DNA of 37,833 nt from Microthrixaceae bacterium (GTDB lineage Bacteria > Actinomycetota > Acidimicrobiia > Acidimicrobiales > Microtrichaceae): contig JAIBBP010000043.1 of the NCBI GenBank assembly GCA_019694615.1, forward strand, positions 1 to 37,833, written 5' to 3'. The notes beneath the pieces are model-generated. The model saw nothing but the letters and a program-made list of their open reading frames with translations, did no database searches and was not told where the DNA came from. Numbering within the stretch: the first letter of the stretch is position 1; each line of letters starts with the position of its first letter. The position numbers and the translations under genes were made by a program. Shown here in pieces: positions 1-37,833 of this stretch.

Positions 1-1
1 G

Positions 2-1579
2 TCGGTGATCGTGGTCTACGGAGCGCATCCTGGTCGGGGCTCCGGCCGCTATTCGGAGCAGGACTGGGGAGCCATCGAAACCCCTGAACTCACGATCATG
101 GCGTACCCCGGCGAGCGACCGGTTTTCAAAGGGTCGCGGACGCTGCTGACCGAACGCGGGGCCTGGACTCGAACCGGTCAGGGTTGGTACCGCGACGTCG
201 AGGTGAAGCGCCATGACCGTTGGCCGGCCAACCCCTTCGAGATCCCCGACCAGACGACCGACGAACGACCACAGGCGGCGCTGCCCGAGCAGTTGTTCAT
301 CGGTACCGACCGGAACCGGCTCGAAGCGCTCGACCAGATGACCGACGGACAGCGCGCATCGGCTCGCGTGGTTCCGCCGGGACGGTTTCACGTCGAGCGA
401 CGATCGAACAACCGGGTGCGAGTGTGGGTCGGGGAGGACCCAACCGGACGCGTCGTCGAGTGGTCGACGCGTCAACGGGCGGTTCAGGTCGATCCGCAAG
501 GTCGCGACACCAGGATCGTGGGGATCACCTTCATCAACTACGCGCCGCACCACGGCAACACGCTCGGCGTCGTTCGCGTGCTCGCCAACGGTGTTCAGCT
601 CATCGATGTCGAGGTCTCGTCGTCGGCCGCCACCGGCATCGTGGCCAGCGGTGAGAACGGAACGCTGTCGCGCCCGCTACGGAACCTCACCCTTCGCCGG
701 GTCACCGCGTCGGGCAACGGGGCGCTGGGCGCATCGATCGGCGACGCCGGACAGGACGGTGCCGACGACTCGGTTCACAACCGGGTCACGATCGAGTACT
801 CGCGCTTCGATGAGAACAATCGCGAGGGCTTCGACGTCGCCGACTGTGGCGGCGGAGCGAACTGCGTAATCGCCGGCGTCAAGCTGGCGCGGCTCAACGG
901 GCTGGTCGTCCGATACTCGTCGTTCGTCGACAATGCATCGACGGGATTGTGGTGCGACCTTCACTGCGAGCGGGTGGCCATCGTCGGCAACCACATCGCC
1001 GGCAACGAGATGTCGGGAGTCTTCTACGAGGTGTCGGGGCGATCGGTGATCGCGTCGAACGTGATCGCCCACAACGGCACGAGCGGCGGCTCGCGCACCG
1101 CGGGACTGAAACTCACCGGGTCGACAGCGGTCGCGGTCGAGCACAACACGTTCGACGACAACGGTTCACAGGAGGTGTTCATGGCCACTGATGATCGTGT
1201 CGGCGAGCCGCGGGCGACCTTCGTGGCCAACCTCTTCAGTCCTTCCATCGAGTCCGGCTCGGATGGCGCGGATGGTTCGGCGGTGTTCGGCACCTTGGAG
1301 GACGATGTCTTCGAGTCCTCCTGGGTCGCGGGGTCGAACTCGAACGGCTACATCCTGTCCGCCGATCGACGCGCTGACTCCGACGTCGCCGACCCGAGCA
1401 CGACCCTCGTGGCCGACACATCGCAGCGGACGTTCGCGTCGGTGGCGCTTGGCGACTACCGCGTCGTCGACCCGAACGTTGCGCTCTGGACCGGTCGGCC
1501 GATGAGTGATGCGGCGTCCCTGCACCTTCGCCTGTCGCAGAAACCGGCGGAGGTGGGAGCCCACTTCACTGGCGGATGA
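2..1579 (+). CDS. Right-handed parallel beta-helix repeat protein (5' truncated by window)
   Basis: The frame is open from the left edge, so the true start probably lies outside; the first in-window candidate is GTG at 5. About 525 residues are visible. The middle (roughly residues 170-400) is a run of short beta-strand turns rich in N, G and V, with patterns such as 'VRYSSFVDN', 'VAIVGNHIAGN' and 'VIASNVIAHN', typical of PbH1 / pectate-lyase-fold repeats. Two close Cys pairs (DCGGGANC and WCDLHC) could form disulfides, which fits an exported protein. I see no catalytic signature that would name a substrate. It is probably a cell-surface or secreted carbohydrate-associated protein; the function is not established. 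It converges on the prepilin peptidase with 9 nt between the stops. Confidence 0.75.
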   Translation, partial: SVIVVYGAHPGRGSGRYSEQDWGAIETPELTIMAYPGERPVFKGSRTLLTERGAWTRTGQGWYRDVEVKRHDRWPANPFEIPDQTTDERPQAALPEQLFIGTDRNRLEALDQMTDGQRASARVVPPGRFHVERRSNNRVRVWVGEDPTGRVVEWSTRQRAVQVDPQGRDTRIVGITFINYAPHHGNTLGVVRVLANGVQLIDVEVSSSAATGIVASGENGTLSRPLRNLTLRRVTASGNGALGASIGDAGQDGADDSVHNRVTIEYSRFDENNREGFDVADCGGGANCVIAGVKLARLNGLVVRYSSFVDNASTGLWCDLHCERVAIVGNHIAGNEMSGVFYEVSGRSVIASNVIAHNGTSGGSRTAGLKLTGSTAVAVEHNTFDDNGSQEVFMATDDRVGEPRATFVANLFSPSIESGSDGADGSAVFGTLEDDVFESSWVAGSNSNGYILSADRRADSDVADPSTTLVADTSQRTFASVALGDYRVVDPNVALWTGRPMSDAASLHLRLSQKPAEVGAHFTGG

Positions 1580-1588
1580 ACGCTGTCC

Positions 1589-2407
1589 TCAGCCGATGAG
1601 GCTGCTGTAGAACACGACCGCCACCAGGGTCCCCATAGCCAACCCTGGGCCGAATGGCGCGAACCGACCCGCTTCCTTGCCCTTGGTCACCCGTTGGGGA
1701 AGTGCGTAGGCGAGGTACACCAGGTTGCCGATCAGTAGGCCGAACAACGTGAGTCGAAGGTCGATCCACCCGAGGTAGAGCCCGAGCAGGAGCGCGAGAC
1801 GGACGTCGCCGAAGCCCATGCCCGCAGGGAACACGATGTGGCACACGAAGAGGAACCCGAAGTACGCGGCTGAGCCGATGAACGCGCTGGTCAACGTGTC
1901 GGCGTTGCCCGTCCCAACCGCGACCGCAGAGATCGCTGCGAGCCCGACGCTGAATCCCACCCACACCACACGGCGTGGAATGAGCATCGTGCGCAGGTCG
2001 GTGATGGCGGCTGCAACGAGCACCGGTACCAGCCACAGAAAGGGCAACAGCACCCACCGATCCCCGAACGTCGCGAGCATCGCCAGACAGCCGATGAGCA
2101 CCGCTGCGTGGGTTCCCACCCACGTCAGCGGCAGGCGTCCGCTACACGAGCCGCACACCAGGCTCCGCCCCGGCACCGCTTCGGACAAGGTCACGACATG
2201 ATCGCATCGCGGGCACGTCGCATCGGCGAGGACAGCGATCTCATAGCCCTCCTCGTCTTCACCCACGGCGTAGCGGTGGGCGAACCAAGCTGCCACAGCA
2301 CCTGAGATGAGCGCCCACACGACGACAGGCAGTACGGCGACCGATGAGAGCGCATCGAGGCCCGGAAACACCGGGGAGGTTGACGCCGCGAGAATCGAAC
2401 TCAGCAC
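1589..2407 (-). CDS. Prepilin peptidase (type IV leader peptidase, A24 family)
   Basis: A 272-residue polytopic membrane protein. An N-terminal membrane segment is followed by a cytoplasmic zinc-binding loop (C65-P-R-C68 and C85-G-S-C88), as in bifunctional PilD-type enzymes. The two catalytic aspartates of the family are visible: D137 in 'ITDLRTMLIP' and D201 in 'GMGFGDVRLA'. The conserved 'GRFAPFGPGLAMG' motif is near the C-terminus. By family it cleaves, and perhaps N-methylates, leader peptides of type IV pilins or Tad/Flp pilins in the cytoplasmic membrane. No pilin genes are in the window, so it would act on proteins encoded elsewhere. Its start faces the EamA transporter gene across a region with two tandem palindromes. 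Confidence 0.9.
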   Translation of the reverse strand: MLSSILAASTSPVFPGLDALSSVAVLPVVVWALISGAVAAWFAHRYAVGEDEEGYEIAVLADATCPRCDHVVTLSEAVPGRSLVCGSCSGRLPLTWVGTHAAVLIGCLAMLATFGDRWVLLPFLWLVPVLVAAAITDLRTMLIPRRVVWVGFSVGLAAISAVAVGTGNADTLTSAFIGSAAYFGFLFVCHIVFPAGMGFGDVRLALLLGLYLGWIDLRLTLFGLLIGNLVYLAYALPQRVTKGKEAGRFAPFGPGLAMGTLVAVVFYSSLIG

Positions 2408-2429
2408 AGGTGTCTATCGGCCGACGCCG

Positions 2430-2468
2430 CCACGACTTCAGTCGTGGTCGCGACGACTTCAGTCGTCG
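2430..2468. promoter_or_regulatory. Two tandem palindromes between divergent genes
   Basis: Two perfect 18-nt inverted repeats stand 21 bp apart: CCACGAC-TTCA-GTCGTGG (2430-2447) and CGACGAC-TTCA-GTCGTCG (2451-2468). They share the core ACGACTTCAGTCGT. They lie between the prepilin peptidase start (2407, minus strand) and the EamA start (2497, plus strand). Two helical turns of spacing suit cooperative dimer binding. They could instead be RNA hairpins with TTCA loops in the EamA leader. Confidence 0.5.
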
Positions 2469-2496
2469 ACGAACTCCCACCGTAGGCTCGCCCCTC

Positions 2497-3360
2497 GTGG
2501 GCATCCTCCTCGCAGTGCTGTCAGCCGTGCTGTACGGCTCCGGGGACTTCCTCGGCGGGCTGTCGTCGCGGCGAGAATCCGCGCTCGCTGTCACCTGGTA
2601 CTCACAGATGGCAGGTTTGGGCTCGATCGTCGTCGTCGCGGTGGTCGTCGGAGCCGATCGAGTGACTTCGGCCGACTGGGGTTGGGGAGCCATGGGCGGC
2701 CTCGCCGGTGCCGCAGGACTTCTCCTGCTGTATGGAGCGCTGGCGAAGGGGCCGATGGCGGTGGTCGCTCCGGTCACAGCGCTGCTTTCTGCCGTGGTTC
2801 CCGCAATAGCGGGTTTCGTGCAGGGTGAGCGCCCGAGCGCGTACGCGGTCGTCGGCGTTCTGTTGGCGCTTCCCGCCATCGGACTCGCAGCCAGCGCCGG
2901 CGATCTCGACCTTGGGTCGGTTCACGCTCGGATCCTCGCGGAGTCCATCGTCGCCGGCAGCATGTTCGGACTGTTCTTCGTGTTCTTCGCACAGGCAGGC
3001 GACGAGGCCGGAATGTGGCCGACGGTCGCCGCGAAGGTCGCGTCCGTGACCGCTTTGTCACTGGTCGTCGCGGTCCCCTCGTTGCGTCAGAACGTCTCGC
3101 CCGACGGCTCGATGCGAGTCGCCCGTGCGTCGCTGCCGCTGATCGTCGGCGCGGGGCTGTTCGACGTCGGCGCCAACGCGTTGTACCTGGCCGCAACGCG
3201 GGAGGGATTACTCGCGCTGATCTCGGTCATCACTGCGATGTACCCGGCAGCGACCGTGTTGCTGGCTGCCACAGTCCTGCGAGAGCCGATTCGCCGACCG
3301 CAGATGATCGGTCTGGTCCTCGCAGCGATCGCGATCGGGCTGGTCGCCGCAGCGGGCTAG
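2497..3360 (+). CDS. EamA/DMT-superfamily membrane transporter
   Basis: About 287 residues, almost entirely hydrophobic, with some nine to ten predicted membrane helices and the internal two-fold pattern of drug/metabolite transporters. The first half opens 'VGILLAVLSAVLYGSGDFLGG'-like and the second half ends 'REPIRRPQMIGLVLAAIAIGL'. The GTG at 2497 was chosen because the first membrane helix begins there. An ATG at 2344 in the same frame would add 51 polar, Arg-rich residues encoded by the palindromic intergenic region. By family it exports or imports small metabolites; the substrate cannot be read from the sequence. It is divergent from the prepilin peptidase gene. Confidence 0.8.
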   Translation: MGILLAVLSAVLYGSGDFLGGLSSRRESALAVTWYSQMAGLGSIVVVAVVVGADRVTSADWGWGAMGGLAGAAGLLLLYGALAKGPMAVVAPVTALLSAVVPAIAGFVQGERPSAYAVVGVLLALPAIGLAASAGDLDLGSVHARILAESIVAGSMFGLFFVFFAQAGDEAGMWPTVAAKVASVTALSLVVAVPSLRQNVSPDGSMRVARASLPLIVGAGLFDVGANALYLAATREGLLALISVITAMYPAATVLLAATVLREPIRRPQMIGLVLAAIAIGLVAAAG

Positions 3361-3398
3361 CCGTCATGTCCGAACAGGTTGGCGACGCGGGCCGCGGG

Positions 3399-3875
3399 TC
3401 AATTGCCGATGACCGGCTGAGCCAATCGGAGGCGGTTGTCGTAGTCCTCGTCCCACGGGAGCTTGCCGTTGCGGTCGGGCCACACGAACTGGCAGACGCG
3501 GTACTGCTCGGATCCGTGAAAACGGGTGGCACCCGTAAACAGTTCGGCGTAGTCGGACATGTCGACCGGAAGCATCGCTGCTGGGAGGTCGTTGTCGAGG
3601 AGGCCGACGAACATGCCGTCGGGGATGGTGCCACCAGCGTCGATGTGCATCGCGACCATCTCGATCAGCCCACGCGCCGCCACCGGTTGCAGGCCGAAGA
3701 TCACGACCTCGGGGTGATGAAAGCTGGACTCGAACCCGATGGTGTACGTGTAGCCGGGGGTCGGTGGGTCGTCGACCGGCGCGACCGGTTCGGCACACCA
3801 GCCGTTCGTCTCGACCACCCACGCGATCTTCTCGTCGTGAGCCATGTCCCGGTCGGGGAAGACGTCGTCGCTCAT
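3399..3875 (-). CDS. DUF4262 domain protein
   Basis: A 158-residue soluble protein. The central segment 'GYTYTIGFESSFHHPEVVIFGL' (about residues 41-62) is the hallmark of DUF4262, a family without an established biochemical function. No signal peptide or membrane segment is visible. Its ATG overlaps the stop of the upstream AMP-ligase gene by 4 nt (ATGA), so the two are almost certainly co-transcribed and translationally coupled. Whether the function relates to acyl-adenylate chemistry is unknown. Confidence 0.8.
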   Translation of the reverse strand: MSDDVFPDRDMAHDEKIAWVVETNGWCAEPVAPVDDPPTPGYTYTIGFESSFHHPEVVIFGLQPVAARGLIEMVAMHIDAGGTIPDGMFVGLLDNDLPAAMLPVDMSDYAELFTGATRFHGSEQYRVCQFVWPDRNGKLPWDEDYDNRLRLAQPVIGN

Positions 3876-5371
3876 CGACCGCTCCTCTCTCCCGTCTCCG
3901 ATGAGCCGACCCTATCGACCGGGTCGGCCCCATGTATCGTCGCCGAGAGCGCCGCCCGATCCAGCTTCTGCATGGTGGTCAGCGGGAGGTCGTCGACGAC
4001 GACGAGCGCCTCGGGGAGCTTCCAACGGGCGAGGCGTTCGGCACCGAACGATCGAAGCTCGTTCAGGGATGGCGGTGCGGCGTCGGGGCGAGCTACGACG
4101 ACGGCGACGCCGACCTCGCCCATCACCTCGTCGGGTCGAGGGACGATGGCGATCGCCGACACGTCGGGGTGGTCGCCGAGCACCGCTTCCACTTCGGCGG
4201 GGGCGACGTTGTAGCCGCCGCGGATGTACATCTCCTTGACACGTCCACGGATGGTGACGAGCCCAGTTGCATCGCGCGATGCCAGATCGCCGGTGCGAAT
4301 CCAGCCGTCGACCAACGTGGCGCTCGTCGCCTCTGGATCGCGCCAGTATCCGTCGAACATGGTGGGCGTTCGGAGGAGCAGCTCGCCGGTCGCATCGTCG
4401 GCGAGGTCATCGAGAGCGTCGTCGACGATCCGTACATCGACCCCGGGCCGGGGGCGGCCCACGGTGTAGAGCGCCTCGACATCGGGTGCATCGAACGCGG
4501 TTCCGAGCCCGACGCCGCCCGACTCCGTCGAGGAGTACCGGATGGAGTACTGCGCTCCGAACGTCTGTCGAGCGGCTCGCACGAGCGCCGGTGGAGATGC
4601 TGCGCCCCCGGCGATGATCCGTTCGACACAGCTGACGTCGAGTTCGGCAAGCGACGGGTCGCGTAGGAGCAGAGCGAGCTGAGGCGCGACGACGCCGAGT
4701 GTGGCGATGCGGTGCTCGGCCACGGTCCGTAGCACGTCGCCGGAGCGCCATCGGCCGAGGACGTGCGTCGTCGTTCCTGTTCGGAGATACCACGGGAGCT
4801 TCGTCATGAACCCGACGTGGGCGAACTGCGTCGACGCGAGCATGTGTCCGCCTCCGTCCCAACGGTCCTCCCAGCCCGGCCCGAGGTCGGCCTCACACAC
4901 GGCGCGGAGTTGGCGGTCGCGGAAGATGGCACCTCTGGGGAGACCCGTCGTGCCCGACGTGAAAACGATGGCCACGATTCGCTCGGGGTCCTCGTTCAAA
5001 TCAGGGATCGAAGCCTTGTCGCCTCCCTCGTCGTCGGGGATCGCCTCCTCGATCACGGCATCCGGGTTCAGCCGCTCGATGAGTGCCGCCTGCTCCGATG
5101 GCGCAAGCGACGGGTTGATTCCCGAGGCCGCTGCGCCGAGCTTGGCGGCTGCGACGTAGGTCACGACATAGTCGAACGTGGAATCGAGCTGCAGCGCGAC
5201 GACCGAGCCGTCGCCCACCCCGTCGGCGCGGAGTCTCGTCGCGGCGATGTCGGAGCGCCTGTCGAGCGCCGCGTAGGTGAGGCGCGCTCCGGTCTGATCG
5301 ACGAACGCGGAGCGCTCGCCGAAGCGCCGTGCGGCCTCACGAACGGTGTGTACCAGTATCGCCATGCCCAT
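3872..5371 (-). CDS. AMP-dependent acyl-CoA synthetase/ligase (ANL superfamily)
   Basis: About 499 residues, slightly short for the family. Visible core motifs are the nucleotide-binding loop 'FTSGTTGLPRG' (about 138-148), 'YSSTESGG' (280-287), the 'RTGDLASRD' hinge region (360-368), 'GRVKEMYIRGGYNV' (377-390) and the C-terminal catalytic Lys in 'TTMQKLDR' (K470). It should activate a carboxylic acid as the acyl-adenylate and transfer it to CoA; the substrate is unknown. The start is uncertain: GTG 5374, ATG 5371 and ATG 5365 are in frame. I chose ATG 5371, only 10 nt from a perfect 30-bp inverted repeat. It is coupled to the downstream DUF4262 gene. Confidence 0.88.
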   Translation of the reverse strand: MGMAILVHTVREAARRFGERSAFVDQTGARLTYAALDRRSDIAATRLRADGVGDGSVVALQLDSTFDYVVTYVAAAKLGAAASGINPSLAPSEQAALIERLNPDAVIEEAIPDDEGGDKASIPDLNEDPERIVAIVFTSGTTGLPRGAIFRDRQLRAVCEADLGPGWEDRWDGGGHMLASTQFAHVGFMTKLPWYLRTGTTTHVLGRWRSGDVLRTVAEHRIATLGVVAPQLALLLRDPSLAELDVSCVERIIAGGAASPPALVRAARQTFGAQYSIRYSSTESGGVGLGTAFDAPDVEALYTVGRPRPGVDVRIVDDALDDLADDATGELLLRTPTMFDGYWRDPEATSATLVDGWIRTGDLASRDATGLVTIRGRVKEMYIRGGYNVAPAEVEAVLGDHPDVSAIAIVPRPDEVMGEVGVAVVVARPDAAPPSLNELRSFGAERLARWKLPEALVVVDDLPLTTMQKLDRAALSATIHGADPVDRVGSSETGERSGR

Positions 5372-5381
5372 CACACTGCCA

Positions 5382-5447
5382 CGCGGCTCGTTCTGTCCTG
5401 CGAGAGCACCACCCGTATGGTGCTCTCGCAGGACAGAACGAGCCGCG
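5382..5447. repeat. Perfect 30-bp inverted repeat, 6-nt loop
   Basis: The arms 5382-5411 and 5418-5447 are perfect reverse complements around the loop CCCGTA. The element fills the gap between the phosphatase gene (stop at 5468) and the AMP-ligase gene (start at 5365-5374), both on the minus strand. No T-tract follows. It could be a U-less hairpin terminator for the phosphatase transcript, or an RNA structure controlling the ligase, whose start codon lies about 10 nt from the foot of the stem. Confidence 0.85.
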
Positions 5448-5467
5448 GTGCGCGTTGCCGGCTCGGG

Positions 5468-6994
5468 TCACTGCTCGATGTAGAGCCAACCGTCGGCGAC
5501 GTCGCGAACTCTGGTGCCGACATCTGCCAGGGCCTCGTCGCGGAGGTCAGACCACGGGCGGTCGTGAGCGGGGTTGTGCGCTTCCATCCCGTGATCGGAC
5601 ATCACCAGGATCGCCGTTCGATCGCGAGCCCCCGACCGATCGATCGCATCGAGAACGCGCTCCACCCGTCGATCGCTGTCGATGACCGCGGCACGAACGA
5701 TCTCGGAGTGAGGCCCGCCTTCGTGGCCGGCCTCGTCGGTGAGTGAGAGGGACAGGAACATGAACGTCGGCAGCGGGTTGCCGGCTTCGCGGTTCCACAG
5801 CGAGATCGCCTGCGTTGTGGCCAACTCGTCGACGGCGGACATGAACGCGTACGCGTCCGAGGAGTCGGCCATCGCGGCGTTCGACGTGGCGGTGATGTCG
5901 GGAAACGACGGGGCACGGCCGCTCCGAAAATCGGCGAATGAGCTGACGTCGGCACCGCGGTCGCAGAACTCGAATACGGCCGCCGTGAACGCGTCTGGTC
6001 GGCTGCGATGGATCGCTTCGTGCAGCGTTTCGACATCGGGTCGCAGGTGCACCATCGCTGCGAACATCTCGTCGAACGCGAGGAGGTCCGGCGTGACGCG
6101 GCGTTCGCGATCGAACCACATGTGGTGGAGCACTCCGGAGTGGCCGGGGTGGACACCGGTCGAAGCCGTGGTGTGGTTCGCCAGGGTGGCAGTCGGCAGG
6201 GACGCCATGAGCCCCAGGCCGAGGGCGGTGCCGCCACCGAGGAGGGACCCGATGGCAGGAGCGTCACCGTGGGCGATCGCGTCGTAGAGCTGGTTGGGGT
6301 TGCAGCCATCGAGCAGCACCACCACCACGTGGTCGGCCCCGCCCTCGTGCACGAACGTGAGGGGGTCACCGTCCTGGCGGCGAAGCAGTCCGGCCCGGCG
6401 TCGGGCCCCGGTTGGGCCGATCGAGTCGGGGTGTGGATCCGTGCCGAGGAGCCTCAGGATGGTCGGGGCGACGTCGACCATGCGAGCCGACTCGTTGACG
6501 ATGCCGGCTCGCACGACTCCGGCGCCCGACGCGACGAACGGAGCCCGGGCCTGCACCACCCCGAGCGACCCGTGCTCGCCGAGGTTCGTCCCGAAGCGAT
6601 GCGACGGCGCGTGCTGTACCACCAGCTCTGGCGCGTGGGCCGAGTCGAAGAACTGGGCGATCTGGTCGTAGGCGTGGGGGTAGGCGTTGGCGTCGCGGTT
6701 CGGGAACGGCGCTCGGGCCTCGTCGGCCGACGTGGAGAACCGATCGGTGGACCCGTCCGCTAGTGGGTTCTTCCGATCGAGGTCGACGATCGTGAACTCG
6801 TGGCGCTCCACAGGGACCCCGTCGTGGTCGTCGACGGTGACGGTTCGGCGTTCGAAGGTGACCGAACCGTCCGCCGACGTCGCCCGGAATCGATCGCGTG
6901 CCGGTGACGACAGGACCATGTCGACCGCGGCGTCGAACGATCGATCGGTCAGCGCCTCCTCCAGTCCCTGACACCGGTCATCGTGAGAGCGCAT
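5468..6994 (-). CDS. Alkaline-phosphatase-superfamily phosphodiesterase with permuted motif order
   Basis: 508 residues. The second half carries the usual N-terminal and middle motifs of type I phosphodiesterases/nucleotide pyrophosphatases: 'VVVVLLDG' (metal ligand D229), 'SLPTATLANH' with the nucleophile Thr (T268 or T270), 'TDEAGHEGG' (D420, H424) and 'VMSDHGME' (D467, H468), ending about 40 residues later. The motif normally C-terminal to all of these, a Gly-x-His-Gly followed by 'MVDVAPTILRLLG', lies in the first half (GEHGS with H141; 172-184). The domain therefore looks circularly permuted. It likely hydrolyses a phosphate mono- or diester; the substrate is unknown. No signal peptide is seen. 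Its start faces the SDR gene. Confidence 0.82.
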   Translation of the reverse strand: MRSHDDRCQGLEEALTDRSFDAAVDMVLSSPARDRFRATSADGSVTFERRTVTVDDHDGVPVERHEFTIVDLDRKNPLADGSTDRFSTSADEARAPFPNRDANAYPHAYDQIAQFFDSAHAPELVVQHAPSHRFGTNLGEHGSLGVVQARAPFVASGAGVVRAGIVNESARMVDVAPTILRLLGTDPHPDSIGPTGARRRAGLLRRQDGDPLTFVHEGGADHVVVVLLDGCNPNQLYDAIAHGDAPAIGSLLGGGTALGLGLMASLPTATLANHTTASTGVHPGHSGVLHHMWFDRERRVTPDLLAFDEMFAAMVHLRPDVETLHEAIHRSRPDAFTAAVFEFCDRGADVSSFADFRSGRAPSFPDITATSNAAMADSSDAYAFMSAVDELATTQAISLWNREAGNPLPTFMFLSLSLTDEAGHEGGPHSEIVRAAVIDSDRRVERVLDAIDRSGARDRTAILVMSDHGMEAHNPAHDRPWSDLRDEALADVGTRVRDVADGWLYIEQ

Positions 6995-7021
6995 GAGCCG
7001 AGACTACGGAAGAATGCGGTC

Positions 7022-7831
7022 GTGAACCTCACCCCCGACACCGTCCTGTTGACCGACCGGGTCGCGCTCGTTACCGGCGCCGCCCGCGGCATCGGTGCCG
7101 CCACCGCCCTCGCGCTGGCGAGATTCGGCGCCGACCTGGTGCTGGTCGACCGCCTGGGCGACGAGCTGGCCGACGTCGTTGCGGCGGTCGAGTCCCTGGG
7201 GCGCACTGCCCTGGCGACCGTCGGTGACGTGCGATCCTCCGACGTCGTCGACGCGACGGTGACATCGGCTGCGGAGCGGTTCGGTCGTGTCGACGTCCTC
7301 GTAAACAACGCGGGCGGCGGATTCTGGGCGCCGTTCACCGACGTGAACCCGAAGGGCGAGGCCGCGCTGATCGCCGAGAACTTCACCCAGGTCACCGCGT
7401 TCGTGCGCGCCGTTGCTCCGCTGATGGCCGGCGGCGGATCGATCGTGAACGTGACATCGATCGAGGCCCACCGGGCGGGGCCGGGGTTCGGGATCTACTC
7501 GGCGATGAAGGCGGCGGTCGAGAACCTCTCCAAGACCCTCGCGCTCGAACTGTCACCGCAGGGCATCAGGGTCAACTGTGTCGCTCCCGACATGATCCCC
7601 ACCCCCGGCGACGCCGGGCTCGCCGCGGACTCCGGAGCGCTCCTCGACGCGGCGTTCCACCCGAGCCCGATCGGGGAGATGGGATCGCCTGACGACGCGG
7701 CTGCGGCGATCGTGTTCCTGGCCGGCGACCTTGCCCGATTCGTGACCGGAGCGACCATTCACCTCGACGGCGGCACCTTCGCTGCGTCGGGGTGGCGCCG
7801 AGCGCGCGACGGTGGGGCATGGTCGTTGTAG
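7022..7831 (+). CDS. Short-chain dehydrogenase/reductase (SDR)
   Basis: 269 residues, the usual length of classical SDRs. Visible features are the Rossmann dinucleotide loop 'TGAARGIG', a 'NNAGG' motif, the catalytic Ser in 'VTSIEAH' and the catalytic Tyr/Lys in 'YSAMK', with a C-terminal 'HLDGG' typical of the family. It should carry out NAD(P)-dependent oxidoreduction of an alcohol/ketone, plausibly on a lipid or steroid-like substrate given the neighbourhood. GTG 7022 was chosen. An upstream GTG at 6983 in the same frame would overlap the start of the divergent phosphatase gene. Confidence 0.9.
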   Translation: MNLTPDTVLLTDRVALVTGAARGIGAATALALARFGADLVLVDRLGDELADVVAAVESLGRTALATVGDVRSSDVVDATVTSAAERFGRVDVLVNNAGGGFWAPFTDVNPKGEAALIAENFTQVTAFVRAVAPLMAGGGSIVNVTSIEAHRAGPGFGIYSAMKAAVENLSKTLALELSPQGIRVNCVAPDMIPTPGDAGLAADSGALLDAAFHPSPIGEMGSPDDAAAAIVFLAGDLARFVTGATIHLDGGTFAASGWRRARDGGAWSL

Positions 7832-7859
7832 CCGGTCGGTTCTCGTCGTAGCCCGATAG

Positions 7860-9065
7860 CTACCGCTCGACGCCGCCGGCGGGGCATCTCTCGACGATCA
7901 CCCGGTTGCAGCGCACCTGAGGGCCCTTCTCGAACCCGACGACATAGCCGTTGGCGGCCGGCTCGCCGATCGGGAAGTCCGTCGACACCACCTGCGCACC
8001 CGACTCGAGCGCGAGGTCACGGTCGGTGGTGTCGCCGGTGGTCGCCTCCACCAGGTCGGCATCCGCTCGGGTCCGGATGAAGAAGCCCTGCTTCACCAGC
8101 TCGGTGATGCGCGGAGCCTCGGTCGGATCATTGATCTTCACGACGGCCTGGTCGTCGTCCCCGTCCTCCGCCGAGCTGGTGAACAGCACCCGGCCTTCGA
8201 GCGATGGATGCCCGGCCAGGTAGTCGGTGCGGTAGCCGCCAGCGTTGTCCATGAACAACATGATCTGGCCGCGGACATCGTCGATCTCGGGCCAACCCTC
8301 GGTGGTGACCGCATCGCGAAGCGTCTCGGCATCGCCGCGAACGTCGTCGGGGGTGAGGAGACGTTCATCGTCGAACACCGAGCGGATCTCGGCGTCGAGG
8401 GCGTCCATCTGGGTCGCGTCGATCTTGACGACCTTGGTGATGTCGAGCGGCGCCGGCAACGGGTCGTCCTTCAGCTCGACGTTGATGACGATCGGCACGT
8501 GGTCGGCGTTCGCATCCGACCACGCCCTGATCTCCTGGAGGCACCCGACAAAGGTCGGGCACGTGGTGCCGAAATCGATGTCGACGATGTGGAGAACCTT
8601 GAACCCGGGCGCGTCGAGGCCCGAGGGGATCGGCGTGTCGGGGACGTTCAGCATCGACGGAGCGAGGGGCTTCGCGAACAGTCCACCCTCGGGATCGGCC
8701 CAGATGTCGAGCTCGAAGCTTCGAATGCCGCTCTCGAGCTGATCGGTGAGCGACTGGTGGGTGTAGTTCAGCGCGTTGATGTCGCCGAGCGCCTTCGCCG
8801 GCTCACCGAATGCCTCCACCGCGGCCTTCTCCGCCTCGAAAAGCCTCGTCTCGGGCGCGACGTGATAGCTGTTGTGCGTTCCGATCATCTGCAGCTCGTT
8901 GAGGGCGAGGCCGTCTGACGAAGCCGCGGGCGTGGTCGGCGAATCGGCGGAGCCGTCCCCCGACGAGCAGGCCCCACAGGTGAGTGCAGCGGCCGCCACA
9001 GTCAACGCGACGTGTCGTCGCGCCGACCGCCGGATCGACGACAACCTCAGTGCGACGCCAGCCAC
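7860..9065 (-). CDS. Calcium-dependent PI-PLC-like lipoprotein/secreted phosphodiesterase
   Basis: About 401 residues. After a short basic stretch comes a hydrophobic segment ending 'ALTCGACSSG', a probable export signal and possible (weak) lipobox. The mature part opens with 'LQMIGTHNSYH', the first catalytic-His motif of PI-PLC-C1-type enzymes, then 'YTHQSLTDQLESGIRSFELD', 'VLHIVDIDFGTTCPTF' and 'IVINVELKDD', all typical of that family. It would cleave phosphoinositide-like or other phosphodiester headgroups outside the membrane. The start is uncertain: GTG 9065 overlaps the upstream DUF2505 gene by 19 nt, and TTG 9044 is the alternative. The long open frame continuing to 9749 is not protein-like. 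Probably an operon with DUF2505. Confidence 0.8.
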   Translation of the reverse strand: MAGVALRLSSIRRSARRHVALTVAAAALTCGACSSGDGSADSPTTPAASSDGLALNELQMIGTHNSYHVAPETRLFEAEKAAVEAFGEPAKALGDINALNYTHQSLTDQLESGIRSFELDIWADPEGGLFAKPLAPSMLNVPDTPIPSGLDAPGFKVLHIVDIDFGTTCPTFVGCLQEIRAWSDANADHVPIVINVELKDDPLPAPLDITKVVKIDATQMDALDAEIRSVFDDERLLTPDDVRGDAETLRDAVTTEGWPEIDDVRGQIMLFMDNAGGYRTDYLAGHPSLEGRVLFTSSAEDGDDDQAVVKINDPTEAPRITELVKQGFFIRTRADADLVEATTGDTTDRDLALESGAQVVSTDFPIGEPAANGYVVGFEKGPQVRCNRVIVERCPAGGVER

Positions 9066-9553
9066 TCGTCGCCGAGCCGGAACTCCTCGTCGAGTTGCTT
9101 CTCGGCGAGGCCCTTGGCGAACCCTTCGATCTTGCCGCCTACGAGCGGGATCGAGACCTTGATCTCGACGGTGATCGTGTAGGTCGTCGCGCCGTCGCCG
9201 TCGGCTTCGAGCAGCGTCTGGCCCTTCATGTCGATCGGCACACCCTTGGTGTCTAGGGTGAACGTGCCGCCGTAGGTGCCGTCGCCGAAATCGTTCCAGT
9301 CGTCGATCGACACGACCGTGTTGCGCGGCTTGATGAACTTCTTGGCGAATCCGGGGATGCCGTCGACGTCGACCTCGCGGGTGACGGTGAGGTTCAGGTT
9401 CTTCTTCGTCTTCTTCTTCTCCACGACCGTCACGCCGTGGTGGCCCATGCCTTCGAACTTGGCGATGTGGGCGTCGGGGTTGCTGAACATCTTCCAGCAA
9501 TCGGCGATGGGTGCGTCGAACGTGTGCGTCTTGACCAGCTTCATGGCGGACAT
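9047..9553 (-). CDS. DUF2505 family protein (SRPBCC-like fold)
   Basis: 168 residues, matching the length of DUF2505 proteins common in mycobacteria and relatives. It opens 'MKLVKTHTFDAPIADCWKMF', the usual first strand and helix of START/SRPBCC-like lipid-binding folds, and has the conserved 'VEIKVSIPLVGGKIEGF' near the C-terminus. No catalytic residues are known for the family; binding of a hydrophobic ligand is a plausible inference. It is co-directional and overlapping with the PI-PLC gene. Its start lies 47 bp from a 19-bp palindromic operator that also faces the CoA-transferase, so that site may control both directions. Confidence 0.78.
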   Translation of the reverse strand: MSAMKLVKTHTFDAPIADCWKMFSNPDAHIAKFEGMGHHGVTVVEKKKTKKNLNLTVTREVDVDGIPGFAKKFIKPRNTVVSIDDWNDFGDGTYGGTFTLDTKGVPIDMKGQTLLEADGDGATTYTITVEIKVSIPLVGGKIEGFAKGLAEKQLDEEFRLGDEWLASH

Positions 9554-9599
9554 GATGCCCGCTCTCGTGCAAGTGTGCTCGCTCGATGCGGTTGGCCCT

Positions 9600-9620
9600 A
9601 ATCTGACACTCCGTCAGATT
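9600..9620. promoter_or_regulatory. Operator copy 1 (19-bp TetR-type palindrome)
   Basis: ATCTGAC-ACTCC-GTCAGAT at 9601-9619, extending to 8-bp arms at 9600-9620. It stands 23 nt before the CoA-transferase ATG. A possible -10 box TAATCT (9599-9604) overlaps its left arm, so a bound dimer would block transcription initiation. It is shared with the divergent DUF2505 gene. Confidence 0.8.
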
Positions 9621-9642
9621 TCGACCAAATCCGGAGAACACC

Positions 9643-10875
9643 ATGGCCAAGCCGGCACCCCTCGCAGGAGTTCGCATCATCGAGTGTTCGATCCTCGGGC
9701 CGGGGGCGCTCACCACGCACCTGGTCGATCTGGGCGCGGAGGTCATCAAGATCGAGTCGCCGGCCGGCGACTACATCCGCCGCATGACCTGGCCGATCGT
9801 TGAAGGCGTGTCGCTCATGCACCTCCACATCAACCGGGGCAAACGATCGTTGGTGCTCGATCTCCGCACTCCCGAGGGCGTCGAGGTATTCCGTGATCTC
9901 GCCCGCACCGCTGACGCCGTCATCGAGGGCATGCGCCCCGGTGGCCTGGCGCGGAAGGGGCTCGGCTACGACGACCTGAAAAAGATCAACCCCAAGATCG
10001 TGTTCTGCAACATCTCCGGCTACGGCATGACGGGTCCCTACAAGGACATGCCGAGCCACGGCATCGCGTACGACACGTGGGGCGGTCTCGTGAAGGCGGA
10101 GACCGACGACGAAGGCTTCTGCTACATCCCCGAGCACCCCTCCACCGGCATCCACGCCGGTCCACTGTTCGGCGCGTTCGGTGTGGTGTCGGCGATCCTT
10201 GGGGCCCGCGCCACCGGTGAGGGTTCGGCTCTCGAGATCGCACAGTCCGATGCCTCCGCTGCGATGGACTGGCTGCGTAGCGAGACATGGAAGGCCTACG
10301 AGCGTCCCGAGGACGAGGTGACGGGCAACCCCAGCGACAACTTCGAGCGCCGTGCTCCCGGCACCGCCGGTATGCGCGACGGCGTCCGCTACCAGTTCTA
10401 CGTGACCAAGGACGACCGCCACGTGCTGTTCATGGCGTCGGAGCAGGAGTTCTGGAAGAACTTCTGCGACGGGGTCGGCCGTCCCGATCTGTTCGAGAAG
10501 TGGCCGGGCAGCCAGTACGGCGACCACGCCAAGGGCAACCGCGAGCTTCAGGCGATCCTGCGCGAGATCTTCCTCACCAAGACGGCGGAGGAGTGGATCC
10601 TTTTCGGCGACGACAAGAACACGCCGATCGCTCCCGTGAACACACCGCAGACGATCGCCGAGGACCCGCAGTTCAAGGACCGCTTCCACTGGATGCCGGC
10701 TGACGAGGTCGGCGCGGACATGCTGGGAACGCCGCTCAAGTTCATGGACGTCGACATGCCGAAGATGACCAAGGCTCCGACCGTGGGACAGCACACCGAC
10801 GATGTGCTGTCGTCGGTGCTCGGCTACGACGAGGCGAAGATCGGCGCGCTGCGCGAAAGCGGCGCCATCGGCTGA
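9643..10875 (+). CDS. Family III CoA-transferase (CaiB/BaiF), atypical active site
   Basis: 410 residues, the normal family length. The N-terminal fold signature 'LVDLGAEVIKIESPAGD' and the 'GMRPGGLARKGLGYDDL', 'ISGYGMTGPY' and 'GARATGEGSALEIAQSDA' blocks are all present. These enzymes move CoA between carboxylic acids through an Asp-bound acyl intermediate. In this protein the segment that normally carries the Asp (G-D-x-x-x-G) reads 'STGIHAGPLFG', with Ile170-His171 at the expected place, so ordinary transferase chemistry is in doubt. GGAG at 9633 precedes the ATG by 6 nt. Regulation is probably by the palindrome 23 nt upstream. An 18-bp palindrome follows the stop. Confidence 0.88.
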   Translation: MAKPAPLAGVRIIECSILGPGALTTHLVDLGAEVIKIESPAGDYIRRMTWPIVEGVSLMHLHINRGKRSLVLDLRTPEGVEVFRDLARTADAVIEGMRPGGLARKGLGYDDLKKINPKIVFCNISGYGMTGPYKDMPSHGIAYDTWGGLVKAETDDEGFCYIPEHPSTGIHAGPLFGAFGVVSAILGARATGEGSALEIAQSDASAAMDWLRSETWKAYERPEDEVTGNPSDNFERRAPGTAGMRDGVRYQFYVTKDDRHVLFMASEQEFWKNFCDGVGRPDLFEKWPGSQYGDHAKGNRELQAILREIFLTKTAEEWILFGDDKNTPIAPVNTPQTIAEDPQFKDRFHWMPADEVGADMLGTPLKFMDVDMPKMTKAPTVGQHTDDVLSSVLGYDEAKIGALRESGAIG

Positions 10876-10882
10876 GGGTGCC

Positions 10883-10900
10883 GCTGAGCGCGCGCTCAGC
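10883..10900. terminator. Palindrome after the CoA-transferase
   Basis: A perfect 18-bp self-complementary sequence (GCTGAGCGCGCGCTCAGC) begins 8 nt after the stop codon. It is very GC-rich with no T-tract, so it would be a U-less hairpin terminator at best. Confidence 0.45.
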
Positions 10901-10932
10901 CAGCCCAGCCCGCCGCAGCCCCGTCCCGCCTG

Positions 10933-10985
10933 CCGAACCGTGGGGAAACCCCGCGACCTGTTCTCCTAGTTTCCCCACGCTTCGG
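10933..10985. repeat. Hairpin element, copy A, upstream of the sigma factor
   Basis: Arms 10933-10949 and 10969-10985 pair over 17 bp with one mismatch (CCGAACCGTGGGGAAAC and its complement). The 19-nt loop contains GACCTGT. Copy B lies at 12911-12962 with the same left arm and the same loop core. Both copies begin 107 nt before the start codon of the following gene. Confidence 0.75.
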
Positions 10986-11039
10986 CGAGTGGAGCCGGGC
11001 GGCGTTACACCTGTGGTGGTGGTGACGTAGTACGGGGAT

Positions 11040-11627
11040 GTGAACAACGACGATCCTGAGCTGATCGCACGCATCGCCGGCGGCGACGAGGTGGCCTTTG
11101 AGCGGTTCTACCGCCGACACCTCGACTCCGTCGTTACCTACGGGGTGCGGCACTGCCGCGACTCACATGAGGTGTCAGAGTTGTGCGCCGCAGTGTTCCT
11201 TTCGGTGTGGCAGAGCGCCCGTTCGTTCGACGGGTCGCGCGGCTCGACGTCGGCGTGGTTGTACCGCATTGCCGCGAACCGGTTGATCGACCTTCGTCGA
11301 GGTGACCGCCGCCGAGCGATGCTGACCGCCCGCCTGATCGAGCGGCGGGTCCTCGATCCGGACGACATCGGACGCCTGACCGAACGCATCGACGCTGAAC
11401 GCTCGGCGTCCGAGGTGGTCGACGCCGTCCGTTCGCTTCCCGACGCGCAACGTCAGGCCGTGGAGCTCATCGCGATCGACGGACTCAGCGCGACCGAAGC
11501 GGCGGCGCGGGTCGGCACGTCGCCGACCGCCATGCGGATGCGGCTGTCGCGTGCGCGCCGGACGGTCAGCGACGCCATTGATCCCCAACCCCATTCTCAC
11601 GACGACCCGGCGGAGGTACTGCCATGA
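11040..11627 (+). CDS. ECF-type RNA polymerase sigma factor
   Basis: 195 residues with sigma region 2 ('FERFYRRHLDSVVTYGV' through 'AWLYRIAANRLIDLRRGDR') and region 4 ('LPDAQRQAVELIAIDGL' through 'TAMRMRLSRARRTV', the promoter -35-binding helix-turn-helix), joined by a short linker; region 3 is absent. It would direct RNA polymerase to a small stress- or envelope-related regulon. The GTG start lies close to a CGTAGTAC sequence, so the message may be nearly leaderless. The stop overlaps the ATG of the next gene by 4 nt (ATGA), the usual sigma/anti-sigma arrangement. Copy A of the repeated hairpin is upstream, which hints at autoregulation. Confidence 0.9.
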   Translation: MNNDDPELIARIAGGDEVAFERFYRRHLDSVVTYGVRHCRDSHEVSELCAAVFLSVWQSARSFDGSRGSTSAWLYRIAANRLIDLRRGDRRRAMLTARLIERRVLDPDDIGRLTERIDAERSASEVVDAVRSLPDAQRQAVELIAIDGLSATEAAARVGTSPTAMRMRLSRARRTVSDAIDPQPHSHDDPAEVLP

Positions 11628-12883
11628 CCGACACGTTCGAAGATCGACTTCTCGACGTTCTGCTCGACGAGGTGCGCGAGCCCTCGATCCCACCCTTCGA
11701 GAACCCACACCCGGCGTCGAAGTCGTCGCGACGGTGGGTGACGGCGGTCGCAGGCATTGCTGCGTCGATCGCCGTGGTTGCGGGGGTCGTCGTGGTGCTC
11801 AACCGACCCGACGAGGTGCGCGTGGAGACGGCCGACGCCCCGTCGACGACGGCCGCGTCCACCAACACCTATCTCACCTTCGGCGATCCGATCGGCACGG
11901 TCTACCGGACGGCGCCTGCGGTCGACGCGAGGGCTGCCTTCAGCTACCGGCCAAAGGGCGACCCCGGTTGGACGATTCAAATCGACTCCGGCATGAGAGG
12001 GCCGATGGCCGACGGGCTCCCCGTGGTCGCGACGATCGACGGGCGGGTTCTCCGGACCCTCACGATCGACCAGTCTGGCGGGAAGCCGTTCGGCATCTAC
12101 TTCTGGAGTGAGTCCGACGGCTCCACCTGGGCGATCTCCGCCTGGAACCCAGCAGTCGGCGGCATCGTCGATGCTGCCGGCGACGCTCAGCGGTTCGCCC
12201 TCATAGAGGCCTTCCTTCGGCAGCTCACCTATGTCGACGGTGCATTCCGGGCCGGCTCGGAGTACGAGTCGTTCGTGCCGCCGGATCGTGCGCCGGTGCG
12301 GTGGACGATCTCCGACGATCGGCGGGGGCTCTCGTCGCTCGTGGACTCTGATACCGACATCGCAGCGCTCGCCGGTGAGGCGACAACGGTGCGTGGTCAT
12401 GCCGCTGTATTCGACGGCCGCTCGATTACCTGGCGCGAATCGGACGACGAGGTCCTGACGATGTGGGTGCAGCGGGTGGACCCTCGCTTCGACGACGGCT
12501 CGTCTACGACGACGTTGGACGAGATCGTCGCGATGGCGGAGGCCCTGACGCCCAGTAACCGTGAGGTGTACGACGCGCTGCCGCTGTTGCGGGGCGCGAA
12601 GGACGAGCGGGTCGTGGTGATGCCGCCACCGGGTGCGGGGTCGGCGATGTTCGTCACCCAGGAGCTCACGGAGACTGGCACCGGCGGCGGCATGGCGGGG
12701 CCGGTTGGTTCCGAGGGCGTGGCCCTCGATGTCGACGATGGTGTCGTCGGGTTCCGGGTCTGGGTGCAGGGGGCCGGTGAGGTAATCAGCGGCGACGTGC
12801 CGGCCTGCGCCCAGACGGTGATGGTTCCGCCGCCCGGCGAACCGGCAGCGACCGTCGTCCTCGACCCGACCTGCACCGGGTAG
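11624..12883 (+). CDS. Single-pass membrane protein, probable anti-sigma factor
   Basis: 419 residues. A short cytoplasmic N-terminus (about 40 residues, no HXXXCXXC zinc motif visible) precedes one membrane helix ('WVTAVAGIAASIAVVAGVVV', about 38-57). A long Ser/Thr-containing extracytoplasmic domain of some 350 residues follows, which I do not recognise. Topology and the ATGA overlap with the ECF sigma gene suggest it sequesters that sigma factor at the membrane and senses an outside signal. The anti-sigma role is inferred from context; no classical anti-sigma domain is evident. Confidence 0.7.
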   Translation: MTDTFEDRLLDVLLDEVREPSIPPFENPHPASKSSRRWVTAVAGIAASIAVVAGVVVVLNRPDEVRVETADAPSTTAASTNTYLTFGDPIGTVYRTAPAVDARAAFSYRPKGDPGWTIQIDSGMRGPMADGLPVVATIDGRVLRTLTIDQSGGKPFGIYFWSESDGSTWAISAWNPAVGGIVDAAGDAQRFALIEAFLRQLTYVDGAFRAGSEYESFVPPDRAPVRWTISDDRRGLSSLVDSDTDIAALAGEATTVRGHAAVFDGRSITWRESDDEVLTMWVQRVDPRFDDGSSTTTLDEIVAMAEALTPSNREVYDALPLLRGAKDERVVVMPPPGAGSAMFVTQELTETGTGGGMAGPVGSEGVALDVDDGVVGFRVWVQGAGEVISGDVPACAQTVMVPPPGEPAATVVLDPTCTG

Positions 12884-12910
12884 CGCCTCCTCCCACGCCC
12901 TGGAACGACT

Positions 12911-12962
12911 CCGAACCGTGGGGAAACTCGGTGACCTGTCCCCCGACTTTTCCCCACGGTTC
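12911..12962. repeat. Hairpin element, copy B, upstream of the SRPBCC gene
   Basis: Arms 12913-12926 and 12949-12962 pair perfectly over 14 bp (GAACCGTGGGGAAA and its complement). The loop contains GACCTGT, as in copy A. It sits after the anti-sigma gene and before the SRPBCC gene. Confidence 0.75.
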
Positions 12963-13017
12963 AAGTGGCGTCGAGGTCGCAACCTCAGGTGGGGCGCGGC
13001 TTCGTACACTCCGCCTG

Positions 13018-13485
13018 ATGCCTCGTTCGGTGATCGTCACTCGTTCGGTTCTCCTCGCCGCACCGGCGCAGGAGGTTTGGGCCGTCGTGTCGACGCCGGC
13101 CGGTGTCAACGCGGAGATGATGCCGCTCGTGCGAATGACGTTCCCCTCCTCGGTGGCAGGGCTGACCCCAGATGACATCGCGATGGGCGCGGTGGTCTGC
13201 CGGTGTTGGATGCTCGCCGGCGGTGTGCTGCCATTCGATCGTCACGCGCTCGCGTTCGAGTCGATCGCCGGCACCGAGTTCGTCGAGGAGTCGACGTCCT
13301 GGCTACAGCGCCGTTGGCGTCACGAGCGGTCCGTCGTCACTCTCGATCCCGGTCGGTGTCGCGTGACCGACTGCATCACCATCGAGCCTCGGGTGCCACT
13401 CGCCAGACCGTTCGTGCGCCGGATCGTCCCGTTGGTGTTCGAGCACCGCCACCGTCGACTGGAGCAGCGCTTCGGCGCCGGATGA
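13018..13485 (+). CDS. SRPBCC/polyketide-cyclase-like protein
   Basis: 155 residues from ATG 13018. It opens 'SVLLAAPAQEVWAVVSTPAG', the first strand and helix of START/SRPBCC-fold proteins, and ends with an amphipathic helix 'IVPLVFEHRHRRLEQRFG', the usual long C-terminal helix. Ligand or reaction is unknown; the family includes lipid carriers, cyclases and stress proteins. TACACT at 13005-13010 ends 7 nt before the ATG, which would make a leaderless mRNA. Its upstream region resembles that of the ECF sigma gene, so it may belong to the same sigma regulon. Confidence 0.7.
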   Translation: MPRSVIVTRSVLLAAPAQEVWAVVSTPAGVNAEMMPLVRMTFPSSVAGLTPDDIAMGAVVCRCWMLAGGVLPFDRHALAFESIAGTEFVEESTSWLQRRWRHERSVVTLDPGRCRVTDCITIEPRVPLARPFVRRIVPLVFEHRHRRLEQRFGAG

Positions 13486-13490
13486 CCGTT

Positions 13491-13541
13491 CACTCTGGAG
13501 CGACAAGGTGCAGCGGGACTGCACCTCAGCGCTCCAAAGTG
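13491..13541. terminator. Hairpin terminator after the SRPBCC gene
   Basis: The outer arms CACTCTGGAGCG (13491-13502) and CGCTCCAAAGTG (13530-13541) pair with one mismatch. The inner arms AGGTGCAG and CTGCACCT pair perfectly around a CGGGA loop. It starts 5 nt after the stop codon and has no T-tract. Confidence 0.6.
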
Positions 13542-13604
13542 GCCGCCGCGGAGATGCCCGCCCGTGCCGCCCCTCACGGTGGCGGTTCCGCCGCCGCTGT
13601 AGCA

Positions 13605-13623
13605 TTCTGACGGTCCGTCAGAT
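13605..13623. promoter_or_regulatory. Operator copy 2 (19-bp TetR-type palindrome)
   Basis: TTCTGAC-GGTCC-GTCAGAT. The inner 17 bp (13606-13622) form a perfect palindrome around a central T. It ends 20 nt before the TTG start of the acyl-CoA ligase. A possible -10 box TAGCAT (13600-13605) abuts its left end. Confidence 0.85.
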
Positions 13624-13643
13624 TTCACTCGAAGGGAACGGGG

Positions 13644-15275
13644 TTGAGCGCTACGCGGATCGAAGGCTTGGACTCCGCCGACTGCACGGTGCCCGGCCTC
13701 CTCGCCCGGGCGGTCGAGCGGTTCGGCGACAGCGAGGCGATCGTCGATCGCAGCGTCGAACCTCACGTTCGTCTCACCTACTCCGCGCTCGCGGACGAGG
13801 CTCGCGCCACCGCCAAGGCCCTTGTCGCGGCGGGCGTCGAGTCCGGCGACAGGGTCGCAATCTGGGCGCCCAACATCTGGGAGTGGCCAGTCACCCTGCT
13901 TGGCATCCACCTGGCCGGCGCCACCGTCGTTCCGCTGAACACCCGCTACAAGGGGAGCGAGGCAGCGGACATCATCCGGCGCAGCGGGGCGAAGCTGCTC
14001 TTCACCGTGCAGGGGTTCCTCGGCAACGACTACGTGTCGATGCTCGACGGACAGGATCTGCCCGGTCTGGAACAGATCGTCGTGATGCGCGGCGACGTTC
14101 CTGCCGGCGCCGTCGGGTGCGAAGCACTGATCGCTGCGGCGAGCGATCCAGCGCTCGACCAACAGCTCGACGCTCGGATCGCCGCGGTTTCGCCTGAGCA
14201 CGTCGCCGACATCATCTACACGTCGGGCACGACCGGCGCGCCGAAGGGCGTGATGTGCGCCCACCGTCAGACGGTGCTGGCTTTCGACGCGTGGGGCACG
14301 ATCGTCGGGTTGCGCGCTGAGGACCGCTACCTCGTCATCAACCCGTTCTTCCACTCCTTCGGCTACAAGGCGGGCATCATCGCCTCGCTGGTGAAGGGAA
14401 ACGCGCTCATCCCGCTGGCCACCTTTGACGTCGCCGCGGTGATGGAGACGATCGAGGCGGAGCGGATCACGACGTTGCCCGGCCCGCCGACGATCTTCCA
14501 GACGATCATCAACCACCCGGCGTTCGACATCGACAGGCTCTCGACGCTGCGCCTCGCCGTCACCGGCGCGGCGAGCATCCCGGTCCAGCTCATCCGCGAC
14601 ATGCGTGAGATCCTGGGGTTCGACACCGTGCTTTCGGCCTACGGCCTCACCGAGGCGTGCGGCATAGCGACGGTGTCTCGCCACGATGACCCGCCCGAGA
14701 TCATCGCCAACTACTCGGGCCGTGCTATCCCCGATGTCGAGGTGCGGATCGCGGATGACGCCGGAAACGAGGTCGCCCGCGGCGAACAGGGCGAGGTGCT
14801 GATCCGCGGCTACCAGGTAATGCTCGGGTACTTCGACGCGCCGGAACAGACGGCCGAGACCATTGACGCCGACGGCTGGTTGCACACAGGCGATGTCGGC
14901 ATCATGAACCCCGACGGCTACCTGAAGATCACCGACCGAACGAAGGACATGTTCATCGTCGGTGGGTTCAACGCCTACCCCGCCGAGATCGAGTCCTTGA
15001 TGTCGGAGCATCCAGACATCGCCCAGGCCTCGGTCGTGGGCGTGCCCGACGAACGCATGGGTGAAGTCGGGTACGCGTTCGTCGTGCTCCGCCCCGGGGC
15101 GGCGACGACGGCGGAGGAGATCAAAGGCTGGGCCAAAGGCCACATGGCGAACTACAAGGTGCCTGCCACGGTCGAGATCATCGCGGATCTGCCGGTGAAC
15201 GCGGCCGGCAAGGTGGTCAAGTTCGAGCTGCGCGACCGTGCCGTCGCGAACCAGTCGGGGAGGGGAGCCCAATGA
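13644..15275 (+). CDS. Acyl-CoA synthetase (FadD3-like)
   Basis: 543 residues. ANL motifs are complete: 'YTSGTTGAPKG' (192-202), 'YGLTEACG' (333-340), 'WLHTGDVG' (412-419), 'DRTKDMFIVGGFNAYPAEIE' (431-450) and the catalytic Lys K523 in 'VNAAGKVVK'. The overall pattern resembles FadD3-type ligases that activate steroid ring-derived or other bulky acids; that substrate class is an inference. The start is TTG 13644, supported by GAAGGGA 6-12 nt upstream. The gene heads a three-gene operon (ligase, F420 oxidoreductase, TetR) with a 4-nt ATGA overlap to the next gene. The 19-bp palindrome 20 nt upstream is the probable operator. Confidence 0.92.
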   Translation: MSATRIEGLDSADCTVPGLLARAVERFGDSEAIVDRSVEPHVRLTYSALADEARATAKALVAAGVESGDRVAIWAPNIWEWPVTLLGIHLAGATVVPLNTRYKGSEAADIIRRSGAKLLFTVQGFLGNDYVSMLDGQDLPGLEQIVVMRGDVPAGAVGCEALIAAASDPALDQQLDARIAAVSPEHVADIIYTSGTTGAPKGVMCAHRQTVLAFDAWGTIVGLRAEDRYLVINPFFHSFGYKAGIIASLVKGNALIPLATFDVAAVMETIEAERITTLPGPPTIFQTIINHPAFDIDRLSTLRLAVTGAASIPVQLIRDMREILGFDTVLSAYGLTEACGIATVSRHDDPPEIIANYSGRAIPDVEVRIADDAGNEVARGEQGEVLIRGYQVMLGYFDAPEQTAETIDADGWLHTGDVGIMNPDGYLKITDRTKDMFIVGGFNAYPAEIESLMSEHPDIAQASVVGVPDERMGEVGYAFVVLRPGAATTAEEIKGWAKGHMANYKVPATVEIIADLPVNAAGKVVKFELRDRAVANQSGRGAQ

Positions 15276-16144
15276 AGTTCGCTCAGGCCATGATCGGCCT
15301 CCCCGCGGAGGGCTACGTGGAGGCGGCGAAAGCCGCCGAGGAGGCAGGGTTCTCGGCGATCGCGCTGAGCGACCACGTCGTCACCCCCGAGAAGATCGAC
15401 TCGGCCTACCCCTACACGCCGGATGGCAAGCCCCAGTACGACCCTGCCTGGGACTTTCCCGACCCATGGGTAACCGTCGGAGCGATGGCAGCGGTCACGC
15501 AGCGCCTCGAGTTCTTCACCAACGTGTTCGTGTTGCCCGCCCGCAACCCGGTGCTCGTCGCCAAAGCGCTGGCCACTGCCGCGAAGCTCTCGGGCGATCG
15601 CGTCCGCCTGGGCATCGGCGCCGGATGGATGCGCGAGGAATTCGACCTCCTCGAACAGCGCTTCGGCGGCCGCGGCAAGCGGATGGACGAGATGGTAGAG
15701 GTCATGCGCGCGCTGTGGGGTGGCGGGTTCGTGGAGCATCACGGCGATGCCTACGACTTCGACCGCATCGAGATGCGCCCCGTGCCGAACCGGCAGGTTC
15801 CCATCTACGTCGGGGGTCATTCAGAGGTCGCGTTGCGGCGGGCTGCTCACCTCGACGGGTGGATCGGCGTCTACTACATGGTTGACGAGCTTGAGGAGTA
15901 CTGCCGGCGAATCCTCACCTATCGCGCCGAGGCGGGGCTGGCCGACGAGCCGTTCGAGATCGTCGCGTCGCCGATCTCGCACCCAAAGCCGGAGATCCTG
16001 GAACGACTTGCTGCCGTCGGTGTCACCACGATCCTTACGTCCGCGTGGATCTCCCAAGGCGTCGCCGCTCCCGAGTCGGTGCAGCACGGCATCGACTGCA
16101 TCAGAGCGTACGGCGACCGCTGGATCGCCCCGCTTCACCGATAA
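15272..16144 (+). CDS. LLM-class F420-dependent oxidoreductase
   Basis: 290 residues with the luciferase-like monooxygenase TIM-barrel pattern: 'KAAEEAGFSAIALSDHV' near the N-terminus, 'LSGDRVRLGIGAGWMREEFD' (about 110-129), then 'RGKRMDEMVEVMRALWGGGF' and 'VPIYVGGHSEVALRRAAHLDGW'. Such proteins use F420 or FMN; the TIGR03619-like pattern favours F420. They oxidise alcohols or reduce C=C/C=O bonds, here probably of the acid activated by the upstream ligase. It is translationally coupled to the ligase and 2 nt from the TetR gene. Confidence 0.9.
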   Translation: MKFAQAMIGLPAEGYVEAAKAAEEAGFSAIALSDHVVTPEKIDSAYPYTPDGKPQYDPAWDFPDPWVTVGAMAAVTQRLEFFTNVFVLPARNPVLVAKALATAAKLSGDRVRLGIGAGWMREEFDLLEQRFGGRGKRMDEMVEVMRALWGGGFVEHHGDAYDFDRIEMRPVPNRQVPIYVGGHSEVALRRAAHLDGWIGVYYMVDELEEYCRRILTYRAEAGLADEPFEIVASPISHPKPEILERLAAVGVTTILTSAWISQGVAAPESVQHGIDCIRAYGDRWIAPLHR

Positions 16145-16146
16145 CT

Positions 16147-16833
16147 GTGGTTCACAACACCCCACCGTCCGACGAACCCGACGTCGACGATCACCCGCGA
16201 GCGTCCGACGGTCGGGTGCCCGGTCGGCGTGGTCGCGCGACCCGTGAACGACTCACCGCGTGCACCTTGAACATGCTGCGCGACACGAACTACCGCGACC
16301 TCAAGGTCGTCGACATCGCTCGCGAAGCGGGGACGTCGCCAGCGACCTTCTACCAGTACTTCCCAGACGTCGAGTCGGCGATCCTGGCACTGGCCGAGGA
16401 CATGGCGATCGACGGCAACGAACGGCTGACCGGCATCGTTCGCGGAGGCGATTGGAAGGGCAAGGCGGCGTACGACACAGCGGAGCGGATCGCCGACGCG
16501 TACATCACATTCTGGGACGACAACTCCGCGCTCATGCGGGTGCTCGACCTGACGAGCTTGGAGGGCGACGAGCGCTTTCGGTCCATCCGAATCAGACTTC
16601 TCAACGAGTTCACCGTCGCCCTCGCCGGCGTTGTCCAACACCAGCGCGATGCCGGTCGTCAACCCGATGACGTCGACCCCATGGCCGTCGCCGGAGTGCT
16701 TGTCTCGATGCTCGCTCACGTCGCGTCCCACCGGGAAGGATTCGAGGGCTACGACATAGGCGCCGCTGACCTTCGTCGGGTGATGGCCCGCATCGTGTTC
16801 ACCACAGTCACCGGAGCGAAGGCCCCGCGCTGA
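16147..16833 (+). CDS. TetR-family transcriptional regulator, candidate regulator of the 19-bp operator
   Basis: 228 residues from GTG 16147. A basic N-terminal tail 'GRVPGRRGRATRERL' precedes the helix-turn-helix (about 51-71, 'DLKVVDIAREAGTSPATFYQYF'), typical of TetR. The remaining all-helical part would bind the effector. It starts 2 nt after the F420 oxidoreductase stop and is the only TetR gene in the window. It belongs to an operon that itself carries the palindromic operator, the usual arrangement for autorepression with an acyl-CoA as inducer. The link to the six operators is inference. Confidence 0.88.
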   Translation: MVHNTPPSDEPDVDDHPRASDGRVPGRRGRATRERLTACTLNMLRDTNYRDLKVVDIAREAGTSPATFYQYFPDVESAILALAEDMAIDGNERLTGIVRGGDWKGKAAYDTAERIADAYITFWDDNSALMRVLDLTSLEGDERFRSIRIRLLNEFTVALAGVVQHQRDAGRQPDDVDPMAVAGVLVSMLAHVASHREGFEGYDIGAADLRRVMARIVFTTVTGAKAPR

Positions 16834-16847
16834 GGAAACCCGACTGG

Positions 16848-17534
16848 TCAGCGGCCCGGCGACATCGCTTCCGCGAACGCCTCGAACCACACCCGGTGGC
16901 CGGCGTCGTTCGGGTGGAACCCGTCACCGCTGATTCGACCCCGCCACGTCTGTAGACGAAGTCCGACGTCCGCGACCGCGAGCCCAGCCGGTGGGGCGAG
17001 CTTGCGGATCGTCCGGTTCATCGAAGCGGCGACCCGACTTCCCTTCTCGGGAAGGGTCGCCAGAGCGGTGCCACCGGGGAGCTCGCCGATGAGCGTGACG
17101 AACGCCGATCGGACCTGATCGAGATGGAACGTGTGGCGGATGTCGTTGCTGCCGACGGTGCAGACGACGGCGTGCGGAACGACTCCTGAGTCGCGGAAGG
17201 CCGGGAGCTGCACGTCCAGGACGTCGGCGATCTGGGCGCCTGACCTCGAGAGGTTGAGAACCGGAAGCGGCCCGGTGTCGCCGAGGTGCTCTCTCAACCG
17301 TCCGACATAGCTTTGGGCGGGAGCGCTGGCACCGACGCCCTGCGCGAGCGAGTCCCCGAGGACCACGAGTGCTGGACGGTCCTGTGCAACTGCCCACTCC
17401 GCCTCGCCGCGCCAGTGGTCCGCCGACGCGAGCAACGTGTCGCCGACCGTACGAACCGACGGGATCCAGGCCAGGCGGCGATAGAAGCTGGGTTCGTCGG
17501 GCGGTCGGAGCGCCGCTTCGAGCGTTGCATCCAT
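16848..17534 (-). CDS. SGNH/GDSL-type hydrolase
   Basis: 228 residues. Four SGNH blocks are visible: 'VVLGDSLAQGVGAS' with nucleophile Ser62, the Gly block 'LSRSGAQIADV', 'VGSNDIRH' with Asn130, and 'DGFHPNDAGH' with Asp204 and His207. It should act as an esterase or lipase-like hydrolase on an acyl ester. No signal peptide is evident, so a cytoplasmic or membrane-associated location is likely. It is convergent with the TetR gene (14 nt between stops) and apparently monocistronic. Confidence 0.88.
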   Translation of the reverse strand: MDATLEAALRPPDEPSFYRRLAWIPSVRTVGDTLLASADHWRGEAEWAVAQDRPALVVLGDSLAQGVGASAPAQSYVGRLREHLGDTGPLPVLNLSRSGAQIADVLDVQLPAFRDSGVVPHAVVCTVGSNDIRHTFHLDQVRSAFVTLIGELPGGTALATLPEKGSRVAASMNRTIRKLAPPAGLAVADVGLRLQTWRGRISGDGFHPNDAGHRVWFEAFAEAMSPGR

Positions 17535-17611
17535 GATGTTCCGATCGGCGGATCGATCCTCCGCAGGAGGGGTCTAACGGCTCAATCCCATCACCGACTG
17601 ATACCAAACGC

Positions 17612-17647
17612 GATGCGAGCCGTGCGGAGAACCGCACGGCTCGCATC
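17612..17647. terminator. Perfect 16-bp hairpin after the secreted-protein gene
   Basis: Arms 17612-17627 and 17632-17647 are perfect complements (GATGCGAGCCGTGCGG) around an AGAA loop. It lies 34 nt downstream of the minus-strand gene ending at 17682 and before the SGNH gene. It has no T-tract. Confidence 0.65.
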
Positions 17648-17681
17648 ACATTTCGGCCTCAGTGCGGGGCCCGCCGGTCGG

Positions 17682-18131
17682 TCACGCCAAGCCGGCGCAG
17701 TAGCCGTAGAGGCCCGGAACGCACTGGACGAGGCGGACGGTGCCGGTTCCTGTGGCGACGGTCCCGTTGCCGGGTCGGGCGTAGTAGCCGCTGGTGCCCT
17801 GGTACACCGCCATGCCGATGTTCGAATCACCGAAGGCGACCGAGCCCAGCAGTCGCAGGTTGGCGTTCGTCGGCGTCCGGGTGAACGTCGCGCAACCCCG
17901 GCTGTTGGTCTTTCCGCTGCGGATCGTCGTCCAGCGTCCCCGACTCTGCTGCTGGAGGTGAACGGGTTGGTTGGCGTAGGCGGTGCCGGTGTCCCAGACA
18001 AAGCAGCCGGACACGGCGGAGGCCGCCGACGCCGGTGTTGCAGCGCCGGCGAAGAGACCGGCGACGATACCGAAGCCGAGGAGAAGCGTTGCGGCCAGGT
18101 GGGCCAGGGTGCGGGTGCGGGTGGTCTTCAT
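17682..18131 (-). CDS. Small secreted protein of unknown function
   Basis: 149 residues. A clear Sec signal peptide (basic start, 'LAATLLLGFGIVAGLFAGA', cleavage near 'ASA-AS' at about 36) is followed by a ~113-residue mature domain with four Cys (43, 80, 137, 145) that could form two disulfides. The part 'PVHLQQQSRGRWTTI' through 'RGCATF' resembles small beta-sandwich extracellular domains, but I do not recognise a family. ATG 18131 was chosen for its strong AAGGAG ribosome site. Three 11-bp-spaced repeats lie 72 bp upstream, a pattern shared with the genes at 20616 and 27019. Confidence 0.75.
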   Translation of the reverse strand: MKTTRTRTLAHLAATLLLGFGIVAGLFAGAATPASAASAVSGCFVWDTGTAYANQPVHLQQQSRGRWTTIRSGKTNSRGCATFTRTPTNANLRLLGSVAFGDSNIGMAVYQGTSGYYARPGNGTVATGTGTVRLVQCVPGLYGYCAGLA

Positions 18132-18202
18132 GTGATGGCTCCTTGGGTGGTGCGGCCGGAGCGTCCGGTCCGTCGTTGATGGAGTCAGCATCGGAGCGAC
18201 CG

Positions 18203-18230
18203 CTTCAGGTCGGCTTCAGACCCACTTCAC
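18203..18230. promoter_or_regulatory. Triple 11-bp direct repeat (site 1 of 3)
   Basis: CTTCAG (18203), CTTCAG (18214) and CTTCAC (18225) are spaced exactly 11 bp apart. The nearest repeat is 72 bp from the start of the secreted-protein gene at 18131. This is the geometry of PhoB/OmpR-family response-regulator sites. It lies in the intergenic region shared with the divergent gene at 18258. Confidence 0.6.
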
Positions 18231-18257
18231 CTCTGAACTTCCGTAGTTTCTGGGTCC

Positions 18258-19292
18258 ATGCACGTGTCGATGACCGTCCCGACCGACGAGCTCTCGTCGG
18301 TGCGCAGGCTCTACCGGGAAATCGAGGAAGCGGGATACGACCGGGCGTTCTCCTTCGAGGCCAAGCACGATCCGTTCCTGCCGCTGGCGACCGCGGCTGA
18401 ACACACCGACGCGATCCAGCTCGGCACGGCGATCGCCATCGCCTTCGCCCGGACGCCGATGACGCTGGCCAACATCGGTTGGGACCTCCAGACCCTCACC
18501 GGTGGGCGCTTCACGCTCGGCCTCGGATCGCAGATCGCGCCGCACATCACCCAACGATTCTCGATGCCATGGTCGGATCCCGCGGCGCGGATGCGCGAGT
18601 TGGTGCTGGGGATTCGGGCGATCTGGGACGCGTGGTCAAGCGGCACGGCGCTCGACTTCCGCGGCGACTACTACACGCACACGCGGATGGTTCCGGCCTT
18701 CGATCCGGGGCCGAACGAGTTCGGACGCCCGGCGATCCTCACTGCCGGGTTCGGCCCGGCTATGACCGCAGTTGCGGGAGAGGTCGCCGACGGTTTCCTC
18801 GTGCACCCGCTCAACTCGCGCCGGTCGTTGTTGGAGCTGACCGTGCCGGCGATCGAACGCGGACTGGCGACCGCCGGCCGACCGGCGCTGGGCGACCCCT
18901 CCAGCGCGTTCGACCTCACCGCGGTGACGATCGTCGTGACCGGACGCACCGCGGAGGAGTTCCACCGGTCGCGGGAAGCGGTCAGACAGCAGTTGGCGTT
19001 CTACGGCTCCACACCGGCGTATCGGCCGGTGTTCGAGGTGCACGATCGAGGCGACCTCCATCCGGAGCTCAAGTCGCGGGCCGCGGCCGGCGAGTGGGTC
19101 GAGATGGCGGAGTTGATCGATGACGAGTTCCTCGAAGACGTCGCCGTCGTCGGCCAACCCCACGAGATCGCTTCGATGCTGCGAGAGCGCCTCGCCGGAA
19201 TCACCGACCGCGTGAGCCTCGTCAACAACCGGGCTCCCGACCCCCACCACTTCCGTGAGGTGGTGGCCGACCTCCACTCGTGGCCGCGATGA
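18258..19292 (+). CDS. LLM-class F420-dependent oxidoreductase (TIGR03617-like)
   Basis: 344 residues with the luciferase-like barrel pattern: 'YREIEEAGYDRAFSFEAKHD', 'LGTAIAIAFARTPMTLANIG', 'LTGGRFTLGLGSQIAPHITQ' and 'PAILTAGFGPAMTAVAGEVA'. It matches the longer TIGR03617-type F420 enzymes of mycobacteria and relatives. The reaction is unknown. Its stop overlaps the ATG of the P450 gene (ATGA), so an oxidation pair acting on one substrate is likely. It is divergent from the small secreted-protein gene. Confidence 0.88.
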   Translation: MHVSMTVPTDELSSVRRLYREIEEAGYDRAFSFEAKHDPFLPLATAAEHTDAIQLGTAIAIAFARTPMTLANIGWDLQTLTGGRFTLGLGSQIAPHITQRFSMPWSDPAARMRELVLGIRAIWDAWSSGTALDFRGDYYTHTRMVPAFDPGPNEFGRPAILTAGFGPAMTAVAGEVADGFLVHPLNSRRSLLELTVPAIERGLATAGRPALGDPSSAFDLTAVTIVVTGRTAEEFHRSREAVRQQLAFYGSTPAYRPVFEVHDRGDLHPELKSRAAAGEWVEMAELIDDEFLEDVAVVGQPHEIASMLRERLAGITDRVSLVNNRAPDPHHFREVVADLHSWPR

Positions 19293-20503
19293 TGGAGCGG
19301 ATGGACTCCGAGGCCTTCGAACAGGGCGCTGCGTTCGTTCCTCGCGCTCGTGAGTCGTGGCGGTCTCCGTGGGAGATGTACGCACGGCTCCGCGACCACG
19401 ACCCCGCCCATCATGTCGAGGCGGGCGACTACTGGGTGCTGTCACGTTTCGACGACGTGTTCGCCGCGGCGCGCGACCACGAGACGTTCTCCTCCGCTGA
19501 GGGACTGACGTTCGAGTATGACGAGCGTCGCAAGGCCGGACTCACCGAAGCCGCTCCGATCGTGATGATGGACCCGCCGGAGCACACGGCGTTCCGCCGA
19601 CTGGTCGGCAAAGGCTTTACTCCACGGCATGTGCAGGAGATCGAACCGGCGGTCCGAGCGTTCGTTGTCGACCGGATCGAGCGCCTCCGCGAGCGGGGCA
19701 GCGGTGACATCGTCGCGGAGCTCCTCAAGCCGATGCCGAGCTTCGTAGTCGCGTTCTATCTCGGCGTTCCCGAGCGCGACTGGGCGAGGTTCGACGGCTG
19801 GACCGAGGGCATCGTCGCCGCCAACTCCGAAGGAGATGCCCTGCGTGCGGGAGATGCCGTCGCGGAACTCCTCACGTACTTCAGCGAGTTGATCGAGGAG
19901 AAGCGACGCAACCCCGGCGACGACACGATCTCAGCGCTCGTCGCGACGGGTGAGGCCGACGTGCCGCTCATGCAGGTGCTCGGCTTCGCGTTCACCATGG
20001 TGGCGGGCGGCAACGACACCACGACGGGACTCCTCTCCACCGGGTGCGAGTTGTTGACGCGGTTCCCTGAGCAGCGGGCTCACCTGTTTGCGGACCCTGG
20101 CTTGCTCCCGACCGCTGTGGAGGAGATGCTCCGGCTGTCGTCGCCGGTGCAAGGGCTCGCACGCACCACCACCCGATCCGTCGAGCTCCACGGCCGCGAG
20201 ATCCCCGAAGGCCGCAAGGTGCTCCTGCTGTACGCCTCCGCCAACCGCGACCCCCGCAAGTTCGGCGAGACAGCTGAGGAGTTCGAGGTCGACCGCGACG
20301 TCACTCCGATCATGACGTTCAGCTACGGAGCCCACTTCTGTCTTGGCGCATCGGCTGCTCGACTGCAAGCCCGTGTCGTGCTCGAAGAGTTGCTGGAGCG
20401 CTGCCCTCGCTTCGCCGTCGATCACGAGGCTGGAACGTTCGCTCCCGGACACTACGTGCGCCGCTACGAGTCGTTGCCGTTCGTGGCCGACGGCGGAGTG
20501 TGA
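19289..20503 (+). CDS. Cytochrome P450
   Basis: 404 residues, the normal bacterial class I length. Visible motifs are the I-helix 'AGGNDTTTG' (from about 239, oxygen activation), the K-helix ExxR in 'EEMLR' (279-282) and the heme-binding 'FSYGAHFCLGA' with Cys351 as axial ligand. It would hydroxylate a hydrophobic substrate using electrons from a ferredoxin and reductase encoded elsewhere. ATG 19289 overlaps the upstream F420 oxidoreductase stop; GTG 19280 is an alternative. Steroid or terpenoid hydroxylation is plausible from context but not shown. Confidence 0.93.
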   Translation: MMERMDSEAFEQGAAFVPRARESWRSPWEMYARLRDHDPAHHVEAGDYWVLSRFDDVFAAARDHETFSSAEGLTFEYDERRKAGLTEAAPIVMMDPPEHTAFRRLVGKGFTPRHVQEIEPAVRAFVVDRIERLRERGSGDIVAELLKPMPSFVVAFYLGVPERDWARFDGWTEGIVAANSEGDALRAGDAVAELLTYFSELIEEKRRNPGDDTISALVATGEADVPLMQVLGFAFTMVAGGNDTTTGLLSTGCELLTRFPEQRAHLFADPGLLPTAVEEMLRLSSPVQGLARTTTRSVELHGREIPEGRKVLLLYASANRDPRKFGETAEEFEVDRDVTPIMTFSYGAHFCLGASAARLQARVVLEELLERCPRFAVDHEAGTFAPGHYVRRYESLPFVADGGV

Positions 20504-20538
20504 CGATCCCACGTTCGAGTCCGCTCCGACGCGTCCGA

Positions 20539-20567
20539 GGAGGGCCACCCGGGGCGGGTGACCCTCC
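20539..20567. terminator. Hairpin between convergent genes
   Basis: GGAGGG and CACCC (20539-20550) pair with GGGTG and CCCTCC (20556-20567) with one internal mismatch and a 5-nt loop. It lies between the P450 stop (20503) and the convergent gene stop (20616) and could serve both. It has no T-tract. Confidence 0.5.
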
Positions 20568-20615
20568 GCGAACGGGGGAGCTGAGGTGGTTCACGTGGCG
20601 GTTCGACGGGAGCCG

Positions 20616-21140
20616 TCAGCAGCGGATGAGGGCAGGGGGGCCCGCCACCGGTGACATCGGGAACAGTCCGTTGGGGGTTGTTGCCGTGCCGGTCTGCAGC
20701 TTCGCCTGGTACCAGTGGTTCCCCGAAACGCTGCACGGCGTCGACAGCGTGAGCGAGACCTTGTTGCTGAGTGCTGACGCACCGTTGTTCGCGGCGACGA
20801 TCGTCCAGCGACTCGTGCCCTGGCGCTGCCGTGCCATCGCCCCGACGATCCGCAGGGTTGATACCCGCTGGGCGCAGGTCACCTTGATCGAGGCCTTGAC
20901 GCTGTGGCCGCTCTTGGCGGGCTTCCCGACATCGATGACACACGGGATGATGATGACCGCTCGGGCTCCGGTCTCGCTCCGATCGCGAACCGTGAACGTC
21001 GTGCTCGACTGGGGGCTCGGATCGACGGGTCCGCTCTGGGCGCCGGCGGGGCTGACGCCGAGGGCGCCGGCGGTGATCGCCGCGGCGAGCCCGAAGGCGG
21101 CGGAGATGCGGGTCAGGCGGTGGGTGCGGGTGATGGACAT
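20616..21140 (-). CDS. Small secreted protein of unknown function
   Basis: 174 residues. A basic N-terminus and hydrophobic stretch ('ISAAFGLAAAITAGALGVSP') end at a likely cleavage site 'AGA-QS' (about 34). The mature ~140 residues are Ser/Thr-rich with four Cys ('IIPCVID', 'KVTCAQR', 'STPCSVS', C-terminal 'LIRC'), probably two disulfides. I recognise no family and see no convincing similarity to the secreted protein at 17682 beyond size and export. The ATG has an upstream GAAGGGAA ribosome site. The triple 11-bp repeat lies 73 bp upstream. Confidence 0.72.
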   Translation of the reverse strand: MSITRTHRLTRISAAFGLAAAITAGALGVSPAGAQSGPVDPSPQSSTTFTVRDRSETGARAVIIIPCVIDVGKPAKSGHSVKASIKVTCAQRVSTLRIVGAMARQRQGTSRWTIVAANNGASALSNKVSLTLSTPCSVSGNHWYQAKLQTGTATTPNGLFPMSPVAGPPALIRC

Positions 21141-21212
21141 GGTGGTTCCCTTCAGGTTGATTGCGGCCGGTGGGTCCGGTCCGTTTCGGTCATGCCATCG
21201 TCGGCAACGATG

Positions 21213-21240
21213 GTTCAGGCGCGCTTCAGAAGCGGTTCAA
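21213..21240. promoter_or_regulatory. Triple 11-bp direct repeat (site 2 of 3)
   Basis: GTTCAG (21213), CTTCAG (21224) and GTTCAA (21235) are spaced exactly 11 bp apart. The nearest repeat is 73 bp from the start of the secreted-protein gene at 21140. Confidence 0.6.
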
Positions 21241-21284
21241 CGCTTCGGTTCCGTCCGCCGGCCCGCTCCGCCTCTGCGGCTCGA

Positions 21285-21314
21285 TTGCGGCTCGAGACTG
21301 CGCAGCCGTAGGAT
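21285..21314 (+). promoter_or_regulatory. Sigma-70-type promoter of the acyl-CoA dehydrogenase operon
   Basis: -35 TTGCGG (21285-21290) and -10 TAGGAT (21309-21314) with an 18-bp spacer. The start site would fall inside operator copy 3, giving a leader of about 38 nt. Confidence 0.55.
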
Positions 21315-21331
21315 CTGACGGTCCGTCAGAA
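21313..21331. promoter_or_regulatory. Operator copy 3 (19-bp TetR-type palindrome)
   Basis: ATCTGAC-GGTCC-GTCAGAA. The inner 17 bp (21314-21330) are a perfect palindrome. It ends 27 nt before the acyl-CoA dehydrogenase ATG and overlaps the -10 box by 2 bp. Confidence 0.85.
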
Positions 21332-21358
21332 ACGCGTCGTCACGACGCGAGAGGGGTC

Positions 21359-22585
21359 ATGGCAATGGATTTCGAGTTCTCCGACGAGCAGCTGGCGTAC
21401 AAGGCAGAGGTCATCGCGTTCTGCGACGAGCACGACGACATCGACATCTTCGACGTCACTCGCGAGAACATGGCCCAGATCGTCGACACGCCGAAGCGCC
21501 GCGCCTTCATGAAGGAAGTCGGCCACAAGGGTTGGCTCGGCATGACCTGGCCCAAGGAGTACGGCGGCAGCGAAGGCGAAGGCGTCTACGAGTACATCCT
21601 CAACGAGGAGCTCGCCGGCCGCGGCGGTCCCCAGATCGGCAAGGGTGTCGGCATCATCGGCAAGACCGTGATCGCCCATGGCTCGGACTTCCTCAAAGAG
21701 AAGTTCCTGCCGATGATCCTGGAGAACGACGTCGAGTTCGCCGTCGGCTACTCCGAACCCAACGCCGGCTCCGACGCTGCGTCGATGCGGGTCAAGGGCG
21801 TCAAGCACGTCAACGAAGAGGGCGTGTCGGGATGGCTCGTCAACGGCCAGAAGACGTGGACCACGTCCGCGCACTTCGCCGACTGGTACTGGTGTGGGGT
21901 CCGCACCGACCCCGACAACAAGCACATGGGCATCAGCCTCATGTTGATCCCGATGGACGACCCGGGCATCAGCATCAACGGCATCTGGACCATGGGCGAC
22001 GAGCGCACCAACGAGGTGTGGCTCGACAACGTGTTCGTCCCCGACGAGTACGTGGTCGGCGAGGTCAACCACGGCTTCAAGTACATCAGCCAAGCGCTCG
22101 ACCTCGAGCGCTTCACGATGTTCACCTACTCGCCCATCAAGCAGCGTCTCGACATCCTCACCGAGTACGTGCAGGAAACCGAGCGCGACGGCGAGCCGCT
22201 GAAAGACGACCCGATCGTGCGGTCGCGGATGGCGAACCTCCACACCGAGGCCGAGGTCGCTCGGGTGATGGGGCTCAAGTTCGTCGCCGAAGCCGTGAAG
22301 GTCGAGCACGCCGCCAAGGAGGGCAAGCCGTTCCAGCCGCCGACCGTCGTGGCGTCGGAGTACAAGCTGTTCGCGACCGAGCTGTCCAAGCGGCTTGCGA
22401 GCGCGTCGATGGACATTTGCGGCCCGGGTAGCCAGCTGCGGGTCAAGACTGAGGACGCGCCGCTCGAAGGACGTTCCGAGTCGACCTACCGGTACACCGT
22501 GATCGACACCATCGGCGGCGGCGCGTCGGAGATTCAGAAGAACATCATCGCCCGCCGCGGTCTCGGGCTGCCGAAGAACTTCTGA
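21359..22585 (+). CDS. Acyl-CoA dehydrogenase (FadE-type)
   Basis: 408 residues. Visible family features are 'GWLGMTWPKEYGGS' near the N-terminus, the substrate/FAD region 'VGYSEPNAGSDAASM', 'VNGQKTWTTSAHFADW' and the C-terminal 'GGGASEIQKNIIARRGLGLP' FAD-binding segment. It introduces a C=C bond alpha-beta to an acyl-CoA thioester and passes electrons to ETF. ATG 21359 follows GAGAGGGG; ATG 21365 is also possible. The gene is 17 nt upstream of the racemase gene and forms an operon with it. Many actinobacterial FadE proteins of this kind work as heteromeric pairs; the dehydrogenase at 25802 is a possible partner. Confidence 0.93.
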   Translation: MAMDFEFSDEQLAYKAEVIAFCDEHDDIDIFDVTRENMAQIVDTPKRRAFMKEVGHKGWLGMTWPKEYGGSEGEGVYEYILNEELAGRGGPQIGKGVGIIGKTVIAHGSDFLKEKFLPMILENDVEFAVGYSEPNAGSDAASMRVKGVKHVNEEGVSGWLVNGQKTWTTSAHFADWYWCGVRTDPDNKHMGISLMLIPMDDPGISINGIWTMGDERTNEVWLDNVFVPDEYVVGEVNHGFKYISQALDLERFTMFTYSPIKQRLDILTEYVQETERDGEPLKDDPIVRSRMANLHTEAEVARVMGLKFVAEAVKVEHAAKEGKPFQPPTVVASEYKLFATELSKRLASASMDICGPGSQLRVKTEDAPLEGRSESTYRYTVIDTIGGGASEIQKNIIARRGLGLPKNF

Positions 22586-22602
22586 TCCCACCGTCGTCCT
22601 CC

Positions 22603-23772
22603 ATGTCACAGACCCCCGCCCTCGACGGCATCCGCGTCCTCGACCTCGCGTCGGTCGGCCCGGCAGCACGAGCTTCCCGTGCTCTCGCCGACTACGGCGC
22701 CGAGGTGGTCAAGCTCGGTGCCGTTCCTCGTGCCGGAGCGGTGCAGATCATCCCGCCGTTCTACGCCTACTCCGGCAACCGGGGGATGCAGCGAGCGCTG
22801 CTCGACCTCAAGGCCGACGCTGGGCGTGAAGCGTTTCTCAAACTGGCCGAGACCGCCGACGTGATCATCGAGTCGTTCCGCCCCGGCGTGGTCGATCGTC
22901 TCGGCATCGGGTTCGCCGCCGTGTCGGAGCGCAACCCCCGCATCGTCTACTGCTCGACGAGTGGATTCGGCCAGACCGGGCCGCGGTCGAACTGGGCGGG
23001 CCACGACGTCAACTACCTCGCGACGGGCGGCTTCCTCGACTGCAGCGGACGCCGCGCCGACGGACGGCCGGCGCTGCCCGGCGCGACCGTCGCGGACATC
23101 GCCGCGGGCGGGATGCAGGCGACTATGGCGATCATGGCGGGGCTGTTGCGCCGCGAGCGCACCGGTGTAGGCGAGCACCTCGACGTGTCGATCGCCGACG
23201 GCGCGTTCGCTCTGATGTCGCTCTACGTCGACGAATACCTGGCCACGGGCACCGAGCCCGGCCCGGGCCACTACATCCTCACCGGCCGGTACGCGTGTTA
23301 CGAGATCTATGAGTGCGCCGATGGCAAGTTCGTTTCGGTCGGCGCGATCGAACCGCAGTTCTGGCGGAACCTGTGCGGCCTCCTCGGTCTCGAGCGCTTC
23401 GCCGGGCAGCAACTCGACGACGACGCACAACCGGAGATTGCAGCGGCAATGGCCGAAGTGTTCCGCACCAGGACCCGCGACGAATGGGTCGCGCTCCTGG
23501 GGCCGGCCGACACCTGCGTCGCCCCGGTGAACACCGTCGCCGAGGCTGTTGTGGACGAGCAGTACGTCGCACGCGGCAACGTGGCTGATGCGGTGCACGT
23601 CAACGAGGGTCCGTTCCGCCAGTCGGCGCCGGTCTGGGCGGGCACCGTTGTGCCCGACGGTCCCTACGAGATCCGCGACGGTGCGGCCACCGACACCGAC
23701 GAGTTGCTGTTGGCCGTGGGCTACTCCACCGATGAGGTCGCCGCGCTCCGGGGGGATGGCGTAATCGCGTAG
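22603..23772 (+). CDS. Alpha-methylacyl-CoA racemase-like CoA-transferase family III protein
   Basis: 389 residues of the CaiB/BaiF fold ('YGAEVVKLGAVPR', 'SFRPGVVDRLGIGF', 'CSTSGFGQTG'). It carries 'WAGHDVNYLATGG' (H134) and 'GATVADIAAGG' (D165), with spacing like the His/Asp pair used by AMACR-type racemases. It is therefore more likely to epimerise a 2-methyl-branched acyl-CoA than to move CoA. That fits catabolism of a branched side chain, where only one epimer enters the dehydrogenase. It is co-transcribed with the upstream dehydrogenase. A 17-bp hairpin 58 nt after the stop probably ends the transcript. Confidence 0.85.
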   Translation: MSQTPALDGIRVLDLASVGPAARASRALADYGAEVVKLGAVPRAGAVQIIPPFYAYSGNRGMQRALLDLKADAGREAFLKLAETADVIIESFRPGVVDRLGIGFAAVSERNPRIVYCSTSGFGQTGPRSNWAGHDVNYLATGGFLDCSGRRADGRPALPGATVADIAAGGMQATMAIMAGLLRRERTGVGEHLDVSIADGAFALMSLYVDEYLATGTEPGPGHYILTGRYACYEIYECADGKFVSVGAIEPQFWRNLCGLLGLERFAGQQLDDDAQPEIAAAMAEVFRTRTRDEWVALLGPADTCVAPVNTVAEAVVDEQYVARGNVADAVHVNEGPFRQSAPVWAGTVVPDGPYEIRDGAATDTDELLLAVGYSTDEVAALRGDGVIA

Positions 23773-23829
23773 CCCACGGATCCGTCGAACGGGTCGGCAG
23801 TTCGCGTCAACGGTGCCCCAGATCGGAAC

Positions 23830-23871
23830 ATGGTGCTCCAGCGGGTTTTTGACGACCCGCTGGAGCACCAT
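23830..23871. terminator. Perfect 17-bp hairpin after the racemase gene
   Basis: Arms 23830-23846 and 23855-23871 (ATGGTGCTCCAGCGGGT and its complement) flank the loop TTTTGACG. It probably terminates the dehydrogenase/racemase transcript. The ATG at its foot (23830) is in frame with the methyltransferase but is an unlikely start. Confidence 0.7.
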
Positions 23872-23904
23872 CCTGGGTCAGCCGATCGGGTCTACGTTGG
23901 CCTG

Positions 23905-24642
23905 ATGGGTCTGCGCATGTACGGGGATCTTGCCCCGTGGTGGCCACTTTTCTCCGCCGTCGAAGACTACGAGGAAGAGGCTGCGTTCGCGGCGGACCTG
24001 CTGCGTTCCGCTGAGATCGAAGTTCGCGAGGTACTCGAACTCGGCAGCGGCGGCGGCCACAACGCGTCGCACCTCAAGGCCCACTTCGACATGACGCTGG
24101 TCGATCTGTCGCCTGACATGCTCAGGGTGTCGCAGGCAGCGAACCCCGAACTCGAGCACGTCGTCGGTGACATGCGCGACGTGCGGCTGGGGCGGACCTT
24201 CGATGCCGTGTTCGTCCACGATGCCGTCGCCTACATGACGAGTCGCGAGGATCTGTCGGCCGTCTTCGGAACGGCGTTCGTGCACTTGCGCCCGGGCGGG
24301 GTGGCCGTGTTCACCCCCGACGAGGTCACCGAGACGTTCGAACTGGCGACCGAGCACGGTGGTCACGACGACCCGACGACGGGTCGGGGCATCCGCTACC
24401 TCGAATGGTCGTGGGATCCCGATCCTCTCGACGAAACCGTCACGGTCGAGTACGCCGTCGTGGTTCGCGAGGCGGACGGGAGCGTCTCGTCGAGTCACGA
24501 GTCCCACGTCACCGGCCTGTTCCCCACGGCCACGTGGCTCGACCTGCTGAGCGCCGCCGGGTTCGTGCCGGAGGCGATCACCGAGGTGACGACGGAGGAC
24601 CGCGAACCGCGGATCTGCTTCGTAGCGAAGCGCCCCATGTAG
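23905..24642 (+). CDS. Class I SAM-dependent methyltransferase
   Basis: 245 residues from ATG 23905. The SAM-binding motif I 'VLELGSGGGHNASHLK' is clear, followed by the acidic motif 'MTLVDLSPDM' and 'HVVGDMRDVRLGRTFDAVFV'. The C-terminal half is beta-rich ('GIRYLEWSWDPDPLDETVTV'), as in small-molecule methyltransferases. The acceptor is unknown. ATG 23905 was preferred over ATG 23830, which lies in the hairpin and would add 25 poorly conserved-looking residues; ATG 23917 is also possible. It has no operator palindrome and seems to be its own transcription unit inside the catabolic cluster. Confidence 0.82.
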   Translation: MGLRMYGDLAPWWPLFSAVEDYEEEAAFAADLLRSAEIEVREVLELGSGGGHNASHLKAHFDMTLVDLSPDMLRVSQAANPELEHVVGDMRDVRLGRTFDAVFVHDAVAYMTSREDLSAVFGTAFVHLRPGGVAVFTPDEVTETFELATEHGGHDDPTTGRGIRYLEWSWDPDPLDETVTVEYAVVVREADGSVSSSHESHVTGLFPTATWLDLLSAAGFVPEAITEVTTEDREPRICFVAKRPM

Positions 24643-24648
24643 CCGAAG

Positions 24649-24678
24649 TTGGGCGGCATCGTCGGCCTCTTCTAGGAT
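24649..24678 (+). promoter_or_regulatory. Sigma-70-type promoter of the MaoC operon
   Basis: -35 TTGGGC (24649-24654) and -10 TAGGAT (24673-24678) with an 18-bp spacer, the same layout as the promoter at 21285. The -10 runs into operator copy 4. Confidence 0.55.
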
Positions 24679-24695
24679 CTGACGGTCCGTCAGAT
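24677..24695. promoter_or_regulatory. Operator copy 4 (19-bp TetR-type palindrome)
   Basis: ATCTGAC-GGTCC-GTCAGAT is a perfect 19-bp palindrome around a central T, the best match among the short copies. It ends 29 nt before the ATG at 24725. Confidence 0.88.
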
Positions 24696-24724
24696 TTCGG
24701 AACGTCCGACGAGAGGGGGAACCC

Positions 24725-25255
24725 ATGGCAGAGGAGAACGCGGCCGAATCGCTGCCGTCGGAGGTCACCGACATGGTCGGCGTGCCGCTGTATCACCAGA
24801 CGGCCGACTTCGACGTCGAGCGCGGGTACACCTACAACACCTGCGCTGCTACCCAGAACGGCAACCCGATCTACTGGGACGAAGCCGTCGCCGAGGAGCT
24901 CACCGGCGGAGCGATCGCCCCGCCCACCACGATCTCGCTGTGGATGCGCCCGCACTTCTGGCAGCCCGGAGCCGAAGGAGAGCAGGTCGCTCTCCAGGTT
25001 CACTTCGACCTGAAGCGGATCTTCCGCCTTCCGGAAGCGGTGATGACCGACAACACCATCACGTTCCACGACCCGGTGCGTCCCGGCGATCGCATCAGCA
25101 ACCAGCAGGTGCTGAAGTCGGTCAGCGAACCCAAGACCACCAAGCTCGGGACCGGTCGCTTCTGGGTGATCGATGTCGAGTTCCACAACCAGCGAGACGA
25201 ACTTGTGGGCGTGGAGACCTACACCGGGTTCGGCTACGTGCGAGGTGCCGCATGA
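24725..25255 (+). CDS. FAS1-like dehydratase / MaoC N-terminal-type hydratase subunit
   Basis: 176 residues, a single hot-dog fold. The segment 'YTYNTCAATQNGNPIYWDE' (36-53) followed by 'AIAPPTTISLWMRPHFWQPG' matches MaoC_dehydrat_N/FAS1-like dehydratase proteins. These usually form heterodimers with a second hot-dog subunit that supplies the catalytic Asp/His. The product would be an enoyl-CoA hydratase for bulky acyl-CoAs, comparable in design to ChsH1-ChsH2 of cholesterol side-chain degradation. The ATG has a strong GAGAGGGGG upstream and its stop overlaps the next ATG (ATGA), supporting stoichiometric synthesis of both subunits. Confidence 0.85.
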   Translation: MAEENAAESLPSEVTDMVGVPLYHQTADFDVERGYTYNTCAATQNGNPIYWDEAVAEELTGGAIAPPTTISLWMRPHFWQPGAEGEQVALQVHFDLKRIFRLPEAVMTDNTITFHDPVRPGDRISNQQVLKSVSEPKTTKLGTGRFWVIDVEFHNQRDELVGVETYTGFGYVRGAA

Positions 25256-25746
25256 GCGACCAGCTGACACTCGACGAGGTTTCCGTCGGCGATGCCCTAC
25301 CGTCACTGGAGATCGAGGTCACGCCGACCACCGTCGTGCTCGGAGCGATCGCCAGCCGCGACTGGCGCCCGATGCACCACGACTACAAATTCGCCACCGA
25401 ACGCAACGGCGTGCAGGACATCTTCCTCAACACGCCCAACCAGGCGGCCTGGTTCGAACGGTTCGTCACCGATTGGACCGGCCCGACCGGGCGCCTCGGC
25501 AGGATGAAGTTCCGCATGCGCGACTCGATCTTTCCCGGTGACACGATGACCTTCGCGGCCACGGTGACCGAGGTGTCCACCGACGACGTCGGATGCGGGT
25601 GGGCTTCGCTCGAGGTCACGCTGACGGCGACCAGCGATGCGAGGCCCGAACCCCGCGTCTGCAGCACCTGCTCGGTGCGCGTCGCGATCCCGACCAACCC
25701 GAACGACAACCCCTGGGCTCGCCGCGGCGACCAGTGGCGACCCTGA
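25252..25746 (+). CDS. MaoC-type enoyl-CoA hydratase, catalytic subunit
   Basis: 164 residues, hot-dog fold. 'ASRDWRPMHHDYKFA' (34-48) contains the hydratase dyad pattern Asp37-x4-5-His, and 'DIFLNTPNQAAWFERFVTDW' follows, as in MaoC/R-hydratase subunits. With the upstream subunit it should add water across the alpha-beta double bond made by an acyl-CoA dehydrogenase. It is translationally coupled to the upstream gene and 55 nt before the next dehydrogenase gene. Confidence 0.85.
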   Translation: MSDQLTLDEVSVGDALPSLEIEVTPTTVVLGAIASRDWRPMHHDYKFATERNGVQDIFLNTPNQAAWFERFVTDWTGPTGRLGRMKFRMRDSIFPGDTMTFAATVTEVSTDDVGCGWASLEVTLTATSDARPEPRVCSTCSVRVAIPTNPNDNPWARRGDQWRP

Positions 25747-25770
25747 CCCAGCCCGACCACCCCGATCACC

Positions 25771-25790
25771 CCGTAGAGACTCCGTAGAGA
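25771..25790 (+). repeat. Short tandem repeat in the dehydrogenase leader
   Basis: CCGTAGAGA occurs twice (25771-25779, 25782-25790) with an 11-bp period just upstream of the dehydrogenase ATG. It is probably incidental. Confidence 0.4.
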
Positions 25791-25801
25791 AGCGAGAACC
25801 G

Positions 25802-26944
25802 ATGCTGAACCTCGATTTCACCGAAGAGCAGGACATGCTGCGCCAGATGGTGCGCGGCCTGTGCGAGCAGTACGCCGACCTCGACGCGATCCGCGCTCAG
25901 GAGGACGACCCCACCGGATACTCCACCGATCTGTGGACTCAGCTCGGCGAACTGGGCATCCTCGGCATGACGATTCCCGAGGAGCACGGCGGTTCGGGAA
26001 TGACGATGCAGGAAGGCGTTGTCGTCTACGAGGAACTCGGCCGAGCGCTCGCTCCGACTCCACACCTCGTGAGCTGCGTGCTGGCCGCCGGCGCGATCCT
26101 CAACGGCGGGTCCGCCGAGCAGATCTCCGAATGGGTGCCGAAACTCGCGTCGGGCGAGTCGATCATCACCGTGGCGTGGAATGAGCCCAACAACAGCTTC
26201 GGCCCAAAGGGTGTGCAGGTCGAGGCGGCAGCGTCGAGCGACGGCTTCACGATCACCGGCACCAAGCACCACGTCTACTTCGCGTCATCCGCTCAACGGC
26301 TCATCGTGCTTGCTCGCACCGGCGACGCCCCCGAGGCGATCGATCTGTTCCTCGTCGACCCGACGGCGGCGGGGGTCACGCTGACCCAGAAGATGTCCAT
26401 CAGCTCCGACACCCAGTACCGCGTCGATTTCGACGGAGTCAACGTCTCGGCTGCCGACCGGATCGGGGCCGCAGGAACCGGATGGGAGACGTGGCAGAAG
26501 GTGATGAACGACGCCATGATTCTGCAGGCGGCGTACGCCAACGGCGGGTGTGAGCACGCCCTCGACATCACGGTGCAGTACTCAAAGGACCGCGAACAGT
26601 TCGACAAGCCGCTGGGTGCGTTCCAGGCCCTCTCGCACTACATGGCCGACGCGAAGACCGCGCTCGACGGGTCGAAGGTCCTCAACTACGAAGCCGCGTG
26701 GGCGCACTCGCTCGGCCGGCCGACCACCAAGCTCGCCGCGATGTCGAAGCTGTTCGCGTGCAACACCTACCGCGACACCACGGCGATGGCCCAGCAGATC
26801 TTCGGCGGCGTCGGCTTCACACTCGAGTACGAGATCCAGCTCTACTTCCGTCGGGCCAAGCAGCAGCAGATCACCTGGAACGACACACGCCGCTGCGAGG
26901 ACCTTGTCGCCGCCGCAGTGTTGGACGAGGATTCCGCTGCCTGA
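25802..26944 (+). CDS. Acyl-CoA dehydrogenase (second FadE-type)
   Basis: 380 residues. Recognisable blocks are 'LGELGILGMTIPEEHGGSGM', 'VYEELGRALAPTPHL', 'YSKDREQFDKPLGAFQALSH' and 'QQIFGGVGFTLEYEIQLYFR', the C-terminal region that shapes the active site. The family's 'T-E-P-x-A-G-S-D' stretch is replaced by 'WNEPNNSFGPKGV', so FAD or substrate contacts are diverged. That is common in one half of heteromeric FadE pairs. It could pair with the dehydrogenase at 21359 or act alone. It is the third gene of the MaoC operon; a bidirectional terminator follows. Confidence 0.9.
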   Translation: MLNLDFTEEQDMLRQMVRGLCEQYADLDAIRAQEDDPTGYSTDLWTQLGELGILGMTIPEEHGGSGMTMQEGVVVYEELGRALAPTPHLVSCVLAAGAILNGGSAEQISEWVPKLASGESIITVAWNEPNNSFGPKGVQVEAAASSDGFTITGTKHHVYFASSAQRLIVLARTGDAPEAIDLFLVDPTAAGVTLTQKMSISSDTQYRVDFDGVNVSAADRIGAAGTGWETWQKVMNDAMILQAAYANGGCEHALDITVQYSKDREQFDKPLGAFQALSHYMADAKTALDGSKVLNYEAAWAHSLGRPTTKLAAMSKLFACNTYRDTTAMAQQIFGGVGFTLEYEIQLYFRRAKQQQITWNDTRRCEDLVAAAVLDEDSAA

Positions 26945-26949
26945 CCTCG

Positions 26950-26998
26950 AAAACGCGAAATGGGTGGGGTGTCGTGCGACACCCCACCCATCCGTTTT
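26950..26998. terminator. Bidirectional intrinsic terminator
   Basis: A perfect 15-bp stem (26960-26974 with 26977-26991) has a TG tip. It is flanked by AAAACG on the left (26950-26955) and CGTTTT on the right (26993-26998), which give T-tracts in both directions. It lies between the convergent dehydrogenase and phospholipase genes. It is the only clear T-tract terminator in the window. Confidence 0.85.
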
Positions 26999-27018
26999 GT
27001 TCTGTTCGACCATCTGGG

Positions 27019-27477
27019 TCAGCCGAAGAAGGCCCCGGCACCCTGGCTGCGCACGCCCTGGTAGTAGACGTCGGCACGACGGCGGCACAGGGAGTTGGGT
27101 CCCCAGGCGTCCTCGCACGCCTTGTACATGTCCTTCTTGAACTGGTCGTCGACCCACTTGCGTCGGGCCTCGGTGCGGTCGAGGCGGAGTCCCTTGCCGA
27201 AGTTGCGGTAGCCGAAATCGTGTCGGTCGCACGCATTCTTGAAGATCCCGTCGGGGACGTTGCTGCATGCGTTGTCCCTCCAGTCGAAGGGCTGTGGCGC
27301 CTGGTTGTCGTGTCGCTGGAAAGCACTCATCGACTCGGTCATGTAGCCGATGGCTCGGGCCTTGAGCTCCGCCCGGCTGACAGCGGGGGCAGCGGAGGCT
27401 GCTTCGGTGCCGAGTGGCACGATGCCCGCTCCGGTCAGTGCGACAAGGGACAGGGCGAGGGTGGAACGAAGCTTCAT
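27019..27477 (-). CDS. Secreted prokaryotic phospholipase A2
   Basis: 152 residues. The signal peptide (about 1-30, ending 'TEAASAA') is followed by a compact domain with the phospholipase A2 signature 'CSNVPDGIFKNACDRHDFGY': catalytic His86-Asp87 and four Cys (71, 83, 121, 131) for two disulfides, as in Streptomyces-type PLA2. It would hydrolyse the sn-2 ester of phospholipids outside the cell with Ca2+. The triple 11-bp repeat lies 67 bp upstream. If that is a Pho-type box, phosphate scavenging from lipids would be a coherent role. Confidence 0.9.
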   Translation of the reverse strand: MKLRSTLALSLVALTGAGIVPLGTEAASAAPAVSRAELKARAIGYMTESMSAFQRHDNQAPQPFDWRDNACSNVPDGIFKNACDRHDFGYRNFGKGLRLDRTEARRKWVDDQFKKDMYKACEDAWGPNSLCRRRADVYYQGVRSQGAGAFFG

Positions 27478-27543
27478 GATGTTGTCCTTTCGGTGGGTTC
27501 ACCGACGCCGTTTGCGTCGATGAATCCATGATCCGAGAGGGCG

Positions 27544-27571
27544 CTTCGAAGCTTCTTCAGCGATCCTTCAA
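27544..27571. promoter_or_regulatory. Triple 11-bp direct repeat (site 3 of 3)
   Basis: CTTCGA (27544), CTTCAG (27555) and CTTCAA (27566) are spaced exactly 11 bp apart. The nearest repeat is 67 bp from the phospholipase start at 27477. Confidence 0.6.
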
Positions 27572-27605
27572 GCGGGTCAGCGCTCGCCACCTCGCCAATC
27601 GTCGG

Positions 27606-28850
27606 TCAGTTGATGACACCGTCGGCGCGAAGTGATGCCAGCTCGTCCGCCCCGAGACCGAGCTCGCTGATGAGCACGTCGTCGGTGTGTTCCCCGATCC
27701 ACGGCACGCGGGTCTCGGGACCTTCGCTGACCCTCGACATCTTCACGGGGTTGCCGGGAATCAACACGGGATCGGGCCGATCGTCGGTGCGGTCCATCTC
27801 GACGAGCATGTTGCGCTGCGCGACGTGGTCATCAGCGATCACCTCGGTTGCCGTGTGAACCGGCCCCGCTGGGATGTTGGCCTTGCCGAGGATGTCGCAC
27901 ACCTGGAGTCGGGTGAACCCCGACGCCCACGCCTCGATGCGAGGACGGATCACCGACTCGGTGTGTCGACCCCATCCCATGCGCGTCGAGAAGCGTTCAT
28001 CGTCGAGCCATTCGGGAGCGCCGATCAGTACGGCCAGTGCTTCGAACTGTTTCTCCCGCACGACCTGGGTGGCGAAGTAGCCGTCTGATGCCCGGAAGCT
28101 GGCCATGATCCCGTTGGGGCCTTCCTGGGGCCGTTCGCCCAGCGACCACAGGCTGGTCACAACGTCGGTCATCGACACCATCGCATCGAGCATGGCGATG
28201 TCGACGTACTGGCCGAGCCCGGTGCGCTCCCGGTGGCGCAGCGCGGCGAGAACACCGATGACGGCGAACAGCCCGGTGCTGATGTCGCCGAGCGCGCCAA
28301 CGGGCACGACGCGGGGCGGCTCGTCGCCGCGTCGGGCATAGTCGTAGATGCCTGACATCGCCTCGGGCACCATCGCATAGGCAGGCCACGATCCGTAGGG
28401 AGACTCGCCAAGGTTGCCGAAGCCCGAGACCGACACGAACACCAGGCGAGGGTGGATCGCCGACAGCGCGTCGTATCCCAGTCCGAGCCGGTCCATCGTG
28501 CCCGCCTTGAAGTTCTCGCCGACGACGTCGAAGCGCCCGGCAAGGTCGATGAAGAGCTGCTTGCCTCTGGGGTGCTTGAGGTCGATGCCCACCGATCGCT
28601 TGTTGAGGTTGTTTCGGAGGAAGGTTGCGCCGACCTGCCGACCATCGGGGTCGGACATCGCGGGGAGCGCGCCACGTCCGGACTCGCCCGCGACGGGGTG
28701 TTCGACCTTGACGACCTCCGCTCCCAGGCGCGCCAGCAGTTGTGTCGCGTACGGGAGCGCCTGCATCTGTTCCGCCGCGAGGATTCTCACTCCATCGAGT
28801 GGCTTGCCGAACTGCTGAGCCTCGCTGTTGGCCACGTCCCCGAGTCGCAT
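27606..28850 (-). CDS. Family III CoA-transferase (CaiB/BaiF)
   Basis: 414 residues. The fold motifs 'LLARLGAEVVKVEHPVAGES', 'NLNKRSVGIDLKHPRGKQL' and 'GENFKAGTMDRLGLGYDAL' are all present. The catalytic Asp is in place (D189 in 'GALGDISTGLF'), in contrast to the protein at 9643. It should exchange CoA between an unknown acid and an acyl-CoA donor. It lies 30 nt downstream of the PIG-L deacetylase gene and probably shares its transcript. No 19-bp operator is seen directly upstream of this pair, though copy 5 lies in the divergent intergenic region. Confidence 0.9.
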   Translation of the reverse strand: MRLGDVANSEAQQFGKPLDGVRILAAEQMQALPYATQLLARLGAEVVKVEHPVAGESGRGALPAMSDPDGRQVGATFLRNNLNKRSVGIDLKHPRGKQLFIDLAGRFDVVGENFKAGTMDRLGLGYDALSAIHPRLVFVSVSGFGNLGESPYGSWPAYAMVPEAMSGIYDYARRGDEPPRVVPVGALGDISTGLFAVIGVLAALRHRERTGLGQYVDIAMLDAMVSMTDVVTSLWSLGERPQEGPNGIMASFRASDGYFATQVVREKQFEALAVLIGAPEWLDDERFSTRMGWGRHTESVIRPRIEAWASGFTRLQVCDILGKANIPAGPVHTATEVIADDHVAQRNMLVEMDRTDDRPDPVLIPGNPVKMSRVSEGPETRVPWIGEHTDDVLISELGLGADELASLRADGVIN

Positions 28851-28880
28851 GGCGCAGAGCGTAGGAGGCGCGCGGCCGGA

Positions 28881-29621
28881 CTACATCTCCACGAGCTCGA
28901 ATGTGGTCGCCGCGCCGACGCCGAAGCGGGCCCCGGTCTGCTGTCCCATCCCGCGGATGAACGGCTCTGGGTCCTTGCCCGTGGTTCCTTCGGGGAGCGC
29001 CGCGAGGTAACCGGCATGCTCAGCGAGAGACGCGACGCCTCGGTCGATTGTCGCGGCCGTGTCGACCCAGTGCGTAGCGAACGGTGAGCCATTGAAGACC
29101 GCGAACCTCACGCCCGACCACGGGGCTCCGCCTGCGCCGACGAAGAGCCATCGGTTGGAGGCATCGCGCACAGCATCGAGGACAGCGCGACCGGTGGCCC
29201 GGTGATCGGCGTGGTTCGAGTATCCGGTAGGGCCCCACGAGTCGTGGAAGTTCATCGAGATAATGACGTCGGGGGTATGGCGGCGAATCGCAGCTGTCAG
29301 ATCGCGGCGAAGCATGAGCGTGTTCTCGACGAGGCCGTCAGGGTGGTTGAGGAACTCGACGACGTCGACTCCGACGACGGACGCCGAGCGACGCTCCTCT
29401 TCCTGGCGCATCCGGGCAGCTTCGTCGGGGGCCATGGAGTCGATCCCCGCTTCACCCGAGGTGACCAGGCAGTACACGACGGTCTTGCCCTGATCGGTCC
29501 ACCGGGCGATCGCCGCGGCGGCGCCGTACTCGAGGTCGTCGGGATGGGCGACCACCGCGAGTGCCCGCCGCCAGTCCTCAGGAACCTGTTGCATGTCGGA
29601 GTCCGGGATCACATCGGCCAT
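28881..29621 (-). CDS. PIG-L/LmbE-type zinc deacetylase
   Basis: 246 residues from ATG 29621. The zinc/catalytic signature 'VVAHPDDLEYG' (H26, D28, D29) is present, as is the third-ligand region 'NHADHRATGRAVLDAV' (H137, H140). The family removes N-acyl groups from glucosaminyl substrates or acts as a mycothiol-conjugate amidase (MshB/Mca) in actinobacteria; which substrate applies here cannot be read. An upstream in-frame ATG at 29660 falls inside a palindromic hairpin and is less likely. It is divergent from the HMGCS-like gene and upstream of the CoA-transferase. Confidence 0.88.
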   Translation of the reverse strand: MADVIPDSDMQQVPEDWRRALAVVAHPDDLEYGAAAAIARWTDQGKTVVYCLVTSGEAGIDSMAPDEAARMRQEEERRSASVVGVDVVEFLNHPDGLVENTLMLRRDLTAAIRRHTPDVIISMNFHDSWGPTGYSNHADHRATGRAVLDAVRDASNRWLFVGAGGAPWSGVRFAVFNGSPFATHWVDTAATIDRGVASLAEHAGYLAALPEGTTGKDPEPFIRGMGQQTGARFGVGAATTFELVEM

Positions 29622-29640
29622 TCCCGCGAATCTACGGGGG

Positions 29641-29686
29641 TTTGTTCGGCGAACGTACACACATCTGTGTTCGTTCGCCGAACAAA
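29641..29686. repeat. Composite palindrome between PIG-L and HMGCS-like genes
   Basis: The 15-bp arms TTTGTTCGGCGAACG (29641-29655) and its complement (29672-29686) are perfect. A further 5 bp pair inside (29657-29661 with 29666-29670). Each arm itself contains a smaller palindrome, GTTCG-N-CGAAC. It could be two operators facing each other or a hairpin in the PIG-L leader. Confidence 0.75.
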
Positions 29687-29699
29687 ACCTCTCTCGGAT

Positions 29700-29728
29700 C
29701 CCGTTTCTGACGGAACGTCAGAAACGGG
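29700..29728. promoter_or_regulatory. Operator copy 5 (extended TetR-type palindrome)
   Basis: The core TTCTGAC-GGAAC-GTCAGAA (29705-29723) is extended to perfect 12-bp arms beginning CCCGTTTCTGAC, the longest of the six copies. It ends 12 nt before the HMGCS-like ATG, which leaves no clear Shine-Dalgarno site and suggests a short or absent leader. Confidence 0.88.
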
Positions 29729-29740
29729 TACCCTGATCCG

Positions 29741-31189
29741 ATGCGAGGAATCATCAGCGCGGCTGCGTACCTGCCCTACTGGCGGCTCGAACGATCGGCC
29801 ATCGGCGCCTTCCACGGCGGCCGCGGCACCGGGACACGGACCGTCGCTTCATACGACGAGGACACGACCACGCTCGCCGTCGAGGCCGGTCGACTGACGC
29901 TGAAGGCGGCACCGGACGCCGTACCGGAGACCCTCTGGTTCGCCACGTCGAATCCCACGTACGCGGAGAAGACCAACGCCACGATCATCCACGCGGCGCT
30001 GCGACTGCCGGCATCCACAGCGGTGTTCGACGCCGGTTCTGCTGTTCGCTCCGGAATCGGAGCCTTGCGCGCGGCACTCCGCTCGGGAGAGTCGTCGGTG
30101 CTCGTCACCGCCGCCGATATCCGCACCGGCCCTGCCAACTCGCCCGACGAGTCCGCAGGGGGTGACGCCGGGACTGCCGTTCTCGTCGGTGACGAGTCCG
30201 CAGGCCCTGTCATCGCCGAGTACCTCGGGGGCGCTTCGGTGACCCGGGAGTTCCTCGATCGATGGCGGGCGCCCGGCGAGGCCCGGACGAAAGCCTGGGA
30301 GGAGCGGTTCGGCGAGACCCAGTACCTCGAACTCGGCATGAAGGCATGGATCGACGCGTTGGCCGCCACGGGCATCGGTCCGGCGCCGGGTCTGGACGGC
30401 ACCGATTCGCCCGACGCCGTCGACCATGTTCTGATCGCCGGCCCGCACGCTCGTGCCAACAACGGGCTTGCCAAGAAGCTGGCCCGATCGGCATCAGTGG
30501 ACCACACCGCCACGATCGGCAACGCCGGAGCCGCGGAAGCGGCACTGCAACTCGCGACCTACCTGGAGACCGCCGAGCCGGGGAAGATCGTCGCGCTCAT
30601 CTCGTTGGCCGACGGCGCTGATGTGCTGATCTTCCGAGTCACCGATGCGATCACGGACCACCGCCCGGTGCGTCCGGTCGCCCACCAACTCGACGCCGGA
30701 AACAGCGGCCTGCCGTACAACAAGTTTCTCGCTTGGCGCGGCACCCTGGTGCCGAACCCGCCCAATCGCCCCGAGCCGGCCCGATCGTCTGGCTCGGCCG
30801 CGGGCCGATCGATCGATTGGAAGTACGGCTTCGTCGGGTCGAAGGATCGCGCGAGCGGCGCGGTACACCTGCCGCCGGCGAGGGTTTCCTTCGCAGGCGG
30901 TCACGTCGACGACATGGACCCGGTGCCGATGGCCGACGCCAAGGGCACAGTGCAGACTTTCACCATCGACCGCCTGGCCTACAGCCCGAGCCCCCCGGTG
31001 ATCTTCGCCGTGGTGGACTTCGACAGTCCCGATGGCAGCGAAGCCGCGGGAGGACGACTGCCGATCGAGATCTGCGACACGACTCCCGACGCCATCGCCG
31101 TCGGTGATCGCGTCGAGATGACCTTCCGTCGCCTGAATCAGGCCGACGGGATCTCCAACTACTTCTGGAAGGGAAGGCCTGTCCGATGA
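29741..31189 (+). CDS. HMG-CoA-synthase-like/OB-fold (DUF35) fusion lacking catalytic residues
   Basis: 482 residues. Residues 1-300 follow the ketoacyl/HMG-CoA synthase thiolase fold ('GIISAAAYLPYWRLERSAIG', 'DDTTT'-like early region, 'TYAEKTNATIIHAALRLP', 'IGNAGAAEAALQLATYLE'). Where HMGCS has its nucleophilic Cys, this protein reads 'FDAGSAVRSGIGAL' (Gly99), and the catalytic Glu position reads Ser (about S70). Residues ~310-480 look like a DUF35 OB-fold acyl-CoA-binding domain, with no zinc-ribbon Cys. The arrangement recalls archaeal thiolase/HMGCS/DUF35 and PhlACB complexes, so it may be a non-catalytic scaffold for the thiolase encoded next door. Its stop overlaps the thiolase ATG (ATGA). 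Confidence 0.78.
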   Translation: MRGIISAAAYLPYWRLERSAIGAFHGGRGTGTRTVASYDEDTTTLAVEAGRLTLKAAPDAVPETLWFATSNPTYAEKTNATIIHAALRLPASTAVFDAGSAVRSGIGALRAALRSGESSVLVTAADIRTGPANSPDESAGGDAGTAVLVGDESAGPVIAEYLGGASVTREFLDRWRAPGEARTKAWEERFGETQYLELGMKAWIDALAATGIGPAPGLDGTDSPDAVDHVLIAGPHARANNGLAKKLARSASVDHTATIGNAGAAEAALQLATYLETAEPGKIVALISLADGADVLIFRVTDAITDHRPVRPVAHQLDAGNSGLPYNKFLAWRGTLVPNPPNRPEPARSSGSAAGRSIDWKYGFVGSKDRASGAVHLPPARVSFAGGHVDDMDPVPMADAKGTVQTFTIDRLAYSPSPPVIFAVVDFDSPDGSEAAGGRLPIEICDTTPDAIAVGDRVEMTFRRLNQADGISNYFWKGRPVR

Positions 31190-32379
31190 GCAGCCATGGC
31201 ATCAAGGACCGCGTCGCCATCATCGGCATGGGGTGTACCCCGTTCCGAGAGCATTGGGACAAGGGCACCGATGACCTGATGATCGACGCCGCCAAGGAGA
31301 CGTTCGCGTCGGCCGGTCTCGACAAGGATCAGATCGACGCATTCTGGTTCGGCACCGCCCAGTCGGCGATGTCCGGTGTGCCGATGGCATCGGCCCTCAA
31401 GATCGAGGGCAAGCCGGTCAGCCGCGTCGAGAACTTCTGCGCCACTGGGTCAGAAGCCCTTCGCCAGGCCTGCTACGCCGTTGCGTCCGGCGCGTACGAC
31501 ACGGCGATGGCGCTCGGCGTCGAGAAGGTGAAGGACTCCGGGTTCCAGGGTCTGAACGCCTTCCCCATCCCCAACGACGGAACGAACCGCACGCTCACCG
31601 CAGCGGCGATGTTTAGCCTCGTGCTGCCGGCGTACGCGGAGAAGTACGGCGTCGACAAAGACGAACTGCGCCGCACGGTCGCCCGCATAGCGTCCAAGAA
31701 CCACCACAACGGTGCCCGAAATCCCCGTGCCATGTACCGCCGTGAGATGGACGTCGACGCCATCTGCAAGATGGGTGCGGTCGCCGGCCAGTTGTCGGTC
31801 ATGGACTGTGCCGGTGTCGCAGACGGCTCCGCTGCGGCGATCGTGTGCCGCGCCGAGGACGCCCACCGCTACACCGACAAGCCGCTCTACGTGAAGGCGC
31901 TCTCCTTCGTCGCCGGCAACGGTTCGGGGCTCATCGACTCCACCTACGACTACACGACCTTCCGCGAATGCGAGGCTGCGGCCAAGGACGCCTACCAGCA
32001 GGCCGGCATCACCGACCCGATCAGTCAGCTTGCGATGGCCGAGGTGCACGACTGCTTCACGCCGACCGAGCTCGTGCTCATGGAGGATCTGGGGTTCTCC
32101 GAGCGGGGCGAGGCGTGGAAGGACGTCAACGCGGGCGTGTTCGACCTCGGCGGACAGCTGCCGGTCAACTGCGACGGTGGCCTCAAGAGCTTCGGCCACC
32201 CTGTGGGCGCTTCCGGTCTGCGGATGATCTTCGAGGCGTGGCTTCAGCTCCGCCACGAGGCACCCGAGGAGCGACAGATCAAGACTGCGGATCGTGGCCT
32301 GGCGCTCACCCACAACCTGGGTGGCTACCCGGGCGAGATGGTGAGCTTCGTCGGCATCTACGGTTCCCAGCTGGGATGA
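31186..32379 (+). CDS. Thiolase (SCP2/acetyl-CoA acetyltransferase-like)
   Basis: 397 residues. The nucleophilic Cys is present (C85 in 'VENFCATGSEALRQACYAV'), with 'EVHDCFTPTELVLMEDLGF' (H288-D-C-F) and the catalytic 'FGHPVGASG' His (H338), as in SCP2-type thiolases; the second CxG motif of classical thiolases is not seen. It should cleave a beta-ketoacyl-CoA with CoA, releasing acetyl- or propionyl-CoA. The retained Cys argues against a retro-aldolase of Ltp2 type. It is translationally coupled to the HMGCS-like/OB-fold gene, whose product is its probable partner. Confidence 0.92.
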   Translation: MSSHGIKDRVAIIGMGCTPFREHWDKGTDDLMIDAAKETFASAGLDKDQIDAFWFGTAQSAMSGVPMASALKIEGKPVSRVENFCATGSEALRQACYAVASGAYDTAMALGVEKVKDSGFQGLNAFPIPNDGTNRTLTAAAMFSLVLPAYAEKYGVDKDELRRTVARIASKNHHNGARNPRAMYRREMDVDAICKMGAVAGQLSVMDCAGVADGSAAAIVCRAEDAHRYTDKPLYVKALSFVAGNGSGLIDSTYDYTTFRECEAAAKDAYQQAGITDPISQLAMAEVHDCFTPTELVLMEDLGFSERGEAWKDVNAGVFDLGGQLPVNCDGGLKSFGHPVGASGLRMIFEAWLQLRHEAPEERQIKTADRGLALTHNLGGYPGEMVSFVGIYGSQLG

Positions 32380-32701
32380 GTTCGCCGGCGGGGGCGGAGC
32401 CCGTGGGAAGTTCGTCGTCAGCGCGCACGAGCGGTACTGAGAGGACAACGTTCCGAAACCAGACGTCGCGCTGCCACCACGCCGTCACCATCGGCACCGA
32501 TACCGGTGAGGTAACGACCGCTTTCCGACAGGTCGACAACGTTCTCAAGTGCCACGCGGCGGCGCGGCCTGGCGAATCCCGCAGTCGTTGATCGACCGGG
32601 TCGAGGTCGCCGGCCTCGCCGCCGTCGCCGTCGACCAGTTGCTTTCGGACTGTTGTGCCTGCGCGATGAGCAGTGGGACGGCAAGGGGAGCGCAGATCGA
32701 A
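32380..32701. other. Non-coding/decayed stretch between thiolase and DUF2332
   Basis: About 320 bp without a convincing gene, promoter or structure. The right part may contain decayed 5' sequence of the oxidoreductase remnant: a plus-strand frame from 32549 runs into it and shows faint likeness ('VDQLLSDCC' versus 'VNLLSHVFV' in the intact gene). Nothing recognisable is in 32380-32540. Confidence 0.5.
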
Positions 32702-32812
32702 CGTCCGCTCGTGACGGCGAAGGCGTTCAGCACCCTCGATGTGCTGTCGAACGGACACGCCATACTCGGGGTCGGTGTCTGTCACGTCGAAGGAGAGTTC
32801 GAGGTGCTCGGA
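32702..32812 (+). pseudogene. Remnant of an LLM-class F420 oxidoreductase
   Basis: 37 codons translate to a segment beginning 'RPLVTAKAFSTLDVLSNGH' and ending 'HVEGEFEVLG'. I count 29 of 37 residues identical to the intact oxidoreductase at 34834-35772 ('SPLVTAKAFATLDVLSGGR' through 'HVEGEFELVG'). There is no matching N- or C-terminal part nearby. Its right end overlaps, antisense, the last codons of the DUF2332 gene, which seems to borrow its stop codon from the remnant. Confidence 0.75.
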
Positions 32813-33855
32813 CGCAGCCACCGAAGGTGGGGGTGGCAGGTCGCTGCGCGTTCGTCGGTGCGGTTGCCGCCGCGGTAGCGGCGGATACCGACGACTGTGT
32901 GCGGTGAGTCGACGGCGGGGTCGCGAGGCACCCAGTCCACGACGCCCTCGCCCTCGGCGCTGATCCACGTGAGGTCGCGGTCAGCACCCAGCAGGTCAAC
33001 GACCGATTCGAACGCAGCGCGTCGGTCGCGTGCCAGATAGGTCATCACCCACGAGTTGGCGATCACGACGTGAGCATCGTCGGGGCAGGCTTCGACAAGG
33101 TCGGCCAGACCGTCAACGGCGTCGTCGGTCACGACGGTCGGCGGGTCGGCGACGGCGTGGTCGGCCGCCGCCTCGAATCGGGCATGCCGATCGTGCTGTT
33201 CGGGCCAGATGCACGCCTTCAGCCACCTCCGTTCGACGGGATCTGCGAGGTCTACCGGAGCGAGGTCGAGTCCCACGCGGTAAGCGATCTCGACGGCATC
33301 ATCGAGTTGGATCGCTCCGTCGAGCTCGCACGCCAACCGGACCGTGGACGCCCCGTCGCCGCGCACGATGCCGTCGCCGAAGTCGTACGCATAGCGGTCG
33401 AAGTACAGGTTCAGACCGGCCGACGCACCGACTTCGATGAACGCGATCGGCCGACCGACCTCGACGGCAACAGCACGCACCGAAGCGAACCAGAGCGCCG
33501 ACCGGTTCACCTCATTGGTTTGGGTCGATCGGGTGGCGACGAGGTCCTCGATCTGGGAGCGGTGGCTTTGGATGAACCCGCGGGCGGACGGCAGGGGGTC
33601 GGTTCCATCGATGAATGACCCACCCACCGTTGGGTAGTTTCGGGAGAACTCGTCGCCGGGGTGTTGCAGGACCACATCGTGCAGGGCTGCGAGGAGAAGG
33701 TTCGGTCGCCACTGACCGGGTGCCGCCGTCCCCAACAGATCGAGCAGGTCGGGGTCGGTGGCGATGCCGTTGCAAAGCGTTCGGTAGAACGGGAGGTCGG
33801 GGCACTCCACGTCTGCGAACTGGCGGAACCACGAGCCGAGGCGGTCGGCGTCCAT
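32782..33855 (-). CDS. DUF2332 family protein
   Basis: 357 residues, typical DUF2332 length. Family-like segments are 'WFRQFADVECPDLPFYRTLC' at the N-terminus, 'PIAFIEVGASAGLNLYFDRY' (glycine-rich, methyltransferase-like), 'DAHVVIANSWVMTYLARDRR' and a C-terminal 'CHPHLRWL'. The function is uncharacterised, though the Gly-rich motif suggests a Rossmann-like nucleotide- or SAM-binding fold. The last ~10 residues (RPSTSNSPST) after the conserved end are read from DNA antisense to the oxidoreductase remnant, so the 3' end has been rearranged. It is divergent from the next oxidoreductase operon. Confidence 0.85.
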   Translation of the reverse strand: MDADRLGSWFRQFADVECPDLPFYRTLCNGIATDPDLLDLLGTAAPGQWRPNLLLAALHDVVLQHPGDEFSRNYPTVGGSFIDGTDPLPSARGFIQSHRSQIEDLVATRSTQTNEVNRSALWFASVRAVAVEVGRPIAFIEVGASAGLNLYFDRYAYDFGDGIVRGDGASTVRLACELDGAIQLDDAVEIAYRVGLDLAPVDLADPVERRWLKACIWPEQHDRHARFEAAADHAVADPPTVVTDDAVDGLADLVEACPDDAHVVIANSWVMTYLARDRRAAFESVVDLLGADRDLTWISAEGEGVVDWVPRDPAVDSPHTVVGIRRYRGGNRTDERAATCHPHLRWLRPSTSNSPST

Positions 33856-33896
33856 TGCCGGGACCCTACGTGGCCGCCGAGGGGTAGGTTGGCATC

Positions 33897-33947
33897 ATGA
33901 GGCACTGGCGGGACCACGTCGACGACGGTGAGGGCGCTTCTTCATGA
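33897..33947 (+). CDS. Possible 16-residue leader ORF
   Basis: ATG 33897 opens a short frame (MRHWRDHVDDGEGASS) whose TGA overlaps the oxidoreductase ATG as ATGA. It could couple ribosomes into the next gene. No independent support exists and chance is a fair alternative. Confidence 0.25.
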   Translation: MRHWRDHVDDGEGASS

Positions 33948-34825
33948 AGTTCGGAATCACGCCTCCCTACCGCGCCAACGTCACGACGGACGCGGAGTGG
34001 ATGACCTACTTCGTCCGGAACGCCGAGTCGACGGGGTTCGATTCGGTTTCGGTGGTCGAGCACGTCGTGGTGCCGGCCGGCCTCGCTGACAACTACCCGT
34101 ATTCCGAGAGCGGTCGCTGGGTGCTGCCCGTCGATTGCGAGTTGCCCGATCCGCTCGACCTCCTTGCGTTTCTCGCTGCTCGCACCGACCGGATCGGCCT
34201 GTCCACCGGCATCCTCATCGGCCCACTGCACCATCCGCTGATGCTCGCCAAGCGCCTGGCCACCATCGACAAGCTCTCGGGCGGTCGCATGCGCCTGGGA
34301 GTCGGCGTCGGCTGGATGGAGGAGGAGATCGCGGCGATGGGCGTCGATTTCGAGTCCCGCGGCCGTCGTCTCGACGAGGTCATCGAGGCGATGCGGGCGC
34401 TGTGGTGGGACGAGGAGGCGACGTTCGAGGGCGAGTTCTTCCGCTTCGAGCGAGCGATCAGTCGCCCGCGGCCAACCCGGGCCAACGGCATCCCGATCCA
34501 CATCGGCGGTCACTCCCCAGCCGCAGCCCGCCGTGCCGGGCGCGTCGGCGACGGCTTCCAGCCGATCGGTCTCGCTCCCGAATTGCTCGTCGATCGGATC
34601 GCACTGATGCGGCGAACTGCCGACGAGGCGGGTCGTGACCCCGACGCGATCGAGGTCACGCTCGGAGGTTCACTCGCGAGTTTCGACGAGGAACAACTCG
34701 ACGTGTTGCGGGCGCTCGGCGCGCACCGCATTCAGCTCTCAGCGGCCACCGACGACCTCAACCTGATCGCCGAACAGATGTGGGAGGTCTCACCCTTCAT
34801 CGACAACGGCACCTTCGGGGACTGA
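33944..34825 (+). CDS. LLM-class F420-dependent oxidoreductase (TIGR03619-like)
   Basis: 293 residues. Luciferase-like barrel motifs: 'VRNAESTGFDSVSVVEHVVV', 'RIGLSTGILIGPLHHPLMLA', 'LSGGRMRLGVGVGWMEEEIA', 'IPIHIGGHSPAAARRAGRVG'. The enzyme should move hydride between F420 and an unknown alcohol, ketone or enone. It is followed after a few nucleotides by a second, only distantly similar oxidoreductase, so the two probably act in sequence or on related intermediates. The ATG is preceded by GTGAGGGC and by a possible short leader ORF. Confidence 0.9.
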   Translation: MKFGITPPYRANVTTDAEWMTYFVRNAESTGFDSVSVVEHVVVPAGLADNYPYSESGRWVLPVDCELPDPLDLLAFLAARTDRIGLSTGILIGPLHHPLMLAKRLATIDKLSGGRMRLGVGVGWMEEEIAAMGVDFESRGRRLDEVIEAMRALWWDEEATFEGEFFRFERAISRPRPTRANGIPIHIGGHSPAAARRAGRVGDGFQPIGLAPELLVDRIALMRRTADEAGRDPDAIEVTLGGSLASFDEEQLDVLRALGAHRIQLSAATDDLNLIAEQMWEVSPFIDNGTFGD

Positions 34826-34833
34826 GGTTCGGA

Positions 34834-35772
34834 GTGGCTGCGATCATTCCGAACGGCGACGTGGCGTGGGGAATGCAACTTCCGGTGCAGTCGCAGAGCA
34901 CCGCGTTCGTCCAACCGTGGGAGAAGGACGCCGGCTCTGACGAGCTGGCGACGATCGCCGGTGCCGCTGACCGGGCGGGAGCGTTCTACGTGGCCGTCTG
35001 CGATCACGTCGCGATCCCGCGTCCGATGGCCGAGACGATGGGCTCGGTGTGGTACGACACGGTCGCGACGCTCGGTTGGCTGGCGGCGCAGACCGAGTCG
35101 GTCAACCTGCTGAGTCACGTCTTCGTCGTGCCATACCGGTCTCCACTGGTCACCGCTAAGGCATTCGCCACGCTCGACGTGCTCTCGGGCGGAAGGGCGA
35201 TCCTGGGTGTGGGCATCGGTCACGTGGAGGGCGAGTTCGAACTGGTCGGTGCCCAGTTCCGAAGTCGCGGCAAGGCGCTTGACGATGCCCTCCCCGTCTT
35301 GCGCGAGGCGCTGGCGGCAGGCGAGCACCGCGACGCGTTGGTCCACCCGCGATCGCCCCGACCTGGCGGCACCCCGATCTGGGTCGGCGGCTCGTCCGAC
35401 GCCGCGCTCCGCCGAGCGGCCCGGCTCGGCGACGGGTGGCTGCCGCAGGGGCCACCGAAGGTGGGAATGCGGGCAGCTGTCGAGTATCTCCGCGCCGAGC
35501 GCGCGGAGAGGTTCGGCGACGACGCGCCGTTCGATCTTGGCATTCAGGCGGAACCCATCCACGTCGGAGAGCTCGACTGGGACGCGGGTCCGTTCGTCCT
35601 CGCCGGCGACCCGGAGGTGATCGCTGCGCGGCTCGTCAAGTACGCCGGTGTCGGAGCGAACCACATCCAGGTGAGGTTCGCGGCCCGATCCGCTGACGAG
35701 ACGGTCGAGCAGATCACCCGCTTCGGGGCCGAGGTGTGGCCTCTCGTGAGGGCCGCCGTCGCTTCGCCCTGA
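34834..35772 (+). CDS. LLM-class F420-dependent oxidoreductase (TIGR03619-like)
   Basis: About 312 residues. Motifs are 'AADRAGAFYVAVCDHVAIP', 'LVTAKAFATLDVLSGGRAIL', 'GVGIGHVEGEFELVGAQF', 'GGTPIWVGGSSDAALRRAA' and 'LGDGWLPQGPP'. The start is unsettled. Homologous proteins usually begin at 'RFGVAAI', which would need a CTG at 34822 overlapping the previous stop (CTGA); GTG 34834 loses four residues and ATG 34780 overlaps the upstream gene by 46 nt. The second gene of a two-oxidoreductase operon, and the intact relative of the remnant at 32702. Confidence 0.88.
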   Translation: MAAIIPNGDVAWGMQLPVQSQSTAFVQPWEKDAGSDELATIAGAADRAGAFYVAVCDHVAIPRPMAETMGSVWYDTVATLGWLAAQTESVNLLSHVFVVPYRSPLVTAKAFATLDVLSGGRAILGVGIGHVEGEFELVGAQFRSRGKALDDALPVLREALAAGEHRDALVHPRSPRPGGTPIWVGGSSDAALRRAARLGDGWLPQGPPKVGMRAAVEYLRAERAERFGDDAPFDLGIQAEPIHVGELDWDAGPFVLAGDPEVIAARLVKYAGVGANHIQVRFAARSADETVEQITRFGAEVWPLVRAAVASP

Positions 35773-35819
35773 GCGTCATCTCGTCCTGAGCGTTACCAAA
35801 CCTCGATGGTCACCAACCC

Positions 35820-35871
35820 CGAAATGTGTTGCGTCGCAATCGCAGAACCGCACACCTTGCGACACATTTCG
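35820..35871. terminator. Imperfect hairpin between convergent genes
   Basis: CGAAATGTGT (35820-35829) pairs with ACACATTTCG (35862-35871), and TCGCAA (35834-35839) can pair further with TTGCGA after a bulge. It lies between the oxidoreductase stop (35772) and the convergent CNB-domain gene stop (35882). Confidence 0.45.
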
Positions 35872-35881
35872 CCTCGGGCGA

Positions 35882-36310
35882 TCAGCTTCCGGAGACGTTG
35901 TCGTCGAGCTCGCTGAGTCGCCGCGCCAGCGAGTGCAGAAGGTTTTTGGTGAGGTGTGGAGAGTTGTCGAGCAGGTTCTGGAAGCCGCGCCGGTCGATGA
36001 CTTCGAGACGAAGGTCGGTCGCGGCGACGACGGTCGCGTTGCGGGGGTGGTCGACCAGCAGTGCCAGCTCACCGAAATGAGCGCCGGCGCCGAGCGTCGC
36101 GACCACCTCTCCATCTCGCTCGACGCTCACCTCGCCGTCGACGATCACGACGAACTCGCGGCCCAACTCACCCTGACGGACGAGCGCTCGGCCCGCCGGC
36201 ATCGACACCTCGTCGGCGACGGAGTCGATCTGGCGGAGCTCGTCGTCGGTGCAGTCTCGGAAGAGCGGGATCGCTCGGATCGTCGCCAAAATGTCCGGTC
36301 GCTTGGTCAT
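35882..36310 (-). CDS. Stand-alone cyclic-nucleotide-binding domain protein
   Basis: 142 residues, essentially one CNB domain. The beta-roll is followed by the phosphate-binding cassette 'FGELALLVDHPRNATVV' (79-95), with Glu81 and Arg90 at the positions used to bind cAMP ribose and phosphate, and then the C-terminal hinge helices. No DNA-binding helix-turn-helix or catalytic domain is attached, so it may act as a cyclic-nucleotide-responsive partner subunit. Its start is divergent from the DUF5658 genes. Confidence 0.85.
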   Translation of the reverse strand: MTKRPDILATIRAIPLFRDCTDDELRQIDSVADEVSMPAGRALVRQGELGREFVVIVDGEVSVERDGEVVATLGAGAHFGELALLVDHPRNATVVAATDLRLEVIDRRGFQNLLDNSPHLTKNLLHSLARRLSELDDNVSGS

Positions 36311-36390
36311 GGCGCGACCCTATCCGGAAGTTCCCGAGGATGGGCCGGATGGCCCTGTCGCTGCGGACCGGCCCACGGTACGGTCCGCCA

Positions 36391-36792
36391 ATGGCCCAGC
36401 GGTATGCGCGTCTCCCCGCGCGCTCGAATCTCGATCACGCCGAGGTTCACCGGTCGACCCGTCATCTGCACGGGGTGGCGTCGCACATCGAACTGGTCGT
36501 GAGAGATCGCTCCTTCCGCATGTGGACGTTGTTGACACTCAACGCGCTCGACATCGTGACGACGCTCGCGATCCTGTCGTTGGGAGGCACCGAGTCGAAT
36601 CCCGCCATGGTCTCGGTGATGGAGCGATGGTGGACTCCGATCCTCGTCAAGGGCGGCGTGTTGGCGCTGATGTGGATGGTCGTCCTGCGCACTCCGCTCA
36701 GATCGAAGGTAGCCGAGGTTGGTCTCGTGCTCGCGTGGGTGTTCTACGCGGGCGTGGTGCTCTGGAACACGCTTCTGCTCATCAACCACTGA
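36391..36792 (+). CDS. DUF5658-like small membrane protein (paralogue 1)
   Basis: 133 residues from ATG 36391. A polar ~50-residue N-terminus is followed by three predicted membrane helices. 'LLTLNALDIVTTLAILSLGG' and the following 'TESNP' match the family pattern LN-x-x-D-x-x-x-T...GG-x-E-x-NP seen in the neighbour at 36908. No function is known. Tandem arrangement with that neighbour (115 nt apart) suggests duplication. Confidence 0.7.
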   Translation: MAQRYARLPARSNLDHAEVHRSTRHLHGVASHIELVVRDRSFRMWTLLTLNALDIVTTLAILSLGGTESNPAMVSVMERWWTPILVKGGVLALMWMVVLRTPLRSKVAEVGLVLAWVFYAGVVLWNTLLLINH

Positions 36793-36849
36793 GCCCACCC
36801 GTCTTGCGGGTTCCGGTCGACACGAGCGACCGATTGACTTCGGTCTTGT

Positions 36850-36863
36850 GTCATTTCGATGAC
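36850..36863. promoter_or_regulatory. Small palindrome before DUF5658 gene 2
   Basis: GTCAT-TTCG-ATGAC: a 5-bp stem with a TTCG loop, 45 nt upstream of the GTG at 36908. A TTGACT (36834-36839) just before it could be a -35 box, but no good -10 is seen. Confidence 0.35.
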
Positions 36864-36907
36864 TTCCGTACCGTGCCGCTTGTCCGCTGCTGAGAGAGGG
36901 GCCCCGC

Positions 36908-37270
36908 GTGGCCAGCGCCGATCCGTCGGTCCAGAACGTCGAACCGAGCCCGACCATCCCGCTGCGGCGGTGGCTGATGGCCGTCTCGATTCTGGTCCTC
37001 AATTTGCTCGACGTGGTGGTCACCAAGGCGATCATCCGACTCGGTGGGCTCGAGGCCAATCCGATCATGGCACCGATCATCGAGCATCCGTCGTACCCCC
37101 TGATCGTCAAGACGGTGGTGTCGCTCGGCGTGGGCGCGCTGCTGCTGGCGTCGCCGCGGGAATCCAAGCTCGCCGACCGCGCCGTCTTGGGGGTGATCGT
37201 GGCGTACGTGATCGTGATGAGCTGGAACTTCGGGATTCTCCTGCAGGCTGCCGGGCCCCACTCCAGGTAA
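36908..37270 (+). CDS. DUF5658-like small membrane protein (paralogue 2)
   Basis: 120 residues from GTG 36908, with a GAGAGAGGGG ribosome site. Three predicted membrane helices; 'ILVLNLLDVVVTKAIIRLGG' followed by 'LEANP' parallels the protein at 36391. Shared layout: a short polar start, a helix with the buried Asp, the GG-x-E-x-NP turn and two further helices. The buried Asp and the conserved Glu/Asn-Pro hint at a functional site, but the role is unknown. Confidence 0.7.
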   Translation: MASADPSVQNVEPSPTIPLRRWLMAVSILVLNLLDVVVTKAIIRLGGLEANPIMAPIIEHPSYPLIVKTVVSLGVGALLLASPRESKLADRAVLGVIVAYVIVMSWNFGILLQAAGPHSR

Positions 37271-37291
37271 GTCCCGCCCACGATTGCGCGT

Positions 37292-37310
37292 TTCTGACAC
37301 ACCGTCAGAT
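37292..37310. promoter_or_regulatory. Operator copy 6 (19-bp TetR-type palindrome)
   Basis: TTCTGAC-ACACC-GTCAGAT, 6-bp perfect arms, ending 19 nt before the amidohydrolase ATG. The position relative to the start codon matches the other five copies. Confidence 0.8.
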
Positions 37311-37329
37311 TTGGGGTTAGCATCGTGGA

Positions 37330-37833
37330 ATGCAGGACTTCCCGAAGCTCATCTCCGTCGATGACCACGTCATCGAACACGCCAACGTCTGGCAGGACCG
37401 GCTGCCGGCGAAGTACAAGGACGTCGGCCCCCGCGTCGTGCAGGAGCGCGGCCACATGGAGTTCGTCGGCGGCGTGTTCAGCTACGAACCCGGCGACGAC
37501 GGCGACCTCTGTGATTGGTGGGTCTACGAGGACAAGAAGATCCCCCAGACCCGCCTGAGCGCCGCGGCCGGCTTCGATCGCGACGAGGTGAAGGTCGTCG
37601 GTATCACCTACGAGGAGATGCGCAAGGGTTGCTGGGACCCCACCGCACGCCTCGCCGACATGGACATGAACCACACCGAAGCGCAGATGTGCTTCCCGTC
37701 GTTCCCGCGGTTCTGCGGCCAGACCTTCAAGGAAGCGCAGGACATGGAACTCGCCGACCTGTGCGTGAAGGCCTACAACGACTGGATGGTCGAGGAGTGG
37801 TGCGGCGGCACCAATGGCCGTCTCATCCCGCTG
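37330..37833 (+). CDS. Amidohydrolase-2 family metal-dependent hydrolase (3' truncated by window)
   Basis: 168 residues are visible. The N-terminal 'LISVDDHVIEHANVWQDRLP' is the opening metal-binding strand of amidohydrolase-2/ACMSD-like TIM barrels (Asp-x-His), and 'ADMDMNHTEAQMCFPSFPRF' follows as in that family. Such enzymes hydrolyse or decarboxylate small organic acids or open rings; the substrate is not evident. The gene carries operator copy 6, so it should be induced with the acyl-CoA genes and may act on a product of the same pathway. Confidence 0.85.
   Translation, partial: MQDFPKLISVDDHVIEHANVWQDRLPAKYKDVGPRVVQERGHMEFVGGVFSYEPGDDGDLCDWWVYEDKKIPQTRLSAAAGFDRDEVKVVGITYEEMRKGCWDPTARLADMDMNHTEAQMCFPSFPRFCGQTFKEAQDMELADLCVKAYNDWMVEEWCGGTNGRLIPL

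Follow-up and report, generated by a model that had tools for sequence, protein, structure and literature searches.

The alkaline phosphatase (AP) superfamily, which includes phosphatases, sulfatases, NPPs and phosphoglycerate mutases, is a textbook case of enzyme evolution. E. coli alkaline phosphatase has been circularly permuted by engineering (Kojima et al., 2005, as cited in PMC2395249), and as far as this citation goes the engineered forms show that the AP fold can tolerate permutation. A survey of structural outliers gave insertion, not permutation, for the alkaline-phosphatase-like superfamily (PMC3779223), and the general routes to permutation have been reviewed as duplication and fission/fusion (PMC3320104). 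In the literature searched, most subscription journals lying outside its coverage, we found no description of a naturally occurring circular permutation for the AP superfamily, and no naturally permuted member was present among the solved structures matched.

In the 37,833-nucleotide stretch of DNA analysed here (the window), the ORF at 5468–6994 on the minus strand, with its ATG start codon at 6994, encodes a 508-aa protein (P0001), for which the initial annotation had noted an apparent circular permutation. Its coordinates for the ORF and its placement of the motifs (GEHG at 139–142, VDVAPTILRLLG at 173–184, D229, T268/T270, D420/H424 and D467/H468) proved to be right. Our analysis indicated that the gene very probably encodes a naturally circularly permuted AP-superfamily enzyme, most similar to the NPP/type I phosphodiesterases. 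The features of the gene are as follows.

5468–6994, minus strand: whole gene, very probably a circularly permuted, NPP/Phosphodiest-like AP-superfamily enzyme of 508 aa (ORF, Pfam, AlphaFold2)
6383–6994, minus strand: residues 1–204, the C-terminal segment in linear relatives (template about 338–497; hhalign and shuffle null)
6773–6925, minus strand: residues 24–74, four predicted beta-strands, placed behind the 'LYL' strand once the sequence is rotated (DSSP of the model, rotated alignment)
6572–6574, minus strand: H141, predicted metal ligand in GEHG, paired with linear H455 (alignment; 39/39)
6443–6478, minus strand: VDVAPTILRLLG helix, residues 173–184, normally the C-terminal helix, aligned to ITDVAPMLLGHFG of the linear relative L060
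6350–6433, minus strand: linker, residues 188–215, bridging the former termini; at the same place the proteins L050–L053 carry what appears to be a whole linear AP domain
5471–6382, minus strand: residues 205–508, the N-terminal segment in linear relatives, with the predicted nucleophile and all of the six metal ligands except H141 (hhalign; VIA)
6308–6310, minus strand: D229, predicted metal ligand, paired with linear D23 (alignment; 39/39)
6185–6187, minus strand: T270, predicted nucleophile, paired with linear T63 and with the Thr of the Xanthomonas NPP (alignments; 39/39)
5723–5737, minus strand: D420...H424, predicted metal ligands, paired with linear D239 and H243 (alignment; 39/39)
5591–5596, minus strand: D467–H468, predicted metal ligands, paired with linear D285 and H286 (alignment; 39/39)

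The Pfam scan matched residues 223–475 to positions 1–226 of the 342-position Phosphodiest profile (PF01663) at 95.1 bits (cut-off 23), and a match to this profile was seen in all 39 members of the P0001 family. The first 200 residues, which hold GEHG and VDVAPTILRLLG, received no Pfam coverage. No signal peptide was recognised in P0001 by eye, and the protein is therefore probably cytoplasmic.

Linear relatives of about 500 aa from the same phylum were found by searching with the P0001 family profile, and they were assembled into a profile of 27 rows, in which two genes are each represented by two rows (L062/L080 and L063/L087). In its natural order, the P0001 family gave two crossing matches to this profile, residues 220–475 to positions 14–293 (hhalign probability 99.4) and residues 21–187 to positions 351–497 (probability 97.0). 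When the halves were exchanged at 204/205, the two merged into a single match of 430 columns over positions 14–497 of 504 (probability 99.9, E 1.1e-32), as the claim of a permutation predicted. In this rotated alignment D229, T270, D420, H424, D467, H468 and H141 fell on D23, T63, D239, H243, D285, H286 and H455, respectively. The termini of P0001 landed on neighbouring template positions, Q508 on 337 and M1 on 338, with neither gap nor overlap, and V24 on 354, which bore out the proposal that the N-terminus continues from the C-terminal GWLYIEQ. These alignments show that, relative to the linear proteins, the chain has been opened directly behind the 'LYL' strand and that its former ends are connected by a short linker at about residues 188–215.

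The same alignments bear on the route by which this order arose. A gene fusion, in which the halves derive from two different AP paralogues (the fusion/fission route), would account for each half matching the superfamily separately, and many AP paralogues are present in these genomes. Against it, the linear family matched by one half is also the one matched by the other, and the halves meet at 337/338 of the template. We consider such a fusion unlikely; it concerns the route and leaves the swapped order itself untouched.

Searches with single sequences gave a concordant picture. The linear-family profile matched the orthologue L016 out of order, residues 17–174 to positions 353–494 and residues 208–293 to positions 10–94. 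The mean score of single orthologues against the linear HMM, about 94 bits, fell to 75 when the N-terminal part was shuffled or reversed; natural and rotated forms scored alike, which is what a permutation read piecewise by a local profile search should give. In a phmmer search against solved structures, the Xanthomonas NPP (Xac NPP) was matched in three pieces in the wrong order (238–294 to 20–75, 402–489 to 153–240 and 135–194 to 319–377), the last of which was not significant alone. For human ENPP4 the best piece was 136–191 to 316–371, within a match of E 3e-6.

Rotated sequences were also run against Pfam. Rotation did not meaningfully lengthen the Phosphodiest match of P0001 (96.2 versus 95.1 bits), which ended near 230 both ways; it lengthened the match for L016 only (from 227 to 272), and a shuffled P0001 control reached 239. 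Pfam was thus dropped as evidence for the rotation. A linear alignment to a family profile, which would speak against a permutation, was not seen, since the Pfam match stops at 226 of 342 and the linear profile matches out of order. The crossing alignments put the motifs of P0001 in an order other than the linear one expected of PF01663 proteins. Because of these crossing alignments, and because the Pfam profile is covered only to position 226, P0001 is a permuted offshoot within the AP superfamily rather than an ordinary NPP.

It could be argued that residues 1–204 are an unrelated domain with a chance GEHG, and that the enzyme is a truncated AP fold. To the absence of Pfam coverage in the first half can be added that this half, folded alone, found no significant match in a structure search, which also counts against the permuted reading. 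The alignment scores spoke otherwise. The N-terminal 204 residues scored 87.6 against the C-terminal part of the linear profile (351–497), whereas 60 column-shuffled controls reached a mean of 15 and a maximum of 22.1, so the swapped motif order is real and not a chance match of motifs. In addition, H141 is invariant and pairs with a conserved His of the linear relatives. The predicted structures pointed the same way. The AlphaFold2 model built from the 39-row alignment was a single confident unit (pLDDT 92.8, pTM 0.94), with the exception of loop 143–147 (pLDDT <50), which likewise weighs against the permuted reading. When residues 1–212 were folded alone, the pTM was 0.62 and residues 137–170 had pLDDT <50; the block 151–170 rose from 34–41 in the first half alone to 95–97 in the whole protein. 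Since this segment is ordered only with the second half present, the models are suggestive of its packing against that half. An unrelated first half is therefore very improbable. In the VIA comparison, residues 219–508 of the model superposed on residues 44–295 of Xac NPP (Z 18.5, rmsd 2.6, 242 aligned), which gives the nucleophile-bearing part an AP-like fold, and no sequential-order counterpart of Xac NPP beyond residue 295 was found in the P0001 model.

The orthologues were then considered. Whole genomes of the phylum often carry the gene: matches with an E-value of 0.001 or lower, partial ones included, were present in 23 of 41 relatives and in 71 of 296 genomes of the class, the weakest of these matches being other AP-superfamily proteins. 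All 38 full-length orthologues have the same swapped order and the same ligands as P0001, as the permutation claim would have it. A misassembly or local inversion in the draft genome, a thought prompted by the window being one contig of a 284-contig draft, is refuted and carries practically no probability, because the order is common to orthologues in dozens of other genomes, several of them on contigs of 4.6–4.7 Mb (G026, G004). Where relatives carry a name, they come from metagenome assemblies of actinobacteria, for the most part Acidimicrobiia (Microthrixaceae, for example). The family also occurs in records titled Acidobacteria, Thermoanaerobacterales and Bifidobacterium breve (L102, L107, L130, L141, L154, L176); all of these are probably mislabelled metagenome assemblies. 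No relative of P0001 was found in the plasmid collection, and a contig scan with the single P0001 sequence as the query returned no matches.

Analysis of the alignment of P0001 with its 38 orthologues revealed that H141, D229, T270, N273, H274, D420, H424, D467 and H468 are invariant (39/39), whereas T268 is Thr in 37 of the 39. T270 aligns on the Thr of SLTFPNH in Xac NPP, a residue that is Ala in 7mw8; H424 aligns on the His that is Ala in 7n1s; and H141 falls on H363 by the same alignment offset. In Xac NPP, T90, H214 and H363, the positions matched by T270, H424 and H141, are the nucleophile (T90) and two metal ligands (H214, H363). T270, not T268, is thus the predicted nucleophile, because it lies on the SLTFPNH Thr and, unlike T268, is invariant. 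The two-metal ligand set and the Thr nucleophile are complete in P0001, all seven positions pairing with identical residues of the linear relatives, which implies, as judged from sequence, a presumably active two-metal hydrolase. One position counts against a permuted active enzyme: residue 291 (T270+21), which corresponds to the phosphate-binding Asn111 of Xac NPP at T90+21, is Asn in 35 of the 39 family members and His in four, including P0001 (H291).

These results led us to propose that the two halves of the permuted enzyme would pack as in the linear enzyme. On this proposal, H141 of the first half would complete a two-metal site with D229, D420, H424, D467 and H468 around T270. By analogy with NPPs, hydrolysis of a phosphoester or phosphodiester by the enzyme may then proceed by way of a phospho-threonine as the covalent intermediate. 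The fold looks ordinary, and so does the chemistry; the novelty lies in the chain order. This order is kept across the class with the catalytic residues intact and, within the literature searched, is new for the superfamily.

The gene neighbourhood was also inspected. In about 20–30 acidimicrobial loci the permuted gene lies among glmS-, glmM-, ribosomal-protein- and rpoA-like genes, on the opposite strand (L116, L137, L143, L160, L174), these names being by-eye readings of the sequences; the recurrence suggests a shared position rather than a pathway. In the window, an AMP-binding, acyl-CoA-ligase-like gene (3872–5374, minus strand) follows the permuted gene in the same orientation, 93 bases downstream, and the two possibly form an operon in this genome. 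The window holds further acyl-CoA-type genes besides the AMP-binding ligase (SDR, CoA-transferase III, acyl-CoA dehydrogenase and thiolase). Since the neighbours in the window recur beside only a few orthologues and the ligase pairing is not general, a functional tie to the acyl-CoA genes is only a lead. Another ORF of the window (7860–9749, minus strand) carries a PI-PLC-C1 domain (Ca2+-dependent phosphoinositide phospholipase C) at residues 281–615 as listed. Its long N-terminal part overlaps ORF 9047–9553 in another frame, and its true start is therefore probably further in.

Two further groups of proteins are relevant to the history of the swapped order. The L058-type proteins (L054–L059, L064, L066, L068), of about 550–820 aa, have the same swapped order as P0001. 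In natural order their profile matched that of P0001 in one piece (76–429 to 149–482, probability 99.5, score 175.9), whereas against rotated P0001 the match split into two (131.6 and 57.4). Their N-terminus lies near the 'DV..P' strand, and their C-terminus appears to keep more of the middle segment. A genome often has more than one such gene, with neighbouring copies in L058, L064 and L068. A tree built from the half with the nucleophile set them apart as a clade (100/100); a topology uniting every swapped-order protein in one clade was not rejected (p-AU 0.288).

The second group is that of the tandem proteins:

L050 1121–4948, L051 1574–5116, L052 1216–5244 and L053 828–4994: tandem AP proteins of 1181–1389 aa

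Their segment order is C1-N1-C2-N2. Against the P0001 family, C1 and N2 scored 54–61 and 145–167 bits, C2 at most 11 bits, and N1 49–62 bits unsplit and 23–35 per piece if split. N1-C2 has stand-alone linear homologues (L183–L186), with which N1 clusters (100/97), and Pfam takes N1-C2 of L051 for one full linear domain (2–340 of 342). N2 falls inside the P0001 clade (98/80). Thus, each of L050–L053 appears to consist of a permuted AP domain whose halves are separated by a linear one. The C-terminus of L051 carries an extra Ig/CarboxypepD-like domain. A recent duplication of one permuted domain does not account for the tandem proteins, as a tree in which N1 and N2 form one clade was rejected (p-AU 4e-9). 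The inserted linear domain may be a relic of the permutation route or a later insertion. It is a doubtful but conceivable scenario that swapped-order APs arose more than once in Actinomycetota (the P0001 and L058 types) and that the nested proteins preserve a tandem-then-loss route; if true, the history of a natural permutation would be readable from living forms.

That a whole bacterial class retains a permuted form whose active site is complete points to a core that can accommodate a chain start placed before the segment bearing its last metal ligand. The permutation also explains the partial profile annotation, as Pfam annotates only part of these proteins because their chain order is permuted. 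Moreover, the presence of linear, permuted and nested forms in one phylum makes the order of events testable.

Taken against known systems, P0001 shares its catalytic positions and Thr nucleophile with Xac NPP (PDB 2gsn, 2gsu, 7mw8, 7n1s), which differs in its linear order and in having Asn where P0001 has His at 291. The engineered E. coli permutants, known to us from a citation, belong to the same superfamily but are man-made and of another family. The linear Actinomycetota APs of about 500 aa (L060, L062, L069–L093) align over their full length to rotated P0001 and carry all seven catalytic residues; they differ in their linear order, at about 21% identity. The L058-type proteins share the swapped order but form a separate clade with other termini and an extra C-terminal stretch, and part of them have signal- or lipoprotein-like N-termini. 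In the tandem proteins L050–L053, the outermost segments have the P0001 family as their best match, and a linear AP domain, absent from P0001, appears to lie between them.
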